Assembly (NCBI GenBank): GCA_022736275.1
Contig: DZBJ01000005.1
Coordinates: 64,456 to 128,455 of the forward strand
DNA from: Rikenella microfusus
GTDB taxonomy: Bacteria > Bacteroidota > Bacteroidia > Bacteroidales > VadinHA17
Direction of reading: 5' to 3'
Length of the DNA: 64,000 nt
Made by a program: the position numbers and the translations under genes. Below are positions 1-64,000 of the stretch, one piece after another (position 1 is the first letter of the stretch; every line of letters begins with the position of its first letter). The notes below the pieces were generated by a model, which made no database searches, was not told the DNA's origin, and was given only the letters and a program-made list of their open reading frames with translations.

Positions 1-370
1 TCTCAATGGTTATCCCCTTGCCGCTGCGACTGAAGAAATCATCAAGCACCTCATTGTTCCTGTGACATATGATCACAAGGCTGCTCTTGTCAAGCACAAG
101 TCCCAATGGAATGGTCGTGAATGGAAAACCGTTTGACTGATTTTGATATGGGATGCGGTAAATCATTAACAACACATCCTCCTCGATCTCCATCCTCGAT
201 CGCTCGTCAACGTCAAGAACATCAGCAAGAAAGTCCTCAGGAACTTTGAGAGTGGTTTTTAGTATTCCGATCTCCGATGGTGTCGGATCAGTGACGTTGA
301 CGATGCAGCCCTTTTCAAAAGAATTTAACGGAAGGAGACCGTTCGGGATCATCTGCCAGTAAGTTATCAT
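1..370 (-). CDS. CorA-family magnesium/divalent cation transporter (3' end outside window)
   Basis: This is the N-terminal 123 or so residues of a CorA-like transporter read on the minus strand; the rest, including the two C-terminal membrane helices and the GMN motif, lies beyond the window edge. The visible part matches the cytoplasmic N-domain of two-TM CorA proteins: a short strand-rich opening (MITYW), a 'VTDPTPSE' segment where the family usually has a W-I-D/N-x-x-P-T stretch, the LDVDERSRMEIEED run (conserved D-D/E-x-R-x-E-x-E-x-D pattern), and the FTTIPLGLVL strand. The ATG at 370 is preceded by a good GGAGG ribosome site about 7 bases away, which is unusual in this window and fixes the start. 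The assignment rests on the soluble domain only, so the transported ion is inferred from the family. Confidence 0.8.
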   Translation of the reverse strand, partial: MITYWQMIPNGLLPLNSFEKGCIVNVTDPTPSEIGILKTTLKVPEDFLADVLDVDERSRMEIEEDVLLMIYRIPYQNQSNGFPFTTIPLGLVLDKSSLVIICHRNNEVLDDFFSRSGKGITIE

Positions 371-533
371 TCTAATACCTCCTAATTTTTTTGTTCCACA
401 GAGGTACCTTTCGCTAACTTACCTCAGCAGAACGAATTTAAAATAACGGCTCGCGTGATAATCGTCCATAAAAGACAACTGTATTGATACGACTGCAAAA
501 ATATAACTTTTATGGTAACCGCCTTTGACGACG

Positions 534-562
534 GGAAAAAATGTCTAAAAAAATTACCTTTG
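534..562 (+). promoter_or_regulatory. Bacteroidota-type promoter for the polyamine gene pair
   Basis: A -33 element TTTG (534-537), a 17-base spacer and a perfect -7 element TAccTTTG (555-562) lie 22 bases before the ATG at 585. The arrangement fits the phylum consensus recognised by its primary sigma factor. It implies a leader of about 18 bases. Confidence 0.65.
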
Positions 563-584
563 CATCTAACCTGAATATAACGGA

Positions 585-1781
585 ATGGGAAAGGTAATTG
601 TTGTAGGCGCGGGAGGCGTTGGTACGGTGGCGGTGACAAAGATGGCCCGGATGCCTGATCTTTTCACTGAAATTATGCTTGCAAGCCGCACAAAGTCGAA
701 GTGCGATGTCATCGCCGACCGGATAGGAGGTAACAGGGTGCAGACTGAAAGGGTCGACGCAGACAATGTTGCCGAGATGGCTGAACTGATCAGGTCATTC
801 GGACCTGACCTGGTTGTAAACCTGGCCCTGCCGTACCAGGACCTCCACATAATGGATGCATGCCTCGAAACAGGAGTGGCGTATCTTGACACAGCCAACT
901 ATGAACCACCTGATGAGGCAAAGTATGAATATTCATGGCAGTGGGCATACCACGACCGCTACCGCGAAGCGGGACTGACAGCCATTCTCGGTTGCGGTTT
1001 CGACCCGGGCGTGACAGGGGTCTTTACCGCCCATGCCGCCAAGCACCATTTCAGCGAGATACATTATCTCGATATCGTCGATTGCAATGCAGGCGACCAC
1101 GGCAAGCCATTCGCCACCAACTTCAATCCCGAAATCAATATCAGGGAGGTGACACAGAAGGGTAAATACTGGGAGAACGGCAAATGGATTTACACCGAGC
1201 CGCATGAGATACATAAGCCATTGACATACCCGGGCATAGGTCCCAGGGAGTCTTATCTGATATATCATGAGGAGCTGGAGTCACTTGTCAGGAACTTCCC
1301 CTCAATAAAACGTGCCCGTTTCTGGATGACATTCGGTCAGGAGTACCTGACTCACCTCAGGGTCATACAGAATATCGGGATGGCACGCATTGACCCGGTG
1401 ATGTATAACGGTGTGGAGATCATTCCTATCCAGTTTCTCAAGGAGGTACTGCCCAATCCGGGTGACCTGGGTGAGAACTACAAGGGCTGGACCTCAATAG
1501 GATGCCGTATCAGAGGGCTGGACAAGGAGGGGAAGGAGCGCACTTACTATATTTGGAACAACTGCAATCATGAGGATGCCTACCGCGAGACCGGAACCCA
1601 GGCAGTGAGCTATACCACCGGTGTGCCGGCGGCAACGGGTGCTGTGATGTACCTCCGGGGTCTGTGGAAGAGACCTGGGATATGGAACGTGGAACAGTTT
1701 GACCCCGATCCTTTCCTTGCGGAACTGAGCAGGTTGGGACTGCCATGGCATGAGAAGTTTGACATTGACTTGGAACTCTGA
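585..1781 (+). CDS. Carboxynorspermidine/carboxyspermidine dehydrogenase (saccharopine dehydrogenase family)
   Basis: This 398-residue protein opens with a Rossmann dinucleotide-binding loop (VVGAGGVGTVA, residues 5-15) and continues through the saccharopine-dehydrogenase-like fold (LALPYQDLHIMDACLETG, then GCGFDPGVTG near residue 145). In the family it reductively condenses aspartate semialdehyde with putrescine or diaminopropane to give carboxyspermidine or carboxynorspermidine, using NADPH in the cytoplasm. The next gene begins one base after its stop and encodes the matching decarboxylase, which makes this assignment much stronger than for an isolated saccharopine dehydrogenase homologue. 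A consensus promoter lies just upstream. Whether the product is spermidine, norspermidine or homospermidine cannot be told from sequence. Confidence 0.88.
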   Translation: MGKVIVVGAGGVGTVAVTKMARMPDLFTEIMLASRTKSKCDVIADRIGGNRVQTERVDADNVAEMAELIRSFGPDLVVNLALPYQDLHIMDACLETGVAYLDTANYEPPDEAKYEYSWQWAYHDRYREAGLTAILGCGFDPGVTGVFTAHAAKHHFSEIHYLDIVDCNAGDHGKPFATNFNPEINIREVTQKGKYWENGKWIYTEPHEIHKPLTYPGIGPRESYLIYHEELESLVRNFPSIKRARFWMTFGQEYLTHLRVIQNIGMARIDPVMYNGVEIIPIQFLKEVLPNPGDLGENYKGWTSIGCRIRGLDKEGKERTYYIWNNCNHEDAYRETGTQAVSYTTGVPAATGAVMYLRGLWKRPGIWNVEQFDPDPFLAELSRLGLPWHEKFDIDLEL

Positions 1782-1782
1782 T

Positions 1783-2919
1783 ATGATTGATTATCTGAAA
1801 GTCCCTTCACCCTGCTATGTGATCGACGAAGTGCGGCTCAGGGCAAACCTGGAGCTGATAAAACATGTATCACAGGCCTCGGGTGCAGAAATAATACTCG
1901 CATTCAAGGGCTTTGCCATGTGGTCGGTCTTTCCCATTGTACGGGAATATGTCTCCGGAGCAGCTGCCAGCTCGATACACGAAGCGCGGCTCTGCTTTGA
2001 GGAGATGGGAGCGTTGGCACATACCTACGCACCTGCATTTCGCAGCGAGGAGTTCGGGATGATACTGCGTTACAGTTCACATATCACCTTCAACTCCCTT
2101 GCACAGTATGAGAAATTCTCACCCGTACTGAAAAGGGAGGGTAAGCATATCTCTTCGGGACTGCGTATCAACCCGGAATATTCTGAGATTGCTTATGGTT
2201 TGTATAACCCCTGTTCCCCGGGGTCACGTCTGGGTGTCACTGCCCCGGAGCTTGCTGACGGCCTGCCTGAAGGGGTTGAGGGACTGCATTTTCATGTGCT
2301 CTTTGAGTCAGACTCACAAACTCTTGAGAAGGTGCTGGATGTGGTTGAGACCAGGTTCGGTCACCTGCTGCCGAAGCTTAAGTGGCTGAATATGGGAGGG
2401 GGACATCTGATGACAAGACGCGACTATGACACGGACCACCTCATCAGCCTGCTGCGCGGGTTCAGGGAGAAACACAACATTCACCTGATACTTGAGCCGG
2501 GAAGCGCCTTCGCATGGGAGACCGGAGAACTGGTAGCCACAGTGGAGGATATCGTGATACGCGATGGCATCAGAACGGCCATTCTCGATCTCTCCTTCAC
2601 CGCGCACATGCCGGACTGCCTCGAGATGCCTTATAAACCTGTGATCATGGGAGCCTTTGATCCGGTGGATGGCAAACCCACCTACAGAATGGGCGGCAAC
2701 TCATGCCTCTCGGGCGACTTCATGGGCGACTGGTCGTTCCACCGCGAGCTTAAGCCGGGTGACCGCATCGTCTTCTGGGATATGATCCATTACACCATGG
2801 TCAAGACCACAACCTTCAACGGTGTGCCGCATCCCTCAATAGGCATCTGGACCAATGAACAGGAATTCCGCCTTGTCAGGGAGTTCGGCTACGAGGATTA
2901 CCGTAACAGGCTATCCTGA
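1783..2919 (+). CDS. nspC: Carboxynorspermidine/carboxyspermidine decarboxylase
   Basis: A 378-residue fold-type III PLP enzyme of the alanine racemase/ornithine decarboxylase superfamily. The N-terminal barrel begins with TPCYVID-like SPCYVID, and the PLP lysine is expected in LAFKGFAMW (about residue 44). Downstream are HFHVLFESD, the phosphate-binding NMGGGH, EPGSAFAWE, and the GGNSCLSGDFMGD segment, whose Cys and Asp are typical of decarboxylase C-domains. It removes the carboxyl group from carboxy(nor)spermidine to complete the polyamine. The ATG at 1783 lies one base after the preceding stop and gives the family's usual N-terminus; an in-frame ATG at 1750 lies inside the previous gene and is less likely. 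It should be co-transcribed and translationally coupled with the dehydrogenase. Confidence 0.9.
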   Translation: MIDYLKVPSPCYVIDEVRLRANLELIKHVSQASGAEIILAFKGFAMWSVFPIVREYVSGAAASSIHEARLCFEEMGALAHTYAPAFRSEEFGMILRYSSHITFNSLAQYEKFSPVLKREGKHISSGLRINPEYSEIAYGLYNPCSPGSRLGVTAPELADGLPEGVEGLHFHVLFESDSQTLEKVLDVVETRFGHLLPKLKWLNMGGGHLMTRRDYDTDHLISLLRGFREKHNIHLILEPGSAFAWETGELVATVEDIVIRDGIRTAILDLSFTAHMPDCLEMPYKPVIMGAFDPVDGKPTYRMGGNSCLSGDFMGDWSFHRELKPGDRIVFWDMIHYTMVKTTTFNGVPHPSIGIWTNEQEFRLVREFGYEDYRNRLS

Positions 2920-2930
2920 TTAGTCTTCAA

Positions 2931-3030
2931 TCCTCAGTCCTCAGTCCTCAGTCCTCAGTCAATCAATGAGTTAATAACTGGCGACTGCGGACTGGCAACT
3001 GCTGACTGCCTATTGCCTACTGCCTACTGA
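2931..3030 (+). repeat. Intergenic heptamer repeat, copy 1
   Basis: Four perfect tandem copies of the heptamer TCCTCAG occupy 2931-2958. A degenerate tail built on ACTG/GACTG words follows (about 2959-3030), including CAATCAATGAGTTAA and CTATTGCCTACTGCC. The tail is closely matched, in opposite orientation, by the block at 26629-26698, and partly by 54974-55035. It lies between the convergent nspC and mnmA genes. The function is unknown; it could include a transcript end, but no T-tract hairpin is visible. Confidence 0.75.
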
Positions 3031-4223
3031 TGAATTACCCCTGACCCCAGCAGCTCTTCACCGTCATACCATGCTGCGAACTGCCCCGGGGTGATTCCCC
3101 GTTGCTGCCTGTCAAAAATGATATAGTAACCCTCATCACGTGCAAACAGACGTGCACGCTGAAGCGGCTGCCGGTACCTGATCCTTACCTCGTAATCACG
3201 CGACTCTCCCGCTGCGATGACCAGGTCGGGCCTGATCCAGTGCACCTCCTTCGCCATGATGAAGAGACCTTTGCGGTAAAGACCCCCATGCATCTGGCCC
3301 TCACCGGTATATACAAGATTATTTATGGTGTCTGTCCTGATAACGAACAACGGCTCTCTGTAACCACCCAGGTTCAGTCCCTTGCGCTGCCCTACAGTAT
3401 AGAAGTGAGCTCCGTTATGAACACCTGCTGTCACTCCGTCACCGGGACCAATTTCATGCTGCGCAGCCATTAGTGCGAGCTCCTCTGAGGCAGTACCTCC
3501 GTCAGGCAGTCCGTCTGCCCACATTCGGAACAGATGTTCACCCGGCACATTGATGATCCTTCCCTTCCTGGCCTCCAGCTTCTGTTGAAGGAAAACGGGA
3601 AGGTCTACCTTGCCGACAAAACAGATCCCCTGTGAATCTTTCCGGTCAGCTGTAGCCAGCCCAAGATCGACGGCCATCCTTCGAACCTCAGGCTTGGTGA
3701 GATGACCAACAGGGAAAAGCACATTGTCAAGCTGTCTCTGGCTCACCTGGCAGAGAAAGTAACTCTGGTCCTTGTTGCGGTCCGTACCAGCCAGAAGCCT
3801 GTGCATCCGCCCGGCGACCGTCTCCGTCTCTTCAGTCCTGCAGTAATGACCAGTGGCAACGTAATCAGCCCCGTGCCTGAGCGCCTCACTGACGAACGAA
3901 TCAAACTTTATCTCGCGGTTGCACAGTACATCCGGATTGGGAGTCCGGCCAAGCGCATATTCGCTGAACATGTAATCGACAACCCTTGCACGGTACTCCG
4001 TGCTCAGATCGGTTGCGCGCAGCCTGATCTTCAGCTTGCGGGCCACCATCTCAGCAAAGGTGACATCCTCGTCAAACGGACATTCACCCTTGAGCAGCCC
4101 CCGGCTGTCGTGCCAGTTGATCATAAAGATCCCCTCCACCTCATAACCCTGTTCCTTCAGGAGCCACGCGGCGACACTGGAGTCAACACCCCCTGACAGG
4201 CCTACTGCAACCTTCTTTTTCAC
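3024..4223 (-). CDS. mnmA: tRNA-specific 2-thiouridylase MnmA
   Basis: MnmA adenylates and thiolates U34 of tRNA-Lys, -Glu and -Gln, giving the s2 part of mnm5s2U. The 399-residue protein has the PP-loop GLSGGVDSSVAAW at residues 8-20, the first catalytic cysteine in DVLCNREIKF (about residue 100), a GHYCR tRNA-binding segment, and the second catalytic cysteine in GICFVGK (about residue 200). The GQRKGLNLGG segment of the central domain follows. The only start that keeps the PP-loop N-terminus is a GTG at 4223; no in-frame ATG lies upstream. A -7 box lies only four bases from this GTG, so the mRNA may be leaderless. The gene is convergent with nspC and divergent from the addA-like gene. Confidence 0.95.
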   Translation of the reverse strand: MKKKVAVGLSGGVDSSVAAWLLKEQGYEVEGIFMINWHDSRGLLKGECPFDEDVTFAEMVARKLKIRLRATDLSTEYRARVVDYMFSEYALGRTPNPDVLCNREIKFDSFVSEALRHGADYVATGHYCRTEETETVAGRMHRLLAGTDRNKDQSYFLCQVSQRQLDNVLFPVGHLTKPEVRRMAVDLGLATADRKDSQGICFVGKVDLPVFLQQKLEARKGRIINVPGEHLFRMWADGLPDGGTASEELALMAAQHEIGPGDGVTAGVHNGAHFYTVGQRKGLNLGGYREPLFVIRTDTINNLVYTGEGQMHGGLYRKGLFIMAKEVHWIRPDLVIAAGESRDYEVRIRYRQPLQRARLFARDEGYYIIFDRQQRGITPGQFAAWYDGEELLGSGVIHQ

Positions 4224-4227
4224 GCCG

Positions 4228-4235
4228 CAAAGGTA
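4228..4235 (-). promoter_or_regulatory. -7 promoter element of mnmA
   Basis: CAAAGGTA on the plus strand reads TAccTTTG on the minus strand, a perfect -7 match. Only four bases separate it from the GTG start at 4223, which places the expected transcription start at or next to the start codon. Confidence 0.55.
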
Positions 4236-4312
4236 GCTCTTTAACTCAATATGTTGAAAACTACTTCGGACAATACTCCGTGAATGGCTCTTTTTTTACT
4301 ATTTTTCAATCG

Positions 4313-7300
4313 ATGAGCGCTCCGGGTAAGTTATTGAAATACAGTGCATCGGCAGGATCGGGAAAGACCCATGCCCTGACGGGATTCTACCTGTCACGTA
4401 TCCTGCTTGACCCGGGTGCTTACAGACGGATACTCGCCGTGACCTTCACCAACAGCGCCGCCGGCGAGATGAAGAGCCGCATCCTGAAGCGGCTGCACAC
4501 TCTTGGCCGTGACGATGCCGCCGGCGATGCGGAGAGGGATGAGTTTGTCACTTACCTCTGCAAATTCTTCCCTGAACATTATCCCGACAGGCAGAGAGCA
4601 CTGGTAACGGTTCGGAAGAATGCCCTGCTGGCTCTTAACAACATCCTTCAGGACTATTCCCGCTTTACCGTGGGGACAATTGATTCTTTCTTCCAGAGAG
4701 TGATACGGGCTTTTGCACGGGAGATAGACATTCCCGCCGGGTATGAGATCGAACTGGAACATGAAGCACTGCTCTATGATGCCGTTGACAGCCTCCTGAG
4801 CGCCGTGGCGACGGATAAAAGACTGCTTGAATGGATATCCTCTTACGTGGCTTCCCGCCTCGATGACAACAAAGGCTGGGATATCCGACGCGAGATCATG
4901 GAGGTGACGGCACAGATTTTCAGGGAGAACTTCCGGCAGCTGAGTCCTGATGATAAGAAGAAAATTGCTGATTATGAGGTGCTGAGCGAATATGCCGGCA
5001 AGATATTCGCTATTAAAAAGGGATTCGAATCTGAACTTCAGCGGCTGGCAGCACAGGGAATGGAGATATATACCGGCTCCGGCCTTTCCCCGGATGATTT
5101 CCTTTCCAAAAGCAGGGGAGGGGTTGGCGAGAGCCTGAGGAAATACGCCGGCGGAGAGACAAAGCCGCCCAATGCCACATGGAACAAGGCGGTGGCAGAA
5201 GGGAAATACTGCGCAGACGGCGCTCTGCCTGCAGTGGTCAGTGCCTTTAATGAGGCCATGAGCAAGGGACTGGATGATGTTGTCAGGGCTGTCACCGGTC
5301 TGTTTGAAAAGCGCTACAGCCTCTATGTATCAGCACTGGCGCAGGTAAAAACCATACATGTAATCGGCATTTTCGGGGCAATAAGTGAAAGAGTGCGCGA
5401 ACAGGCGCATGAACAGAACCTCTTCCTGCTTTCAGACTCGGGTGAGCTGATAAACAAACTGATTGCTGATGACATTACACCGTTTATCTATGAAAAGATA
5501 GGGGCCGTCTATGATCATTTTATGATTGATGAGTTCCAGGATACCTCCAGGATTCAATGGAACAACTTCAGGCCGCTGATCTTTGAAACCCTCTCACGTG
5601 GCAGGGACAACCTGGTGGTGGGCGATGTAAAGCAGTCGATCTACCGTTGGCGCAACAGCGACTGGAGAATAATCCATTCTGAGGCGGCTGAAGCTATCGG
5701 AGAAGAGGCGGTCAGGACGATCAGTCTGAACACCAACTATCGCAGCCGGATAAACATCATCAGGTTCAATAACAGGTTGTTTGATCCCGGCGCCATCCCG
5801 GCCCGCTGTGATGAGAAACTTGATTTTGCAGGGCTGAAGGTAAGCGAGGTCTACTCGGGGTCAGTGCAGGAGGGCACTCCCGGAAAACAGGGAGGGTATG
5901 TGCGGGTGGCCCTCTACGGCAAGAATGATGAAGAGGGATGGAAGCAAAGGGTGCTTCACGACCTCCCTTCGGTGATTGAGATGATACAGGATGGCGGTTA
6001 CAGGGCAGATGACATTCTCTTCCTGTGCCGCACCAATGAGGAGGGCAAGAGCATCATAAGCCGTATCCTTGAGCACAGTGCGACAACTACTCCTGAGTGG
6101 CGCGGCAGGTATAATTATGAGATCACATCCGGCGAGTCTCTCTTTCTTGAACGCAATCCTGCCGTAACATTGATTCTCTCCTGTCTGAGGTATCTTGCTG
6201 ACCCCCGAAGCCGCATCAACCGCAGCCTGATGGTCAGGTCATACGTACTGGCTACTGGAGGAGACGAGGAGCTTCTCTATGCTGCTGATACCGCCGACGA
6301 TTCAGCGAACCCCCTCCCCGCAGACTGGGAGCACGATATTGAGCAGTTCAGGAATGCATCGCTCTTCACTGCCACGGAAAACTTGATACGCTATTTCAGC
6401 CTGGGCAGCCATCCTGAGAATGTGGCCTATATCAGCTCTTTTCAGGATGTGGTGCTGGGCTATTCGGGCCGTTACAGCTCGGATATTTCCTCGTTTGTGG
6501 CATGGTGGGACAGCGAGGGGTGTAAAAGCACACTCAGTCAGTCAGACCGTCAGGATGCCATGCGGGTTATGACGATACACAAGGCCAAGGGACTGCAGAG
6601 CAGGGTGGTGATTGTGCCCTTTGCCGCATGGGACTTCTCAAAACACGGTTTAAGCCGTCCTCTGCTCTGGGTCACTGACGTGCCGGCCCCCTTTGCCCCG
6701 ATGCCCGTGGTCCTGCCCGAGCTGACCAGCCGTCTCAAAGATTCGCTCTTTGCAGAAGAGGCAGGAATGGAGAAGGCGTCCGACTGGCTTGACGGTGTCA
6801 ACCTGCTTTATGTTGCCTTCACCAGGGCCGTTGATGCCCTTTTTGTTATGGCTCCCTCGATACCAAAACCGGCTGCCGGCAGTGCCAATGCCGGCAGCCT
6901 CATCAACGAGGCCATGAAGGAGCTTCCGGATGACTTCATCCGGACAGAAGGTGAGACTTTAAGCTATGTCGAATGCGGAAAAATGCCTCCTGTGGAAAGG
7001 GATGAGCGTGAGCCTCAGATAGAGATGGGCCAGTATACCGTATCAGAGCCTCGCGGCACCCTGAGGCTCAGGACGGGCGGCGCCCTCCCGCGCGACGAGA
7101 TGAAGCTCGTGGAGCCGGTCGGCCGGGCTTACGGGATCATGATGCACGAGCTTCTCAGCAGGGTGGTGACAGCCGCTGATATTGACGGTGCCGTCGACTT
7201 CGCATGCAACAGCGGCCTTCTCCCGCGTCCGGCACGCGAGATGGTCGCCTCGCGGATTCGTGAGATGACCTCCTCCGGCGGGGTTCGCGAATGGTTCGAT

Positions 7301-7540
7301 GGCACCTGCACCGTGATGACGGAGGCGACCATCATCCTTCCCACGGGCGCCGCCCGCCGCCCTGACAGGGTTATGATACGAGGCAACTCCGTATTTGTGG
7401 TCGATTACAAGTTCGGAGAACCATCCCCCCGATACCGGCAACAGGCAGCATCGTACCGTGAACTGCTCAGGCAGATGGGCTACACCGACGTGAAGTCGTG
7501 GCTCTGGTATGTGGAAAAGGACATCGTGGAGGAGGTATGA
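4313..7540 (+). CDS. AddA/RecB-like UvrD-family helicase-nuclease
   Basis: A 1075-residue superfamily 1A helicase fused to a nuclease, the likely large subunit of an AddAB-type double-strand-break resection complex. Visible motifs are Walker A in SASAGSGKTHAL (residues 10-21), Walker B in HFMIDEFQDTS, motif III in VVGDVKQSIYRWR, motif V/VI regions MTIHKAKGLQSRVV and LLYVAFTRAVDALF, and a C-terminal PD-(D/E)XK nuclease. The nuclease includes YGIMMHELLSRV, RPDRVMIR and VFVVDYKFG (about residues 1025-1035). The ATG at 4313 puts the Walker A loop close to the N-terminus, as in the family; a GTG at 4280 would add eleven residues. Its stop overlaps the next start by four bases (ATGA). Confidence 0.9.
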   Translation: MSAPGKLLKYSASAGSGKTHALTGFYLSRILLDPGAYRRILAVTFTNSAAGEMKSRILKRLHTLGRDDAAGDAERDEFVTYLCKFFPEHYPDRQRALVTVRKNALLALNNILQDYSRFTVGTIDSFFQRVIRAFAREIDIPAGYEIELEHEALLYDAVDSLLSAVATDKRLLEWISSYVASRLDDNKGWDIRREIMEVTAQIFRENFRQLSPDDKKKIADYEVLSEYAGKIFAIKKGFESELQRLAAQGMEIYTGSGLSPDDFLSKSRGGVGESLRKYAGGETKPPNATWNKAVAEGKYCADGALPAVVSAFNEAMSKGLDDVVRAVTGLFEKRYSLYVSALAQVKTIHVIGIFGAISERVREQAHEQNLFLLSDSGELINKLIADDITPFIYEKIGAVYDHFMIDEFQDTSRIQWNNFRPLIFETLSRGRDNLVVGDVKQSIYRWRNSDWRIIHSEAAEAIGEEAVRTISLNTNYRSRINIIRFNNRLFDPGAIPARCDEKLDFAGLKVSEVYSGSVQEGTPGKQGGYVRVALYGKNDEEGWKQRVLHDLPSVIEMIQDGGYRADDILFLCRTNEEGKSIISRILEHSATTTPEWRGRYNYEITSGESLFLERNPAVTLILSCLRYLADPRSRINRSLMVRSYVLATGGDEELLYAADTADDSANPLPADWEHDIEQFRNASLFTATENLIRYFSLGSHPENVAYISSFQDVVLGYSGRYSSDISSFVAWWDSEGCKSTLSQSDRQDAMRVMTIHKAKGLQSRVVIVPFAAWDFSKHGLSRPLLWVTDVPAPFAPMPVVLPELTSRLKDSLFAEEAGMEKASDWLDGVNLLYVAFTRAVDALFVMAPSIPKPAAGSANAGSLINEAMKELPDDFIRTEGETLSYVECGKMPPVERDEREPQIEMGQYTVSEPRGTLRLRTGGALPRDEMKLVEPVGRAYGIMMHELLSRVVTAADIDGAVDFACNSGLLPRPAREMVASRIREMTSSGGVREWFDGTCTVMTEATIILPTGAARRPDRVMIRGNSVFVVDYKFGEPSPRYRQQAASYRELLRQMGYTDVKSWLWYVEKDIVEEV

Positions 7541-8496
7541 CGGAAGAGACTAAATATTCATGGGGAACAGGCAGGAGATACAATTCGTATGCCGACTGGT
7601 TTAGCAGACTGCTGGGCAAGCGGGTGCAGAAGGTGAGTATCAATGCCGGGTTCACCTGTCCCAACCGCGATGGCACCCTGGGCTACGGCGGATGCACATA
7701 CTGCAACAACGAAGCCTTCATCCCGGCCTACTGCACCCCTGACAGAAGCGTAAACGATCAGATTCAGCAGGGAATTGAATTCCACCGCAGACGCTACCGG
7801 AGGGCCGACAGCTATCTTGCATATTTCCAGGCTTATACCAATACATACGCGGAGGCGGAGAAGTTGATGACCCTCTATGACCAGGCTCTTAACCACCCGG
7901 CCGTGGCGGGAATAGTAATAGGTACGCGTCCAGACTGTGTCAGCGGTGAGTTGCTTGATCTGCTTGCCGTTATGGCCCGTGATTATTTTGTCATGATAGA
8001 ATACGGCATCGAATCGGTTAGCGATGAGACACTGCGGCGCATCAACAGGGGACATGACTTCGCCACGGCAGTGAAAGCCGTGGAGGTGACTGTCGCCAGG
8101 GGTCTGAAGACAGGGGCTCACCTGATATTCGGCCTTCCCGGAGAGAGCCGTGCACAGATTATACAGAGCGCCGAAGTGATCTCCGCCATGCCGCTGTCAT
8201 CACTGAAGATCAGGCAACTGCAGCTTGTCAGAGGAACACGGATGGCCGAGGAATACAGGAATAATCCGGCAGGTTTTGACCTCTATACTCTCGAGGAGTA
8301 CCTCGATCTTGTAATTGCATTCTGCGAGAGGCTGAATCCGTTAATGATGATTGACCGCATCAGCGGTGAGGCTCCCCCGCGCCTGCTAGATGACCCGCGC
8401 AACTGGAACATCCGCAGCAACGAAATAATGAGGCTCTTTGAGAAGAGGATGGAAGAACTGGGTACATGGCAGGGCAGACTTTACGAAAACAGGTGA
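7537..8496 (+). CDS. YhcC/TIGR01212-type radical SAM protein
   Basis: A 319-residue radical SAM protein of the YhcC family; substrate unknown. The cluster-binding region is GFTCPNRDG followed by GYGGCTYCNN, the wider-than-usual cysteine spacing characteristic of this family. Further landmarks are FQAYTNTYA, VIGTRPDC, IEYGIESVSD and LIFGLPGES. The start at 7537 has a strong GGAGGAGGT site and overlaps the addA-like stop as ATGA; the following addB-like gene starts two bases after this stop. The gene is therefore translationally coupled inside what would otherwise be a two-gene nuclease operon. Whether this reflects a functional link to recombination or chance operon insertion is open. Confidence 0.88.
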   Translation: MTEETKYSWGTGRRYNSYADWFSRLLGKRVQKVSINAGFTCPNRDGTLGYGGCTYCNNEAFIPAYCTPDRSVNDQIQQGIEFHRRRYRRADSYLAYFQAYTNTYAEAEKLMTLYDQALNHPAVAGIVIGTRPDCVSGELLDLLAVMARDYFVMIEYGIESVSDETLRRINRGHDFATAVKAVEVTVARGLKTGAHLIFGLPGESRAQIIQSAEVISAMPLSSLKIRQLQLVRGTRMAEEYRNNPAGFDLYTLEEYLDLVIAFCERLNPLMMIDRISGEAPPRLLDDPRNWNIRSNEIMRLFEKRMEELGTWQGRLYENR

Positions 8497-8498
8497 AA

Positions 8499-11369
8499 AT
8501 GGATTTCCTTGAGAGAGTGGCATATAAGATCCGTGAACAACACGGCGAAGCGATGGAGAGGCAGATTGTTGTACTCCCCAGCAGGAGAGCAGGCCTCTAT
8601 CTTGCACGTGCCCTCGCAAGGCTGAGCGATAAACCCCAGTGGTCACCACGTATGTTAACCGTCAGCGAGCTGTTCCGTTCACTGACAGAGCTCACCCCCG
8701 CAGATACAGAGACCCTTATATTCGAGCTTTACAGCGTATATAAAAAGAGTTTTGGCGATGAGATGAGCTTTGACGATTTCTGGTCGTGGGGAGAGGTTAT
8801 CATTAATGACTTCAATGATATCGACCTCTACCTTGCCGATGCTGATAAGCTCTACGGTAACATTACCGACCTGAAAGAGATAGATGCAAAATTCGGTGGA
8901 CTGACCGATGAACAGACTGAGATAATACGAAGCTTCTGGAAGTCGTTCAATCCTGGCCAGACAGGAAGCGAAGCACGCACCAGGTTCCAGTCCGTGTGGC
9001 AGAAGCTCGCCCCCCTGTATAACGACTTCAGGGAGGCAATGCACGAAAAGCGCATGGCAGGTGACGGCATGCTCTGCCGCGAGGTGGCCGGGAGAGCAGC
9101 GGCGGGCACTCTTAAAACAGAGGAGGGGATTACATATCATATCGTCGGACTTAATGCCCTCAATAACTGCGAGAAAGTCCTTTTCAGGTACCTGAAAAGT
9201 CTCGGACAGGCAAAGTTCTACTGGGATGATGCCCACTTTTTCATGCAGGAACCTGATCATAAGGCTTCCGTTTTCATGAGGGAGAACGGGAAGATGTTCG
9301 GCAATGAACTGGATCAGTCACAGTCAATGGAATCAGTGTTACCCCGGGGCGAGTGGCAAATAATTGATACTCCGTCCGACACGGCCCAGGCCAGAATGGT
9401 ATCACAACTGCTCGACGGCCAGGGTGTCATTGACGGGGTTGACCTTACTTCAACTGCCATCATCCTGGCAGATGAGAAGCTCCTGATGCCGGTGCTGACA
9501 TCACTGCCACAATCGATTGAGGATGTGAACGTTACTATGGGGCATCCGTTCCGTTTCACCTCCCTCTACTCGTTCCTTAAACAGCTTATGTCAGTCATAC
9601 GGTCGGCGAGGGTAACCAACGGTGTGACCTCATTCAGGAGTGATGAGGCGATAGCTTTGCTCAGGCATCAGTATTTCAGGCTGCTTGCCGGAGACAGAGG
9701 GGAGAAGGTAATCTCGGACATTGTTTCAGGCAATATGATCAGGGTGGGTGAGGCGATGCTTACCGCGATGCTGCCACTTAAAGGGCTTTTCACTGTACCG
9801 GCAGCAGGGGCCGCGATCGCTGAATACCTGACCATGGTGATGGAGCTGATCGAAGCAGCAACATTCGATGCCGAAAATGACGGGCTGGTGCTGAGTACAG
9901 ACCGCGAGTACCTGCGCATGGCCATGAACAGTACGGTCAGGCTGGCGAACCTGATAAGGACTTCCGATCTCGATCTGAAGGCAGAGACGTGCTTGAGGCT
10001 CATTGACAGGATCTTCAGGAAACTTATCGTACCCTTCTCCGGCGAACCCCTGAAAGGGATTCAGGTGATGGGTGTGCTTGAGACACGAGCCCTGGAATTC
10101 AAGCATATCATCTTTCTGTCACTCAATGAGGGCATTTTCCCGGGGATGTCGTATGACAACACTTATATTCCATATAACATCCGCAGAGCCTTCGGGTTAC
10201 CCACGGTTAACGAACATGAATCAATCTACTCTTACTATTTTTTCAGGCTGCTCCGGAAGCCTGCCAGGGGCTGGTTCATGTACAATTCCACAGTACAGGG
10301 ACTGACCACCGGCGAGATGAGTCGTTACCTGGTGCGGATGAGTTACAGTCCGCTCTTCAGCCCCCTGCATCGCACGGTTCACATAAGCGTGGGGCGTAGC
10401 CGCATGATTTCCGAAAGACTCGCAAAGAGGCCGGAACACAACAGAACGTTGCTGAACCTGTACAGTGCCGGAAGTGAGGGCAGCAAGTATCTTTCGCCCA
10501 GCGCAGTAAACACCTGGGTCAACTGCCGGATGCGTTTTTACTACAGGTACATCTGCGGAATGCCTGAGGAGGAGTTGCTCGAAAAGGATATCGATCAGCG
10601 CAGGTTCGGGAACATAATGCACGATGCACTGCAGGTTATATATAGTCCGCTTAAGGGTGCTGCTGATGCTGGAGCCCTCATCGGCACGATTGCATCAGAC
10701 CGGCAGCTTATTCGAAACACCATAATAGCCTCCGCCATGGAGGAGATGAGATGGGACAGGGAGACGCTCATGGCCGGAAAAGGGGTCATCATCATTGACG
10801 TCCTGGAGAGATATCTTACTGAACTGCTCAGGTATGATGCCGAAGACAAGCACCTTACGCTGCTGCACCTGGAAGACGACTTCTCTGCCGTACGAACCGT
10901 ATGCACCGGCGCTGGGGTGGAGCAGGTAAGGATCGGAGGCAGGGCTGACAGGATAGACATGACAGGCGGAGCGGTAAGAGTTGTCGACTACAAGACTGGC
11001 ACTCCGAAGAGGGAGACAGTGACACCGGAAGATATGTTTGACGAGGAGAAGGAAAAGAGAAATGACGCATTCCTGCAGGCACTGCTCTATTGTACGTTGA
11101 TTCGCGACACCCATCCCGGCCGGCTGGTGCTGCCATCTATTTACTGGGTGCAGCAGCTTTCATCGCACGACTTCACTCCCTACGCGCCGGTTGCAGGATT
11201 GAATGGCCCGGGAGCAGACAGGGAGGCCTGGAACAGGTTCCTGAATACCTTCTCGGCAGAGCTCGACAGGACACTGAACCAAATATTCTCTGAAAATGAG
11301 GATTATGTTATGACCCACTTCGAACGACGCTGCACATATTGCCCTTACCGGATGCTCTGCCGGAGATAG
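8499..11369 (+). CDS. AddB-like PD-(D/E)XK nuclease
   Basis: A 956-residue partner of the AddA-like protein. The N-terminus (IVVLPSRRAGLYLARAL, residues 18-34) occupies the place of the AddB helicase P-loop but lacks GxGKT, so the ATPase motor looks inactive, as in many AddB/RexB-type subunits. The C-terminus carries a nuclease with GNIMHDAL, GGRADRID and VRVVDYKTGT. The cysteines needed for a structural 4Fe-4S cluster are split between VNCRMRFYY (about residue 680) and the extreme C-terminus CTYCPYRMLC. That bipartite arrangement is the hallmark of AddB-type Fe-S nucleases. The ATG at 8499 follows the previous stop by two bases; an earlier ATG at 8466 lies inside the radical SAM gene. Confidence 0.85.
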   Translation: MDFLERVAYKIREQHGEAMERQIVVLPSRRAGLYLARALARLSDKPQWSPRMLTVSELFRSLTELTPADTETLIFELYSVYKKSFGDEMSFDDFWSWGEVIINDFNDIDLYLADADKLYGNITDLKEIDAKFGGLTDEQTEIIRSFWKSFNPGQTGSEARTRFQSVWQKLAPLYNDFREAMHEKRMAGDGMLCREVAGRAAAGTLKTEEGITYHIVGLNALNNCEKVLFRYLKSLGQAKFYWDDAHFFMQEPDHKASVFMRENGKMFGNELDQSQSMESVLPRGEWQIIDTPSDTAQARMVSQLLDGQGVIDGVDLTSTAIILADEKLLMPVLTSLPQSIEDVNVTMGHPFRFTSLYSFLKQLMSVIRSARVTNGVTSFRSDEAIALLRHQYFRLLAGDRGEKVISDIVSGNMIRVGEAMLTAMLPLKGLFTVPAAGAAIAEYLTMVMELIEAATFDAENDGLVLSTDREYLRMAMNSTVRLANLIRTSDLDLKAETCLRLIDRIFRKLIVPFSGEPLKGIQVMGVLETRALEFKHIIFLSLNEGIFPGMSYDNTYIPYNIRRAFGLPTVNEHESIYSYYFFRLLRKPARGWFMYNSTVQGLTTGEMSRYLVRMSYSPLFSPLHRTVHISVGRSRMISERLAKRPEHNRTLLNLYSAGSEGSKYLSPSAVNTWVNCRMRFYYRYICGMPEEELLEKDIDQRRFGNIMHDALQVIYSPLKGAADAGALIGTIASDRQLIRNTIIASAMEEMRWDRETLMAGKGVIIIDVLERYLTELLRYDAEDKHLTLLHLEDDFSAVRTVCTGAGVEQVRIGGRADRIDMTGGAVRVVDYKTGTPKRETVTPEDMFDEEKEKRNDAFLQALLYCTLIRDTHPGRLVLPSIYWVQQLSSHDFTPYAPVAGLNGPGADREAWNRFLNTFSAELDRTLNQIFSENEDYVMTHFERRCTYCPYRMLCRR

Positions 11370-11540
11370 AGACCTGAAGACCTACGGCAATGGACTACTG
11401 TCCTCATTCCTGATCCATCAGGAACGGGACCGACTGCCTTCTAAGACTGCCGTCCCGACACTGCGTGTGCGGGATTGGTTCTCCTCCTTCGTCGGAGTCC
11501 CAAACTGCTGACTGAAGACTGAAGACTACTGCCTGAAAAG
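11370..11540. repeat. Structured intergenic region with inverted repeats and GACTG-type repeat words
   Basis: This 171-base gap between the convergent addB-like gene and ribH has no credible gene. It holds a near-perfect inverted repeat TTCCTGAT/ATCAGGAA at 11407-11424. It also holds GGGAC/GTCCC arms around an ACTGCC-rich stretch (about 11426-11459) and a CTCC-TTCGTC-GGAG hairpin near 11481-11495. It ends in words such as CTGACTGAAGACTGAAGACT that resemble the other intergenic repeats at 2931, 26629 and 54974. No T-tract marks a classical terminator. Confidence 0.5.
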
Positions 11541-12029
11541 CTACTTCTCCATCAGCCGCTGGAGAGCGGCCATCTTTATGGCTGTCACCGCTGCTTCGTC
11601 ACCCTTGTTGCCGTGGATGCCGCCTGCCCTCTCAAGGGCCTGCTGAAGGTTCAGTGTTGTAAGTACCCCGAAGACAAAAGGAATGTTATAATCAATATTA
11701 AGCTGTGTTATGCCCTGTGTCACTCCCTGGCAGATATATGTGAAGTGAGGGGTCTCACCCTGTATCACACATCCCAGGCAGATGACTCCGTCGAGGTCAT
11801 CATATTCGGCAAGCCACTGACCGGCAAGGGTGATCTCAAAGGTTCCGGGCACATGACGGACAACGATGTCATCATCTGTGACGCCATGATGCATCAGTGT
11901 TTTGACGGCGCCGTTGAGAAGGGCATAGGTAACCTCACTGTTCCAGTCGGCGACGACAATTCCAAACCTCAAGCCTGAGGCGTCGGGAACACGTGAAGGG
12001 TCATAGTCCGAGAGATTGCGTGTAGCCAC
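11541..12029 (-). CDS. ribH: 6,7-dimethyl-8-ribityllumazine synthase
   Basis: Lumazine synthase condenses 5-amino-6-ribitylaminouracil with dihydroxybutanone phosphate in riboflavin biosynthesis. At 162 residues it has family length. Landmarks are [17 protein letters not shown] (substrate-binding N-terminal loop), [30 protein letters not shown] (catalytic region; the usual His occurs in the GETPHF loop), and [11 protein letters not shown]. The start is a GTG at 12029, three bases past the stop of the TPR gene upstream, so it probably depends on translation of that gene. No FMN riboswitch is visible, and no other rib gene is in the window. Confidence 0.95.
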
Positions 12030-12032
12030 CTG

Positions 12033-12713
12033 TCAGTCGATACGCATTTTTGCCCTGGCAATGTACTTGTCGATGCTCCGTCCTTCGTTGCTTTCGGCAT
12101 ACTTGTCCTGTATCCTCTCATAGAGCACCAGTGCCTCCGAATAATTGCCCTCTGCTTCATGCAGCATCCCTGCTTTCATGAGGTAGATAGGGGTGTGGAA
12201 GGAGTTCTCAGCCATGTCCGCAGCTTCGATGTAGTACTTTATTGCCGAGGCCGGGTCGCCCAGTTCGACTTTTGCATCACCGATCAGGCCTTGGGCCTGC
12301 GGAGCAAGTATTTCGTCATCAAGGGAGTATTTATTCAGGTAGTCAATGGCCTCCTCAAACTGCCCCAGGTGCATCAGACAGGCACCGGCATAGAAATTGG
12401 CGAGCTTGCCAGATTTGGTTCTCTTGTATTCGTTTGCTATATCGATGAAACCAAGATTGTTGCCGTCACCGTTAAGAGCCAGTTTGAGTGAGTCTTCGGC
12501 GAAATACTGCTCTGCCATGTACATCTGGCTCAGGGCCTCGCTGTTCTGCTTCTGGGTATACATCCTCAGCAGCCAGAAAATACCCACCAGCACAACTGCG
12601 CCTGCGAGCACATACAACAGCGGTCTGTAATTCTGCTCAAGAAACTGTTCTGTTTTGTTCAGTGTCTGCTCAACGTTTTCAATCCCTTTTGCGGTTTCTT
12701 TTTTCTTGCTCAT
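12033..12713 (-). CDS. Membrane-anchored TPR protein (YfgM-like)
   Basis: A 226-residue protein with a basic, coiled N-terminus, one transmembrane helix (residues about 33-51, PLLYVLAGAVVLVGIFWLL) and a periplasmic or extracytoplasmic tail of tetratricopeptide repeats. Repeat signatures include FYAGACLMHLGQFEEAIDYL, LIGDAKVELGDPASAIKYY and KAGMLHEAEGNYSEALVLYE. The layout resembles YfgM, an ancillary factor of the Sec translocon, but the family is broad and a general envelope scaffold role is equally possible. It heads a two-gene unit with ribH, a pairing seen here without an obvious functional link. A -7 element lies at 12751-12758. Confidence 0.75.
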   Translation of the reverse strand: MSKKKETAKGIENVEQTLNKTEQFLEQNYRPLLYVLAGAVVLVGIFWLLRMYTQKQNSEALSQMYMAEQYFAEDSLKLALNGDGNNLGFIDIANEYKRTKSGKLANFYAGACLMHLGQFEEAIDYLNKYSLDDEILAPQAQGLIGDAKVELGDPASAIKYYIEAADMAENSFHTPIYLMKAGMLHEAEGNYSEALVLYERIQDKYAESNEGRSIDKYIARAKMRID

Positions 12714-12750
12714 ATCAATGATCTCTGTAACAGGTCAAAAAATAACTCCG

Positions 12751-12758
12751 CAAAAGTA
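12751..12758 (-). promoter_or_regulatory. -7 element for the TPR-ribH unit
   Basis: CAAAAGTA reads TActTTTG on the minus strand, a perfect -7 match 37 bases before the ATG at 12713. The -33 region is T-rich but has no clear TTTG. Confidence 0.5.
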
Positions 12759-12791
12759 GCATTTCTACTCTTATTTAAAAATAAATGACTT

Positions 12792-12838
12792 AAAAAAAAA
12801 GCAGCCTCCCGCCACCCCGCTTCGTTAACACCGGGAGG
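12792..12838 (-). terminator. Intrinsic-terminator-like hairpin, minus strand
   Basis: The arms CCTCCCG (12805-12811) and CGGGAGG (12832-12838) pair perfectly around a 20-base loop. Nine A on the plus strand (12792-12800) follow as a T-tract on the minus strand. It lies in the divergent region between the TPR gene and recF, upstream of the minus-strand gene it points toward, and touches the recF -33 element. What transcript it would end is unclear. Confidence 0.5.
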
Positions 12839-12839
12839 G

Positions 12840-12869
12840 TTGCCGCAGCCGTTTCTTTTCTTAACTTTG
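12840..12869 (+). promoter_or_regulatory. recF promoter
   Basis: TTG (12840-12842), an exact 19-base spacer and TAacTTTG (12862-12869) form one of the best Bacteroidota promoter matches in the window. The -7 box ends 27 bases before the recF ATG. Confidence 0.7.
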
Positions 12870-12896
12870 GGCCTAGGGAACCATTGAAACGCATTA

Positions 12897-14027
12897 ATGC
12901 ATCTTGCCAGGATAGAGCTGACCAACTTCAAGAACTATGAAGAGGTGGCCCTCGATTTTTCTCCGGGGTTCAACTGCTTTGTTGGCAATAACGGCGTTGG
13001 CAAGACAAACATTCTCGATGCGGTTCATTACCTTTCACTTACCAAGAGCTTCTTCAATAACTCGGATAATCTCAGCATAAGGCACGGGGAGGATTATTTC
13101 ATCCTCAAGGGGCTCTTTGAAAGAGATGGTGAGAGTGATGAGCTCTTCTGCGCCTTCCAGAAACAGAAGCAGAAGGTATTCCGGCTTAACGGCAAGGAGT
13201 ACCAGAGGATGTCTGACCATGTGGGCAGGTATCCGGTGGTGATGCTGTCGCCTGCCGACAGCACTCTCATCACCGGCGGCAGTGAGGAGCGCCGCCGCTT
13301 CCTCAATAAGATTATCAGCCAGTATGACCCTGCCTACCTCGAGGCTCATATGCGCTACAACAAGGCATTGACACAGAGGAACAGCGTGCTGCGTGATGGC
13401 GGACCTGATGCAGGCAGCATGATTGAGATCTATGATGAACAGATGGCTCCTGAAGCCCTGGTTATCTACGAAGCCAGGAGAAAACTCGCCGAAGAGCTTG
13501 TTCCCCTCTTCTCTTCATACTACGCAAAGATTTCCGGCAGCGCCGAACAGGTGGAGATAAAGTACCGGTCGCATCTTGGAAACGGCGACTATCTGCTGCA
13601 GCTCTCCGATGCCAGGGGCAGGGATCATGCAATGCAGTATACAACCGCTGGAATACACCGTGACGATCTGCTCTTCAGCATAGACGGACATCCGGCAAAG
13701 ACAACGGCCAGCCAGGGTCAGCAGAAATCATTTATTGTTGCACTCAAGCTTGCCAAGTTCAGACTGATAAGCAGGATGAACGGATTTGCTCCCGCACTGT
13801 TGCTTGACGATATCTTTGACAAGTTCGACCATAGCAGGGTTGAAGAGATTATCAGCCTTGTGGGATCAGGCGAATTCGGACAGGTGTTCATCACCGACAC
13901 CCAGCAGGATCGGATTCACCGGATACTGGATAATACAGGCGTCGATTTCCGCCTGTACCTTATCGGCCGGAGTGGCATTGAGGAAGAGATCTCCAACGGA
14001 GCCGGATACAATCATGCGCAGGAATAA
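12897..14027 (+). CDS. recF: DNA replication/repair protein RecF
   Basis: RecF is an SMC-like ABC ATPase that loads RecA at single-strand gaps together with RecO and RecR. The 376-residue protein begins with IELTNFKNYEE and has Walker A in VGNNGVGKTNILDAV (residues about 30-44). The DSTLITGGSEERRRFLNK arm region follows, then TTAGIHRDDLLF and the ABC signature in SQGQQKSFIVALKLA (about residue 270), and Walker B in LLLDDIFDKFD. A strong promoter lies upstream. The stop overlaps the DUF721 gene by 14 bases, a pairing found widely in bacteria. dnaA is 14 kb away, so this is not the classical dnaA-dnaN-recF cluster. Confidence 0.95.
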   Translation: MHLARIELTNFKNYEEVALDFSPGFNCFVGNNGVGKTNILDAVHYLSLTKSFFNNSDNLSIRHGEDYFILKGLFERDGESDELFCAFQKQKQKVFRLNGKEYQRMSDHVGRYPVVMLSPADSTLITGGSEERRRFLNKIISQYDPAYLEAHMRYNKALTQRNSVLRDGGPDAGSMIEIYDEQMAPEALVIYEARRKLAEELVPLFSSYYAKISGSAEQVEIKYRSHLGNGDYLLQLSDARGRDHAMQYTTAGIHRDDLLFSIDGHPAKTTASQGQQKSFIVALKLAKFRLISRMNGFAPALLLDDIFDKFDHSRVEEIISLVGSGEFGQVFITDTQQDRIHRILDNTGVDFRLYLIGRSGIEEEISNGAGYNHAQE

Positions 14028-14304
14028 AACCATAACAATAGGGGAGGCGCTGGCCGATCTTATCAGGGAGTATAACCTGGCTCCCAAGCTGCAGGAGGCT
14101 TCAGTGATAAATATCTGGGAGGAGCTGACGGGAAAGGTGATTGCCGCACGGACAAAAAAAATCTACATAAAAGATGGCGTAATGCATATCTACCTCACCT
14201 CACCCGTGGTCAGGAACGAGCTGATGATGCTCCGCGAATCGCTGCGAAGCCAGGTCAACAGAAAAGCAGGGAAGGAAGTGGTCAGGGAGATTGTGATCCA
14301 CTGA
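14014..14304 (+). CDS. DUF721/DciA-like protein
   Basis: A 96-residue basic protein of the DUF721 family, which includes DciA, the ancestral replicative-helicase (DnaB) loader in bacteria lacking DnaC. It shows the family pattern: a helical start (IGEALADLIREYNL), NIWEELTGKVIAARTKK with the conserved W, then IYLTSPVVRNELMML and a VREIVIH ending. It starts at 14014 inside the last codons of recF and is presumably translated by coupling. The short Bacteroidota versions carry only the KH-like domain. The loader role is inferred from the family. Confidence 0.78.
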   Translation: MRRNKTITIGEALADLIREYNLAPKLQEASVINIWEELTGKVIAARTKKIYIKDGVMHIYLTSPVVRNELMMLRESLRSQVNRKAGKEVVREIVIH

Positions 14305-16053
14305 TCAGCCGGCAAGGTAATTATGGGCCCTGATCACGATCCTTTTACTGTGTCCCATGGAGGTTACAAAATGATAATCCTTGCCGCAACAGCTGAGGGT
14401 GGCAGCAGTATCATGCAGTGATATTGAGATATCTGCCCCGGGGTCATTGTGTATGAGGGCATCAGCCATCAGAAAGACCTTTTCGGCACCGTCGCCGCGC
14501 CCGAAATTCCATACCTCATCGGGCTGGGCCATCCTGCCAGAATCATAAATCGACTTGTTCTTCAGTCTCTTAACTATATCATATACCTCATCCGCCGTTT
14601 TTCCTGACATCGGGGCATGGCATACAGGGTTCCTCTCTATAGCCGCCTTTATAAATGGCCTCCAGTCAGTTTCTGACATTTCGCGCCAGGCATAGAGCGA
14701 GAGAAGCGCCATCTCCGATTTGCCTGAGAGATCACGGATCTTCCTTATGATATCCTCGCGGCTGTCGGAGACACGGATATCAGGATAGACTTCTGCCACA
14801 AATTCCTTATCCGGGGATGGAAGCCTCGGTTCAGTCACAGTAAATTCCCTCATGTCAGCGAACATCCTCATGACACAGTCTGTATGGTCTGTCGGGAATA
14901 GTTTGATGAATTCAGTTTCAATTAATTTAAGATCAGAGTCTTTGTGTCTTTTGAGGAATCTCTCCACATCATTCAGCATTATCTTACCCTCAACGGGATC
15001 ATGGAAAAACTCATCGTTGTCTACCTCGGCCAGAAGTTTATCGCGGGTCTCTTCATTCATGCTTGACTTGGATGAGTGCTCATATTCAAACAGCTTCTCA
15101 AGAGTAATGTAAAGATTTAGCCCGGTGGGGTTGTAATTGTACTGAAAGAGACATTTATACTCCGACTTGAATCTGAGGAAGTTAATGAAGATGCCGGGGG
15201 TTACGGGAGTCCTTACAAAACTCCTGAGCTTCTCTGTGAAGCCCATATATGCATCCCTGTCAATTGTAGCCTTTTCATAGACAGTGTGAATATGACCTGT
15301 AATATGCGACACAATCGTCACCTTCTCATTCTCCAGGGCTCTCCTGGCCTTTCCTGAAAGAGAAGTTCCGTTGAACCACATGTTTTTGGTCATGATCCGG
15401 CGGTTGTTTGTCAGCAGGCCGTCCTTCTCTTCGATATAATTCTGCGAATGAAGCGGGGTGGCCATCATGAAGATCTTTTCAAGAGGTATCTCCCCCACGA
15501 CGAACATGGCGGCGGCATAGAGAGCTGCAAGGCTGACGCACTCACCGGCCCCGGTGGTGAAATGCTCCCTGTGCCTGAACGCTGTCATCGCCTCCACTGT
15601 TTCGGTCTTCCAGTACGGGATGACCGAGGAATCATACTTGTCAAGTCCGAAGTGCCGCCTTATGTCAATACTGAAATAATACCGGTCGCCCTCGTAACCG
15701 AACAGCGCATTTGATTGCCTGAGCAGTTCAGTATCAAAGAAATCGCTGAACCGTGCCTTCTCCTTCTCCTTGTTGGTCAGACCCCATGTTTCAAGGTCGA
15801 GGTTAAATATATAATTGTCAATGATATACTGCTTTATGCGGTTAGCCTTGCTGATGAAATTCTTCCTGTGCATCTCACTGAACCACGGATCCTCACGCCA
15901 TCTCCAGATGACAGGAGACATAATGTTGGCAAGTACGAGGGGATAAAAGAGTTCCGGGAATATGAATATCTCCATGTCGGAGAGGGTATAGGCCGAGGAG
16001 TATTTTTCAATGGTTTTCTTATCGGAAAAATCGGGAGAAATCGTGGACGTCAT
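14305..16053 (-). CDS. Uncharacterised protein with transglutaminase-like catalytic core
   Basis: A 582-residue protein with no signal peptide and no clear membrane helix. I do not recognise a named family. The central segment looks like a transglutaminase/cysteine-protease fold: GAGECVSLAALYAAAM places Cys172 at the head of a helix, and PLHSQNYIEEKDG supplies His202 and Asp211 at plausible catalytic spacing. The N-terminal 150 residues are rich in aromatic residues and predicted helical. The C-terminal 180 residues contain acidic helices and an ISLHDTAATLSCCGKDYHF ending. The gene is convergent with recF-DUF721 (adjacent stops) and 46 bases downstream of ndk. Substrate and role are unknown; the active-site reading is inference. 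Confidence 0.6.
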   Translation of the reverse strand: MTSTISPDFSDKKTIEKYSSAYTLSDMEIFIFPELFYPLVLANIMSPVIWRWREDPWFSEMHRKNFISKANRIKQYIIDNYIFNLDLETWGLTNKEKEKARFSDFFDTELLRQSNALFGYEGDRYYFSIDIRRHFGLDKYDSSVIPYWKTETVEAMTAFRHREHFTTGAGECVSLAALYAAAMFVVGEIPLEKIFMMATPLHSQNYIEEKDGLLTNNRRIMTKNMWFNGTSLSGKARRALENEKVTIVSHITGHIHTVYEKATIDRDAYMGFTEKLRSFVRTPVTPGIFINFLRFKSEYKCLFQYNYNPTGLNLYITLEKLFEYEHSSKSSMNEETRDKLLAEVDNDEFFHDPVEGKIMLNDVERFLKRHKDSDLKLIETEFIKLFPTDHTDCVMRMFADMREFTVTEPRLPSPDKEFVAEVYPDIRVSDSREDIIRKIRDLSGKSEMALLSLYAWREMSETDWRPFIKAAIERNPVCHAPMSGKTADEVYDIVKRLKNKSIYDSGRMAQPDEVWNFGRGDGAEKVFLMADALIHNDPGADISISLHDTAATLSCCGKDYHFVTSMGHSKRIVIRAHNYLAG

Positions 16054-16099
16054 CGTAATTTTTTAACAGATAACACTTCAATCATCTTTTTGTTTTCCG

Positions 16100-16519
16100 T
16101 CAGAATATCTCGATGGCGGAGAAGAAGAAACCGGCCTCCCGTAAGGCATTTTCAGGCGAATCCGAGCCGTGGACCGCATTCTGCTGAACGTTGGTACCAA
16201 AATCTGCCCTGATGGTTCCCCTCTCAGCCTTTGCGGGATCAGTGGTACCAATCAGGCTGCGAAATGCCTCGACGGCATTATGGTGCCTCAGTACCATCAC
16301 CACCACCGGTCCTGATGACATGAATTCAACCAGTCCGGGGTAAAAAGGCCTTTCACGGTGCACGGCATAAAACTCTTCCGCCTGGTGACAGCTGACAGAG
16401 AGCATCTTAAGAGCTGCAACCCGGAAACCTGCTTCAGTTATTCTGGCAAGAATCTTTCCGCTGTCTCCCCTGCCCATGGCATCGGGCTTGATGATCGAAA
16501 AAGTGATGTTGTTATCCAT
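16100..16519 (-). CDS. ndk: Nucleoside diphosphate kinase
   Basis: Ndk transfers the gamma phosphate of ATP to NDPs through a phosphohistidine. The 139-residue protein has the family's FSIIKPDAM start, the FYAVHRERPFY nucleotide loop, GPVVVMVL, the GTIRADFG segment and the active-site His in NAVHGSDS (residue about 117). The C-terminus is short and ends SAIEIF. No clear promoter element is visible upstream; the divergent nrnA-like gene starts 85 bases away. Confidence 0.96.
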   Translation of the reverse strand: MDNNITFSIIKPDAMGRGDSGKILARITEAGFRVAALKMLSVSCHQAEEFYAVHRERPFYPGLVEFMSSGPVVVMVLRHHNAVEAFRSLIGTTDPAKAERGTIRADFGTNVQQNAVHGSDSPENALREAGFFFSAIEIF

Positions 16520-16575
16520 AACTTAATGAGAATAGGGTTATTTGGTCCGGTTTTTCAAAACCTTGTTATTTTTCT

Positions 16576-16583
16576 TACCTTTG
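16576..16583 (+). promoter_or_regulatory. -7 element of the nrnA-like operon
   Basis: TAccTTTG, with a T-rich -33 region around 16551. It ends 21 bases before the GTG at 16605, and it lies downstream of an in-frame TTG at 16542, which argues against that earlier start. Confidence 0.6.
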
Positions 16584-16604
16584 ACGCCTTTAACTGCTCG
16601 TACT

Positions 16605-17645
16605 GTGCCAGAGTTTGGTAAATATACAAAAGAATTAAAGAAGCTTATTGCGGAGGCAGATCATATTCTGCTGATCTGCCATATCAATCCTGACGGCGAT
16701 GCGGTCGGGGCAATGCTTGCCCTCAGGAGATGGATCATCCACCAGGGCAAGAATGCCGCAATGATATCACCGAATGCCCTGCAGCAGTTCCTTTTGTGGA
16801 TGAATGGCGTTGACAGCATTGTTGACTTCCATCACAATATTGAAGCAGGAACCAGACTTATCAGCGAAGTTGACCTGATCATCATGGTTGATTTCAATTC
16901 CTCCTCAAGGATGGGTAAAGCTGAACAACTGGTGCTGGATTCAAAGGCAAAAAAGGTGATGATTGATCATCACCCCGATCCCTCACAACTTGCTGACCTT
17001 ATCATCTCCGATGTCAGCAGGAGCTCGACTTCAGAACTTGTTTACTTCCTTGTCAATGGCATGGAGGGCGAGGAGTTTAATGACAGTGAGTTCATTACTG
17101 CAGTCTACGTAGGTATCATCACCGATACCGGGAATTTCGAACACGGCTATTATACAGGCGACACGATGCGTACCGTTGGCCACCTCCTCGATAAGGGAGT
17201 GGACAAGGAAAAGATATTCAACCATATCTTCAGCAATTTCTCACCTGACAGGATCCGGCTGAAGGGCTTTGCCCTCCACAGCCGCATGGTGGTGCATCCG
17301 GATCTTCATACGGCATATATCTGGCTGACAAAGGAGGACCTGGAGAGATTCAGGCATGTCAAGGGTGATACCGAAGGATTTGCAAATGTACTGCTTACAA
17401 TGAAGGGTATCGTGCTCTCAGTACTGTTTATTGAACGAACAGGATTCGTTAAAATGTCGTTGCGTTCAAAAGGCAGTTTCAACGCAAACGTGCTTTCAAG
17501 AAAGTGCTTCAACGGAGGAGGTCACCGCAATGCTGCCGGAGGTGAGATGAAGGGAACCATACATGATGTGGTGAGTCACTTTGAGACAACTCTTCCGACT
17601 TTCAGGAAAGAGCTTGATGAGGCAGCGGCAGAGATGAACAGATGA
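16605..17645 (+). CDS. DHH-family phosphoesterase (NrnA-like nanoRNase/pAp phosphatase)
   Basis: A 346-residue DHH/DHHA1 phosphoesterase. Metal-binding motifs are ICHINPDGDAVGAM (residues about 24-37), MVDFNSSSRMG, the eponymous MIDHHPDP, and GIITDTGNF; the C-terminal DHHA1 domain has the GGHRNAAGG substrate loop. In the family it degrades short oligoribonucleotides and dephosphorylates 3'-phosphoadenosine 5'-phosphate. GTG at 16605 is chosen because the -7 promoter box lies at 16576-16583; the TTG at 16542 would start upstream of the transcript. The stop overlaps the next ATG by four bases (ATGA). The pairing with a GldI-like lipoprotein is typical of Bacteroidota. Confidence 0.9.
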   Translation: MPEFGKYTKELKKLIAEADHILLICHINPDGDAVGAMLALRRWIIHQGKNAAMISPNALQQFLLWMNGVDSIVDFHHNIEAGTRLISEVDLIIMVDFNSSSRMGKAEQLVLDSKAKKVMIDHHPDPSQLADLIISDVSRSSTSELVYFLVNGMEGEEFNDSEFITAVYVGIITDTGNFEHGYYTGDTMRTVGHLLDKGVDKEKIFNHIFSNFSPDRIRLKGFALHSRMVVHPDLHTAYIWLTKEDLERFRHVKGDTEGFANVLLTMKGIVLSVLFIERTGFVKMSLRSKGSFNANVLSRKCFNGGGHRNAAGGEMKGTIHDVVSHFETTLPTFRKELDEAAAEMNR

Positions 17646-18142
17646 AGCTGTTTATACCAATATTAACACTACTTCTGTTGCCTGGCTGCCAGAATAAACC
17701 TGACAGCAGGAGCTCCTCTCAGTCGCGCACGGAAACCGAGCTCATTGACCTGAACAAGTCACTGATTACTCAGGACCGCGCTGTCATAGCGGAGTACATT
17801 GGCAGGAATGAGCTTTCCTTCCGTGAAACAAACACCGGCCTCTGGTACAGCGTTCTTGCCGAAGGTACAGGTGATACGGTAAATACCGGTGACAACGTTA
17901 CCTATGATTATGAATGCTCCCTCCTCGACGGCAAAATCTGCTACAGCGGTTCACAGACCATCAGGGTGGGTTATGCAGGAGCCGAAAGTGGCGTCACTGA
18001 AGGACTTCAGCTTATGCGGGAGGGAAGTGACTTTATGTTCATAATGCCGCCATACCTTGCATACGGACATACAGGTGACGGTGACAGGATACCCGGCAGG
18101 GCAATTCTTGTCTACAGAATCAGAGTTAAGGATATAAGTTAG
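17642..18142 (+). CDS. FKBP-type peptidyl-prolyl isomerase lipoprotein, GldI-like
   Basis: A 166-residue lipoprotein with a short signal peptide ending in a lipobox (LLLPGC, Cys16), a Ser-rich linker and an FKBP-type domain. FKBP features include TNTGLWYSVLAEGTGD, GDNVTYDYECSLLDG, VTEGLQLMREGSDFMFIMPPYLAYG and a final VYRIRVKDI strand. In gliding Bacteroidota the orthologous position encodes GldI, a PPIase lipoprotein needed for type IX secretion and gliding. No other gld gene is in the window, so a general periplasmic folding role is safer. It is translationally coupled to the nrnA-like gene. Confidence 0.82.
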   Translation: MKLFIPILTLLLLPGCQNKPDSRSSSQSRTETELIDLNKSLITQDRAVIAEYIGRNELSFRETNTGLWYSVLAEGTGDTVNTGDNVTYDYECSLLDGKICYSGSQTIRVGYAGAESGVTEGLQLMREGSDFMFIMPPYLAYGHTGDGDRIPGRAILVYRIRVKDIS

Positions 18143-18172
18143 TTTGGAACGATATTTGAAGAGAAGGAGGAG

Positions 18173-18697
18173 ATGATAATTAAAACCATGAGAAAAACCA
18201 TATCTGCAGCAGTGCTGACCGCACTGGCTGTTGCCATTATATCATGCAATCCGGCAAAGAAATACGAGGAAGAGGAAAAAAGTCTCATTGCTGACTATAT
18301 TGCCAGTAATAATATAACCGTCAGTCCTGATGCCAATGGCATCTACTATATTGAAACGGAACCGGGTACGGGAGATCTGATAAAATCAGGTGATTCAGTG
18401 GGAGTCTATTATACCCTTATGTTCCTGACCGGTGAGGTAAAACAGTCCAATGTTGAAGAAGAAACCCCTTACAGGTTCAGGGTCGGTTCATATGAACTTA
18501 TTGAAGGATGGTCCAAAGGCCTCCTGAAGATGAAGCCGGGAACGAAAGCGCGACTGCTGTTGCCGTCAAGCATGGCCTACGGAAGCATGGGTTACGGTTA
18601 CTATGATAACTACGGCAACTATTATACCATCATACCTGGTTACACACCGTTGCTCTTCGATATCGAGGTGGTTGAGCTCGTGAGGGCCAGAAAGTAA
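18173..18697 (+). CDS. Second FKBP-type peptidyl-prolyl isomerase lipoprotein
   Basis: A 174-residue paralogue-like neighbour of the previous gene: signal peptide, lipobox (AIISC), an acidic-basic linker (KKYEEEEK) and an FKBP domain. The domain includes NGIYYIETEPGTGD, GDSVGVYYTLMFLTG, IEGWSKGLLKMKPGTKARLLLPSSMAYGS and LLFDIEVVEL. A Tyr/Asn/Gly-rich insert (GYGYYDNYGNYYT) interrupts the loop before the last strand. An AGGAGG lies two bases before the ATG at 18173; the ATG at 18188 gives a cleaner signal peptide but leaves the AGGAGG far away, so the start is uncertain. The gene follows the first lipoprotein after 30 bases and ends the operon at a strong terminator. Confidence 0.85.
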   Translation: MIIKTMRKTISAAVLTALAVAIISCNPAKKYEEEEKSLIADYIASNNITVSPDANGIYYIETEPGTGDLIKSGDSVGVYYTLMFLTGEVKQSNVEEETPYRFRVGSYELIEGWSKGLLKMKPGTKARLLLPSSMAYGSMGYGYYDNYGNYYTIIPGYTPLLFDIEVVELVRARK

Positions 18698-18703
18698 GCA
18701 GAT

Positions 18704-18729
18704 GCGCCGGGTCACGGCGCTTTTTTTTT
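18704..18729 (+). terminator. Rho-independent terminator after the PPIase operon
   Basis: GCGCCG (18704-18709) and CGGCGC (18715-18720) form a perfect 6-bp GC stem with a 5-base loop, followed by nine T. The T-tract runs into the stop codon of the convergent BNR gene. Confidence 0.9.
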
Positions 18730-21700
18730 ACTTCAGAATGACGGTATTACCCTTCAGGCTGACACCCTTAAGGGCATTGGAATAGCTGGTCCAGATGCCG
18801 TCAAGAAACCCGTTTATCAACTTCTCTGCCTCCTCCGCGGCTGCAGTGGCATCCGTCATAACTTTCTCCTCCTGCTGTGAAGGCACTCCTGAAGCCATCA
18901 GAAGTGAGCGGTAACCGTTAATACGGGAAACAAGTCCGTCCTGGCTTCTGCCAAAAGCCTCATCCAGCTTTGCAAGCTCTTCTTTGACAGTCTTCTGTAT
19001 TGGCGCCATTGCTTCTGCGAAGCTGCTGTCCCTGGCCATCAGCTCTTCGCTCTTCGCAAGGCTCTCCCTGACACCGGTTATCTTTTGCAGATTTTCATTC
19101 AGTGTATTGATGCGGAGACCGAATGCCTCTGCCCGGGCAAGATTACTCCTCAGTGCACTGGTGTCCGGCGCAGCCATCCTTGGATCAGCGCTGACCTTTA
19201 CCCTTGTCACCGCAATGTCATCACCCTTCTTCAGTGTCACCGAATATGTTCCCGGGATCACCATCCCACCGAACCTTCTGGAATACCGCGCGCCGGGATC
19301 CTGCTGTTCCTGCTCTGACGGGTAGGAGACCTGAGGCAGCGGATTGCAGTCAAAACGCCAGGTAAAGCGGTTAAATCCCTTTGTTGCATCCAATTCAGTT
19401 GACTTTGCAGGTTTTCCGGCGGCATCCTTTATCTCCACGCTGACCTTGCCCTCTTCGCTGGAGTAAAATGATATCATGGCACCCGGTTCGCGGTTTTCGC
19501 CGCGGTACATGGCATCACCGTAGAAGTAATACCCGGGCAGGTTCCTGACAGATGCCATCCACGCCTCCGGTGTTTCAAAGGCCGTCAGCCTGCTGTTGAG
19601 CAGCTCTTTGCCCGATGCTGCCAGCGCCCTCAGTGGACGGATGTCATCAAGCACCCAGACGGCACGGCCGAAGGTGCCTATCACAAGGTCATGTTCACGT
19701 GGCTGTATGACCATGTCATAAGTGGAGACGGTCGGATAACCGCTGGTCCACCTGTTCCATGTATCACCGTCGTCAAATGAGGCATAGAGGCCATACTCCG
19801 TTCCGGCAAACATCAGACGGGGCTCAACCGGATCCTGCACGAAGCAGAGAACATAACCCCGTACGTCAGTGTCATCAATGATTCGCTGCCAGTTCCTGCC
19901 GAGATCCTTTGTGCGGAACAGGTAAGCGGCGTTGTCACCCTGCCTGTAATCATTTACCACGGCAAAGGCCTCCTCCGGAGAATGGACTGATGCTGTTATC
20001 TGCGGCATCCAGGCGTTGCGCGGCATACCCTTGATCTTCGGCGAAGTGTTCTCCCAGCTCTTCCCGCCGTCACGGGTGACCTGAATCATGCCGTCATCGG
20101 TGCCGGCCCATATGATGCCCTGTTTCACCGGGCTGGGCGCGATGGTTATAACGGTGCAGTGGTTCTCTGCCCCGGTGGCCTCGTGGGTGATACCTCCGCT
20201 CTGAGCCTGTTTTTGTTTAAGGGAATCATCGGAGGTGAGATCCGGAGATATCTTTGTCCACGTGTCGCCCCTGTCAGTGCTTTTGTGTACAAACTGACTG
20301 CCGAAATAAATGGTATTGTTGTCAAAGGGATCCTGTGCCAGGGCTGAGTTCCAGTTGAACCGGAGCTTCTCCTCCCCATCTGCTGCAGGCCTTATGCTTT
20401 TATTCCACCCTGTCATGACATCACACCTGCGCAGAGCTCCTCCCTGCGACTGTGCATAACAGTAGCGGCTGTCGCCCGGAACAGGCATTGCGTCAAAGCC
20501 GTCACCGCCGATGAGGAATTCAAACATCTCATTTATCAGCGGACCGCTGTGCCAGGAGTAGGCCGGCCCTCTCCATGAACCGTTGTCCTGAAGCCCGCCG
20601 TAGATATTGTAAGGAAGCTCATTGTCTGTATTTATGTGGTAGAACTGTCCGAGGGGCAGGTTCTCAATGTGACGCCATGTAGCGCCCTTATCGTAGCTGA
20701 TTCCCATGCCTCCGTCATTGCCGTCAAGGATACGGTCAGGATTCAGAGGATCAATGTACCACGCGTGATGATCAAGATGAACTGACTCCGCCGTCCGCTT
20801 GTCGAATGTCAGAGCTCCGTCCTCGCTCACATTGACTCCTGAAAAAAGAGTGTAGACACGGTTCTCATTCTGCGGATCAACATATATCTCGGCATAATAG
20901 AAGGGCCTGTTGCCAATGTTCTTCTCACCCCGCTTCTCCCATGTGAAACCTCCGTCAGTGGAGCGGTACATGGCCGAGGGCTTTGATTCGACAAACAGGT
21001 AAACAACATCCGGTTCAGATGCGGCAATGGCAATCCCAATGCGCCCCTTCTCCTCAGGAAGACCTTCAGTGATCTCTGTGAAGGTCTCTCCGCCGTCACG
21101 TGTGAGCCATAGTCCTGACCCCCCGGATGACGAACGGAAGAACCATGGCCAACGCTGATGATCCCACATGGCAACAAATATCTTGCCCGGGTTCGACGGG
21201 TCCATGACCATGTCAGCCACTCCCGAGGTCTCATTGGTGAAGAGTATCCTCCTCCATGTTCCTCCGCCGTCAGTGGAACGGTAAAGCCCCCTCTCAGTAT
21301 GAGGTGCCCACGGGTTGCCGATGGCGCCGGCATAGATTATATCAGGATTAACCGGATCGACTATGATCCTGTGAATGTAGCGGGTGAGCTCAAGACCCAT
21401 ACATTTCCATGACCTGCCGCCGTCAGTACTCCTGTAGATGCCGTATCCGCCGGTGACACTGTTGCGCGGATTGCCCTCACCTGTACCCGCCCAGATGATG
21501 TCGGGCCTCAGCGGGTCGATTCCAATGGCACCAATTGAAGCCACGGCCTCATTGTCAAAGACGGGGATGAAGGTGGTTCCTGCGTTGACGGTCTTCCACA
21601 GGCCGCCGGAGGCAGTACCTACATAGAAGACATTCTCATTCCTGGGATCAACGGCAAAGGCGGTTACCCTGCCGCTCATGCCTCCGGGACCAATATTCCT

Positions 21701-21799
21701 TGGTTTGATACCGCTGAAGAGCGACATGTCTGTCTTCTGCCCGGCGAGCAGGGCAGTAAGCATAATCATTACAGCAGATGCAAATAGCCTTTGAATCAT
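18728..21799 (-). CDS. Exported BNR/Asp-box (VPS10-like) repeat protein
   Basis: A 1023-residue secreted protein with a signal peptide (MIQRLFASAVMIMLTALLAG) and many beta-propeller repeats marked by Asp-box motifs such as YRSTDGGRSW, YRSTDGGGTW, LTRDGGETF and KSTDRGDTW, interleaved with VDPxNPDIIYAG strands. This is the WD40/YVTN/BNR-like 'sortilin/glycosyl hydrolase' architecture common in Bacteroidota. The last 250 residues leave the propeller: a beta domain (VSVEIKDAAGKPAKS), then a helical, probably coiled segment. I see no catalytic residues that would prove hydrolase activity; binding of extracellular protein or glycan is possible. ATG 21799 begins the signal peptide directly; an earlier ATG at 21832 would add eleven residues before it. 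Confidence 0.85.
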   Translation of the reverse strand: MIQRLFASAVMIMLTALLAGQKTDMSLFSGIKPRNIGPGGMSGRVTAFAVDPRNENVFYVGTASGGLWKTVNAGTTFIPVFDNEAVASIGAIGIDPLRPDIIWAGTGEGNPRNSVTGGYGIYRSTDGGRSWKCMGLELTRYIHRIIVDPVNPDIIYAGAIGNPWAPHTERGLYRSTDGGGTWRRILFTNETSGVADMVMDPSNPGKIFVAMWDHQRWPWFFRSSSGGSGLWLTRDGGETFTEITEGLPEEKGRIGIAIAASEPDVVYLFVESKPSAMYRSTDGGFTWEKRGEKNIGNRPFYYAEIYVDPQNENRVYTLFSGVNVSEDGALTFDKRTAESVHLDHHAWYIDPLNPDRILDGNDGGMGISYDKGATWRHIENLPLGQFYHINTDNELPYNIYGGLQDNGSWRGPAYSWHSGPLINEMFEFLIGGDGFDAMPVPGDSRYCYAQSQGGALRRCDVMTGWNKSIRPAADGEEKLRFNWNSALAQDPFDNNTIYFGSQFVHKSTDRGDTWTKISPDLTSDDSLKQKQAQSGGITHEATGAENHCTVITIAPSPVKQGIIWAGTDDGMIQVTRDGGKSWENTSPKIKGMPRNAWMPQITASVHSPEEAFAVVNDYRQGDNAAYLFRTKDLGRNWQRIIDDTDVRGYVLCFVQDPVEPRLMFAGTEYGLYASFDDGDTWNRWTSGYPTVSTYDMVIQPREHDLVIGTFGRAVWVLDDIRPLRALAASGKELLNSRLTAFETPEAWMASVRNLPGYYFYGDAMYRGENREPGAMISFYSSEEGKVSVEIKDAAGKPAKSTELDATKGFNRFTWRFDCNPLPQVSYPSEQEQQDPGARYSRRFGGMVIPGTYSVTLKKGDDIAVTRVKVSADPRMAAPDTSALRSNLARAEAFGLRINTLNENLQKITGVRESLAKSEELMARDSSFAEAMAPIQKTVKEELAKLDEAFGRSQDGLVSRINGYRSLLMASGVPSQQEEKVMTDATAAAEEAEKLINGFLDGIWTSYSNALKGVSLKGNTVILK

Positions 21800-21883
21800 T
21801 CTGATGGGGTTTAACGGACACAATTTAGCCAATTATTTCAACAGGGAGGGAGACACAATTTCTGTTTTACAATATCTGTTCGG

Positions 21884-22585
21884 TCAGGCCAGGAGGAGAT
21901 AAACGGCCGGCCTCCTGTCAAGGCCGGGGATGCTGTCGCGCCAGCCGGCAACTGTTCTGGTCACTATCTCCTCGCTTTCCAGAGTAATATCGGCCGCGAT
22001 GCAGAGACGGGTTGCGGGCCTGCAGACTGACAGGATGTCTTCCAGCATCTTCCCGTTCCTGAAAGGAGTCTCCATGAAGATCTGCGTCTGACCGCCTGCC
22101 GATCTCTTCTCAAGCTCCCTGAGGGCTCTCTGCCTTCCCTGGCCATCCACGGGCAGGTAACCGTGAAAGGCAAACGATTGCCCGTTTAGTCCTGAGGCTA
22201 CAAGGGCCAGCATCACGGACGAGGGTCCGGTGAGCGGGACAACCCTTATATTTCGGCGGTGAGCCTCGGCTGCGACAATGTTTCCGGGATCTGCCAGGCC
22301 CGGCATCCCTGCCTCACTCATCACACCTGCATCAGCGCCGGAGGCAACCCTGGCGAAAAAGTCGGCCAGCCCCGCCGGATCAGAGTGCTTCCCGACAGGG
22401 AAAAAGAGTGAGTCATCAAGGGGAAACTCCCTGTCAATACTTCTCAGGTACCTGCGGGCGGTTCTCATATCCTCGACGGCAAAGAGCCTCAGTGAAACCG
22501 TTATCTCCCTTGTGCCGCGCGGTATGACCAGACTGTGATCGCTATTGCCGAGGGTGACAGGGATCATATAAATATTTCCACTCAT
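21884..22585 (-). CDS. SAM-dependent methyltransferase of the tetrapyrrole methylase/RsmI family
   Basis: A 233-residue protein of the class III methyltransferase fold. The RsmI-type SAM-binding signature appears as MSEAGMPGLADPG (RsmI normally has S-D-A-G-x-P-x-x-S-D-P-G), followed by VVPLTGPSSVMLALVASGL and FHGYLP. It is shorter than classical RsmI (about 280 residues), lacks its C-terminal extension, and begins with an unusual IYMIPVTLG. RsmI 2'-O-methylates C1402 of 16S rRNA; this divergent Bacteroidota version may do the same or modify something else. ATG 22585 is preferred over a GTG at 22594. Confidence 0.8.
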   Translation of the reverse strand: MSGNIYMIPVTLGNSDHSLVIPRGTREITVSLRLFAVEDMRTARRYLRSIDREFPLDDSLFFPVGKHSDPAGLADFFARVASGADAGVMSEAGMPGLADPGNIVAAEAHRRNIRVVPLTGPSSVMLALVASGLNGQSFAFHGYLPVDGQGRQRALRELEKRSAGGQTQIFMETPFRNGKMLEDILSVCRPATRLCIAADITLESEEIVTRTVAGWRDSIPGLDRRPAVYLLLA

Positions 22586-22652
22586 CTTCTGCACTTTATG
22601 ATACAGTAAATATATGGAAATAGGTGCGAAGGAGCTAAAGTGATACCTGATA

Positions 22653-22683
22653 TTGTTCTTCTCTCATTTTCGGGTTATGTTTG
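22653..22683 (+). promoter_or_regulatory. Promoter of the MBL-fold hydrolase gene
   Basis: TTG (22653-22655), a 20-base spacer and TAtgTTTG (22676-22683). It lies only 13 bases before the GTG at 22697 and rules out a start at 22640. Confidence 0.65.
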
Positions 22684-22696
22684 TAAATCGAAAACT

Positions 22697-23470
22697 GTGA
22701 CTGTGAAAATCACTTTTCTGGGAACCGGAACCTCACAGGGTGTGCCTGTAATTGCTTGTGAATGTGCTGTATGTCTGTCTGATGACATCAGGGATAAGAG
22801 ACTGAGAGCTTCCCTTCTCGTTGAGACAGCATCAAACACCATTGTGATTGATGCCGGACCAGACTTCAGGCAGCAGATGCTGAATGCCAGGCTGAAGAAG
22901 CTTGATGCCATACTCCTGACACATGAACACAAGGACCATATTGCCGGAATGGACGATCTCCGGGCGTTCAATTACAAGAGCCAGGCTGCAATAGACATTT
23001 ATGCTGAGGAGAGAGTCCAGGGCGCCGTCAGAAAGGAGTATGCCTACGTCTTCTCAGAGAACCACTACCCGGGTGTTCCCAAAATGAACCTACACACCAT
23101 TGAGAATTATAGCTTTGATATCAGCGGGGATACAATTGTTCCGCTGCGCATCTTCCACTACCGTTTACCGATACTTGGATTCAGGATAGGAGATATGGCA
23201 TACATCACTGACGCCAACTACATCCCCGAAGAGACAAAAGAAAAACTGATAGGAGTGAAGTACCTGGTCATCAATGCCCTCAGGAAAGAGAAGCATATAT
23301 CGCACTATAGCCTGGGTGAAGCACTGGGACTGATACAGGAGGTATCACCCCGGAAGGCCTACATAACGCATATTGGTCATCAGATGGGGAAGCATGCTGA
23401 AGTTAACAGGGAACTGCCTGTGAATGTCACCCTGGCGTGGGACGGGCTGGAGGTGACCTGCGAGGATTAA
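22697..23470 (+). CDS. MBL-fold metal-dependent hydrolase (PhnP-like)
   Basis: A 257-residue metallo-beta-lactamase fold protein of the PhnP/YycJ-like group. It has the opening ITFLGTGTSQGVPV, a Cys pair (CECAVC) that may bind a structural zinc as in PhnP, the DAGPDFRQQM segment and the metal motif THEHKDHIAGMDD (HxHxDH). Further ligands lie in YITDANY and the C-terminal YITHIGHQMG. PhnP is a cyclic phosphodiesterase; the Bacteroidota homologues are uncharacterised. The start is a GTG at 22697 (or 22703), decided by the promoter immediately upstream, giving a leader of about ten bases. Confidence 0.87.
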   Translation: MTVKITFLGTGTSQGVPVIACECAVCLSDDIRDKRLRASLLVETASNTIVIDAGPDFRQQMLNARLKKLDAILLTHEHKDHIAGMDDLRAFNYKSQAAIDIYAEERVQGAVRKEYAYVFSENHYPGVPKMNLHTIENYSFDISGDTIVPLRIFHYRLPILGFRIGDMAYITDANYIPEETKEKLIGVKYLVINALRKEKHISHYSLGEALGLIQEVSPRKAYITHIGHQMGKHAEVNRELPVNVTLAWDGLEVTCED

Positions 23471-23471
23471 T

Positions 23472-23678
23472 CTATCTTTTCTTGTACTTGAAAAGCTTCT
23501 TCTGGTACTTCTTGGAGAAGAAGTACTTGTTGCGCCCCAGTTGAGAAGTGTCTATGTAGGAGTTCTTACGGATGGCCTGATATGTATTCTTTTTCGATGC
23601 TGCACATCCGGGCATAATCATTATTGCCGATAGTATCAGTATAATGAATGTTATGCTCTTGCAGTTTACTCTTTTCAT
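23472..23678 (-). CDS. Small basic lipoprotein, unknown function
   Basis: A 68-residue protein with a type II signal peptide ending in the lipobox MPGC (Cys25), leaving a mature lipoprotein of about 44 residues. The tail is very basic (AASKKN, then KYFFSKKYQKKLFKYKKR) with several Tyr and Phe. I recognise no family. The stop is adjacent to the convergent MBL gene stop. A near-consensus -7 element (TTACTTTG on the minus strand, 23732-23739) lies upstream. The strong signal peptide argues that this is a real gene. Confidence 0.7.
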   Translation of the reverse strand: MKRVNCKSITFIILILSAIMIMPGCAASKKNTYQAIRKNSYIDTSQLGRNKYFFSKKYQKKLFKYKKR

Positions 23679-23851
23679 CAGTTATTGCTCAACTAATTTC
23701 TAAAAGCAGAATTTAATTTCAGGCATCGCTACAAAGTAAAATAAAATCTTCAAAACAACTCATTCACTGTATCTTTCCTTTTATTTTAGGATACAATGCT
23801 TTAACTTGCAGTCGCGTAATGGCGGCATGGTTAATATCAGATTAAACTCAT

Positions 23852-26626
23852 ATGTGCAGGTTAAAGTTTCGGTTTTTGCTCTTTTTTTTCATCCCGGTCA
23901 TTACAGTTTCAGGTCAGTCGCTTGAGAATCTCGGGATTGTAAGGGAAAACGGAGCCAGTGCAGTCTCTCTCGTCCTTGATGACAGCACCATGTTTAACCT
24001 TCAGTCACCACGGCCTCTGTTCAGCTTCAGGCTTGACGGGGTCTATCTTGAATCAGATGATGTTCCGGCCGGGCTCACCGGCAGCCGTTTCATGATGATA
24101 TTCCCCGGAGGGACGGAGGCAGGATACACCCCGCGGGGAGGCTCCCATCCGGGTTTCATGGCTACGCTGGCGTTCCGGAACAACGGCTCTGATACACTGA
24201 CAATAAGTGATGTGGTGCCCTTCGGAGAGAATGGCAACAGCGCCTTTATTACCGGATATGGTCCCCGCAACCTGGCAAGGGCTAACCTCTTCCTTCCCGG
24301 AAAGAGCCCCGTGCGGGTCATTCTGCCTGATAATGCATGGGAGATGGGCTTCGCTGTTTTCGACGCAGGCGAGGGTCTTTCAGTCAGTGCAATAGCACGG
24401 CGTGACCGGACCGAAAACGGCATTATGAGAAGATATGAGACGATACTCCCTCCCGGAGCCTCAGTCACTTACCATCTCTGGGCTGACATTTTCAGGGGAT
24501 CATGGCAGGACGGAATGAAACTCATATTCAGGGACCGGTACCTCTATGACCTCGGCAGTTTTGACGATGCACTTTACCGACGTGATGACCTGAAGTGGAT
24601 ACGTAACAGCTACCTGATGATACTTCAGATGGCCTGGGACAGGGATTACTATGACCGGTTCACGGGTGAATCAGGCTTTGCTGACTTTCTCTCAAGATAC
24701 AACAGGATCTTCGGTAATGTCGATGTGTACGGTATCTGGCCCACCTGGCCCAGGCTTGGCATTGATGAGAGAAACCAGTGGGATCTCTACCGTGATCTGC
24801 CGGGAGGGACCGAAGGGCTGAGGCGCATAAGCCGGCAGGCAAAGGCTGACAACTGCCGCTTTTTAATAGCATATAATCCATGGGATAAAAGCACCAGGGC
24901 GGAAGATCCGGTCAGGGGAATGGCAGAGATAATTGCCGCAACTGATGCCGACGGTGTGGTGCTTGACACTGAGGGACGATCATATACCGCCCTTCAGAAC
25001 AGTGCCGACTCGGTGCGCAAAGGTGTTGTGATGTATTCCGAAGGTATGCCGGTGGTAAAGGATATGCCGGGTATACTGGCTGCACGCGTGCATAACGCCC
25101 TCTTTCTCAGTCCCGAACTTAACCTGAACAAGCTTATCAAACCGGATTTTGCCATCTTCCGCGTTGCAGACGTCGGAGAGGATGTTCTCCGCCGTGAGAT
25201 TTCCGTTGCATTCTTTAACGGCTACGGCACTGAACTGAATATGTTCAGGCCGGGCGGTCGGGGTGATGAGTATACGGCTGACCTGGATTACCTGGCAGAA
25301 ACGACATGGATCCTCAGACGGAACAGTGACGCTTTTCTTGACAATGACTGGATTCCTCTTGTCAGGACTGCATCCGACAGAGTATATGCCAACATGTGGA
25401 AAGCCGGAGATAAAACCCTGTTTACAGTCCTGAACATGGATCACAGGGGATACAGCGGATATCTGTTCAGCATCGGTGATACCGCAGGCAAACACCTGGT
25501 ATCGCTCCGGAGGCACGAGGAGATAATACCGTCACTCATTTACGGAGAGCTCATGGCATACGTGCAGGCACCGGGATGGAGTCAGTCATACAATGGCACC
25601 AGGCGGGAGAGCTCAGTTGACTGCATAGCACTGCTGCCGTCACTTATAAAGGCGGAGATAAAGGGTGGAAAGCTTCACCTCTCTTCCGTGAACGAAGGCA
25701 GGCTGCTGATAAGCGCGGGCTTGCCCGGCTATGGCACCAAGCCGCTGGAGTTAGCCTCCCCTGCTGATACGCTGTTGGTAATTGATGATCTGTTTGGGAT
25801 TGAAGGAGAAAAAGTTGTTATAGAACTTACTGACAGTAATGGTCTTCTGCTCGACGAGAGAGTGATCATGCCTGAAAAGGGCAGACCGTGGATGATGTCA
25901 GAAACCATACGTACGGAACCTGCAGAGGAGGTACCGGAGGGAATGGCGCTGGTGCCCTCAGCCACGATAAGTTATAAGCTTACAGCCGCAGATGAATTTG
26001 TTGCCTACCCTTATGCCGGAACAGAGATAACCACGGCCGTGGACAGCTTCCTCGTCGACAGGTATCCCGTAACAAACGAGGAGTATCTGAAGTTTATAAG
26101 GGAGACAAGATATATTCCGCTTGATACCGCCAACTATCTGAAGCACTGGGAGAGAGGCATGCCTGCCAGTGGTCAGGAACGCTATCCTGTTGTCTGTGTG
26201 AGCCTCGAAGATGCACGGGCCTATGCCCGCTGGGCCGGGAAAAGACTACCATCGGAGGCTGAATGGCAACTGGCGGCACAGGGTACTGACGGCCGCGAGT
26301 GGCCCTGGGGCAATGAGTTCCATGCCACCAAATGCAACAACGGATTTGGCCGTGCCACTCCCGTGGATGCCTTCCCGAAAGGGGAGAGCCCCTACGGAGT
26401 TGAAGACCTTGTGGGCAATGTATGGCAGATGACCGGCGACGTTTACTGCAACGGTGCCTATTACTTCAATATCATCAGGGGAGGCAGCTGGTTCAGGCCG
26501 GAATCAAGCTGGTGGTATGTCAGGGGAGGCCCGCAGCCGCTCACAATGACCCAGATGCAGCTCCTCGTGTCACCGGGCTATGACCGCAGCGCCACCGTCG
26601 GATTCCGCTGCGTCCGGGATCTTTGA
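23852..26626 (+). CDS. Exported protein: glycoside-hydrolase-like barrel fused to an FGE/SUMF1-like domain
   Basis: A 924-residue secreted protein. Residues 1-22 are a signal peptide. Residues 30-230 look like a beta-sandwich (MFNLQSPRPLFSFRLDG, LTISDVVPFGENG). Residues 240-530 resemble a TIM barrel of clan GH-D/GH-31 type, with YGIWPTWPRLG, CRFLIAYNPWD and ADGVVLDTEGRS, the last a plausible catalytic Asp/Glu strand. A small beta domain follows. Residues about 690-924 are a formylglycine-generating-enzyme-like domain: FLVDRYPVTNEEYLKFI, ARAYARWAGKRLPSEAEW, EWPWGN, VGNVWQMTGD, IIRGGSWF, TVGFRCVRD. The cysteine pair that carries out FGE catalysis is absent after GGSW (FRPESSWWYV). The domain may be a binding or structural version. 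Substrate unknown. Confidence 0.72.
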   Translation: MCRLKFRFLLFFFIPVITVSGQSLENLGIVRENGASAVSLVLDDSTMFNLQSPRPLFSFRLDGVYLESDDVPAGLTGSRFMMIFPGGTEAGYTPRGGSHPGFMATLAFRNNGSDTLTISDVVPFGENGNSAFITGYGPRNLARANLFLPGKSPVRVILPDNAWEMGFAVFDAGEGLSVSAIARRDRTENGIMRRYETILPPGASVTYHLWADIFRGSWQDGMKLIFRDRYLYDLGSFDDALYRRDDLKWIRNSYLMILQMAWDRDYYDRFTGESGFADFLSRYNRIFGNVDVYGIWPTWPRLGIDERNQWDLYRDLPGGTEGLRRISRQAKADNCRFLIAYNPWDKSTRAEDPVRGMAEIIAATDADGVVLDTEGRSYTALQNSADSVRKGVVMYSEGMPVVKDMPGILAARVHNALFLSPELNLNKLIKPDFAIFRVADVGEDVLRREISVAFFNGYGTELNMFRPGGRGDEYTADLDYLAETTWILRRNSDAFLDNDWIPLVRTASDRVYANMWKAGDKTLFTVLNMDHRGYSGYLFSIGDTAGKHLVSLRRHEEIIPSLIYGELMAYVQAPGWSQSYNGTRRESSVDCIALLPSLIKAEIKGGKLHLSSVNEGRLLISAGLPGYGTKPLELASPADTLLVIDDLFGIEGEKVVIELTDSNGLLLDERVIMPEKGRPWMMSETIRTEPAEEVPEGMALVPSATISYKLTAADEFVAYPYAGTEITTAVDSFLVDRYPVTNEEYLKFIRETRYIPLDTANYLKHWERGMPASGQERYPVVCVSLEDARAYARWAGKRLPSEAEWQLAAQGTDGREWPWGNEFHATKCNNGFGRATPVDAFPKGESPYGVEDLVGNVWQMTGDVYCNGAYYFNIIRGGSWFRPESSWWYVRGGPQPLTMTQMQLLVSPGYDRSATVGFRCVRDL

Positions 26627-26628
26627 TC

Positions 26629-26698
26629 AGTCGGCAGTCGGCAGTTGTTAACTGATTGATTGACTGAAGACTGATGACTGAGGACTGAGGACTGATCA
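26629..26698 (-). repeat. Intergenic heptamer repeat, copy 2 (inverted)
   Basis: Read on the minus strand this block contains TCCTCAG units followed by CAATCAATCAGTTAA and ACTGCCGACTGCCGACTGA. It matches the repeat at 2931-3030 base for base over long stretches. It sits between the FGE-like gene and galK and touches the galK stop. Confidence 0.75.
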
Positions 26699-27862
26699 AA
26701 TCCGCCTGGCTCCATCGCCGATTCCCGGCAGGTAGAAGTCGGCAGTAAGGCCTGTTCTGGCGGTGTAGATATCACCAAGCCTTTTAATAAAGTTATCGAC
26801 GTGCTCGTTATCAACGATGGAGACCGTACATCCTCCGAATCCGGCGCCGGTCATTCTCGTGCCGATAACCCCCGGAAGCTTGCGCCCCTCAAAGACAAGG
26901 GTATCAAGCTCAGCACCCGTCACTTCGTAATCAGAGCAGAGTGAATCATGTGATTTGTTCATCAGACTGCCGAAAAGCTCAATGTCATTATTTTGCAGCG
27001 CCTCTATTGCATCGGTGGTCCTGCCGTTCTCGGTGATGACATGCACCGCCCTTTTCCTGACTACTGGATCAGTAATGTATTCATCAAGCATCCAGGTATC
27101 TCTTACAGTCAGCTGGCTGAGGTTCCTTATTGGATGATGATCCGAAATGATCTCCACGGCTCTCTCGCACTCCGAGCGCCGCTCATTGTACTTTGAGTCA
27201 GTCAGTCTCCTGATCTTGTTCGTGTTGGTGATGATCAGCCTCCTGTCGCCCAGGTTCATCGGTGCATAACGGTACTCAAGGGTGTCACAGTTGAGATTGA
27301 TGGCATGGTCTTTCTTGCCGAAACCAACAGCAAACTGATCCATAATGCCGCATTGCATGCCTGCAAACCCGTTCTCGGCCTTCTGTCCCATCTTTACCAT
27401 CTCTATCATTTCAAGACCTGAGCCTGTCAGGTGATTCATCGCAACAGCAGTCACCATCTCAATGGATGCTGATGAGGATAACCCGGCACCACTGGGGATG
27501 TCTCCGTAAAAGAGCATCTCCATACCATATGCGGGAATTCCTTTTCGTGCAAACTCATTGATGACGCCAACGGGATAATTGGTCCAGCTCTTCGGGATAG
27601 GGAGATAGTTGAAGACAACAGGCACTGCAACCGCTCCGCTGAAATTAAGACTGTTCATAAGTATCTCTGCCCTGTCGGTCCTGCGTACCAGCAGGTAGGT
27701 CCCGAAATCGACGGCACACGGGAATACATATCCTCCGTTGTAGTCTGTATGCTCACCGATGAGGTTTACCCTGCCCGGTGAAAAAAAAAGGACAGGCTCT
27801 GTCGCCCTGTCCCCGTATAATCTGAAAAATTCTTCACGCAGAAAGCTGTGATAGACATTCAT
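26696..27862 (-). CDS. galK: Galactokinase
   Basis: A 388-residue GHMP kinase that phosphorylates alpha-D-galactose at C1 (Leloir pathway). The galactokinase signature PGRVNLIGEHTDYNGGY lies at residues 30-46. The phosphate loop is PSGAGLSSSASIE, the catalytic Asp lies in CGIMDQFAVGFG, and the third motif is GTRMTGAGFGGCTVS. No other gal gene is nearby. Its start codon overlaps the dnaA stop by four bases (ATGA), so it is translated from the dnaA transcript by coupling, which is an unusual partner for a sugar kinase. Confidence 0.96.
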   Translation of the reverse strand: MNVYHSFLREEFFRLYGDRATEPVLFFSPGRVNLIGEHTDYNGGYVFPCAVDFGTYLLVRRTDRAEILMNSLNFSGAVAVPVVFNYLPIPKSWTNYPVGVINEFARKGIPAYGMEMLFYGDIPSGAGLSSSASIEMVTAVAMNHLTGSGLEMIEMVKMGQKAENGFAGMQCGIMDQFAVGFGKKDHAINLNCDTLEYRYAPMNLGDRRLIITNTNKIRRLTDSKYNERRSECERAVEIISDHHPIRNLSQLTVRDTWMLDEYITDPVVRKRAVHVITENGRTTDAIEALQNNDIELFGSLMNKSHDSLCSDYEVTGAELDTLVFEGRKLPGVIGTRMTGAGFGGCTVSIVDNEHVDNFIKRLGDIYTARTGLTADFYLPGIGDGARRI

Positions 27863-29289
27863 ACTTTGAGTTTCTTCTCTATTTCAAGTATCTGGTTTCT
27901 GAAATGGCGGTCGGTGTCGATGAGGTTGTTGACGGTCTTGCATGCATGCAGAACGGTGGCGTGATCCTTGCCGCCGATTGATGATCCTATGCTTGCAAGC
28001 GAAGCCTTCGTCAGGCTCTTCGAGAAATACATCGAGACCTGCCGGGCCTGAACTATCTCTCTCTTGCGCGTTTTTCCCTGCATCAGGTCAACGGGAATCT
28101 TGTAGTACTCGCATACTACCTTTTGAATATAGTCGATCGTTACCTCCCTGCGCTGGGTGTTGACCAGCCTGTCAACCATCTGGCGGGCAAGCTCCAGCGT
28201 CACCTCCTTGCGGTTGAGTGTTGACTGTGCGTAGAGCGATATGAGACCTGATTCAAGCTCCCTGATGTTCGATGAGATATTCTCAGCCAGGAACTCAAAG
28301 ATCTCGTCAGGCAACTCTATGCCGTCATTGTAGGCCTTCTTCCTTAGTATCGCGAGCCTCGTCTCGAAGTCGGGCTTCTGCAGGTCGGCCAGCAATCCCC
28401 ACTTGAAACGCGAAAGCAGTCTCTGCTCCATCCCCTGCAACTCCACCGGAGGCTTGTCACAGGTAAGAATCAGCTGTTTTCCCGACTGGTGAAGGTGGTT
28501 GAATATGTGGAAGAAAGTGTCCTGTGTCTTCTCCTTGCCCGCAAACTCATGAACGTCATCAATTATCAGGACGTCAATCATCTGGTAGAAGTGGAGAAAA
28601 TCATTTTTGTTATTGTTCCTGATTGACTCTACAAACTGCGTCTGGAACTTGTTGGCATTGACATAAAGCACGGTCTTGTCAGGAAACTTCTCCTTGACAA
28701 GGATACCGATGGCCTGAACAAGATGGGTCTTGCCGAGACCCGAGTCACCGTAGATCATCAGCGGATTAAAGGCAGTGCCTCCGGGATTGTTTCCAACGGC
28801 TATGCCGGCAGAGCGAGCCAGACGATTGCATTCGCCTTCAATGAAGTTGGCAAATGAGTAATCAGGATTGAGCCTCGGGTCAAAGTGAACCTTCTTGATG
28901 CCCGGTATGATAAATGGATTCCTGATGGCCGGCTGAGTGGCTTCAAAAGGGACCTGCATGGGCTTATTCTGCAGATCAGTCTTATTCCTGGAAGGATACC
29001 TGACAGTGTAGGGCTTCCCGTTGGTGAAGCCCGAGTTCTCCATGATGATGTTGTACTCAAGCTTGGCTTCATTGCCAATCTCCCGCCTCAGGGTCTTCCG
29101 TAGGATGTCAATATACTGCTCTTCAAGATATTCGTAAAAGAATGGACTGGGCACCTGGATTGTCAGAATGTTCTTTTCGAGCCTGAGAGGAACGATAGGC
29201 TCAAACCAGGTTTTAAAACTGGCCGCAGGAATTATGTCACGAATTATTTCCAGACAGTTATTCCAAACCTCATCGTGTGATTTGTTCAT
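27859..29289 (-). CDS. dnaA: Chromosomal replication initiator DnaA
   Basis: A 476-residue DnaA with four domains. Domain I (about 1-90, VWNNCLEIIRDIIPAASFKTWF) and a linker (90-145) precede domain III. Domain III has Walker A in YGDSGLGKTHLVQAIG and Walker B in VLIIDDVHEF. Domain IV is DNA-binding, with the signature GGKDHATVLHACKTV near residue 440. DnaA binds DnaA boxes at oriC and opens the origin. The upstream region (29290-29612) is A/T-rich but has no convincing TTATCCACA-type boxes, so I cannot say the origin is here. The gene overlaps galK at its 3' end; no promoter with the TAnnTTTG box is evident. Confidence 0.97.
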   Translation of the reverse strand: MNKSHDEVWNNCLEIIRDIIPAASFKTWFEPIVPLRLEKNILTIQVPSPFFYEYLEEQYIDILRKTLRREIGNEAKLEYNIIMENSGFTNGKPYTVRYPSRNKTDLQNKPMQVPFEATQPAIRNPFIIPGIKKVHFDPRLNPDYSFANFIEGECNRLARSAGIAVGNNPGGTAFNPLMIYGDSGLGKTHLVQAIGILVKEKFPDKTVLYVNANKFQTQFVESIRNNNKNDFLHFYQMIDVLIIDDVHEFAGKEKTQDTFFHIFNHLHQSGKQLILTCDKPPVELQGMEQRLLSRFKWGLLADLQKPDFETRLAILRKKAYNDGIELPDEIFEFLAENISSNIRELESGLISLYAQSTLNRKEVTLELARQMVDRLVNTQRREVTIDYIQKVVCEYYKIPVDLMQGKTRKREIVQARQVSMYFSKSLTKASLASIGSSIGGKDHATVLHACKTVNNLIDTDRHFRNQILEIEKKLKV

Positions 29290-29460
29290 TCAGATTGAAA
29301 TTAAAAAATCGCTTCTGTTTTCAGGTGCTGAAACCCATGACAATATTTGTAAAAAAAAAGGTAAAAAAAAAAATTTTTTTCTATTGACATTCCCATTTAT
29401 TCTTTACTGTTGTGAGCATCAGGTCCTTATAACAGTAAACGTTCGTCAAAAAAAATAAAG

Positions 29461-29475
29461 TACTGATAATCAGTA
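29461..29475. promoter_or_regulatory. Perfect 15-base palindrome upstream of dnaA
   Basis: TACTGATAATCAGTA is a perfect inverted repeat about a central A. Its length and symmetry fit a dimeric regulator's operator. It lies 172 bases before dnaA and 17 bases before the small reading frame at 29492. Confidence 0.4.
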
Positions 29476-29491
29476 TTTTAAAACAAAGATC

Positions 29492-29590
29492 ATGTATCCC
29501 AACGGGTTATATCAAAGAGGACTACAAGGTCCTTTTATACGTGCCGGAGGAGGTGCTGAAAAGTGGGGCTGCAACGGTATGATTCAATAA
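29492..29590 (+). CDS. Possible small protein, 32 residues
   Basis: An ATG-to-TAA frame of 33 codons encoding a Gly-rich peptide (starts MYPNGLYQRG, ends KWGCNGMIQ). It has no obvious ribosome site, and no TAnnTTTG box precedes it, though a perfect palindrome lies just upstream. The G/C content rises within the frame compared with the surrounding A/T-rich DNA, which is the main reason to list it. I recognise no family; it may be chance. Confidence 0.25.
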   Translation: MYPNGLYQRGLQGPFIRAGGGAEKWGCNGMIQ

Positions 29591-29612
29591 TGTTTAGCAC
29601 TTTTTGGACAAA

Positions 29613-30554
29613 TCACTCGGCCTTTTTGCCAAAAAGGGAGAAATGGACATATTTCTTAGGATTATCCTTCATATCCTGGAGCAAAAGGTCAAGATTGTAG
29701 AGTGTATTGTTCAGATTTGTATAGAGACTGTCGTTTTTTACCAGTTTTCCGGCCGACCCTTCTCCCTGGCTTATGCCTCTGACGATCTCGTCAAGGTTTG
29801 CGAGTGATGTACGGAGTGAGGTAAGGGTGGTGCCCATATCAGCCGAGGCAACGGCGTCAGATATCTCTTCAATGTTCTTAAGGGTCGAATCCAGTGACGA
29901 GCTGTTGGCAGAAAGCATGGCCGTGAAGACCTTCAGGTCATCTATGGCACCCATCAGCTCATCTTTTTCGTTCTCTGAGATATCCCTGAGACTGGAGGTG
30001 ATGTCGCTTACATTTGACACTGACGAACGGATATCGCTTGTCATCTCAGGGGTGAAGACGCTGTTTAACGCGGAGACTACCGAATCGAGCTTGATGATCA
30101 TATCGGTAATATTACCCTCCAGTGGTGAGAGGGTCGCGCTCAGCCGGTCAATGATAGATGTGGCAACGTAACCGGTCAGGGTGTCATGATTATGGCACAT
30201 TTCCCTGCTCTGGCCCATACGAAGTACAATCTTCATCCCGGCAATTAGCGTTGTCGTCGTTATTTCTGCTTTTGTATCTTCCGGTACCTTGAAGTTCCTG
30301 TCTACCGAGAGTGAGACAAGGATCAGTCCTGAACCGTCATTGATGAGTTTTATATCCTGAACCACCCCGGCCTGGTAACCGTTGATCTCCACGGGACTTG
30401 ACTCGGTCAGGCCGGCAATGTTACCGTAGACGATATGATAGGTGTCAGTGCTTGTAAAGAGAGCGGTGCCTTTAAGAAAGTTGAACAGAAGGATGAATGC
30501 ACCAATGGTTATGACCGCAACGGTTCCTACTTTGGCCTCATGAGATATCTTCAT
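29613..30554 (-). CDS. MCE/MlaD-family lipid transport protein
   Basis: A 313-residue protein with a cytoplasmic stub, one transmembrane helix (residues about 9-29) and a periplasmic MCE domain (IVYGNIAGLTESSPVEINGYQAGVVQDI, about 40-115). A long helical tail follows with heptad-like spacing (SVSNVSDITSSLRDISENEKDELMG region, split by Asn/Ser-rich turns). MCE proteins form hexameric rings that carry phospholipids between the membranes. No permease or ATPase partner is adjacent. The ATG at 30554 is preferred over a TTG at 30584 because it directly precedes the membrane anchor. It follows the amidase by seven bases, so the two are co-transcribed. Confidence 0.88.
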   Translation of the reverse strand: MKISHEAKVGTVAVITIGAFILLFNFLKGTALFTSTDTYHIVYGNIAGLTESSPVEINGYQAGVVQDIKLINDGSGLILVSLSVDRNFKVPEDTKAEITTTTLIAGMKIVLRMGQSREMCHNHDTLTGYVATSIIDRLSATLSPLEGNITDMIIKLDSVVSALNSVFTPEMTSDIRSSVSNVSDITSSLRDISENEKDELMGAIDDLKVFTAMLSANSSSLDSTLKNIEEISDAVASADMGTTLTSLRTSLANLDEIVRGISQGEGSAGKLVKNDSLYTNLNNTLYNLDLLLQDMKDNPKKYVHFSLFGKKAE

Positions 30555-30561
30555 AGAATTG

Positions 30562-31896
30562 CTATTTTTGTTTTTTTGCTTCAATGGCCTCCCTGAGAGG
30601 GATTACCTTTCCGTTTCTCACGGCAATTACAAAGGCGTCCGGAAACCTCAGGATAAGGGTTCTTCTGTACTTTATTGCATCATCATGAACGGGAAATTTG
30701 CCGGCAGCGTATTTTACCCGTTCACCGGCGTCTATTCTGGTGATCGTCTCAATCCCTTTGAGCTGGCTCTGCGACATCTCTTTCTCCCTGGGCATGGCAG
30801 ATATCTGCACCATGAATAATATCTCCCCTGCTGCGGCGGCAGGAGTCGCCTCCTTCTCCTTCGCAGGAGTGCCGGTCTGAACAGCTGCTGTTGATTTAAC
30901 CGTTGCAGTTTCTGGAATTGTTTCCCTCATCGCTGTTGTGGCTTCCGAACCGGTAGCCTCAGCCGCCTGATTGCCGGAACTCTCAGCCGACTGTTTGCCG
31001 GTGACCACAGCTACCGGACCGGTGGTGCTGTCAGTCCTTCCCTCGGGCTCTTCCTGCACCTGAACGTAATTCCCGGGCTTTGCCCCCGACCGGCTGTCGA
31101 TTGTCTGCTTGTAATCCCTGAAGGCCCTGAATATGGCAGAAGCGAGGTAATCCTGCCCCTGAGCCGAGTTTAAATATTTCTCCTCGTCAGGATTGGAGAG
31201 GAACCCAAGCTCAACTAGTACCGAGGGCATGGTGGTCCTCCACAGAACAACAAATCCGGCCTGCCTCACACCACGGTCCTTCCTGCCCACCCTGTCCCTG
31301 AACTGGTCCTGGATCATGGTTGCAAATTCCGTGCTCTGCTTGAGGTAGGTGTTCTGCATCAGTGAGAAAATGATGAATGATTCCACTGAGTTGGGATCAT
31401 ATCCCTCGTACTTCGTCTGGTAATCCTGTTCAAAGGTGATCACGGAGTTCTCCTTCATGGCCACCTGGAGGTTTGCATCATCCATGCTCTGACCCAGAAC
31501 ATATGTTTCCGCGCCGGTGAAACGCTTGTCAGTCATGGCATTGGAATGAATCGAAATGAAAATGTCGGCCTTGTTCCTGTTGGCTACTTCAGCCCGCTCG
31601 GCAAAACCGATAAAGGTATCGTCATTGCGTGTATAAATTACCTTGACATCCTTCAGGTTTTCGCTTATGTACTTTCCTGCTTTGAGTGCAACCGCCAGAT
31701 TTATGTTCTTTTCCTTTGATCGGGAACCCACTGCACCGGGGTCTTTACCTCCATGCCCTGCATCGATCACAACCACCCACTCGTTTTCTGCCGGCACCGG
31801 TTGTGACCACATCGGTGCTGGCATGGTAATTGATGCCAGTGCAAAGGCACCTGCCAGAATATAATTTAGCCCTCTTATTTTGGTCATTTTCCGCAT
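30562..31896 (-). CDS. N-acetylmuramoyl-L-alanine amidase (Amidase_3) with SPOR-like tail
   Basis: A 444-residue exported zinc amidase that cleaves the peptide stem from peptidoglycan. After the signal peptide (LNYILAGAFALASITMPAPMWSQ) comes WVVVIDAGHGGKDPGAVG with the first zinc His, a conserved Glu in the SKEKNINLAVALK segment, ISIHSNAM with the second zinc His, and SVLVELGFLSNPDEE with the catalytic Glu. A Thr/Ala/Pro-rich linker of about 120 residues follows, then a C-terminal region (FMVQISAMPREKEM to RRTLILRFPDAFVIAVRNG) resembling a SPOR peptidoglycan-binding domain. Start choices are 31917, 31896 and 31887; 31896 gives a compact signal peptide. Confidence 0.9.
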   Translation of the reverse strand: MRKMTKIRGLNYILAGAFALASITMPAPMWSQPVPAENEWVVVIDAGHGGKDPGAVGSRSKEKNINLAVALKAGKYISENLKDVKVIYTRNDDTFIGFAERAEVANRNKADIFISIHSNAMTDKRFTGAETYVLGQSMDDANLQVAMKENSVITFEQDYQTKYEGYDPNSVESFIIFSLMQNTYLKQSTEFATMIQDQFRDRVGRKDRGVRQAGFVVLWRTTMPSVLVELGFLSNPDEEKYLNSAQGQDYLASAIFRAFRDYKQTIDSRSGAKPGNYVQVQEEPEGRTDSTTGPVAVVTGKQSAESSGNQAAEATGSEATTAMRETIPETATVKSTAAVQTGTPAKEKEATPAAAAGEILFMVQISAMPREKEMSQSQLKGIETITRIDAGERVKYAAGKFPVHDDAIKYRRTLILRFPDAFVIAVRNGKVIPLREAIEAKKQK

Positions 31897-31917
31897 TACA
31901 GCTTTGCGATTTTTCAT

Positions 31918-31925
31918 TAGTTTTG
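31918..31925 (+). promoter_or_regulatory. -7 element of lptD
   Basis: TAgtTTTG, ending eight bases before the ATG at 31934. The -33 region is weak. Confidence 0.45.
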
Positions 31926-31933
31926 TCGCTGGC

Positions 31934-34699
31934 ATGCCAATGATGCACAACAATTACGCAAAAATAGCATTTAACTTGCATTTTCACGCACAAAGATTGT
32001 TTGTAACAATTTTCATGTCGCTTCTCTTCTCCCCGGCACTGTTTGGCCAGGAGAAGGTCATCCCTGTCACTGCTCCGGCTATTGTGCCAGACTCAATCCG
32101 GCTTAATGAACCGGATACATTACCCATACCGTTCATCCTGTCAGACACTATTTTTGCCGGCGAATCTGCTTCAGTCCGTGACACGGCAGGGCAGAAGCCT
32201 CCGCTGATCATCTCTCCTGATGCTGTTGACGAGCCCATTGTTTACAATGCCGACGGATACATGAAAACCGATCTCAGGACCAAAAAGGTGAGCCTGGTGC
32301 AGAATGCCAGAGTCACCTACGGTACGATAGAACTGACGGCTGACTCCATAGTGCTTGACATGGAGACCGGCTCTGTATATGCCACCGGAAGGATCGACTC
32401 TACGGGCAAAATGGCAGGCTTGCCAGTTTACAAGGATGGGGCCGAAGAGTTCAAGTCGAAGGAACTCACCTATAACTTCAAATCCAGGAAAGGGGTAATC
32501 CGCAATGTCACCACCGAGCAGGAGGGAGGATTCCTTCAGAGCACTACCACAAAGAGACATGAAGACGGCACGCTCCACGTCAACCGCAGCAAGTTCACCA
32601 CCTGTGACGCTGAAGAACCGCACTTTTATCTCGCCCTGCCAAAAGCCAAGGTCTATCCCGGTGAAAAGATTGTCTCAGGTCCGGCATATATGGTGGTTGC
32701 CGACATACCGTTACCTCTTATTCTGCCGTTTGGGTTCTTTCCCGTGCAGCAGCGGAGATCCTCAGGGATCGTGATGCCCAAGTACGGTGAGGAGGCACGG
32801 AGGGGCTATTACCTCTCCAACGGCGGATACTATTTCGCTCTGAGTGACTATTTTGATCTCAAGCTTACTGGATCTATCTATACCAATGGAACCTGGCTTG
32901 CCGACGCCGGCTCTTCATACAGGCTGAGATACCGTTTTAGTGGGACATTCGGGTTCAGCTATGCCAACAATATCACCAGCTACAAGGGATTGCCTGATTA
33001 CGCTCAGACAACTAACTACCGCCTCGCCTGGTCACACTCACAGGACGCCAAGGCGAGTCCGGGTTCACGCTTTTCCGCCAGCGTCAACATGAGCTCCAGC
33101 GGGTACGACAGGGAGAACAGCTATGATGTCGCTGACCATGTCACAACTACAAGACAGTCAAGCATCAGCTACTCCAGAAACTGGGCAGGAACGCCGTTCA
33201 GCTTCTCCACAAGCCTCAACCAGTCACAGAACGTCGAGAACAAGACCCTGATGCTGAACCTGCCCAAGGCCAGCCTGACCGTTTCGCGCATATATCCTCT
33301 CAAACCCAAACAGGCTGCGGGCAAGGCGAAATGGTACCACGACCTGACCACACAGTATACTGCATCACTCGATAATAAGATTGATACCTACGACAGCCTA
33401 TTCTTTACAAGTGCCATGTGGAAAAACATGAAGAACGGCTTCAAGCACGAAATACCACTGAGTCTGCAGATAAGGCCTTTTAATAACTTCTCCATCTCCC
33501 CCTCATTGCGCTATACCGGTGTACTCTACACGCAGCAGATCGAAAAGAGATGGGATCCTGACTACTATGACCCGGCAAAAGGAAAGGTTATACCCTCTGT
33601 CATCAACGATACGATCAGAGGCCTGACCTACGGACAGGCAGTTGTGCCATCAATAAGCGCTTCGTTTAACCCTCAGCTTTACGGTCACTTCCAGTTCACC
33701 AAAAAAGGGTCAAGGGTTGAGTCGATACGGCATGTGATGAAACCCTCTGTAGGATTCTCCTATTCCCCTGAATCCGAAAGGCTGTCAAGTGACATGTACA
33801 AGACCGTACAGGTTGACACCCTGGGAAACACCCGCGAGTACTCTATTTATGAAGGAAGTGTTTACGGCACTCCATCTGCAGGAATGCGCTCAGGATCTGT
33901 AACATTCGGACTGTCAAATATTGTTGAGGCAAAGATGTTTGCCAGAAACGACACTACGGGTAAGCCCAATAAGGTTAAGCTTATAGAGAGCCTCTCGCTG
34001 AATACTTCCTATAATCTTTTCTCCGACTCACTGAACTGGTCGCCCCTCAGCATGTCATTCCGCACGACCCTTGCCGAGAACATCAACGTTCAGGCAAGCA
34101 GTACCTTCAATCCATATGCGATCAATGATAGAGGAGTTACCATAGATGAACCGGCCATCACACAGGGCCAGGGTCTGGCCCGAATGACAAACCTGAACAT
34201 GAGCCTCGACTTTGACCTGGGGAGGCTGCTCAGGGGTAAGGAGAGCGGCAGGCAACAACAGCAGGGACCTGGCATCACATCCGGAACACCGGGTGAGGCT
34301 GGTTCCGGTCCGGGCAGCAACCTGCCTCTGGCGAAAAGTAACATCGATGAGTTCGGGTATGTGAAGTTTGACGTCCCCTGGTCGCTCAGGGTGGCCTATA
34401 ACTTCAACTACAGCAAGCCCGGGGTAACATCGAATATAACCCAGACAATGACTCTTGGAGGTGATCTGAAGCTTACACCGAAGATTGCATTAACCTACAA
34501 CACGGGCTATGATATCAAGGCAAACGAGATAACAATGACCAGGGTAGGCATCTCACGCGACCTGCATTGCTGGGAGATGAGTTTTAACTGGATACCCGTC
34601 GGGTATATGAAGAGCTGGAACTTCACCATCAGGGCCAAGGCAAGCATGCTTCAGGATATTAAATACGAAAGGAGCAAGGATTACCATGAGAATTATTAA
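31934..34699 (+). CDS. lptD: LPS-assembly protein LptD/OstA-like
   Basis: A 921-residue outer-membrane protein. A signal peptide region (LFVTIFMSLLFSPALFGQ) precedes an OstA/LptA-type beta-jellyroll (about 100-250: MKTDLRTKKVSLVQNARVTY, LTADSIVLDMETGSVYATG). The rest is a large beta-barrel with alternating aromatic strands (YYLSNGGYYFALSDYFDLKL, FGFSYANNIT) and a Gly/Gln/Pro-rich loop near residue 790. It ends in amphipathic strands. LptD inserts LPS into the outer leaflet with LptE; no LptE is nearby. Its start lies eight bases after a -7 box, and its 5' end overlaps the divergent amidase promoter. The end of the gene runs into ridA. Confidence 0.85.
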   Translation: MPMMHNNYAKIAFNLHFHAQRLFVTIFMSLLFSPALFGQEKVIPVTAPAIVPDSIRLNEPDTLPIPFILSDTIFAGESASVRDTAGQKPPLIISPDAVDEPIVYNADGYMKTDLRTKKVSLVQNARVTYGTIELTADSIVLDMETGSVYATGRIDSTGKMAGLPVYKDGAEEFKSKELTYNFKSRKGVIRNVTTEQEGGFLQSTTTKRHEDGTLHVNRSKFTTCDAEEPHFYLALPKAKVYPGEKIVSGPAYMVVADIPLPLILPFGFFPVQQRRSSGIVMPKYGEEARRGYYLSNGGYYFALSDYFDLKLTGSIYTNGTWLADAGSSYRLRYRFSGTFGFSYANNITSYKGLPDYAQTTNYRLAWSHSQDAKASPGSRFSASVNMSSSGYDRENSYDVADHVTTTRQSSISYSRNWAGTPFSFSTSLNQSQNVENKTLMLNLPKASLTVSRIYPLKPKQAAGKAKWYHDLTTQYTASLDNKIDTYDSLFFTSAMWKNMKNGFKHEIPLSLQIRPFNNFSISPSLRYTGVLYTQQIEKRWDPDYYDPAKGKVIPSVINDTIRGLTYGQAVVPSISASFNPQLYGHFQFTKKGSRVESIRHVMKPSVGFSYSPESERLSSDMYKTVQVDTLGNTREYSIYEGSVYGTPSAGMRSGSVTFGLSNIVEAKMFARNDTTGKPNKVKLIESLSLNTSYNLFSDSLNWSPLSMSFRTTLAENINVQASSTFNPYAINDRGVTIDEPAITQGQGLARMTNLNMSLDFDLGRLLRGKESGRQQQQGPGITSGTPGEAGSGPGSNLPLAKSNIDEFGYVKFDVPWSLRVAYNFNYSKPGVTSNITQTMTLGGDLKLTPKIALTYNTGYDIKANEITMTRVGISRDLHCWEMSFNWIPVGYMKSWNFTIRAKASMLQDIKYERSKDYHENY
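31959..31966 (-). promoter_or_regulatory. -7 element of the amidase-MCE operon
   Basis: CAAAAATA reads TAttTTTG on the minus strand. It lies inside the first codons of lptD, so the two divergent transcripts would overlap at their 5' ends. Confidence 0.4.
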
Positions 34700-34718
34700 C
34701 GAAATCAAGTCATCAGGA

Positions 34719-35099
34719 ATGAAAAGAATTATCAGCACAACTGCCGCACCGGGGGCCATCGGACCCTACAGCCAGGCTGTGGAGGCCAACGGAACACTTT
34801 ACATCTCCGGCCAGGTGCCGATCGATCCTGCCACCGGCAAGATCGTCGAGGGAGGCATAACCGAACAGACCACACAGGCGCTCAAGAATATAAAGGCTAT
34901 ACTGCTTGCGGCGGGATATACTCTTAATGACGTTGTCAAATCAACATGCCTGCTCTCAGACATGTCGGATTTCAAGGCCATGAACGAGGTCTACGCTCAG
35001 TTCTACACCTCTGAACAGCCGGCACGGGCCGCTTTTGCCGTCAAAGGCCTACCGCTGGGAGCGCTGATCGAGATTGAAACGGTGGCGGTAAAACAGTAG
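34719..35099 (+). CDS. ridA: RidA-family enamine/imine deaminase
   Basis: A 126-residue YjgF/YER057c/UK114 protein that hydrolyses reactive 2-aminoacrylate and related imines, protecting PLP enzymes. It matches the family throughout: AAPGAIGPYSQAVEANGTLYISGQ at the start (Tyr and Gln pocket), TEQTTQALKNIKAILLAAG, and the arginine in EQPARAAFAVKGLPLGALIEIE that binds the substrate carboxylate. The ATG at 34719 gives the standard length; an ATG at 34686 overlaps lptD by 14 bases and would add eleven residues. Confidence 0.95.
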   Translation: MKRIISTTAAPGAIGPYSQAVEANGTLYISGQVPIDPATGKIVEGGITEQTTQALKNIKAILLAAGYTLNDVVKSTCLLSDMSDFKAMNEVYAQFYTSEQPARAAFAVKGLPLGALIEIETVAVKQ

Positions 35100-35124
35100 A
35101 GGCCGGTCTCAGACCAGCCTCTAC
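35096..35124. terminator. Hairpin between ridA and rplI
   Basis: GTAGAGGC (35096-35103) pairs with GCCTCTAC (35117-35124); an inner GGTC/GACC extends the stem after one mismatch. There is no T-tract on either side. Its position between convergent genes suggests a transcript end or RNA-stabilising hairpin for both. Confidence 0.55.
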
Positions 35125-35153
35125 ATAGTATTCAAAGCGGATTTTATATCCGT

Positions 35154-35600
35154 TTATTCTGCTATAACCTCGAAGTTGACATCAACCCTGACGTCGCGGT
35201 GCAGCTTGACCACTGCCTTGTAGCTGCCTACCTCCTTGATGGCTTCCTCGCCAAGAATGATGTTCTTGCGGTCAATCTCAAACCCTTTTTCATTCAGGGC
35301 CTCAGCCAGCTGAATGGTATTGACTGAACCGAAGATCTTTCCTGCGGAACTCACCTTGGCTCCGATAACAAGCTTAACGGCGCCGAGCTTTGCTGCCAGC
35401 TTCTCAGCTTCCTGCCTGATCTTCTCTTCCTTGTGAGCCCTCTGCTTCAGGTTCTCATTATGAATCTTGACGGCAGAGCCGGTTGCCTGGATGGCATAAC
35501 CCTTGGGAATGAGGAAATTCCTTGCGTAACCGGTCTTGACTGAAATAACGTCATTCTTCAGACCGAGCTTCTCCATATCCTGCGTGAGAATAATTTTCAT
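35154..35600 (-). CDS. rplI: 50S ribosomal protein L9
   Basis: A 148-residue L9 with the N-terminal RNA-binding domain (MKIILTQDMEKLGLKNDVISV, GYARNFLIPKGYA), the long connecting helix (IRQEAEKLAAKLG) and the C-terminal domain (SSAGKIFGSV, VDVNFEVIAE). It is the last gene of rpsF-rpsR-rplI, the usual order; the ssb or priB gene often found in this operon in other phyla is absent. Confidence 0.98.
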   Translation of the reverse strand: MKIILTQDMEKLGLKNDVISVKTGYARNFLIPKGYAIQATGSAVKIHNENLKQRAHKEEKIRQEAEKLAAKLGAVKLVIGAKVSSAGKIFGSVNTIQLAEALNEKGFEIDRKNIILGEEAIKEVGSYKAVVKLHRDVRVDVNFEVIAE

Positions 35601-35613
35601 GTCTCTTCCTCCT

Positions 35614-35883
35614 TTACTTCATAAGATCAGCTACATAGGGAAGCATGGCAAGGTGACGGGCACGCTTGATGGCTTTTGAAACCCTCCTCTGGTACTTCAG
35701 CGAGGTGCCGGTGATACGGCGGGGAAGGATCTTACCCTGTTCATTGAGAAACTTCTTCAGGAACTCGGGATCCTTGTAGTCAATGTACTTGATCTTGTTC
35801 TTCTTGAACCTGCAGTATTTCTTCTTCTTGATCTCTACTGTAGGCGGTGTCAGGTACCTTATTTCCGAATTGTTCTGTGCCAT
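35614..35883 (-). CDS. rpsR: 30S ribosomal protein S18
   Basis: An 89-residue S18 with the conserved [18 protein letters not shown] and [22 protein letters not shown] segments. It partners S6 on the small-subunit platform. It lies 13 bases upstream of rplI and 2 bases downstream of rpsF. Confidence 0.98.
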
Positions 35884-35885
35884 GA

Positions 35886-36239
35886 TTATTCCTCCCTGAC
35901 TTTTTCGGTTTCTTTCATTCTTCTCTTCTTTTCAGCATACTCTACAGCATACTTTTCCATATGGAAGGTCAGGAAACGGATGATCCTTTCATCCCTTCTG
36001 TACTGCACTTCTAATTTTTCTATCAACTCACCAGGCCCTCTGAACTCGATCAGGTAATAAAAACCGGTCGATTTTTTCTGAATGGGATAAGCGAGTTTCT
36101 TCAGACCCCAGTTCTCTTCATGAATGATCTCACCATCGTTGTCAGTGATGATCTTCTTGAATTTCTGAACCGCTTCCTTCATCTGATTTTCAGACAAAAC
36201 GGGAGTTGCAATGAAAACGGTTTCGTACTGATTCAACAT
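35886..36239 (-). CDS. rpsF: 30S ribosomal protein S6
   Basis: A 117-residue S6 beginning [17 protein letters not shown] and containing [24 protein letters not shown] and [12 protein letters not shown]. The ATG at 36239 gives the normal N-terminus; longer readings run into the promoter. The C-terminus is a short charged helix. It heads the ribosomal operon. Confidence 0.97.
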
Positions 36240-36277
36240 CTCTTTTTTAGTTATAATTGTGTTAATAAATCGGGTTG

Positions 36278-36285
36278 CAAAAGTA
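36278..36285 (-). promoter_or_regulatory. -7 element of the rpsF operon
   Basis: CAAAAGTA reads TActTTTG on the minus strand, 38 bases before the rpsF start. The leader could accommodate S6:S18 feedback structures, but I see no clear stem. Confidence 0.55.
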
Positions 36286-36328
36286 AGACAATAAATCTTA
36301 AAAAAAAATATTCCCGCAACTATTTGAT

Positions 36329-36336
36329 TATATTTG
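36329..36336 (+). promoter_or_regulatory. -7 element of dnaX
   Basis: TAtaTTTG, 35 bases before the ATG at 36372. The -33 region (about 36306) has only TTCC. Confidence 0.5.
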
Positions 36337-36371
36337 TGACTGATATACAAGACAGACTGCTGATACCCGCT

Positions 36372-38090
36372 ATGGATAACTTCATCGTATCTGCCAGAAA
36401 ATACCGGCCTGCCACATTTGACATGGTTGTGGGGCAGGATACCATTACCACTACACTGAAGAACGCAATAAGGAACAATTTTCTTGCGCAGGCATATCTT
36501 TTTTGTGGTCCGCGCGGTGTGGGAAAGACAACCTGCGCCAGGATATTTGCAAGGACAATCAACTGTGCAAGCCCCGGACCTGACGGCGAGGCGTGTGACA
36601 AGTGCGAGTCATGCAGCTCATTCAACTCACAGGCATCTTTCAATATACATGAGCTCGATGCGGCATCTAACAACAGCGTTGATGACATCCGCAACCTTAC
36701 CGACCAGGTCAGGATTCCGCCTCAGGTAGGCAAATTCAGCGTATACATCATTGACGAAGTCCACATGCTCTCGGCCCAGGCTTTCAACGCATTCCTGAAG
36801 ACCCTCGAGGAGCCTCCGTCACATGCCATCTTCATCCTTGCCACTACCGAGAAGCATAAGATCATACCCACCATTCTTTCCCGCTGCCAGATATTCGATT
36901 TCAACCGCATAAACGTTGATGACATCGTCCAGCGCCTGAGCTGGGTGGCCGGGAATGAAGGAGTGAAGGCCGAACAAGAGGCGCTCCATGTCATTGCCAA
37001 CAAGGCTGACGGTGCCATGCGTGATGCCCTCTCCATCTTCGACCAGATAGTGAGCTTCAGCGGTAAAAACATCACCTACGCTGATGTAATTGCCAACCTT
37101 AATGTGCTTGACTATGAGTACTACTTCAGGATTACCTCCGCGGCAATCGACGGTGATGTCACATCGGTGCTGCTGACCTATAACGAGATCCTTAACAAGG
37201 GCTTCGACGGGTATAACTTCATGGCCGGGCTGAATAATCATCTCCGTGACCTGCTTGTGAGCCGCGATGAGGCCACGATTAAGCTGCTGGAAACATCGCC
37301 CTCGATAAGACAACGTTACCGTGAGCAGGCCGTCAGGGCACCGCTGTCATTCATTTACGATTCGCTTGATGTAGGCTCACAGTGCATGCTTAACTTCCGC
37401 AGCAGCAAGAACCAGCGCCTGCACGTTGAACTGGCACTGCTGCGCATGTGCAAGCTTTCAGAGGAGAAAGCTGAGGCAGAGCCAAAAAAAAAAGCTGAAC
37501 GGCAACCCGAACCTGCAGAGCCTGAAATAAAGCTTTCATCACCCTCACCGACACCCTCTGCCACTGCCATCCCGCAGACCGGACCGGCTGCCGGATCAGC
37601 TAAAAGCGTCCCTCTGGCCGAAGATGGTAAAAAGGTATCGATAAAGAACATTATCTCTGGCGCAGGACAGCCGGAAAATATTGTCAGTGAACCTGTTCCT
37701 GATACCAGCCCATCTGCGGAAACACGCCAGTTCACACCTGAAGAGCTGAAGGAGGCATGGAACCTTTTTGCCGCAGAGGTGAAAGAGGCCAGCCCCAGAA
37801 TAGCGGTTACACTCTCCGCCGTCTCACCCGTGCTGCTTCCTGACTGGATAATTGTCCTTAAACTTGACAATTCGACCCTCAAGGAGACATTCGACCAGAA
37901 CTTCAGGGCAAGACTGGAGAACCATCTCCGCTTATCACTTCATAACTCCTCGGTGAAACTGCAGACAACCGTGGAAGCCACTGAGAGAGGAGAGATACTC
38001 TATTCATCCGAACAGAAGTTCAACCACCTGGCCTCAAAAAATCCTGCCCTGAAGGATCTCAAGAAGACCTTTAACCTCGACTTTGACTAG
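36372..38090 (+). CDS. dnaX: DNA polymerase III subunit gamma/tau
   Basis: A 572-residue clamp-loader ATPase. The AAA+ domain starts [16 protein letters not shown]. It has Walker A in [16 protein letters not shown] and zinc-binding cysteines in [19 protein letters not shown]. Walker B is in [11 protein letters not shown], and the SRC arginine finger is in [10 protein letters not shown]. Residues about 375-470 are a low-complexity Pro/Ala/Ser linker, and the C-terminal 110 residues form a tau-like domain. The ATG at 36372 is chosen over upstream starts that would overlap rpsF and the promoter. I see no slippery A-run with a strong hairpin that would prove a gamma frameshift, although an A9 run occurs near 37485 (AAAAAAAAA within Lys codons). 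Confidence 0.95.
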
Positions 38091-38108
38091 ACTATTGACA
38101 TACAACCG

Positions 38109-38915
38109 GTGAGCGGCAAAAATCATACGGAGGAGAGTGGCAGCATTGCATCTGAAAGCCATGGTGCCGCTGTCAATGCCGGTAAGGCATATGTCATGGC
38201 AGGTGCCATTGCACATGACCTGAACACAATTCTTACAACCATTTACGGTTACAGCGAGACGGCGCTTGAAACCATTGATGAGACTTCAGAGGCGGGACGC
38301 AATATTCGCAGGATTATCGAGGCAGCAGACAGGGCGAGGAGCCTCACTTCACAGCTCCTTGACCTCAGTCGCAAATTAGCACAGAATAAGGCTCCCCTGA
38401 AGGTGATTGATGTTTTGTCAGAAACACTCGACTTTCTGCAGCCGTCAGCAGGAAGTAACATCATAGTCGTCCGGCAGATAAAGACTCCCGGGATTCTTGT
38501 CGAGGCGCTTCCCGAACAGCTCTTCAGGGTCTTTCTGAATATTGCAGCGAATGCCCTTGATTCAATGGAAGATACCGGGGGCAGCCTGACGGTAACTCTC
38601 GATGCCTCTGGTATCAGCGATGGCACAGAGGCCGGAGCAAACCGCAGACAGGTACTCATACGCTTTGCGGATACGGGAAAAGGGATGGACGCGGAAACCT
38701 CTGCGAGGATGTTTGAGCCCTTCTTTACCTCAGGAAAAAGGGAGAAGGGAACAGGCCTCGGGCTGACAATAGTGCGCGATATCGTTACTGAAATGAACGG
38801 CTCCCTGAGGGTTAACTCGGAGAAGGGCAGGGGAACCGTCATTGATCTGCTGCTTCCTGCCGCGGAGTTTGGCTCTCTCCCTGAAAAACCTTACCTTCGG
38901 AACCCTGAAAAGTAA
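38109..38915 (+). CDS. Histidine kinase without a sensor domain
   Basis: A 268-residue soluble kinase. The dimerisation/phosphoacceptor domain is at residues 25-95, with His36 in GAIAHDLNTIL, the NtrB-like H-D-L-N variant. The HATPase_c domain follows: N-box FLNIAANALDSM, G1 FADTGKGMD, F-box FEPFFTS, G2 GTGLGLTIV. No membrane helix or PAS domain precedes the His box; the 24-residue N-terminus is low complexity. The start is a GTG at 38109, 18 bases after dnaX. The next gene is a receiver protein 12 bases downstream, the likely partner. The signal may come through protein-protein contact. Confidence 0.88.
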   Translation: MSGKNHTEESGSIASESHGAAVNAGKAYVMAGAIAHDLNTILTTIYGYSETALETIDETSEAGRNIRRIIEAADRARSLTSQLLDLSRKLAQNKAPLKVIDVLSETLDFLQPSAGSNIIVVRQIKTPGILVEALPEQLFRVFLNIAANALDSMEDTGGSLTVTLDASGISDGTEAGANRRQVLIRFADTGKGMDAETSARMFEPFFTSGKREKGTGLGLTIVRDIVTEMNGSLRVNSEKGRGTVIDLLLPAAEFGSLPEKPYLRNPEK

Positions 38916-38927
38916 AATAATGCGAAT

Positions 38928-39293
38928 ATGGCAGGTGTAATGATAGTTGAAGATGATGCCGCACTGCGTGAGATGCTGAGGGATTCCCTGGAAAAGCGCA
39001 AGTATACGGTCATTACCGCTGCCGACGGCAGGGAGGCCCTGGCTAAATTCCGACCCTCGGTGGTTGATCTGGTCATCACTGACCTCCTTATGCCTGAAGA
39101 AGACGGACTGATGGTGATAATGAAGATAAGGGAGATGAAGCCATCCACACGCCTGATAGCCATCAGCGGCGGCGGTCAGGCAGGTCCGGGAAGCTACCTG
39201 CTGATGGCAAGCAAACTGGGCGCGGATCATGTATTTTCGAAGCCGTTCCTTCCTTCGGAACTGGTGCAGAAAGTAAAGGAGCTGCTGGGATAA
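38928..39293 (+). CDS. Receiver-only response regulator
   Basis: A 121-residue CheY-like protein: acidic pocket VEDD (8-10), phosphoacceptor Asp52 in VITDLLMPEEDG, Ser80 in IAISGGG and Lys105 in FSKPF. There is no DNA-binding or enzymatic output domain, so it must act by binding a partner or pass phosphate on. It is paired with the sensorless kinase just upstream. Confidence 0.92.
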   Translation: MAGVMIVEDDAALREMLRDSLEKRKYTVITAADGREALAKFRPSVVDLVITDLLMPEEDGLMVIMKIREMKPSTRLIAISGGGQAGPGSYLLMASKLGADHVFSKPFLPSELVQKVKELLG

Positions 39294-39350
39294 ACATTAT
39301 TACTCTCCTGTTGTTACTGAGGAAAACTGAACCATTAAATATTCAATAAT

Positions 39351-39842
39351 ATGTTAACAAAGAAAGTTGAAGAGATATGCAACAGGCAGATCGAAAGAGA
39401 AGGTTACTCTTCAAACCTCTACATGTCCATGGCTTCATGGGCAGAGAACAAGGGCATGGCCGGAATGGCTGCATGGCTTTATGCACAGGCAGATGAAGAG
39501 AGAATGCATATGCTCAAATTCATCAGGTTTGTGAATGAGCGCGGCGGAGTCGCTGTCATACCTGCATTCAAGCAGCCCCCGGTGAAGTACAAGGGCATTC
39601 ACGAGATGTTTAAGGAGGTGCTCAGGCATGAGCAGTTCATATCCGCCAGTATTAATGAGGTGCTTGCAGCCTCTATCGCTGAGAATGATTATGCCACTAC
39701 CAACTGGATTCAGTGGTTTGTCAAGGAGCAGGTGGAAGAGGAGAGCAGCGTGCAGCTGATCATTGACAAGCTTGCATTGGCCGGTGAACAGGGAATCTAT
39801 TTCCTTGACCGCGATATTATGAGAATGAGGGGAGAAAAGTAA
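39351..39842 (+). CDS. ftnA: Ferritin
   Basis: A 163-residue bacterial non-haem ferritin that oxidises and stores iron in a 24-subunit shell. Ferroxidase ligands are visible at the family positions: Glu17, Glu50 and His53 (ADEERMH), and the Glu of the third helix near residue 94. The fourth-helix segment VKEQVEEESSVQ carries further acidic ligands. It follows the receiver gene by 57 bases; no clear TAnnTTTG box is present, so it may be transcribed from upstream as well. It ends at a strong terminator. Confidence 0.95.
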   Translation: MLTKKVEEICNRQIEREGYSSNLYMSMASWAENKGMAGMAAWLYAQADEERMHMLKFIRFVNERGGVAVIPAFKQPPVKYKGIHEMFKEVLRHEQFISASINEVLAASIAENDYATTNWIQWFVKEQVEEESSVQLIIDKLALAGEQGIYFLDRDIMRMRGEK

Positions 39843-39881
39843 CCTCTGGCCAGGTGATCACCTGGTGTGGAAAATCAACAA

Positions 39882-39914
39882 GGGCTGTCGTGGATTTCCA
39901 CAGCAGCCTTTTTC
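39882..39914 (+). terminator. Rho-independent terminator after ferritin
   Basis: GGCTG (39883-39887) and GTGGA (39890-39894) pair with TCCAC (39897-39901) and CAGCC (39904-39908) around a short loop, with a two-base internal mismatch, and TTTTT follows. It ends the dnaX-to-ferritin transcript before the secA promoter. Confidence 0.88.
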
Positions 39915-39938
39915 TGTATACAGAGCCGGAAAAAATTG

Positions 39939-39946
39939 TACTTTTG
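39939..39946 (+). promoter_or_regulatory. -7 element of secA
   Basis: TActTTTG, 27 bases before the secA ATG, with a T-rich -33 region around 39911. Confidence 0.55.
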
Positions 39947-39973
39947 CGGTTGTTTTAAAAAGATAGGCAGTAA

Positions 39974-42900
39974 ATGAGCATTGTCACCAAAGTCCTGGGA
40001 ATATTCCTGGGCAACAAGGAAGAACGCGACCTGAAGGAGATCGATCCGTTTGTAGGAAAGATAGGGAAGGAGAGCGCACTGGTTGCAACATTGTCAAATG
40101 ACGCCCTGCGCGAAAGGACAGCTGAGCTGAAAAGGGAGATAATTGAATATATCACCGAAGACAACAAACAGATTCAGGAACTCAGGACCGAAGCGGAAAA
40201 GGAGGAGGATGTCAACCGTAAGGAGGAACTTTACAATCAGATAGACAAGATAGACAAGAATATCCTCGAAAAGATCGAGAACAAGCTCGATGAACTTTTA
40301 CCCGCGGCCTTCGCCATTGTCAAGGAGACAGCCCGCCGCTTCAAGGAGAACGAGGTGCTTGAGGTCACAGCCCGGGACTGGGACCGTGATCTGGCTGCCT
40401 CAAGGCCTTCGATAACGATAGAGGGAAACAAGGCTTTCTGGAAGAACCGCTGGATGGCAGGAGGGAACGATATCGTCTGGGATATGGTGCACTATGACGT
40501 TCAGCTGATCGGCGGTGTGGCACTGCATAAAGGCAAGATATCCGAGATGGCCACCGGCGAGGGCAAGACCCTTGTGGCTACACTTCCTGTCTTCCTAAAC
40601 GCACTCGCAGGACGAGGCGTACACATCGTAACCGTCAACGACTACCTGTCTAAACGCGACTCGGAGTGGATGGGTCCGCTCTATGAGTTCCACGGACTAT
40701 CGGTCGACTGCATTGACAAGCATGAACCAAACTCACACGCCCGTCGCAAAGCCTACAACTCGGACATCACCTTCGGCACCAATAATGAGTTTGGCTTTGA
40801 CTACCTCCGTGACAACATGGCCATCAACCCTGAGGACCTTGTTCAGAGAAAACATCACTACGCCATTGTCGACGAGGTGGACTCGGTCCTTATCGATGAC
40901 GCAAGAACGCCCCTCATCATATCCGGCCCTACCGCCAAGAGCGATACCCTTCAGTTCGACGAGTACAAGGTGAAGGTGGAAAAACTGGTCAGCGCTCAGA
41001 GAAAACTTGTTACACAACTGCTGGCCGAATCCAAAAAGCTTATCAGTGACGGAGACAATGAGAAGGGCGGCCTGCTGCTGCTCAGAGCCTATAAGGGCCT
41101 GCCGAAGAACAGCGCCCTGATCAAGTATCTCAGCGAGGAGGGAGTGCGCTCTCTTCTCCTGAAGACTGAGAATTTCTACATGCAGAATAACTCCAAGGAG
41201 ATGCCCAAGGTCACCGAGGAGCTCTATTTCGTGATAGACGAAAAGGCAAACTCGATTGAACTGACCGAAAAGGGACATGACCTAATCTCAAGCTCCGTTG
41301 AGGACTCAAGCTTCTTCGTCCTCCCGGATGTGGGCAGCAAGATTGCCGATATCGAGAAGACCGTCAGGGATGAGACCGAGAGAATGAGGGCCAAGGATGA
41401 GCTGCTTCAGGACTTTGCAGTGAAGTCGGAGCGTGTCCACACCATGACGCAGCTGCTTAAGGCATATACGCTCTTTGAGAAGGATGTGGAATATGTGCTG
41501 ATGGATAACAAGGTCAAAATCGTGGATGAGCAGACGGGACGTATCCTTGAGGGCCGCCGCTATTCCGACGGACTCCATCAGGCTATCGAAGCCAAGGAGA
41601 ACGTTAAGGTGGAGGCCTCGACTCAGACCTATGCCACCATCACCCTGCAGAACTACTTCAGGATGTATCACAAGCTGGCAGGCATGACCGGCACTGCCAT
41701 AACAGAGGCCGGTGAATTCTGGAATATATACAAGCTTGACGTTGTGGTCATACCGACCAACGTACAGGTCATCAGAAAGGATCATGAAGACCTCGTCTAT
41801 AAAACTAAGCGTGAGAAGTACAACGCCGTGATAGACGAGATCGTCAGTCTCAATAAGGCAGGGAGACCGGTGCTCGTCGGGACCACCTCCGTTGAGATCT
41901 CCGAACTGCTCAGCCGGATGCTCAAGATGAAGGGTTTGAAGCATAACGTGCTGAATGCCAAGCTGCACCAGCGTGAGGCTGAGATTGTGCTTGAAGCAGG
42001 CAAGACCGGAACCGTCACCATAGCCACCAACATGGCAGGCCGCGGTACCGACATAAAACTGACACCCGAGGTACGGAAGGCAGGCGGATTGGCAATAATA
42101 GGGACGGAAAGACATGAGTCGCGCCGCGTAGACAGACAGCTGAGGGGCCGGGCAGGACGACAGGGAGACCCCGGCTCGTCACAGTTCTTCGTTTCACTTG
42201 AGGATGACCTGATGCGCCTCTTCGGATCGGAGAGGATATCAGGCATAATGGACAAACTGGGTTTGAAAGACGGGGAGATGATACAGCACCCCATGATCAC
42301 CAAGTCCATAGAGAGGGCCCAGAAGAAGGTTGAAGAAAATAACTTCGGCATAAGAAAGAGACTGCTTGAATATGATGACGTCATGAATTCGCAGAGAGAG
42401 GTCATCTATAGCAAGCGCCGCCATGCCCTCCTTGGCGACAGGCTCAGCGTCGATATAGCCAATATGATGTATGATGCCACTGAAAATATTGTCACTACGA
42501 ACAAGGAGACGGGCGATTTCGATGAGTTTCAGTTCTCACTGATAAGATCACTATCGGTTGATTCCCCGGTAGCGAAAGCCGAGTTCAGCAAAAACAACGA
42601 GGAAGAGGTCATTGATGTTGTTTATGAAAAGGTTCTTGATGCCTACCGTCGCAAGAGTGAGGTTATAGCATCTACGGCGCTCCCGGTGCTCAAAGATGTA
42701 TATGAAAGGATGTCAGCCACATATGAGAACGTGGTTGTCCCCATTACTGACGGAGTGAGAACATATAATGTAATTACAAACCTCAGGGCAGCCGTTGAAA
42801 GCTCAGGAAAGGAGTTGCTCCGATCCTTTGAGAAGACCTCGGTGCTGGCAACGATTGACGATGCATGGAGAGAACATCTGAGGGAGATGGATGACCTCAA

Positions 42901-43291
42901 ACAATCAGTGCAGAACGCCAGCTACGAACAGAAAGACCCGCTTCTCATTTATAAATTTGAATCGTTTGAGCTCTTTAAAACCATGGTTAACAAGGTGAAC
43001 CATGACGTTGTCAGCCTCCTTATGAAAGGGACAATTCCGGTAACATCACCCGACAATGTCAGGGAGGCCCAGCGACGCAAACAGGCCGACTTGAGCAGGC
43101 TGAAGACACAGAAGAGCGATTTCGACAGCTACCGCAGCAGGGGCGGAGGTTCACCGGAGCCCAGGCAGCAACAGATGGCTCCTGTAAGAGTAGATAAAAA
43201 AGTGGGCAGGAATGATCCGTGCCCGTGCGGCAGCGGCAAGAAATACAAGCATTGCCATGGACAGGGTGTCAGCGATGCTGCCGGCGCCTAG
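39974..43291 (+). CDS. secA: Preprotein translocase ATPase SecA
   Basis: A 1105-residue SecA, the motor that pushes preproteins through SecYEG. NBD1 has [15 protein letters not shown] (Walker A, about residue 198) and [19 protein letters not shown]. The preprotein cross-linking domain is enlarged and contains long helical inserts (about 340-450), which explain the length over the 850-900 residues seen elsewhere and are usual in Bacteroidota. NBD2 has [12 protein letters not shown] and [15 protein letters not shown]. The C-terminus has a zinc-binding tail, [17 protein letters not shown]. An N-terminal charged helical insert (40-110) is also lineage-typical. Confidence 0.97.
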
Positions 43292-43337
43292 ATCACAGCC
43301 ATAATTGATTTTTGTTACAGCGATTCGTTCTGCTTTC

Positions 43338-43904
43338 CTATGCCCTTGTTCCCGGACTGCTTATCATTGAGAGATAGTGCATCGTCTGATCAAGAAAGAA
43401 CTCAATGCTGAATGGCCGGGGGGTTCTTATCATCAGATCGTAGGGTGTCTTCTCCGGTTCTTCAGTCACATCAGGCCCGACCTTCATGGGCGATGACGAC
43501 AGCGCCACCAGGCAACTGAGCTGAAAGACCGATGACGGGTTTATATCCAGAACCAGATCAAAGCTGCCTGCAATAAACTCCTTTGCATCTTCCGACACAG
43601 GCAGGAAGGCCCAGTTGAGGTCACTCTTCCGTAAAAACTTCATGTAGGTGAGCCCCGTAAGCCTGTCCGGAACACTCTTGCCGGGTATCCAGGCCATTAC
43701 CTCCACACTCTTGCCCATCTCTGCCAGTTGCCTGTTGAAAGCCGTCAGGTGTTTAAAATCGTTCTCAAATGAGGCATCCCACAGTATCCCTACCTTTTTT
43801 ACCTTCCCGAGATCAAATTCCTGCTGCATCCTCCTTACCGATGAAAGACGCTTATGAAGCAAATACCTGCCGGCTTTTAATCTGAGATTGGTAAAAAGTT
43901 CCAT
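43338..43904 (-). CDS. DUF6913-type Bacteroidota protein
   Basis: A 188-residue cytoplasmic protein of unknown function, found across Bacteroidota. It starts with a basic helix (LRLKAGRYLLHKRLSSVRR) and then an alpha/beta core: VKKVGILWDASFENDF, VEVMAWIP, LNWAFLPVS, FDLVLDINPSS and CLVALSSSPMKVGP. The fold resembles a periplasmic-binding or Rossmann half, but I see no catalytic motif. A perfect -7 box lies seven bases from the start. Confidence 0.7.
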   Translation of the reverse strand: MELFTNLRLKAGRYLLHKRLSSVRRMQQEFDLGKVKKVGILWDASFENDFKHLTAFNRQLAEMGKSVEVMAWIPGKSVPDRLTGLTYMKFLRKSDLNWAFLPVSEDAKEFIAGSFDLVLDINPSSVFQLSCLVALSSSPMKVGPDVTEEPEKTPYDLMIRTPRPFSIEFFLDQTMHYLSMISSPGTRA

Positions 43905-43911
43905 GAGAATA

Positions 43912-43919
43912 CAAACCTA
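43912..43919 (-). promoter_or_regulatory. -7 element of the DUF6913 gene
   Basis: CAAACCTA reads TAggTTTG on the minus strand. Seven bases separate it from the ATG at 43904, leaving almost no leader. Confidence 0.5.
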
Positions 43920-43953
43920 TATCTTTTTTGTTTTATAAGGGTCAGGCAGGTGA

Positions 43954-45981
<2,028 letters not shown>

Positions 45982-45994
45982 TCAGATTATTAAA

Positions 45995-47113
45995 TCAACT
46001 CCAGACCCCTGGTATCAGGGTGCCGCAGGTGCACTTCCCATTTTTAATTTTGTTCGTGACGATCCGGTAACCGCTCCTGTCCACAACCTTCTCACCGCAT
46101 GACGGGCAGTGAGTATCGTCAAACCCTGCTCCCGGCATGTTACCGAGGTAAACATACTTCAGTCCTTCACCCCGGGCTATCTCCACTGCCTTGTTCAGTA
46201 TGCCGGGAGGAGTGGGCGGGAGATGTTCCAGCTTGTACAGGGGCTGAAACCGGCTGAAGTGAAGCGGCGTGTCAGAGAAACCGTTGGCGGCAAGCCACTT
46301 GCACATCTGCCTGATCTCATCAGGCTTGTCAGTCCAGCCCGGAATGACAAGATTGGTGATCTCGAGCCACACCCCCTCGTCACGATATATCTTCAGGGCA
46401 TCAAGAACCGGTTGCAGCTTTCCTCCGTTAAGCTTAAGGTATGTGCTGTCACTGAACGACTTAAGATCTATATTCGCACCGTCTATGTACCTGCAGAGCT
46501 GCCTGAGCGGTTGCTCCTTAATGTAACCGTTTGATACCATTATGTTCTTTACCCCCTCCTGGTGTGCCAGTTTTGAAGTTTCATAAACGTACTCATAAAA
46601 GGTCACCGGTTCGGAATAGGTATATGCTATAGATCTGCAACTGGCTGCAATGGCTCTCTCAACCACATTCGCGGGAGGCATGTCAAAGTTTTTGGTCTTG
46701 TCGGGCGATGTTTGCGAGATGGTCCAGTTCTGACAGTTGAGGCAGGCCAGGTTGCAGCCTGCGGTGGCAATTGAAAAAGCAGAAGATCCGGGAAGAAAAT
46801 GGTACATCGGTTTCTTCTCGACAGGGTCTGTGTTGGCCGCGCAGGGATTGCCAAAGGCCATAGTATAAAGCTTTGACTTCCTGACGATCCGGTTCCTGCA
46901 GTCACTCAGCTCTCCCTCTTTCAGGGTGCACTCGTTGGGACAGATCATGCAGACCACACCCCGGGCACTCTCCTCCTGGAACATGGCAAGTCTTTCACCC
47001 GGGGCCGGATGCATAGCCCCCAGCGGGAGCGGAGCCACAATGCCTGCAGCAACCGCAAATGACCCCTTCCTGGCAAAATCCCTTCTTGATATCTTTTTTC
47101 CCCTGTTTTCCAA
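45995..47113 (-). CDS. amrS: AmmeMemoRadiSam system radical SAM enzyme with Tat-like leader
   Basis: A 372-residue radical SAM protein of the AmmeMemoRadiSam family; substrate unknown. The SAM-cluster motif is GCNLACLNC (Cys120, 124, 127; CX3CX2C). Four N-terminal cysteines (Cys55, 58, 62, 72, in VVCMICPNECTLKEG and SDCRNR) and two C-terminal pairs (HCPSCGE and KCTCGTL) suggest additional metal sites. Residues 8-33 read ISRRDFARK followed by a hydrophobic stretch and a PLGA site, matching a twin-arginine export signal, which is very unusual for an enzyme that needs SAM and low-potential electrons. The two upstream genes of the operon encode the other system components, also envelope-directed. 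Confidence 0.88.
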   Translation of the reverse strand: MENRGKKISRRDFARKGSFAVAAGIVAPLPLGAMHPAPGERLAMFQEESARGVVCMICPNECTLKEGELSDCRNRIVRKSKLYTMAFGNPCAANTDPVEKKPMYHFLPGSSAFSIATAGCNLACLNCQNWTISQTSPDKTKNFDMPPANVVERAIAASCRSIAYTYSEPVTFYEYVYETSKLAHQEGVKNIMVSNGYIKEQPLRQLCRYIDGANIDLKSFSDSTYLKLNGGKLQPVLDALKIYRDEGVWLEITNLVIPGWTDKPDEIRQMCKWLAANGFSDTPLHFSRFQPLYKLEHLPPTPPGILNKAVEIARGEGLKYVYLGNMPGAGFDDTHCPSCGEKVVDRSGYRIVTNKIKNGKCTCGTLIPGVWS

Positions 47114-47145
47114 TTAGATGCGATTAAAGGAACCGGACCATAAAA

Positions 47146-49572
47146 CTAATGCTTATCCCTCACTGATGCAACAATCGCCGACATGAAAATCAACCCCGCA
47201 ATGATGAAAGCTGCGTTTGCCGTACCTGCCACCGGTACGAGAATTGTCGAAACAAGCATATACCCGAGCGCCGAACCTGCCAGGTCAGAGGCGTAAACAG
47301 CCCCTGTTGCTGATCCTTTGCCTGTGACGGTAAGGATCCTGTAGACTGATCCGGTGATGAAGCCTGCCACGGGAAGCGTAATGAACATGAATGCCAGCAC
47401 GGGCCCCGTGGCGGAGATGACCAGGGCCGGAGCCAGCAACCCGGTTCCTGCATAAATAACCATCAGAATCAGCGCACAGACAGTCAGATTCTTAAATGCC
47501 ATTGACTCCCCCCATGCAGCACCTGCTGCCAGTCCGGCCAAAATGAGGGTGAGAATTACGGCGGACAGCAGATAAATGTTCCCGACAGCCATCTGCATTA
47601 TGAAAATCATTATCATCCCAAAACCTGCCAGTCCGGCTGACGAGGTGAACATGATCATACCTCCCCGGACTGAAAAAATGATCGGAATAACCGTTAGTAC
47701 GACCAACAGGGCAATTATACCGCCCTTCATGCCCATTCGTTCCAGTGAGAGAATATTGGCAAACATTGCAGTGACTGGCCTGAGGGCCGTGTTTTCGCCT
47801 GCCCTCCGGTCAACCTGAGACAGCACCTGCTCGCGTTTCACCCGAAGCTCATTGTCATTGATATAGTCACCGTTGACATAGCTTGTCATAATGCCGCTTT
47901 TTTCAGCCAGGCCAGCCACCGCGCCGTTTACCGGAAGTGGCGATGCCACGGCGTACAGTGATGACCCGGGAATTATGGTGATGTGACTGAAGACTGAGGC
48001 AAGAGCGTTGTACAGGGGTGAGAATCCCCTCCTGTAACTCTCAGGAGAATAATTGTAATAAGGCATCGGAGTACAAAGAAATATGCCGTCAGGCGACAGG
48101 TGTTCCCTGACCAGCCTGAAATACTCTGCCGTGTAGAACCTGCTTACCGCCAGTGTTGATGGAGGGGGGATCAGCTGCAGTACCGCATCATATATCTCAC
48201 CGTCGTTTCTCAGGAAGGAGACGGGGTCTCTGTTTACCACGGTCACCTTCATAGTGCCGCGTACAGTGTCACGGGCTCCTCCGGCAGCAATTATACCCGG
48301 ATCCGGCTCCAGGTAAACCAGCTCTTTAATCATATGTTTGTCAAGCTCTTCAAGGTGCCTGGTGAGGCCACCTGAGATGAGCATCACCCTGTCGTAGCTC
48401 TTTCTCTGGAGAAGGGCATAATGGATGTTCTCCTCGGTGGTAATAATATCACCGCTGAAGAAAAGAGGCCTGTGGTCGTAAAAAATGGTCCTCTCGCCAC
48501 CGTAGGTGCCCGTTGTGATGTTTCCGTACTGGGTGTCGATACTCCTCTCCACCTTCACTCCGTGCAACAGGAGGGTTCTGACATGCAGATCAGGACGGAT
48601 GATTATTGTCATGGCTGCCAGGGGCAGGACCATGACCAGTGCCGATATCCTTAACCATGGCCGGTATCCGAGCAATAGTACGGCAATCACCGAGGAGAGA
48701 ATCAGTATCAGCAGGTAGAGCTGGTAGTTGGGGATGCAGAGAGGCACCGTGAGTGCCGTAACTATTCCGGCTGTCACCGACCCTGCCGTTTCGGCGCTGA
48801 AACTTTTTCCCGGTGATGACCTGTCGGTTGCGTTGCGAAGGCGGGAGATCCTGACAAAAACCAGCGAAGAGATGAAGGTCACCGGGGCAATGCTGACAGA
48901 GATGATTATCAGCATCTGGAAAAAGGAGGGGGTAGCCCCCTGTGTGAGAAGAACCGTATTCATTAGGATAAACAGGAGGGGAGCCAGCGCCGTTCCTGCC
49001 AGCAGGGTCCAGATCATCCTTCCGGGGCTTGCGATGGATGATCTGTTCCCGGTAATCGCCCCTGTGGCTGCTGTGATAAGCCAGATCCAGAGGAAGAGCC
49101 CGGCCCCGGCCTCCGTGCCGCCACCCAGGATTACTGCTTCGCGCATCATTATGAACTGGGAAGAAGAGCTGACGAAACCGGTCAGCAGCAGAAGCGGTAC
49201 CGCGTGGGTGATCCTTGCTGCAGGCGGTGGTTCACCCTGCTCTGCCAGGGCACCGATGATGCGGTCTCTTGCCCTGCCGAAATAGTATCCCAGGTGCCAT
49301 GTGAGGTGGATAAGTGCCGAGAAGGCCATGGCTATGCCGGTCTCGACGTGCCAGCGAAGCACCGGCCCTGAAAATGGAATATCCCACTTGTAGGTGACCT
49401 TCAGGGCCATAAGCAGTCCGAACAATGCTGTTACAATGAATGATGCCAGCAGAATCCAGTTCCAGAAGCGCCGGTGCGATTGCCTGTTGGTAAAACCTGC
49501 TGATGAGAGGTACAGCGAGAACAGGTAAAGCAGAAGAACGGTTACCCCTATGGGAAGAACATGGTAGGTCAT
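47146..49572 (-). CDS. Polytopic membrane protein with a degenerate spermidine-synthase-like domain
   Basis: An 808-residue protein with about nine N-terminal membrane helices, a soluble domain (about 341-600) and about six C-terminal helices. Residues 68-95 place His75, His89 and His93 in a membrane helix pair (LRWHVETG, LIHLTWHL), like a DUF4405/cytochrome-b type haem site. The soluble part has the shape of a spermidine synthase: YGNITTG start, SGGLTRHLEEL (400-410) where SpeE has GGGDG, and LVYLEPDP. However, the catalytic D-x-x-D segment is replaced by YDAVLQLIPPP (461-471). It is probably not an aminopropyltransferase. It sits between the Memo-AMMECR1 gene (8 bases) and amrS (32 bases). 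Confidence 0.72.
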   Translation of the reverse strand: MTYHVLPIGVTVLLLYLFSLYLSSAGFTNRQSHRRFWNWILLASFIVTALFGLLMALKVTYKWDIPFSGPVLRWHVETGIAMAFSALIHLTWHLGYYFGRARDRIIGALAEQGEPPPAARITHAVPLLLLTGFVSSSSQFIMMREAVILGGGTEAGAGLFLWIWLITAATGAITGNRSSIASPGRMIWTLLAGTALAPLLFILMNTVLLTQGATPSFFQMLIIISVSIAPVTFISSLVFVRISRLRNATDRSSPGKSFSAETAGSVTAGIVTALTVPLCIPNYQLYLLILILSSVIAVLLLGYRPWLRISALVMVLPLAAMTIIIRPDLHVRTLLLHGVKVERSIDTQYGNITTGTYGGERTIFYDHRPLFFSGDIITTEENIHYALLQRKSYDRVMLISGGLTRHLEELDKHMIKELVYLEPDPGIIAAGGARDTVRGTMKVTVVNRDPVSFLRNDGEIYDAVLQLIPPPSTLAVSRFYTAEYFRLVREHLSPDGIFLCTPMPYYNYSPESYRRGFSPLYNALASVFSHITIIPGSSLYAVASPLPVNGAVAGLAEKSGIMTSYVNGDYINDNELRVKREQVLSQVDRRAGENTALRPVTAMFANILSLERMGMKGGIIALLVVLTVIPIIFSVRGGMIMFTSSAGLAGFGMIMIFIMQMAVGNIYLLSAVILTLILAGLAAGAAWGESMAFKNLTVCALILMVIYAGTGLLAPALVISATGPVLAFMFITLPVAGFITGSVYRILTVTGKGSATGAVYASDLAGSALGYMLVSTILVPVAGTANAAFIIAGLIFMSAIVASVRDKH

Positions 49573-49580
49573 GGCTCCTT

Positions 49581-51119
49581 CTACTCCCCGAAGACATAGG
49601 CTTCATAGACAAAGATTTCAGTACCCTTGTCCTTCCACCCGTCCCAGCCTATCCCTGCTTTGTCACGGGCACAGTACCCGAGGAACTGCTCCACACTCCA
49701 ACCTCTCTCCTGTGCAACCTGAGGAAGGAGGGTGCCCGACCTGAATCCCTGTTTCAGATAGATGCCGTGCTTTCCGATTTTAATCTCACTTATATCACTG
49801 ATTTTCTTCATGGGGCCGAGCACCGATATCTCAAGATGTATTGAGGGATATTCGGCTGATGTAAGGGCACTGAACCTCGGGTCTCCGAAAGCCGCCTCCC
49901 GGGCCATGTCTGCAACGACTTCATGTAACGGGTCAGGCGAAGTAAAACGACCGATGCAGCCACGCAGTTCACCATCGATGGTAATCGTAACAAATGCTCC
50001 CAGCGGCTCCGTGAGCCTGGGAGTCAACCTTGAAGCAGGCGGGGTGGCAGCCTGGACGGTGCCTTTCCATCTTGAAGAGATGGCTTCGCGGGCGATGCCG
50101 AGCAGTGTACCCTTTTCTTCTGCTGTAAGTACAAAATCATCATTGCCGGAGGCTCCCTCTCCCTTAACATTCTTATTACCAGTTGTTTCCTTGTTCTCCT
50201 TCAGTGGCTTATGCTCCGCCACAATGGCGTTGTACCCGACCACCTCATCACGGTCACCCCGCGGGGAGTCGCCTGAGTTGGTGTAACCGACATTCCTGAA
50301 TGCCACCCCGTCACTGTTTTCTGCAAGATAAAGCAGTACCAGTCCTGCAGGCCAGCCGCACATTGCCGTTGCAAGATTCCCGGTGCCGGAGGCCTCAATA
50401 CTCCTGATGGTCTTAAGGAAACTGTCCGGGTCACCCTTAACAATGGCATCGCTGGCGAGTCTGTCCACGCGGCATGCATCCTCATAGGAAGGGTAGTGGG
50501 AGAAATCGCTGCTGATAATGAATAGATTACGGTCATTGAACCAGGGCTGCAGGCCTGAGGCCACGGCCTTGAGAACGCTTGTGTTCCGGGTCCCGATAAG
50601 TATTGGCACAATATCCGGGGTTTTGTTAAAATGATACTGAATGAACGGCAGCTGAACCTCGAGGGAGTGCTCGGGACCGTGTGCCTCATCCTTTTCAAGG
50701 AACCACTTGTTGATTGACTTGAGTTTCTCTCCTATATCCTTGTTGACCTGCAATGTTCCCAGAGGTGTGACCAGGTTACCCGACGTGAATACGGCGGCGC
50801 CCTCGAAGGCATACCTGTGACTTACACCAATAAGAAAGATGTTATCATAGACGGCATCAGCGGGCACAGCTGCAAAACCCCGGACAGCGGTTCTTCCCGA
50901 ATAGACATATCCGGCATGCGGCACCAGAAGCGCCCTTACCTGTGCACCGGGCTGCGGGCTGCCGGCCCCCGCAAAGTACCCCGCCAGTTCAGTCCTGAGC
51001 TGTGTGCTCCCGGAAGGATAAAAACTCCCGGCTACCGCAGGCTGTCTGTCGCGACCCTGTCCGAATATGTTCATAAGCGGAATTATTAACGTAATCAGGA
51101 TGAGACTAACCGTTTTCAT
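49581..51119 (-). CDS. Fused Memo-AMMECR1 protein (AmmeMemoRadiSam components B and A) with signal peptide
   Basis: A 512-residue protein. Residues 1-21 form a signal peptide (MKTVSLILITLIIPLMNIFG). Residues about 25-300 are a Memo domain: RQPAVAGSFYP, LVPHAGYVYSG (His68), GPEHSLEVQLPF (His151), ISSDFSHYP (His208) and AMCGWPAG (Cys254), the residues that build Memo's metal site. A charged linker (300-330) leads to an AMMECR1 domain (about 332-512) with the hallmark LRGCIG (385-390), FGDPRF, LEISVLGPM and QEGWSVEQFL-like RGWSVEQFL. Memo and AMMECR1 are normally cytoplasmic, so the export signal is noteworthy. It is the first gene of the operon with the membrane protein and amrS. Confidence 0.9.
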   Translation of the reverse strand: MKTVSLILITLIIPLMNIFGQGRDRQPAVAGSFYPSGSTQLRTELAGYFAGAGSPQPGAQVRALLVPHAGYVYSGRTAVRGFAAVPADAVYDNIFLIGVSHRYAFEGAAVFTSGNLVTPLGTLQVNKDIGEKLKSINKWFLEKDEAHGPEHSLEVQLPFIQYHFNKTPDIVPILIGTRNTSVLKAVASGLQPWFNDRNLFIISSDFSHYPSYEDACRVDRLASDAIVKGDPDSFLKTIRSIEASGTGNLATAMCGWPAGLVLLYLAENSDGVAFRNVGYTNSGDSPRGDRDEVVGYNAIVAEHKPLKENKETTGNKNVKGEGASGNDDFVLTAEEKGTLLGIAREAISSRWKGTVQAATPPASRLTPRLTEPLGAFVTITIDGELRGCIGRFTSPDPLHEVVADMAREAAFGDPRFSALTSAEYPSIHLEISVLGPMKKISDISEIKIGKHGIYLKQGFRSGTLLPQVAQERGWSVEQFLGYCARDKAGIGWDGWKDKGTEIFVYEAYVFGE

Positions 51120-51138
51120 AAACAGCTGTTACCACCTG

Positions 51139-51146
51139 TAAAGTTA
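51139..51146 (-). promoter_or_regulatory. Probable -7 element of the AmmeMemoRadiSam operon
   Basis: TAAAGTTA reads TAacTTTA on the minus strand, one mismatch from consensus, with a CCTTTTTC stretch at the -33 position. It lies 19 bases before the ATG at 51119. Confidence 0.4.
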
Positions 51147-51178
51147 GTATAAAAACCTGAAAAAGGAGGAAGAAGGCC

Positions 51179-51637
51179 TCAGATCAGAACGATATTTTCC
51201 TTCAGGGTATTGCCTTCATCATCAATGCCATACAGCCTGATTCCCACGCTGCAGGTGGCGTCAGCCGTGACATCCAGGAACGGGGAAAGTGATTCTCTTA
51301 CATCCTCCTCGCCCATGGAGTCATACTCCTCGATATCAAAGTAGAGATGCACAAAAAGTATATGATCGTTCTTTTTGATTTTCGTCAGTACCTTCAATAT
51401 CTTTCCCATCCATATGACAGAGGAGGTATTGAAATAATCGACGTTGAATTTCAGATTTGTGCTTTCTGCCGGGTTCTTGGCATATTCCGAAGCCCACTTG
51501 TAGAGAGGCTCAAAGAAACCTGAAGCATTCTCAGGCAACGATTTGCCTGTGAAGGCAAGATTGCCGGTCCCGGCAGTAAAACTGACCTGCGGTGTCTTGG
51601 AGGTTGCCTCAATCCTGATATCCTGTAGTTTTACCAT
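51179..51637 (-). CDS. siaC: SiaC-family (DUF1987) regulatory phosphoprotein
   Basis: A 152-residue protein of the DUF1987/SiaC family. In Pseudomonas SiaC is phosphorylated on a Thr by SiaB and dephosphorylated by SiaA, and controls a diguanylate cyclase. The family core is visible: NFxVDYFNTSSVIWMGKIL with the phosphosite region YFNTSS (about residues 68-73), followed by ILFVHLYFDIEEYDSMGEEDV. No SiaB-like kinase or SiaA phosphatase gene is adjacent, and the histidine kinase 13 kb away is not of that type. The partner is therefore unknown here. Confidence 0.85.
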   Translation of the reverse strand: MVKLQDIRIEATSKTPQVSFTAGTGNLAFTGKSLPENASGFFEPLYKWASEYAKNPAESTNLKFNVDYFNTSSVIWMGKILKVLTKIKKNDHILFVHLYFDIEEYDSMGEEDVRESLSPFLDVTADATCSVGIRLYGIDDEGNTLKENIVLI

Positions 51638-51815
51638 AATATTTCTTTCTTCCCTTGTCCTGCGTTATTGCCCCAACGCACATGATAAAGGTAACCCGTT
51701 TTTTTAGAAGCTAATTCCGTGTTCGTCAAATAAAATTAACTAGTTATCAACTTTTTTAAACAATTTATCATCTGCATGAGATGCAATTCCGGGCAGATCG
51801 TTCAGAAGGAAATAC

Positions 51816-51823
51816 TATCTTTG
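51816..51823 (+). promoter_or_regulatory. -7 element of argS
   Basis: TAtcTTTG, 18 bases before the ATG at 51842. It lies downstream of an in-frame ATG at 51776, which is therefore unlikely to be the start. Confidence 0.55.
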
Positions 51824-51841
51824 CAGCCTAAGTTACACTGG

Positions 51842-53629
51842 ATGGAAAACCTGCTCAGGATGGGGATAAGAGAGGCTGTCAGAAGCCTCTGGAGGACGGA
51901 TGTCGGAGATGAACTTCTTCAGATTCAGAAGACGAGGAAGGAATTTGAGGGCGATCTTACACTTGTCACCTTCCCCCTTACGAGATTGTCACGCCGCTCT
52001 CCCGAGCAGACGGCAGTGGAGATCGGAGAGTACCTTGCCGGACACCTTGAGGCGGTCAGCGGGTACAATGTGATAAAGGGTTTCCTGAATATTGCCATTG
52101 CGCCTGCCGAGTGGGCAAGGCGACTGCAGTCTATAGCTTCCGTAAGCAGTTACGGCTTTATCCAGGCAAGCCCCGGGGCGGATACAGTGGTGATCGAATA
52201 CTCATCACCCAATACCAACAAACCGCTCCACCTCGGACATATACGCAATAACCTCCTCGGCTTCTCCCTCTCAAGAATAAACGAGGCAGCGGGAAGCAAA
52301 GTCATCAGGACAAACATTGTCAACGACAGGGGCATACATATATGCAAATCAATGGTTGCATGGCAGATGTTCGGCAACGGTAGGAAACCGGAGGATGAGG
52401 GCAAAAAGGGGGACCATTTCGTTGGCGATTTCTATGTCATGTTTGAAAAGAGGTACAGGGAACAGACAGAGGAGCTTGTCGCTGCCGGATCAACTCCGGA
52501 AGAGGCCCGTGAAAATGCACCCCTGATGCTTGAAGCACGGCGGATGCTGATTAAATGGGAGGCAGGCGATGAACAGACGGTCAGCCTGTGGCAGATGATG
52601 AACGGATGGGTTTATGAAGGCTTTGACGTTACCTACAAAGCCCTCGGAGTGGAGTTCGATAAAATATACTATGAGTCCGAAACTTATAAAACCGGCAGAG
52701 AGCTGGTCCTGAAGTCGCTTGAGGAAGGGCACCTGATCAGGAAAGAGGACGGCTCGGTGTGGATAGACCTGACTGCCGACAAACTCGATCAGAAGCTGTT
52801 GCTGAGATCAGACGGCACCGCCGTCTACATGACCCAGGATCTGGGAACAGCCGTTATCAGGTACAACGACTTTCATTTTGACCGCCATATTTATGTTGTC
52901 GGCAACGAACAAAACTATCACTTCCAGGTACTTGCCATTACCCTTCAGCGTATGGGATACCCGTGGGCTGCAGGATTGCACCATTTCTCCTACGGCATGG
53001 TGGAACTACCTGAAGGGAGGATGAAATCGAGAGAGGGTACCGTCGTCGATGCCGATGACCTCATTGCCGAGATGACGGCCACAGCCACCGCCATGTCACA
53101 GGAGCTGGGCAAGCTCGGAGGTTACAGCCAGGCGGAGAAGGAGAACATCTGCAGGCAGATAGGACTTGGTGCGCTTAAGTACTACATCCTTAAGGTCGAT
53201 CCGAAAAAGAACATGACCTTCAACCCGGCGGAATCAATTGACTTCAACGGGAATACCGGACCATTCATCCAGTATACCTATGCGCGCATAAGGTCAGTCA
53301 TGAAGAAGGCTGAGGAGACCGTCGCCGGCACTCACGAAGAGAATTGCAGTGATGTGATCCCCAATGCCAAGGAGATAAGCGTAATTAAGCTGCTGAATGA
53401 TTTCCCCGCCCTGGTGCAGGAGGCGGCTGCAGAACTCAGCCCTGCACTGATTGCAAACTATTGCTATGACCTGGCAAGGGAGTTCAATCAGTTCTATCAC
53501 GATTATTCCATCCTTGGTGAAGATGATAAAAAACTGCGCAACTTCCGCCTGAAACTGTCGGAGCTGACAGGCAGAGTGCTGGAGAGAGGTCTGTGGCTTC
53601 TCGGCATTGAAGCTCCGGAAAGAATGTAA
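51842..53629 (+). CDS. argS: Arginyl-tRNA synthetase
   Basis: A 595-residue class I synthetase that charges tRNA-Arg. It has the N-terminal additional domain (Add-1; EFEGDLTLVTFPLTRL), the HIGH motif as PLHLGHIRNN (about residue 130), and YVVGNEQNYHFQ. The KMSKS-like loop is GRMKSREGTVV, and the C-terminal anticodon-binding domain (LKYYILKVDPKKNMTFNP, YARIRSVM) ends in the family's usual GLxLLGIxAPERM. The start at 51842 is supported by the promoter box at 51816-51823. ffh follows 21 bases after the stop. Confidence 0.97.
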   Translation: MENLLRMGIREAVRSLWRTDVGDELLQIQKTRKEFEGDLTLVTFPLTRLSRRSPEQTAVEIGEYLAGHLEAVSGYNVIKGFLNIAIAPAEWARRLQSIASVSSYGFIQASPGADTVVIEYSSPNTNKPLHLGHIRNNLLGFSLSRINEAAGSKVIRTNIVNDRGIHICKSMVAWQMFGNGRKPEDEGKKGDHFVGDFYVMFEKRYREQTEELVAAGSTPEEARENAPLMLEARRMLIKWEAGDEQTVSLWQMMNGWVYEGFDVTYKALGVEFDKIYYESETYKTGRELVLKSLEEGHLIRKEDGSVWIDLTADKLDQKLLLRSDGTAVYMTQDLGTAVIRYNDFHFDRHIYVVGNEQNYHFQVLAITLQRMGYPWAAGLHHFSYGMVELPEGRMKSREGTVVDADDLIAEMTATATAMSQELGKLGGYSQAEKENICRQIGLGALKYYILKVDPKKNMTFNPAESIDFNGNTGPFIQYTYARIRSVMKKAEETVAGTHEENCSDVIPNAKEISVIKLLNDFPALVQEAAAELSPALIANYCYDLAREFNQFYHDYSILGEDDKKLRNFRLKLSELTGRVLERGLWLLGIEAPERM

Positions 53630-53650
53630 AATATTAAATTTTAGTTAGTT

Positions 53651-54973
53651 ATGTTTGAAAGCCTGAGTGAAAGACTCGAACGGTCCTTCAGGATACTGAA
53701 GGGCGAAGGAATTATATCTGAAATCAATGTGTCGGAAACCCTGAAGGATGTCCGCAGGGCCCTGCTCGATGCAGACGTGAACTTTAAGATAGCCAAGCAG
53801 TTCACTGACACGGTCAAGCAGAAGGCCATGGGACAGAATGTCCTGAAGGCGGTGAAACCCTCGCAGATGATGGTCAAGATCGTTCATGACGAGCTGGTGC
53901 TTCTGATGGGAGGAGAGAAGACCGATATCAGCATAAAGGCAAATCCTTCAGTAATACTGATTGCCGGACTGCAGGGAAGCGGCAAAACGACTTTCAGCGC
54001 AAAGCTGGCAAAATACCTGAAGAGCAAGCGCGGAAAGAACCCCGTGCTGGTGGCAGGTGACGTATACCGGCCGGCGGCAATTGAACAGCTTAAGGTACTG
54101 GGCACGCAGATAGAAGTTCCCGTCTATACCGAGGATGGAAGCCGCAACCCTGTGGAGATAGCCCGCAATGCCGTCAGGGAAGCTAAGAAGAACGGTTACG
54201 ACCTGGTCATCATCGATACGGCCGGGCGGCTGGCAGTGGATGAGGAGATGATGAACGAGATCGCAGCCGTGAAGAACACCGTCAGTCCCCATGAGACCCT
54301 CTTCGTGGTCGACTCCATGACAGGGCAGGATGCCGTCAACACCGCATTCGAATTCAATGAGCGGATAGACTACGACGGTGTTGTGCTTACAAAACTCGAC
54401 GGCGATACCAGGGGCGGGGCAGCCCTGTCAATCAGGTCTGTTGTAAATAAGCCTGTTAAGTTCATCAGCGCGGGAGAGAAGATGGACGCCATCGATATCT
54501 TTTACCCCGAGAGGATGGCCGACAGGATACTGGGTATGGGCGATATCGTCAGCCTGGTGGAAAAGGCCCAGGAACAGTATGACGAGACAGAGGCGCGCAA
54601 ACTGCAGAAGAAGATTGCCAGGGACCAGTTCGATTTCAACGACTTTATATCCCAGATTCAGCAGATTAAGAAGATGGGTAACATGAAGGACCTTATGGCG
54701 ATGATACCGGGCGTCAGCAAGGCAATAAAAAACCTTGACATTGATGACAATGCATTCAAGGGGATAGAGGCGATCATATCCAGCATGACAGCGGCTGAGC
54801 GGTCTAACCCGATGCTGCTTAACGGCACCCGCAGAAAACGCATTGCGGAGGGAAGCGGAACAACGGTGATGGATGTGAACAGGCTGCTGAAACAGTTTGA
54901 CGAGACACGAAAGATAATGAAGATGGTCGCCAAGGGAGGAGATCTCTCCAAACTGGCCGCGAGGCGGCAGTAG
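53651..54973 (+). CDS. ffh: Signal recognition particle protein Ffh
   Basis: A 440-residue SRP54 GTPase that binds signal sequences and targets ribosomes to FtsY and SecYEG. It has the N domain (MFESLSERLERSF), the G domain with P-loop GLQGSGKTTFSAKLA (about 107-121; Phe replaces the common Thr), DTAGRL, TKLDGD and GAALSIR. The Met-rich M domain contains MGNMKDLMAMIPG. The SRP RNA gene is not in the window. It may share the argS transcript. A repeat-rich gap separates it from folD. Confidence 0.97.
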   Translation: MFESLSERLERSFRILKGEGIISEINVSETLKDVRRALLDADVNFKIAKQFTDTVKQKAMGQNVLKAVKPSQMMVKIVHDELVLLMGGEKTDISIKANPSVILIAGLQGSGKTTFSAKLAKYLKSKRGKNPVLVAGDVYRPAAIEQLKVLGTQIEVPVYTEDGSRNPVEIARNAVREAKKNGYDLVIIDTAGRLAVDEEMMNEIAAVKNTVSPHETLFVVDSMTGQDAVNTAFEFNERIDYDGVVLTKLDGDTRGGAALSIRSVVNKPVKFISAGEKMDAIDIFYPERMADRILGMGDIVSLVEKAQEQYDETEARKLQKKIARDQFDFNDFISQIQQIKKMGNMKDLMAMIPGVSKAIKNLDIDDNAFKGIEAIISSMTAAERSNPMLLNGTRRKRIAEGSGTTVMDVNRLLKQFDETRKIMKMVAKGGDLSKLAARRQ

Positions 54974-55035
54974 TCCAGTCGGCAGTCTTCAGTCATCAGT
55001 CGGCAGTCATAGAGTGCAATAGGTAATAGGCAATA
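54974..55035. repeat. Intergenic heptamer-type repeat, copy 3 (degenerate)
   Basis: The block contains CAGTCGGCAGTCTTCAGTCATCAGTCGGCAGTC-type words (written here in pieces of the ACTG/CAGTC family) and AATAGGTAATAGGCAATAG. These match, in inverted orientation, the CTATTGCCTACTGCC tail of the 2931 copy and the 26629 copy. It lies between ffh and folD. Confidence 0.6.
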
Positions 55036-55041
55036 GTGAAT

Positions 55042-55075
55042 TTTTGCGCGTAGCGCATATAGTATTGTACATTTA
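55042..55075 (+). promoter_or_regulatory. folD promoter with a small inverted repeat in the spacer
   Basis: TTTTG (55042-55046), about 21 bases, then TAcaTTTA (55068-55075, one mismatch). TGCGC-GTA-GCGCA (55045-55057) forms a short inverted repeat overlapping the spacer, possibly an operator. The folD ATG is 14 bases after the box. Confidence 0.45.
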
Positions 55076-55089
55076 TAACATATTACACT

Positions 55090-55956
55090 ATGTATCAACT
55101 AATTGACGGTAAACTTACGGCCGCGGAGATAAGAGGCGAAATAGCCGACGCGGTCAGGGAGATGCAGAAACGCGGCGTACGCCTGCCTCACCTTGCTGCC
55201 ATACTTGTCGGCAACGACGGTGGCAGTGAAACTTATGTGGCACATAAGGTAAAAGACTGCGAGGAGGTCGGCTTCAGGTCAACACTTATCAGAATGCCCT
55301 CCTCCGTAAGTGAACAGGAGCTGCTGGCAAAGGTCAGGGAGCTTAATGAAGACCCTGTACTCGACGGACTGATCGTTCAGCTTCCGCTGCCTGACCATAT
55401 CTCCGAAGATAAGATCATTGAAAACATATCCCCGCTCAAGGACGTTGACGGATTCCATCCGGTGAATGTAGGCCGGATGGCAGCAGGACTGCCTTCGTTC
55501 GTTTCAGCCACACCGGCAGGTATAATTGAGCTTCTGAAGAGATATAATATACCCCTCAACGGAGCAGAGTGCGTGGTGGTGGGCAGGAGTAACATCGTCG
55601 GCAGGCCCGTAAGCATCCTTCTGTCACAGAAGGGGATCGATGCAACGGTTACTGTCGTCCACAGCCGTACACGCAATATAAAGGAAACAATCAGGAGAGC
55701 AGATATCATCATAGCGGCAATCGGATCACCCGGTTTCATCACCGCTGACATGGTGAAGGTGGGCGCCGTGGTGATTGATGTGGGCACAACACGTGTGCCG
55801 GCCCCGGAGACAAAAGCAGGATGGAAACTGAAGGGGGATGTCGACTTCGATAATGTGGCACCGTTGTGCTCCTGGATAACGCCTGTGCCGGGCGGAGTGG
55901 GACCAATGACAAGGGTGTCACTGCTCCTGAATACCTTGAAGGCCTGCAACAGATAA
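55090..55956 (+). CDS. folD: Bifunctional methylenetetrahydrofolate dehydrogenase/cyclohydrolase
   Basis: A 288-residue FolD that interconverts 5,10-methylene-THF, methenyl-THF and 10-formyl-THF with NADP. The catalytic Tyr-Lys pair is in [16 protein letters not shown] (Tyr about 50, Lys about 54). Other landmarks are [41 protein letters not shown] (NADP loop) and [12 protein letters not shown]. Its stop is one base from the stop of the convergent PD40 lipoprotein gene. Confidence 0.97.
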
Positions 55957-55957
55957 G

Positions 55958-56959
55958 TCACTTCGCCGGCAGATCAACCCCCGTGAAATAGAGGTCATAG
56001 CCTCCCCTTCCTCCCGAACGGTCAGAAGAGAAGATCAGGAACCTGTTTTCATACCTGAGATCAATACCAAGAACCGGACGATATTCGTTTGCCGCAGTGT
56101 TAATACCAGGTCCCATGTTGACCGGAGAGCTCCATTTGCCGCCGCGAAACACTGAATAATAAAGGTCAAAACCCCCTGACCCACCGGGCATGTCAGATGC
56201 GAAAACCATGTGCGTTCCCCTCACAAACGGGCATTTCTCATCGTAGGTGCTGTTTATGCTGTCAGCGGCAGATGCTGTAACGGGCAGCGATGAGAACCAT
56301 TCATCAATGCCGTCTGCTGCCGGCCTGAAGATCATGAAGATATCGAAGGTGCCTGACCTGTCGGAACAGAAGTATGCCGTGTCAAGAGTGGTGCCCAGAC
56401 AGAGGTAGGCATCATCTGCACCCGAATTGAATACCGATGCCGGTGTCGGGTCCGGTATTGCCGGAAGAGTGGAGAAAACAGGTACGTACTTTGTATATAC
56501 TATATCCAGTCCGGCTGTTGCCGTCTCTGTTGCAGCAGACATGTATTCGAGACCGTTATGGCCGTTGAAGAACCTGAATGGTCCGAACTCATTGCCGGTG
56601 GTATTGAATGCCGAGATGAGCCTGTCAAGAAACGGATCAGTGGTCATCTCTCCGCTGATACCGAACGTCCCGGTGGTCTGCCCAAATTCATACCAGATCT
56701 TGCCTTGTGTCAGGTCGAACTCACCTCCCGAACTGTGACGGTTGGAGGAGAAAACCAACGGGAGTGAGGAGTTGATCCACGCGGCCTCAATATCCATGTT
56801 GTAGTCGTCAAACTGGGTGTTGAGTCCTTCAAGGGCAATCACCGAATCAGGGAAGATGCCCATCTCATAATTGATCTTCAGAGGCTCATCATGACAGCCT
56901 GTGAGAAGATGCAATATGAACAGCAGCATGATGAAACAGGGATGCCTTCTGTCAGCCAT
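55958..56959 (-). CDS. PD40 beta-propeller lipoprotein
   Basis: A 333-residue lipoprotein with a type II signal peptide (lipobox LLTGC, Cys22) and WD40-like PD40 repeats: LVFSSNRHSSGGEFDL, AYFCSDRSGTFDIFMI, MVFASDMPGGSGGFDLYY and LIFSSDRSGGRGGYDLYF. Such repeats are common in TolB- and OmpA-associated envelope proteins of Bacteroidota. No OmpA or TolB partner is adjacent. The exact ligand is unknown. Confidence 0.82.
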   Translation of the reverse strand: MADRRHPCFIMLLFILHLLTGCHDEPLKINYEMGIFPDSVIALEGLNTQFDDYNMDIEAAWINSSLPLVFSSNRHSSGGEFDLTQGKIWYEFGQTTGTFGISGEMTTDPFLDRLISAFNTTGNEFGPFRFFNGHNGLEYMSAATETATAGLDIVYTKYVPVFSTLPAIPDPTPASVFNSGADDAYLCLGTTLDTAYFCSDRSGTFDIFMIFRPAADGIDEWFSSLPVTASAADSINSTYDEKCPFVRGTHMVFASDMPGGSGGFDLYYSVFRGGKWSSPVNMGPGINTAANEYRPVLGIDLRYENRFLIFSSDRSGGRGGYDLYFTGVDLPAK

Positions 56960-57010
56960 AACAGTTGTTTATTGAATAACGTTAGTGCAGGATATTTAAT
57001 ATGAGGCCAC

Positions 57011-57039
57011 TAAAAAAAACCGGGCTTGGGGCCCGGTTT
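57011..57039 (-). terminator. Terminator-like hairpin, minus strand
   Basis: CCGGGC (57020-57025) pairs with GCCCGG (57031-57036), extended by three A-T pairs, and the A-run 57012-57019 reads as a T-tract on the minus strand. It lies just upstream of the minus-strand PD40 gene, so it would stop a transcript before that gene or act as an attenuator. Confidence 0.6.
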
Positions 57040-57240
57040 CAGAAGGTAGAATTCAGGTTAATTCTAGGGTAATATTTGGTTTGAGGGTAATCTTCCGAAT
57101 TCAATTATAAGATGGAAACCGTTGGCAGAAGGTTGCGTCTGTATCATTTTTTTTTCCAACGCACTGTTTATCATGTTTATAAAAATGGGCCCATGTTGAT
57201 AATTGATTTTCTTTTCCGGTACATCGTGTCGATTATGTGC

Positions 57241-57248
57241 TACATTTG
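57241..57248 (+). promoter_or_regulatory. -7 element of the TPR-comA-aroE operon
   Basis: TAcaTTTG, 19 bases before the ATG at 57268, with TTTTCC at the -33 region. Confidence 0.55.
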
Positions 57249-57267
57249 CAAAATATTTTTGGGGAGA

Positions 57268-58674
57268 ATGGAAGAAGAGAAGTACGGTTTTGTGCATGAC
57301 AGCGAGGTGGAAGAGGTTATTCTCCGGTTTGAGAAAATGCGGAAGAATAAGGAGACCTGTTATTTCGATGTGATTGAGTTTGAGGCGATAATAGACTATT
57401 ACCTTGAAGGGAACAATCCCATGCATGCCTTTGAGGCAACCTCACTGGCATGTGAGCTGCACCCGAACTCGGTTCCCATACTGATAAGGAAGGCACGCGT
57501 CATGCTTGAAAAGGGGAGAGCGACGGAGGCACTTGCCATCACCAAACGCCTTGAGAATATCGAACCGGGCAATTATGACATATACCTGTGCAAGGGTACG
57601 GCATTGGCAATGATGGGTGATATCAACGGAACAAGGCGTGTCTTCGATCTGGCGCTCTCATCAGACTCGGAAGAGCAGGAGACAATACTGTACAGCATCA
57701 CATCAGTATTGCAGAACCTTAACTACCACGAGGAGATGATACCCTACCTGCACAGGCTCGCTGACCTTGAACCCGACTTCCCGGCACATATCTATGATCT
57801 GGCCTATGCTTATGACAAGAAGGGCGACCTAAGGACCAGCGTAAAATACTACAATGAGTACATCGATGAGGAACCATTCTCTGACAGTGCATGGTATAAC
57901 CTTGGCATAATTTACAACAAGACAGGCGAATACGGCAAATCAATAGAGGCATACGACTACGCACTTGCAATAAACCCGGAAAACACCTTTGCCCTGTTCA
58001 ACAAGGCGAACATACTGAGTAACCTCGAGAAATACAGCGAGGCAATGGATGTCTACCGCGAATTCGTTGAGGAGGAGCCTGACAGCCTCGAGGGACTGAC
58101 ATACCTGGCAGAGTGCTATGATAAGACGGGCAATGAGGAGATGGCCCGCAAATATTATACGGAGGCAATTGACATAACCCCCGATTTCCCCGATCCCTGG
58201 TACGGCCTGGGTCTGCTTTCCCTCACAAGGAACAGGGCTGCGGAGAGCATCACGCCGCTGAAAAAGGCAATCCAGATTGATGGAAACAATCCTGATTACT
58301 GGTTCTCGCTCGGTAAGGCTTATCTCATGCTAGGCAACATTAAAGAGGCTATCAGGTGCTTCAAAAAAACACTGCTGCTTGACGGTTATTATGACGAGGC
58401 ATGGGTAGAAATAGGAATAGTGGTCATGATGACAGGAGCCTATAAGGGAGCTATACGCATCCTTAAACAGGCAAGACGGGTAAGCGGTGATCTTCCGGGA
58501 ATATACTTCCTGCTTGCATCAGCCTTTCTTCATACCGGAAACCTTACCGACGCCGCAAGGGCACTGATAAAGGCATCCAGGCTCGATAACGAGCTTCTGG
58601 AAGAATACGCAGTGCTGCTTCCTGAGGATAAACTTACTAATGCCATGAAACGACTGTTCAGGAAAACAAACTGA
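57268..58674 (+). CDS. Tetratricopeptide repeat protein
   Basis: A 468-residue soluble protein made almost entirely of TPR units, without a signal peptide. Repeat examples are YDLAYAYDKKGDLRTSVKYY, WYNLGIIYNKTGEYGKSIEAY, FNKANILSNLEKYSEAMDVY and WFSLGKAYLMLGNIKEAIRCF; about ten units can be counted. TPR proteins act as scaffolds, so the partner is unknown. The ATG at 57268 has a GGGGAGA site and lies after the promoter box; the frame stays open back to 57112. comA starts two bases after its stop, making an operon with comA and aroE. Confidence 0.85.
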   Translation: MEEEKYGFVHDSEVEEVILRFEKMRKNKETCYFDVIEFEAIIDYYLEGNNPMHAFEATSLACELHPNSVPILIRKARVMLEKGRATEALAITKRLENIEPGNYDIYLCKGTALAMMGDINGTRRVFDLALSSDSEEQETILYSITSVLQNLNYHEEMIPYLHRLADLEPDFPAHIYDLAYAYDKKGDLRTSVKYYNEYIDEEPFSDSAWYNLGIIYNKTGEYGKSIEAYDYALAINPENTFALFNKANILSNLEKYSEAMDVYREFVEEEPDSLEGLTYLAECYDKTGNEEMARKYYTEAIDITPDFPDPWYGLGLLSLTRNRAAESITPLKKAIQIDGNNPDYWFSLGKAYLMLGNIKEAIRCFKKTLLLDGYYDEAWVEIGIVVMMTGAYKGAIRILKQARRVSGDLPGIYFLLASAFLHTGNLTDAARALIKASRLDNELLEEYAVLLPEDKLTNAMKRLFRKTN

Positions 58675-58676
58675 TT

Positions 58677-59456
58677 ATGAAAAGAGCTTCACAAATACTT
58701 TCCCATATTCCTGAGAGACCCTCCAAACCCAGAAAGGACGGACTTACAATGGTTATGGATAAGGGCCTGAGTCTCAGAGAGGCCGAGGATTTTGCGGCTG
58801 TTGGCAGTGAGTATGTTGACTTTGTAAAGCTCGGCTTCGGGACCTCAGTGATTACCCCGGATGTCGACAAAAAGATAAAGACCTATCACAGGGCTGGCAT
58901 GACCGTCTACTTCGGCGGTACCCTCTTTGAAGCATTCATCATAAGGGGACTCTTCAACGAATATGTAAACCTGCTCAGAGACTCCGGTGTCAAAATGGTG
59001 GAGGTATCCGACGGATCATACGAGTTTGAACACAGCGAAAAACTTGAGTATATCCGAAAGCTGTCGAAGGAGTTCACAGTCATCTCCGAGGTGGGCTCAA
59101 AGAAGAAGAACATAGTATTTACCCCGGCCCAGTGGGTTGAAATGATGAAGGCGGAGCTGGAGGCAGGCTCGGTAAAAGTTATCGCTGAGGCCCGCGAATC
59201 GGGGACCATAGGTATATATAACGATGACGGATCGGTCAACCTTGACCTGATAAACACCATTTCCAGGGATATCGGATTCAATAACGTCCTTTGGGAAGCA
59301 CCCCTTAAACAACAGCAGGCCTGGTTCATAATCAATTTCGGAGCCAACGTCAATCTTGGAAATATTGCTCCGAATGAGATCATCGCCCTGGAATCACTAA
59401 GACTGGGCCTGAGGAGTGATACCTTCTTCAGCTTCCTCCCTGACACCATGAAATGA
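58677..59456 (+). CDS. Phosphosulfolactate synthase (ComA-like)
   Basis: A 259-residue TIM-barrel protein of the ComA family. It has the PRKDGLTMVMDKGLSL opening, VDFVKLGFGTSVI, YFGGTLFEAF, MVEVSDGSYEF, VISEVGSK and VIAEARESGTIGIY segments, which carry the family's conserved Lys, Asp and Glu residues. ComA adds sulfite to phosphoenolpyruvate to give phosphosulfolactate, the first step of coenzyme M synthesis in methanogens. No comB, comC, comD or comE gene is present. In Bacteroidota the product could feed sulfonate or sulfonolipid metabolism, but that is inference. It overlaps aroE by four bases. Confidence 0.87.
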   Translation: MKRASQILSHIPERPSKPRKDGLTMVMDKGLSLREAEDFAAVGSEYVDFVKLGFGTSVITPDVDKKIKTYHRAGMTVYFGGTLFEAFIIRGLFNEYVNLLRDSGVKMVEVSDGSYEFEHSEKLEYIRKLSKEFTVISEVGSKKKNIVFTPAQWVEMMKAELEAGSVKVIAEARESGTIGIYNDDGSVNLDLINTISRDIGFNNVLWEAPLKQQQAWFIINFGANVNLGNIAPNEIIALESLRLGLRSDTFFSFLPDTMK

Positions 59457-60205
59457 GACTCTTCGGAATCATAGGAAAGCCTCTTGGACACTCATTCTCT
59501 CAGAGACACTTCACGGACAAGTTTGAGCGGGAATCCCTCGCTGATCACGCGTACCGTAAGTTCGAGCTCCCGGATATCGCGCAATTGCCCGGCCTGCTTG
59601 AAAGAGAACCGGATATGTGCGGATTCAATGTCACCATACCGTACAAGGTTCAGATAATCGATTACCTTGATGAGATAGATCCCGTTGCCTCGGAGATAGG
59701 CGCTGTAAATATTGTCAGGGTCACACGGAGAGATGGCATCCCCTTCCTTCAGGGCTTCAATACCGATGCCCCCGCCTTCAGGGAATCCCTCCTCAGAAAT
59801 CTTGTCACCCTTCCTGAGTCAGCACTGGTGCTGGGCACCGGGGGAGCTGCCAGAAGCGTGATGCACACCCTCATCGACTTGAATATAATACCCGTAATGG
59901 TTTCAAGAAGACCCCACAGAGGAGGATTTTCATATGACGATCTGCCGGGTGACGTGATAAGTGATGCAGGATTGATCGTCAATGCAACTCCTGTCGGGAT
60001 GGCACCGGCCATACAAGACAAGCCTCCGATAGATTACAGCTGCCTGAGAGAGGGCCAGATGCTTTTCGACCTTACCTATAACCCTCCCGTTACCGCTTTC
60101 CTCGCAGAGGGTGAGGCATATGGCTGCCAGACAGTCAACGGAGAGGAGATGTTCCTGATTCAGGCGGAACTCTCCTGGAGCATCTGGAATGAGGGAGTCA
60201 GATAA
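59453..60205 (+). CDS. aroE: Shikimate dehydrogenase
   Basis: A 250-residue NADPH-dependent reductase of 3-dehydroshikimate. It has the shikimate-binding GKPLGHSFSQRHF (Ser residues), the catalytic Lys in FNVTIPYK (about residue 66), NTDAPAF with the conserved Asp, and the NADP loop LVLGTGGAARSVMH. The closing segment is DLTYNPPVTAFL and NGEEMFLIQAELSW. The start overlaps the comA stop (ATGA), so it is coupled. The last eight bases overlap the 3' end of the convergent truA gene. Confidence 0.95.
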   Translation: MRLFGIIGKPLGHSFSQRHFTDKFERESLADHAYRKFELPDIAQLPGLLEREPDMCGFNVTIPYKVQIIDYLDEIDPVASEIGAVNIVRVTRRDGIPFLQGFNTDAPAFRESLLRNLVTLPESALVLGTGGAARSVMHTLIDLNIIPVMVSRRPHRGGFSYDDLPGDVISDAGLIVNATPVGMAPAIQDKPPIDYSCLREGQMLFDLTYNPPVTAFLAEGEAYGCQTVNGEEMFLIQAELSWSIWNEGVR

Positions 60206-60950
60206 AGAGCTCTTCAGGATACTCAATCGCAGTCAGTGATAAACCGTGCGCCGGGGCCGACTGACCCGCAAGGCCGCGGTTCCTTCCGTTTAACACTGCC
60301 TCGAAATCTGCCATGGAAAGCTTGCCTCTGCCCGCAGGAATCAGTGTCCCGACAATCGCCCTGACCATGTTGCGCAGAAAGCGGTTGGCAGTGATGGTAA
60401 AGATAAGCCGTCCCGGCTCCTCATTCCAGCTGGCTTGGGTTACCCTGCAGATATTGGTCTTGTTGCCTCCGTGAAGCCGGCTGAAGCTCGTGAAATCACT
60501 GTGTCTCATCAGGATGGCTGAGGCTTCATTCAGTTTTTCCAGGCTGAGCGACCAGTAAAGCAACCATGCGGTGTCTGAGACAAACGGATCCTTCTCCCTT
60601 GTGATTGTATAGCGGTAAGTGCGTGAAGTGGCATCAAAACGGGCGTTGGCATCAGGCCTTACCTTCATGATCCTGCTCACCGCAATGTCATCGGGCAGAA
60701 GACTGTTCAGGTTGTAAAGAAGCTGCCTGTCGGCATGAAGGTCATCGCGCACGGCGTCAAAATGGGCACAGAATAACGAGGCGTGTACACCGGTGTCAGT
60801 CCTGCCTGCACCCGTCACAGCCGTCTGCACCGACAGCACCGTGCTCAGAGCCTTTGCCAGAACACCCTGCACCGTATGCTTCCCGGGCTGAAGCTGCCAG
60901 CCATGGTATGCGGTGCCCCTGAATGAGAGAAATATGAAATACCTTGTCAT
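60198..60950 (-). CDS. truA: tRNA pseudouridine(38-40) synthase
   Basis: A 250-residue TruA that converts U38-U40 of tRNA anticodon arms to pseudouridine. The catalytic Asp lies in TGAGRTDTGVHA (about residue 52). Other landmarks are the start YFIFLSFRGTAYHGWQ, LPDDIAVSRI, RTYRYTI, FTSFSRLHGGNKT and ANRFLRNMVRAIVGTLI. The ATG at 60950 gives the standard N-terminus. Its start is 84 bases from the divergent threonine aldolase gene. Confidence 0.96.
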   Translation of the reverse strand: MTRYFIFLSFRGTAYHGWQLQPGKHTVQGVLAKALSTVLSVQTAVTGAGRTDTGVHASLFCAHFDAVRDDLHADRQLLYNLNSLLPDDIAVSRIMKVRPDANARFDATSRTYRYTITREKDPFVSDTAWLLYWSLSLEKLNEASAILMRHSDFTSFSRLHGGNKTNICRVTQASWNEEPGRLIFTITANRFLRNMVRAIVGTLIPAGRGKLSMADFEAVLNGRNRGLAGQSAPAHGLSLTAIEYPEELFI

Positions 60951-61034
60951 GTTACACTCAAAACGTAAAGATAACCAAAGAACCTTGCCGCGGTGACAGC
61001 TTTTGGCTAAATTGCACACTTTAAAAATGATCCT

Positions 61035-62081
61035 ATGATTGAACCTGTAATGAAACGCGGTTTTGCCAGCGACAATAATTCCGGGGTGCATCCTGCCGTC
61101 ATGAACGAGATTTTACGTGTAAACAGCGGTCACGTGGTCGGCTACGGTGATGACCCGTTCACTGAGATGGCGAAGGCAATGATCAGGGAAGAGCTTGGCA
61201 GCCAGGCGGAGATATATTTCGTGTTCACAGGTACTGCTGCCAATGTTCTCGGACTGGCAGGCATCACAAAATCATGGAACTCCGTAATTACTGCCTTTAC
61301 AGCACACATAGAGGGCGATGAATGCGGCGCCCCAGAGAAATTCACAGGCTGCAAGGTGCTCACCGTCGATACCCCTGACGGGAAATTGAGACCTGAACTA
61401 CTGAAGCGTCATATGCACGGCATTGATTTTGAACATCACAGCCAGCCCGCAGTAATATCTGTTTCGCAGGCCTCCGAGATGGGGACCATTTACACCGTTG
61501 AAGAGATCAGGGTTCTTTCTGATTATGCGCATGCCAATAACATGCTGCTTCATATGGACGGCGCGAGGCTGGCAAACGCGGCAGTGGCACTCGGACTGCC
61601 GTTCAGGGCTTTCACAACCGACGCAGGCGTCGATCTCTTGTCATTCGGCGGCACCAAAAACAGCATGATGTACGGTGAGGCTGTATGCTTTCTGAGGCCG
61701 GGACTGACACAGGGATTTAAATTCCTTCGCAAGCAGGGGATGCAGCTCGCTTCCAAAATGCGTTTCATATCAGCACAGTATATTGCCTACCTGACAGACG
61801 GACTGTGGAGGGAGTGTGCCATGCACTCAAACAAAATGGCAAGGGAGCTTGAAAAAAGGCTTAGCGGGATTAAGGGAGTGACCATCACCCAGAAGGTTCA
61901 GTCAAACGGCGTCTTCCTGATCATGCCCCATGATGTAGCAGAGCGGCTGAGAAAAGAGTATTTCTTCTATCCGTGGAATGAACAGCTCTCTGAGTACCGT
62001 CTCATGACCAGCTGGGATACAACTTCAGATGATGTTGAACAATTTGCTGAACGTCTGAATATTATGCTGTCTGAAAAATAA
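61035..62081 (+). CDS. ltaE: Low-specificity threonine aldolase family protein
   Basis: A 348-residue fold-type I PLP enzyme that cleaves L-threonine/allo-threonine to glycine and acetaldehyde. It has FASDNNSGVHPAVM, VGYGDDPFT, FTGTAANVLGLAG, HIEGDECGAPEKFTGC, LHMDGARLANA and the PLP lysine in SFGGTKNSMMYGE (about residue 215). This subfamily is the distant, Gly-Asp-Asp-Pro type shared with beta-eliminating lyases, so substrate range is uncertain. The -7 box is weak (TAaaTTGC near 60998). Confidence 0.9.
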   Translation: MIEPVMKRGFASDNNSGVHPAVMNEILRVNSGHVVGYGDDPFTEMAKAMIREELGSQAEIYFVFTGTAANVLGLAGITKSWNSVITAFTAHIEGDECGAPEKFTGCKVLTVDTPDGKLRPELLKRHMHGIDFEHHSQPAVISVSQASEMGTIYTVEEIRVLSDYAHANNMLLHMDGARLANAAVALGLPFRAFTTDAGVDLLSFGGTKNSMMYGEAVCFLRPGLTQGFKFLRKQGMQLASKMRFISAQYIAYLTDGLWRECAMHSNKMARELEKRLSGIKGVTITQKVQSNGVFLIMPHDVAERLRKEYFFYPWNEQLSEYRLMTSWDTTSDDVEQFAERLNIMLSEK

Positions 62082-62088
62082 TGGATGC

Positions 62089-63399
62089 CTATCCTTTTTT
62101 GTCTCTCCCGGTGTACAGCAGCATGCTGTCGCCGTAACTGAGGAACCGGTATCCGGAAGAGAGGGCATGATCATAAATAGCCCTCCATGCATCTCCTGTA
62201 AATGCCGCAACCAGCAGGAGCAGGGTACTGTGAGGCTGATGGAAATTGGTTAACATGCTCTGCGTTATCCTGAACCTGTATCCCGGGACAATAATGATAT
62301 CTGTTTTGGCTTCAAGGATATCAGTGCCGGCATGATCCAATACTGACAGTAGCTGGTCAATGGCTTGCACGGGATCCATGTCAGCCGGCAGTTGCATGTC
62401 AGTATCTCCCTCATGCATGGCTGACTGGCCCTGGTCATCAGAACCTGCAGATATTATTCCGTGGTGAGACTCATAAGGCTCCCATTGCGACACGGATGGG
62501 ATCAGGTCATCCGGCCAATGCCCCGCCGCTGAGCTCACGCCGAGCCAGTAGAGGCTCTCAAGCGTGCGGACAGTGGTTGTACCCACAGCAGTTATCTTTT
62601 TGCCTCTCAGGTGCTCTAAAGTGGCCCTGGAGACGAAAAAATGCTCGGTATGCATCATGTGGTCACCGATCAGTTCTGATTTCACAGGCCTGAAGGTACC
62701 TGCACTGACGTGAAGTGTCACTTCAGCCATGCCAATTCCGGCTTTATCCAGGGCGTTCAATACGGCCGGTGTGAAGTGGAGGCCTGCGGTGGGCGCAGCA
62801 ACAGAACCACTTTCCCGGGCATAGAGTGTCTGATAGGATGCAGCATCGCTCTCGTCATCTTCCCTTTCAAGATAGGGAGGTATTGGCATATGACCCATCG
62901 ATTCAAGTACTTCGGCAAATGAAATTCTGAAGTCATCCCATGAGAACCTGACAATGAAGGCATTACCCTCAGCATGCAATCTTTCTGCATTGAGCGTGTG
63001 CTCAGTTCCGCTGTGAGTGAACAGAGAGGTGACCTGACCCCATTTCCACCTCTTCAGATTGCCAACCATGCATTTCCATTTAACCTGACCAGGTGTGGAA
63101 AGGTTTCCGGCGAAATCAGCAGGTTCATGGGGCTCGAGGCAGAAGATCTCTATGACTGCCCCGGTCTCCTTCCTGAAGAGCAGCCGTGCCCTGATGACCC
63201 TGGTGTTGTTGAAAACAAGCAGGCTGTCCGGTTCAACCAGCGACGGCAGCTCCCCAAAAACCCTGTCCGATATGCTGTTGCCGTCCCATACAAGCAGTCT
63301 TGAGCGGTCCCTCTCAGGCAACGGATACTTCGCTATTCTCTCCCGGGGGAGATCATAGGAGTAATCGCTTATCTTTATTTTCCGGTAGCCCTCTTTCAT
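62089..63399 (-). CDS. queA: S-adenosylmethionine:tRNA ribosyltransferase-isomerase
   Basis: A 436-residue QueA that transfers the ribosyl part of SAM to preQ1 in tRNA to make epoxyqueuosine. Landmarks are YDLPRERIAKYPLPERDRSRLLV at the start, VFNNTRVIRARL, IEIFCLEP, HMPIPPYLERED, APTAGLHFT, VTLHVSAGTF and TNFHQPHSTLLLLVAAF. It is longer than the usual 345-400 residues because of an acidic insert (about 320-375, DDQGQSAMHEGD region). The ATG at 63399 is 14 bases from a divergent promoter box; an earlier start at 63477 would run through the smr gene. No other queuosine gene is in the window. Confidence 0.95.
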   Translation of the reverse strand: MKEGYRKIKISDYSYDLPRERIAKYPLPERDRSRLLVWDGNSISDRVFGELPSLVEPDSLLVFNNTRVIRARLLFRKETGAVIEIFCLEPHEPADFAGNLSTPGQVKWKCMVGNLKRWKWGQVTSLFTHSGTEHTLNAERLHAEGNAFIVRFSWDDFRISFAEVLESMGHMPIPPYLEREDDESDAASYQTLYARESGSVAAPTAGLHFTPAVLNALDKAGIGMAEVTLHVSAGTFRPVKSELIGDHMMHTEHFFVSRATLEHLRGKKITAVGTTTVRTLESLYWLGVSSAAGHWPDDLIPSVSQWEPYESHHGIISAGSDDQGQSAMHEGDTDMQLPADMDPVQAIDQLLSVLDHAGTDILEAKTDIIIVPGYRFRITQSMLTNFHQPHSTLLLLVAAFTGDAWRAIYDHALSSGYRFLSYGDSMLLYTGRDKKG

Positions 63400-63413
63400 C
63401 TTTTCAGGTCGCA

Positions 63414-63431
63414 CAAAATTAGCTAAATTTG
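63414..63431. promoter_or_regulatory. Divergent -7 elements of queA and smr
   Basis: CAAAATTA (63414-63421; TAatTTTG on the minus strand, for queA) and TAaaTTTG (63424-63431; for the smr gene) lie two bases apart and form an imperfect inverted repeat. They are 14 bases from the queA start and 8 bases from the smr start. Confidence 0.6.
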
Positions 63432-63439
63432 AAAGAATT

Positions 63440-63769
63440 ATGGATGCAAAGAAAAGCAACCGCCCTGCAGGAAACAAATCATTCCGTCCTGGTCCGAAGA
63501 CGGTTGACCTGCATGTCAGGCAGGGTCAGTCGGGCCCGGATATCATTGAACGCCAGCTAACCCGCTTCAGGGGAGAGCTTGATGGAGCGATCAGAAGAGG
63601 AGAGAAAGCGATAATATTCATTCACGGCATCGGCACCGGCAGGCTGAAGGAGGAACTGAGAAAAATTCTCAGGGATGAATATGCTGGCTGCCTCTTTCAG
63701 GATGCTCCATTCAGTCTCTACGGCTACGGCGGCGCCACACTTGTAGTGATCAGAAAACAATCGATATGA
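63440..63769 (+). CDS. Smr-domain protein
   Basis: A 109-residue stand-alone Smr domain with a 20-residue basic N-terminal tail. Family motifs are VDLHV (about residue 22), the basic-loop IHGIGTGRLKEELRKIL, and the final YGYGGATLVVI strand. Smr domains bind or nick branched DNA or cleave RNA on stalled ribosomes; the single-domain role is not settled. It starts eight bases after a -7 box and overlaps the next gene by four bases. Confidence 0.85.
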   Translation: MDAKKSNRPAGNKSFRPGPKTVDLHVRQGQSGPDIIERQLTRFRGELDGAIRRGEKAIIFIHGIGTGRLKEELRKILRDEYAGCLFQDAPFSLYGYGGATLVVIRKQSI

Positions 63770-64000
63770 GTTACCAGAGCTTCAATCCCTGGCTGCAGAG
63801 GCAGGAGGGCATTTTTAAGGAGATGACTGACAGCGACCTATCCATGATACTTGACAGGACGTGGGAAGCCTTTCTGCGGTGGCGCGCGGTCAGCCATGAT
63901 GCCAGGTGCGGCATGCTGCCGGCACTTGGAGACAGGCTTCTGGCACGCCGGCAGGAGCTGGCTGAGATTATGGCCTACGAAATGGGCAAGCCCATCACCC
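63766..64000 (+). CDS. Aldehyde dehydrogenase family protein, N-terminus only
   Basis: The first 78 residues are visible (MSYQSFNPWLQ start; LLARRQELAEIMAYEMGKPI near the end). The last segment is the characteristic helix and E-M-G-K-P turn of NAD(P)-dependent aldehyde dehydrogenases, most like the succinate-semialdehyde dehydrogenase subfamily. The catalytic Cys and Glu lie outside the window. The start overlaps the smr stop (ATGA), so the two are coupled. Confidence 0.75.
   Translation, partial: MSYQSFNPWLQRQEGIFKEMTDSDLSMILDRTWEAFLRWRAVSHDARCGMLPALGDRLLARRQELAEIMAYEMGKPIT

Follow-up and report, generated by a model that had tools for sequence, protein, structure and literature searches.

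Radical SAM enzymes are regarded as cytoplasmic because SAM itself, strong reductants and cluster assembly are located there. Among the closest described systems is the cytosolic AmmeMemoRadiSam set (NCBI families TIGR04335, TIGR04336 and TIGR04337), a name that occurred once each in five papers of the literature searched. In the part of PMC7159879 consulted, Burroughs et al. 2019 (10.1074/jbc.RA119.007595) is cited for Memo-Ammecr1 systems, and that study may already mention part of the exported system described here. The primary molecular function of human MEMO1 remains unknown according to the abstract of PMC11081632. Our literature search found no text joining two of the terms AMMECR1, 'Memo-like protein' and spermidine synthase, and a search for radical SAM enzymes located in the periplasm or exported by Tat returned no clear case among the matches listed.

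The locus and the Memo-AMMECR1 fusion

The locus lies on the minus strand of the window, the 64,000-nucleotide stretch of DNA analysed here, and comprises three neighbouring open reading frames at 49581-51119 (512 aa), 47146-49572 (808 aa) and 45995-47113 (372 aa, TTG start). These are separated by 8 bases (49573-49580) and 32 bases (47114-47145), in agreement with the original prediction of three closely spaced genes on one strand.

The frame at 49581-51119 encodes the predicted fusion of Memo and AMMECR1 with an N-terminal Sec-type signal sequence, assigned from the ORF call, profile matches and orthologue leaders. Profile search matched Memo (PF01875, 180 bits) and AMMECR1 (PF01871, 171 bits), and the protein cleared the NCBI cut-offs for TIGR04336 (224.1 versus 26) and TIGR04335 (163.5 versus 99). 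By profile match and alignment the Memo domain spans residues 25-300 (50220-51047) and the AMMECR1 domain, with its RGCxG motif intact, residues 339-510 (49590-50105). The hydrophobic leader occupies about residues 1-20 (51060-51119) and a strongly hydrophobic leader was present in 57 of the 58 fusions whose 5' end is complete. Many of the orthologous signals are lipoprotein-like and that of the window copy is not. The Memo/AMMECR1 fusion was also seen in two leaderless loci (L080 and L081).

Memo residues H68, H101 and C254 align with the metal ligands of human MEMO1, given as H49/H81/C244 in the part of PMC11081632 consulted. Among exported fusions these ligands are kept in 66/67, 66/67 and 65/67 proteins respectively, with Asp in the two that lack the cysteine, and the Memo-AMMECR1 protein is probably iron-binding. 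A VVGY stretch at the end of Memo resembles RVSGY, a motif of glycyl-radical enzymes, and its glycine is kept in 67/67 exported fusions. We rejected a glycyl-radical reading of Memo as the main explanation, as the arginine varies, one Memo linked to a radical SAM gene has VVSY and human MEMO1 aligns SVSY.

The radical SAM enzyme and recurrence of the gene set

The 372-aa protein at 45995-47113 was assigned to the AmmeMemoRadiSam radical SAM family by ORF call, alignment and profile match, clearing TIGR04337 with 334.2 bits versus a cut-off of 220. Its core spans residues 116-268 (46310-46768; profile and alignment), and the CxxxCxxC cysteines C120, C124 and C127 are intact in 69/69 aligned enzymes. 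One locus (L214) was excluded from alignment A6 because its contig, equal in length to that of L034, seems to be identical with it; the 109-aa radical SAM piece at L214 is counted among the 71 linked enzymes below. The leader originally described as an RR leader, MENRGKKISRRDFARKG, is present in the sequence at about residues 1-35 (47009-47113), where S-R-R-D-F-A-R was picked up by the motif rule and fits the S/T-R-R-x-F-L-K motif followed by a moderately hydrophobic stretch.

Of the 71 linked radical SAM enzymes, 69 carry a Tat-like leader: the rule picked out 67 of them, and inspection by eye added a further two, of which one has T-R. The consensus was [S/T/N]-[K/R]-R-[E/D/Q]-F-[L/I/V]-[K/R]. 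The phenylalanine was kept in 65 of the 67 rule-matching leaders, 57 of which carry K-R and 10 R-R, including SRRDFAR of the window. K-R is rare among proven Tat signals and its predominance here, if functional, would widen the definition of the Tat signal. None of the 66 unlinked enzymes whose N-terminus is seen had a Tat-like leader, and the same rule matched 1 of the 65 unlinked enzymes with ORF calls, inside the domain, as compared to a background of 16/496 neighbouring ORFs. The unlinked sample consisted of 69 loci: 65 with ORF calls (L102 and L116 without their N-terminus), three others read by eye, and L143, a contig-end piece probably belonging to the linked enzyme of the same genome, G097. 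A looser pattern flagged three loci (L135, L138 and L141), where it matched within long 5' extensions of the ORF; all three failed the stricter rule. A TatC gene was found in 7/7 genomes examined.

In a FastTree phylogeny 70 linked enzymes and one unlinked enzyme fell on one side of a branch with an SH-like support of 98; the program gave long-branch warnings and the unlinked row was among the flagged branches. Genomes with the exported variant also hold a leaderless radical SAM copy. Leaderless enzymes of the same clade occur with an exported fusion in two Omnitrophota loci (L222 and L223) and in G160, a genome of the window's phylum, and export of the radical SAM enzyme is therefore not essential to every member. 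Thus the expectation that all three parts are directed to or across the membrane was borne out by recurring signals in the orthologues and failed for the radical SAM enzyme in these three cases. Two enzymes of one genus (L037 and L038) carry CxxCH after the leader; this is the motif for c-type heme attachment, which takes place outside, and a cytochrome c assembly protein was found in 7/7 genomes checked. CxxCH was rejected as a general trait of the enzyme, as its other matches lie at residues 337-388 in a C-terminal Cys region.

Among 296 genomes of the phylum the same gene set was found at 7/7 strong matches (E of 1.5e-29 or better, window included). None of the 22 weaker matches from this search had a partner within the 1.5 kb available on each side. 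In the best 80 membrane-protein loci all parts were present in 52 and at least one partner in 75; 39 loci had flanks of at least 3.5 kb on either side, and 32 of these were complete, with the order Memo, AMMECR1, carrier, radical SAM in 27 of those 32. The set also occurs in a cultured isolate, Mangrovibacterium lignilyticum BM_7 (L212). The recurrence at every strong match and at most of the 80 further loci indicates that the set is more than chance. No radical SAM gene was seen at 14/80 loci. Six of these are truncated by the end of the contig, and for the remaining eight a leader-bearing radical SAM gene was found elsewhere in the genome in every case. The membrane gene stood alone in 5/80 loci, four of them in genomes with a leader-bearing enzyme elsewhere. 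A search of the 80 loci for a fourth dedicated partner found none, and this candidate was dropped since the commonest recurrent neighbour family reached only 11 loci. Conservation of the trio, which the original prediction had proposed to check together with export signals in orthologues, was thus seen; orthologues generally carry a signal and the membrane gene is generally conserved beside the other two.

The membrane protein

The 808-aa product of 47146-49572 is polytopic as first described, and it also has a spermine/spermidine-synthase domain and an MFS fold that the first description missed (profile, topology and fold). PF01564 matched residues 381-500 with 29.4 bits versus a cut-off of 22.9. 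In a second look at the Foldseek matches the fold model aligned with VMAT2 (Z 26.6, rmsd 3.6 over 326 residues), NarK (Z 24.6, rmsd 3.3 over 336 residues) and thermospermine synthase (Z 23.2). In the model, a spermidine-synthase-like domain separates the two halves of an MFS-fold carrier: an N-half of seven helices at residues 124-324 (48601-49203) and C-half helices at residues 617-807 (47152-47724), both from topology and fold match, flank the domain at residues 327-612 (47737-48594; topology and alignment). Inside-assigned loops had a mean K+R of 14.2 versus 2.5 for outside loops, and 86/86 homologues agreed, so that a periplasm-facing synthase-like domain is a well supported prediction across all 86.

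The first Asp of DxxDP, at position 467, is catalytic in aminopropyltransferases; it is Asn in 69/86 homologues, Asp in 2 and Leu in the window. The acid of GxG[D/E]G (position 403) is lost in 86/86, replaced by I, V, L, M, F, T or Y, and was kept in 16/16 shorter relatives tested from the 22 weaker matches (L017, L018, L030, L031 and L032 were left out and L029 gave no row). This acid binds decarboxylated SAM according to the part of PMC10349129 consulted. Spermidine synthesis by the membrane protein was rejected on the loss of this acid and, in most homologues, of the DxxDP Asp. The combination of MFS fold and synthase-like domain suggests a protein that deals with SAM, or with a molecule resembling it, and not a bare anchor. 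An MFS fold alone names no substrate, and we know of no SAM transport in this membrane-protein family.

About a third of the homologues, the window's included, begin with a 3-helix module (residues 1-106, 49255-49572), a candidate b-type cytochrome. By alignment its histidines are conserved as H33 in 31/31, H89 in 31/31, H93 in 30/31 and H75 in 29/31. At E up to 0.1, profiles matched DUF4405 in 11/29 modules and cytochrome b561 in 6/29, with the window's own matches all under cut-off; Oxidored_q2 matched 5/29 with a best single E-value of 3.1e-5, and unrelated families were also among the weak profile matches. A Foldseek search with the module gave no match at E 0.001 and hydrogenase cytochrome b appeared only among weak rows, so a heme fold was not accepted. 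Of the three roles first offered for the membrane protein, its fold and domain favour substrate handler over bare anchor, and electron conduit is only suggested, by the four-histidine module that roughly one homologue in three possesses.

A proposed extracytoplasmic system and its alternatives

We put at about 50% the reading that this is an extracytoplasmic AmmeMemoRadiSam variant whose carrier deals with SAM, or with a nucleoside resembling it, on the outside; the extracytoplasmic location, as predicted from sequence, is well supported. The Tat-type leader implies that the radical SAM enzyme is probably folded and loaded with clusters inside before export via Tat, and the Memo-AMMECR1 fusion would be exported via Sec, often as a lipoprotein. 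Outside, the synthase-like domain may bind SAM or a SAM-derived nucleoside, the carrier may translocate SAM (or the product nucleoside) through the membrane, and the exported enzyme may act on or with the Memo-AMMECR1 protein. Where it is present, in roughly a third of the homologues, the four-histidine module could pass electrons to the reaction. A fully self-contained radical SAM system outside the membrane, with Tat export, an MFS carrier delivering SAM via a receptor domain and, in some, electrons from a membrane cytochrome, is a more speculative and rather doubtful extension.

We know of no established presence of SAM in the periplasm. The export leader together with a dedicated carrier bearing an outer domain like a SAM enzyme leads to the prediction that SAM, or something made from it, is transferred through the inner membrane. 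If the self-contained reading is true, radical SAM chemistry would take place in a compartment from which SAM is believed to be absent, and the carrier would to our knowledge be the first bacterial SAM exporter of MFS fold. The family also offers a fresh approach to Memo and AMMECR1, as a transporter-like partner may reveal the small molecule of the system.

Other explanations were weighed against the same evidence. The membrane protein could be a periplasm-facing SAM-dependent methyltransferase resembling fungal NHMT that methylates either a protein secreted by the cell or what the system produces, with the carrier helices anchoring it or admitting SAM. In the part of PMC10349129 consulted, NHMT is an ER protein in which seven membrane helices precede a spermidine-synthase-like methyltransferase domain, with Ile at the position of the lost acid, where all 86 proteins here have a comparable set of non-acidic residues. 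However, NHMT as presented there is without the second membrane half that completes the MFS fold here, and the neighbourhoods offered no recurrent fourth gene as a methylation target, and we consider this explanation unlikely.

We give still less weight to a maturase, in which the radical SAM enzyme would modify Memo-AMMECR1, in the cytosol before export in some lineages and outside in others, with the membrane protein as an assembly or transport partner. A sequence search for homologues of known structure returned only PFL-activating enzymes, which modify a protein, and leaderless enzymes do accompany an exported fusion in L222, L223 and G160. Against this, Memo shows no strict glycyl-radical motif, given the variable Arg before VVGY and the VVSY of one adjacent Memo, and both Memo and AMMECR1 retain active-site residues of their own. 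Equally improbable in our view is a leader acting as a weak or non-functional Tat signal that merely holds the enzyme at the cytoplasmic side of the membrane, with cytoplasmic chemistry and a carrier exporting the product to Memo-AMMECR1. The predominance of K-R, the cytoplasmic supply of SAM and strong reductants and the MFS fold are consistent with a tether, but the full SRRxFLK-type context is retained with its near-invariant Phe, 10 leaders including that of the window have R-R, and the CxxCH of L037 and L038 follows the leader as it would for heme attachment outside.

The locus differs from each of its closest described relatives. PFL-activating enzymes are shorter (245 residues) and align with the radical SAM core region alone. 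The 7-TM polyamine aminopropyltransferase-like proteins (PRK03612 / NF002956; fused MFS/spermidine synthase NF037959) share a membrane half followed by a spermidine-synthase domain, whereas the protein here has a second membrane half after the domain and has lost the decarboxylated-SAM acid that 16/16 shorter relatives keep. Among seven members scanned, four passed the NF037959 cut-off, the window's member failing it, and PRK03612 was matched with at best 208 of 472 bits, far below its cut-off. Fungal NHMT (seven-transmembrane N-terminal histidine methyltransferase) has in common the seven helices, an acid-lacking synthase-like domain and placement in the secretory pathway, but the part of PMC10349129 consulted describes neither a second membrane half nor such gene partners for it. 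Compared with cytosolic AmmeMemoRadiSam the same three domain families are present, all above NCBI cut-offs and with metal and cluster ligands retained; the exported variant adds export signals, the fusion of Memo to AMMECR1 and a dedicated membrane gene that is missing from the 69 other radical SAM loci of the same sample (one of them, L143, the contig-end piece).

Gene content and conserved linkage

The three genes were found on the minus strand in the layout of the original prediction, with the Memo-AMMECR1 fusion at 49581-51119, the membrane protein (carrier) at 47146-49572 and the radical SAM enzyme at 45995-47113, and an ORF check confirmed the gaps of 32 and 8 bases. The middle gene had been described as a polytopic membrane protein, which was correct but incomplete as a spermine/spermidine-synthase domain is also present above the Pfam cut-off. 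The trio proteins passed the curated cut-offs of all three AmmeMemoRadiSam models, and by every sequence test made the gene set belongs to AmmeMemoRadiSam and is a predicted exported variant of it. A SiaC-family protein (PF09345 above cut-off) was encoded at 51179-51637, 59 bases upstream of the trio on the same strand.

A search of 296 genomes of the phylum returned seven strong matches to the carrier including itself (E 1.5e-29 or better), and the proposed association of all three genes held in 7/7, each lying beside Memo-AMMECR1 and radical SAM genes. Among these loci the radical SAM gene of G097 was cut by the contig end and G078 had other ORFs in between. No partner gene was detected within 1.5 kb on each side of 22 weaker matches, and no carrier gene was found at 69 other radical SAM loci fetched from the phylum sample, among them L143, a fragment at a contig end that does not count as a locus of its own. 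A three-sequence profile scan of named genomes gave 129 relatives. Using tblastn on the best 80 of the 129, all four domains were present at 52 loci and at least one partner at 75, with the carrier gene alone at 5. Where at least 3.5 kb was available on both sides, the set was complete in 32 of 39 loci (tblastn) and the window's gene order and strands were found in 27. The radical SAM gene was not seen at 14 of these 80 loci. In six of them the contig stops within the carrier gene or just after it; a whole-genome search for the other eight recovered a leader-bearing enzyme in every genome, in G299 as a fragment only. At a ninth locus, L203, a leader-bearing enzyme directly adjoined the carrier, though ORF calling had not shown it. 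Host titles were mostly Bacteroidota and Ignavibacteria, with Terriglobia/Acidobacteria, Syntrophales, Spirochaetes, Phycisphaerae, Omnitrophota, Chlorobiota and one Woesearchaeota bin. Because most relatives are metagenome bins, single odd taxon labels may be mis-binned.

Export signals and relationship to leaderless copies

A strongly hydrophobic leader preceded the domain in 57 of 58 fusions with a complete 5' end, and the single exception contained masked bases. A strict lipobox was present in 18 of 60 fusions, some of the 60 being cut at the 5' end. Radical SAM enzymes encoded beside the carrier (linked) met a Tat-like rule in 67 of 71 cases (57 K-R, 10 R-R), with Phe at the motif position in 65 of the 67, and two more had a Tat-like leader by eye, one with T-R. 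The predicted export signals thus extended to most orthologues (69/71 linked enzymes), but two linked Omnitrophota enzymes and the G160 enzyme were leaderless. Only 1 of 65 unlinked enzymes passed the rule, and there the matching stretch lay within the domain, past the first Cys motif; no Tat-like leader was seen in the 66 with a visible N-terminus (the 65, minus two without an N-terminus, plus three loci read by eye). The background rate was 16/496 neighbouring ORFs of at least 150 aa. TatC was present in 7/7 genomes. Two radical SAM enzymes (L037 11068-12312, L038 11839-13080) carried CxxCH shortly after the leader, as for c-type heme attachment. Four loci (L191 4170-5054 and three similar) encoded a Tat-like-leader protein near the trio on the opposite strand, which we take to be DUF362-like.

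A second, leaderless radical SAM enzyme occurred in 7/7 phylum-sample genomes with the exported set and a second, separate Memo and AMMECR1 in 6/7, so in six the exported set is an addition to a full cytosolic-type system. Apart from the exported fusion, neither a Memo nor an AMMECR1 gene was found in the window's genome (96% complete), which does have an orphan leaderless radical SAM gene (G000:C45:111773-112750, locus L033 7759-8757). Third, divergent Memo copies (71-80 bits) were seen in four genomes (G259:C17, G097:C36, G039:C26, G078:C16). In a FastTree phylogeny, 70 linked enzymes and the unlinked G160 enzyme (L111) fell on one side of a branch (SH-like 98), with long-branch warnings that included L111. 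The leaderless enzymes of this clade were L222 5627-6601 and L223 7977-8951 (both Omnitrophota) and L111 5989-6990. Their genomes nevertheless encoded a signal-bearing fusion, which in the case of L111 lies on a different contig (L224 4536-6038). This is evidence that not every member requires an exported radical SAM enzyme.

Fold and conserved residues of the carrier

An AlphaFold2 model from 86 sequences (pLDDT 85.8, pTM 0.86) placed membrane helices on both sides of a soluble domain (residues 327-612). The whole model resembled MFS carriers (VIA-align; VMAT2, Z 26.6, rmsd 3.6, 326 aligned; NarK, Z 24.6), and its soluble part was similar to thermospermine synthase (Z 23.2, rmsd 2.8, 259 aligned). 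With seven helices before the domain and the last long helix (755-807) divided at about residue 778, inside-assigned loops averaged 14.2 Lys+Arg vs 2.5 outside; all 86 sequences agreed, and the synthase-like domain is therefore predicted to face the periplasm.

In the DxxDP motif the leading acid, presumably catalytic, was replaced by Asn in 69/86 members. Position 422, which we take to be the ribose-binding acid, was Glu in 81 and Asp in 4, and Asp 449 was kept in 85; retention of both makes a nucleoside pocket in this domain plausible. The acid of GxG[D/E]G, reported to bind decarboxylated SAM (PMC10349129), was I, V, L, M, F, T or Y in 86/86 members; D or E was kept in all 16 shorter relatives looked at (498-567 aa, phylum sample).

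An extra N-terminal three-helix module was present in 28/86 members, and in three loci it was encoded by its own gene (about 110 aa) beside a module-less member (L172 7625-7957, L176 7597-7932, L209 5549-5878). Its histidines H33 and H89 occurred in 31/31, H93 in 30/31 and H75 in 29/31. Profile matches inclined to b-heme families (DUF4405 11/29, cytochrome b561 6/29, ferric reductase 5/29), with the window's own under cut-off; unrelated families also matched, and Oxidored_q2 (5/29) had the best single E-value. A fold search with the module gave no significant match.

Activity and location

Radical SAM cysteines were intact in 69/69, Memo metal ligands in 65 or 66 of 67 and AMMECR1 RGCxG in 66/67 (one gap). 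With these residues kept, the radical SAM enzyme, Memo and AMMECR1 look like working enzymes. The sole solved relatives of the radical SAM enzyme by sequence were PFL-activating enzymes. Four sequence-based lines (leader, signal sequence, topology and conserved linkage) together argue for a system sited outside the membrane (probability about 0.75). The carrier may handle or export SAM, as its synthase-like fold and the requirements of the radical SAM enzyme would suggest. That both the outside location and SAM handling by the carrier are right is about an even bet, and export of SAM itself by the carrier is a doubtful proposal. The nearest tested analogue is fungal NHMT (PMC10349129), a methyltransferase of the ER in which seven helices accompany a synthase-like domain without the same acid; its authors take up the limited availability of SAM in that compartment.
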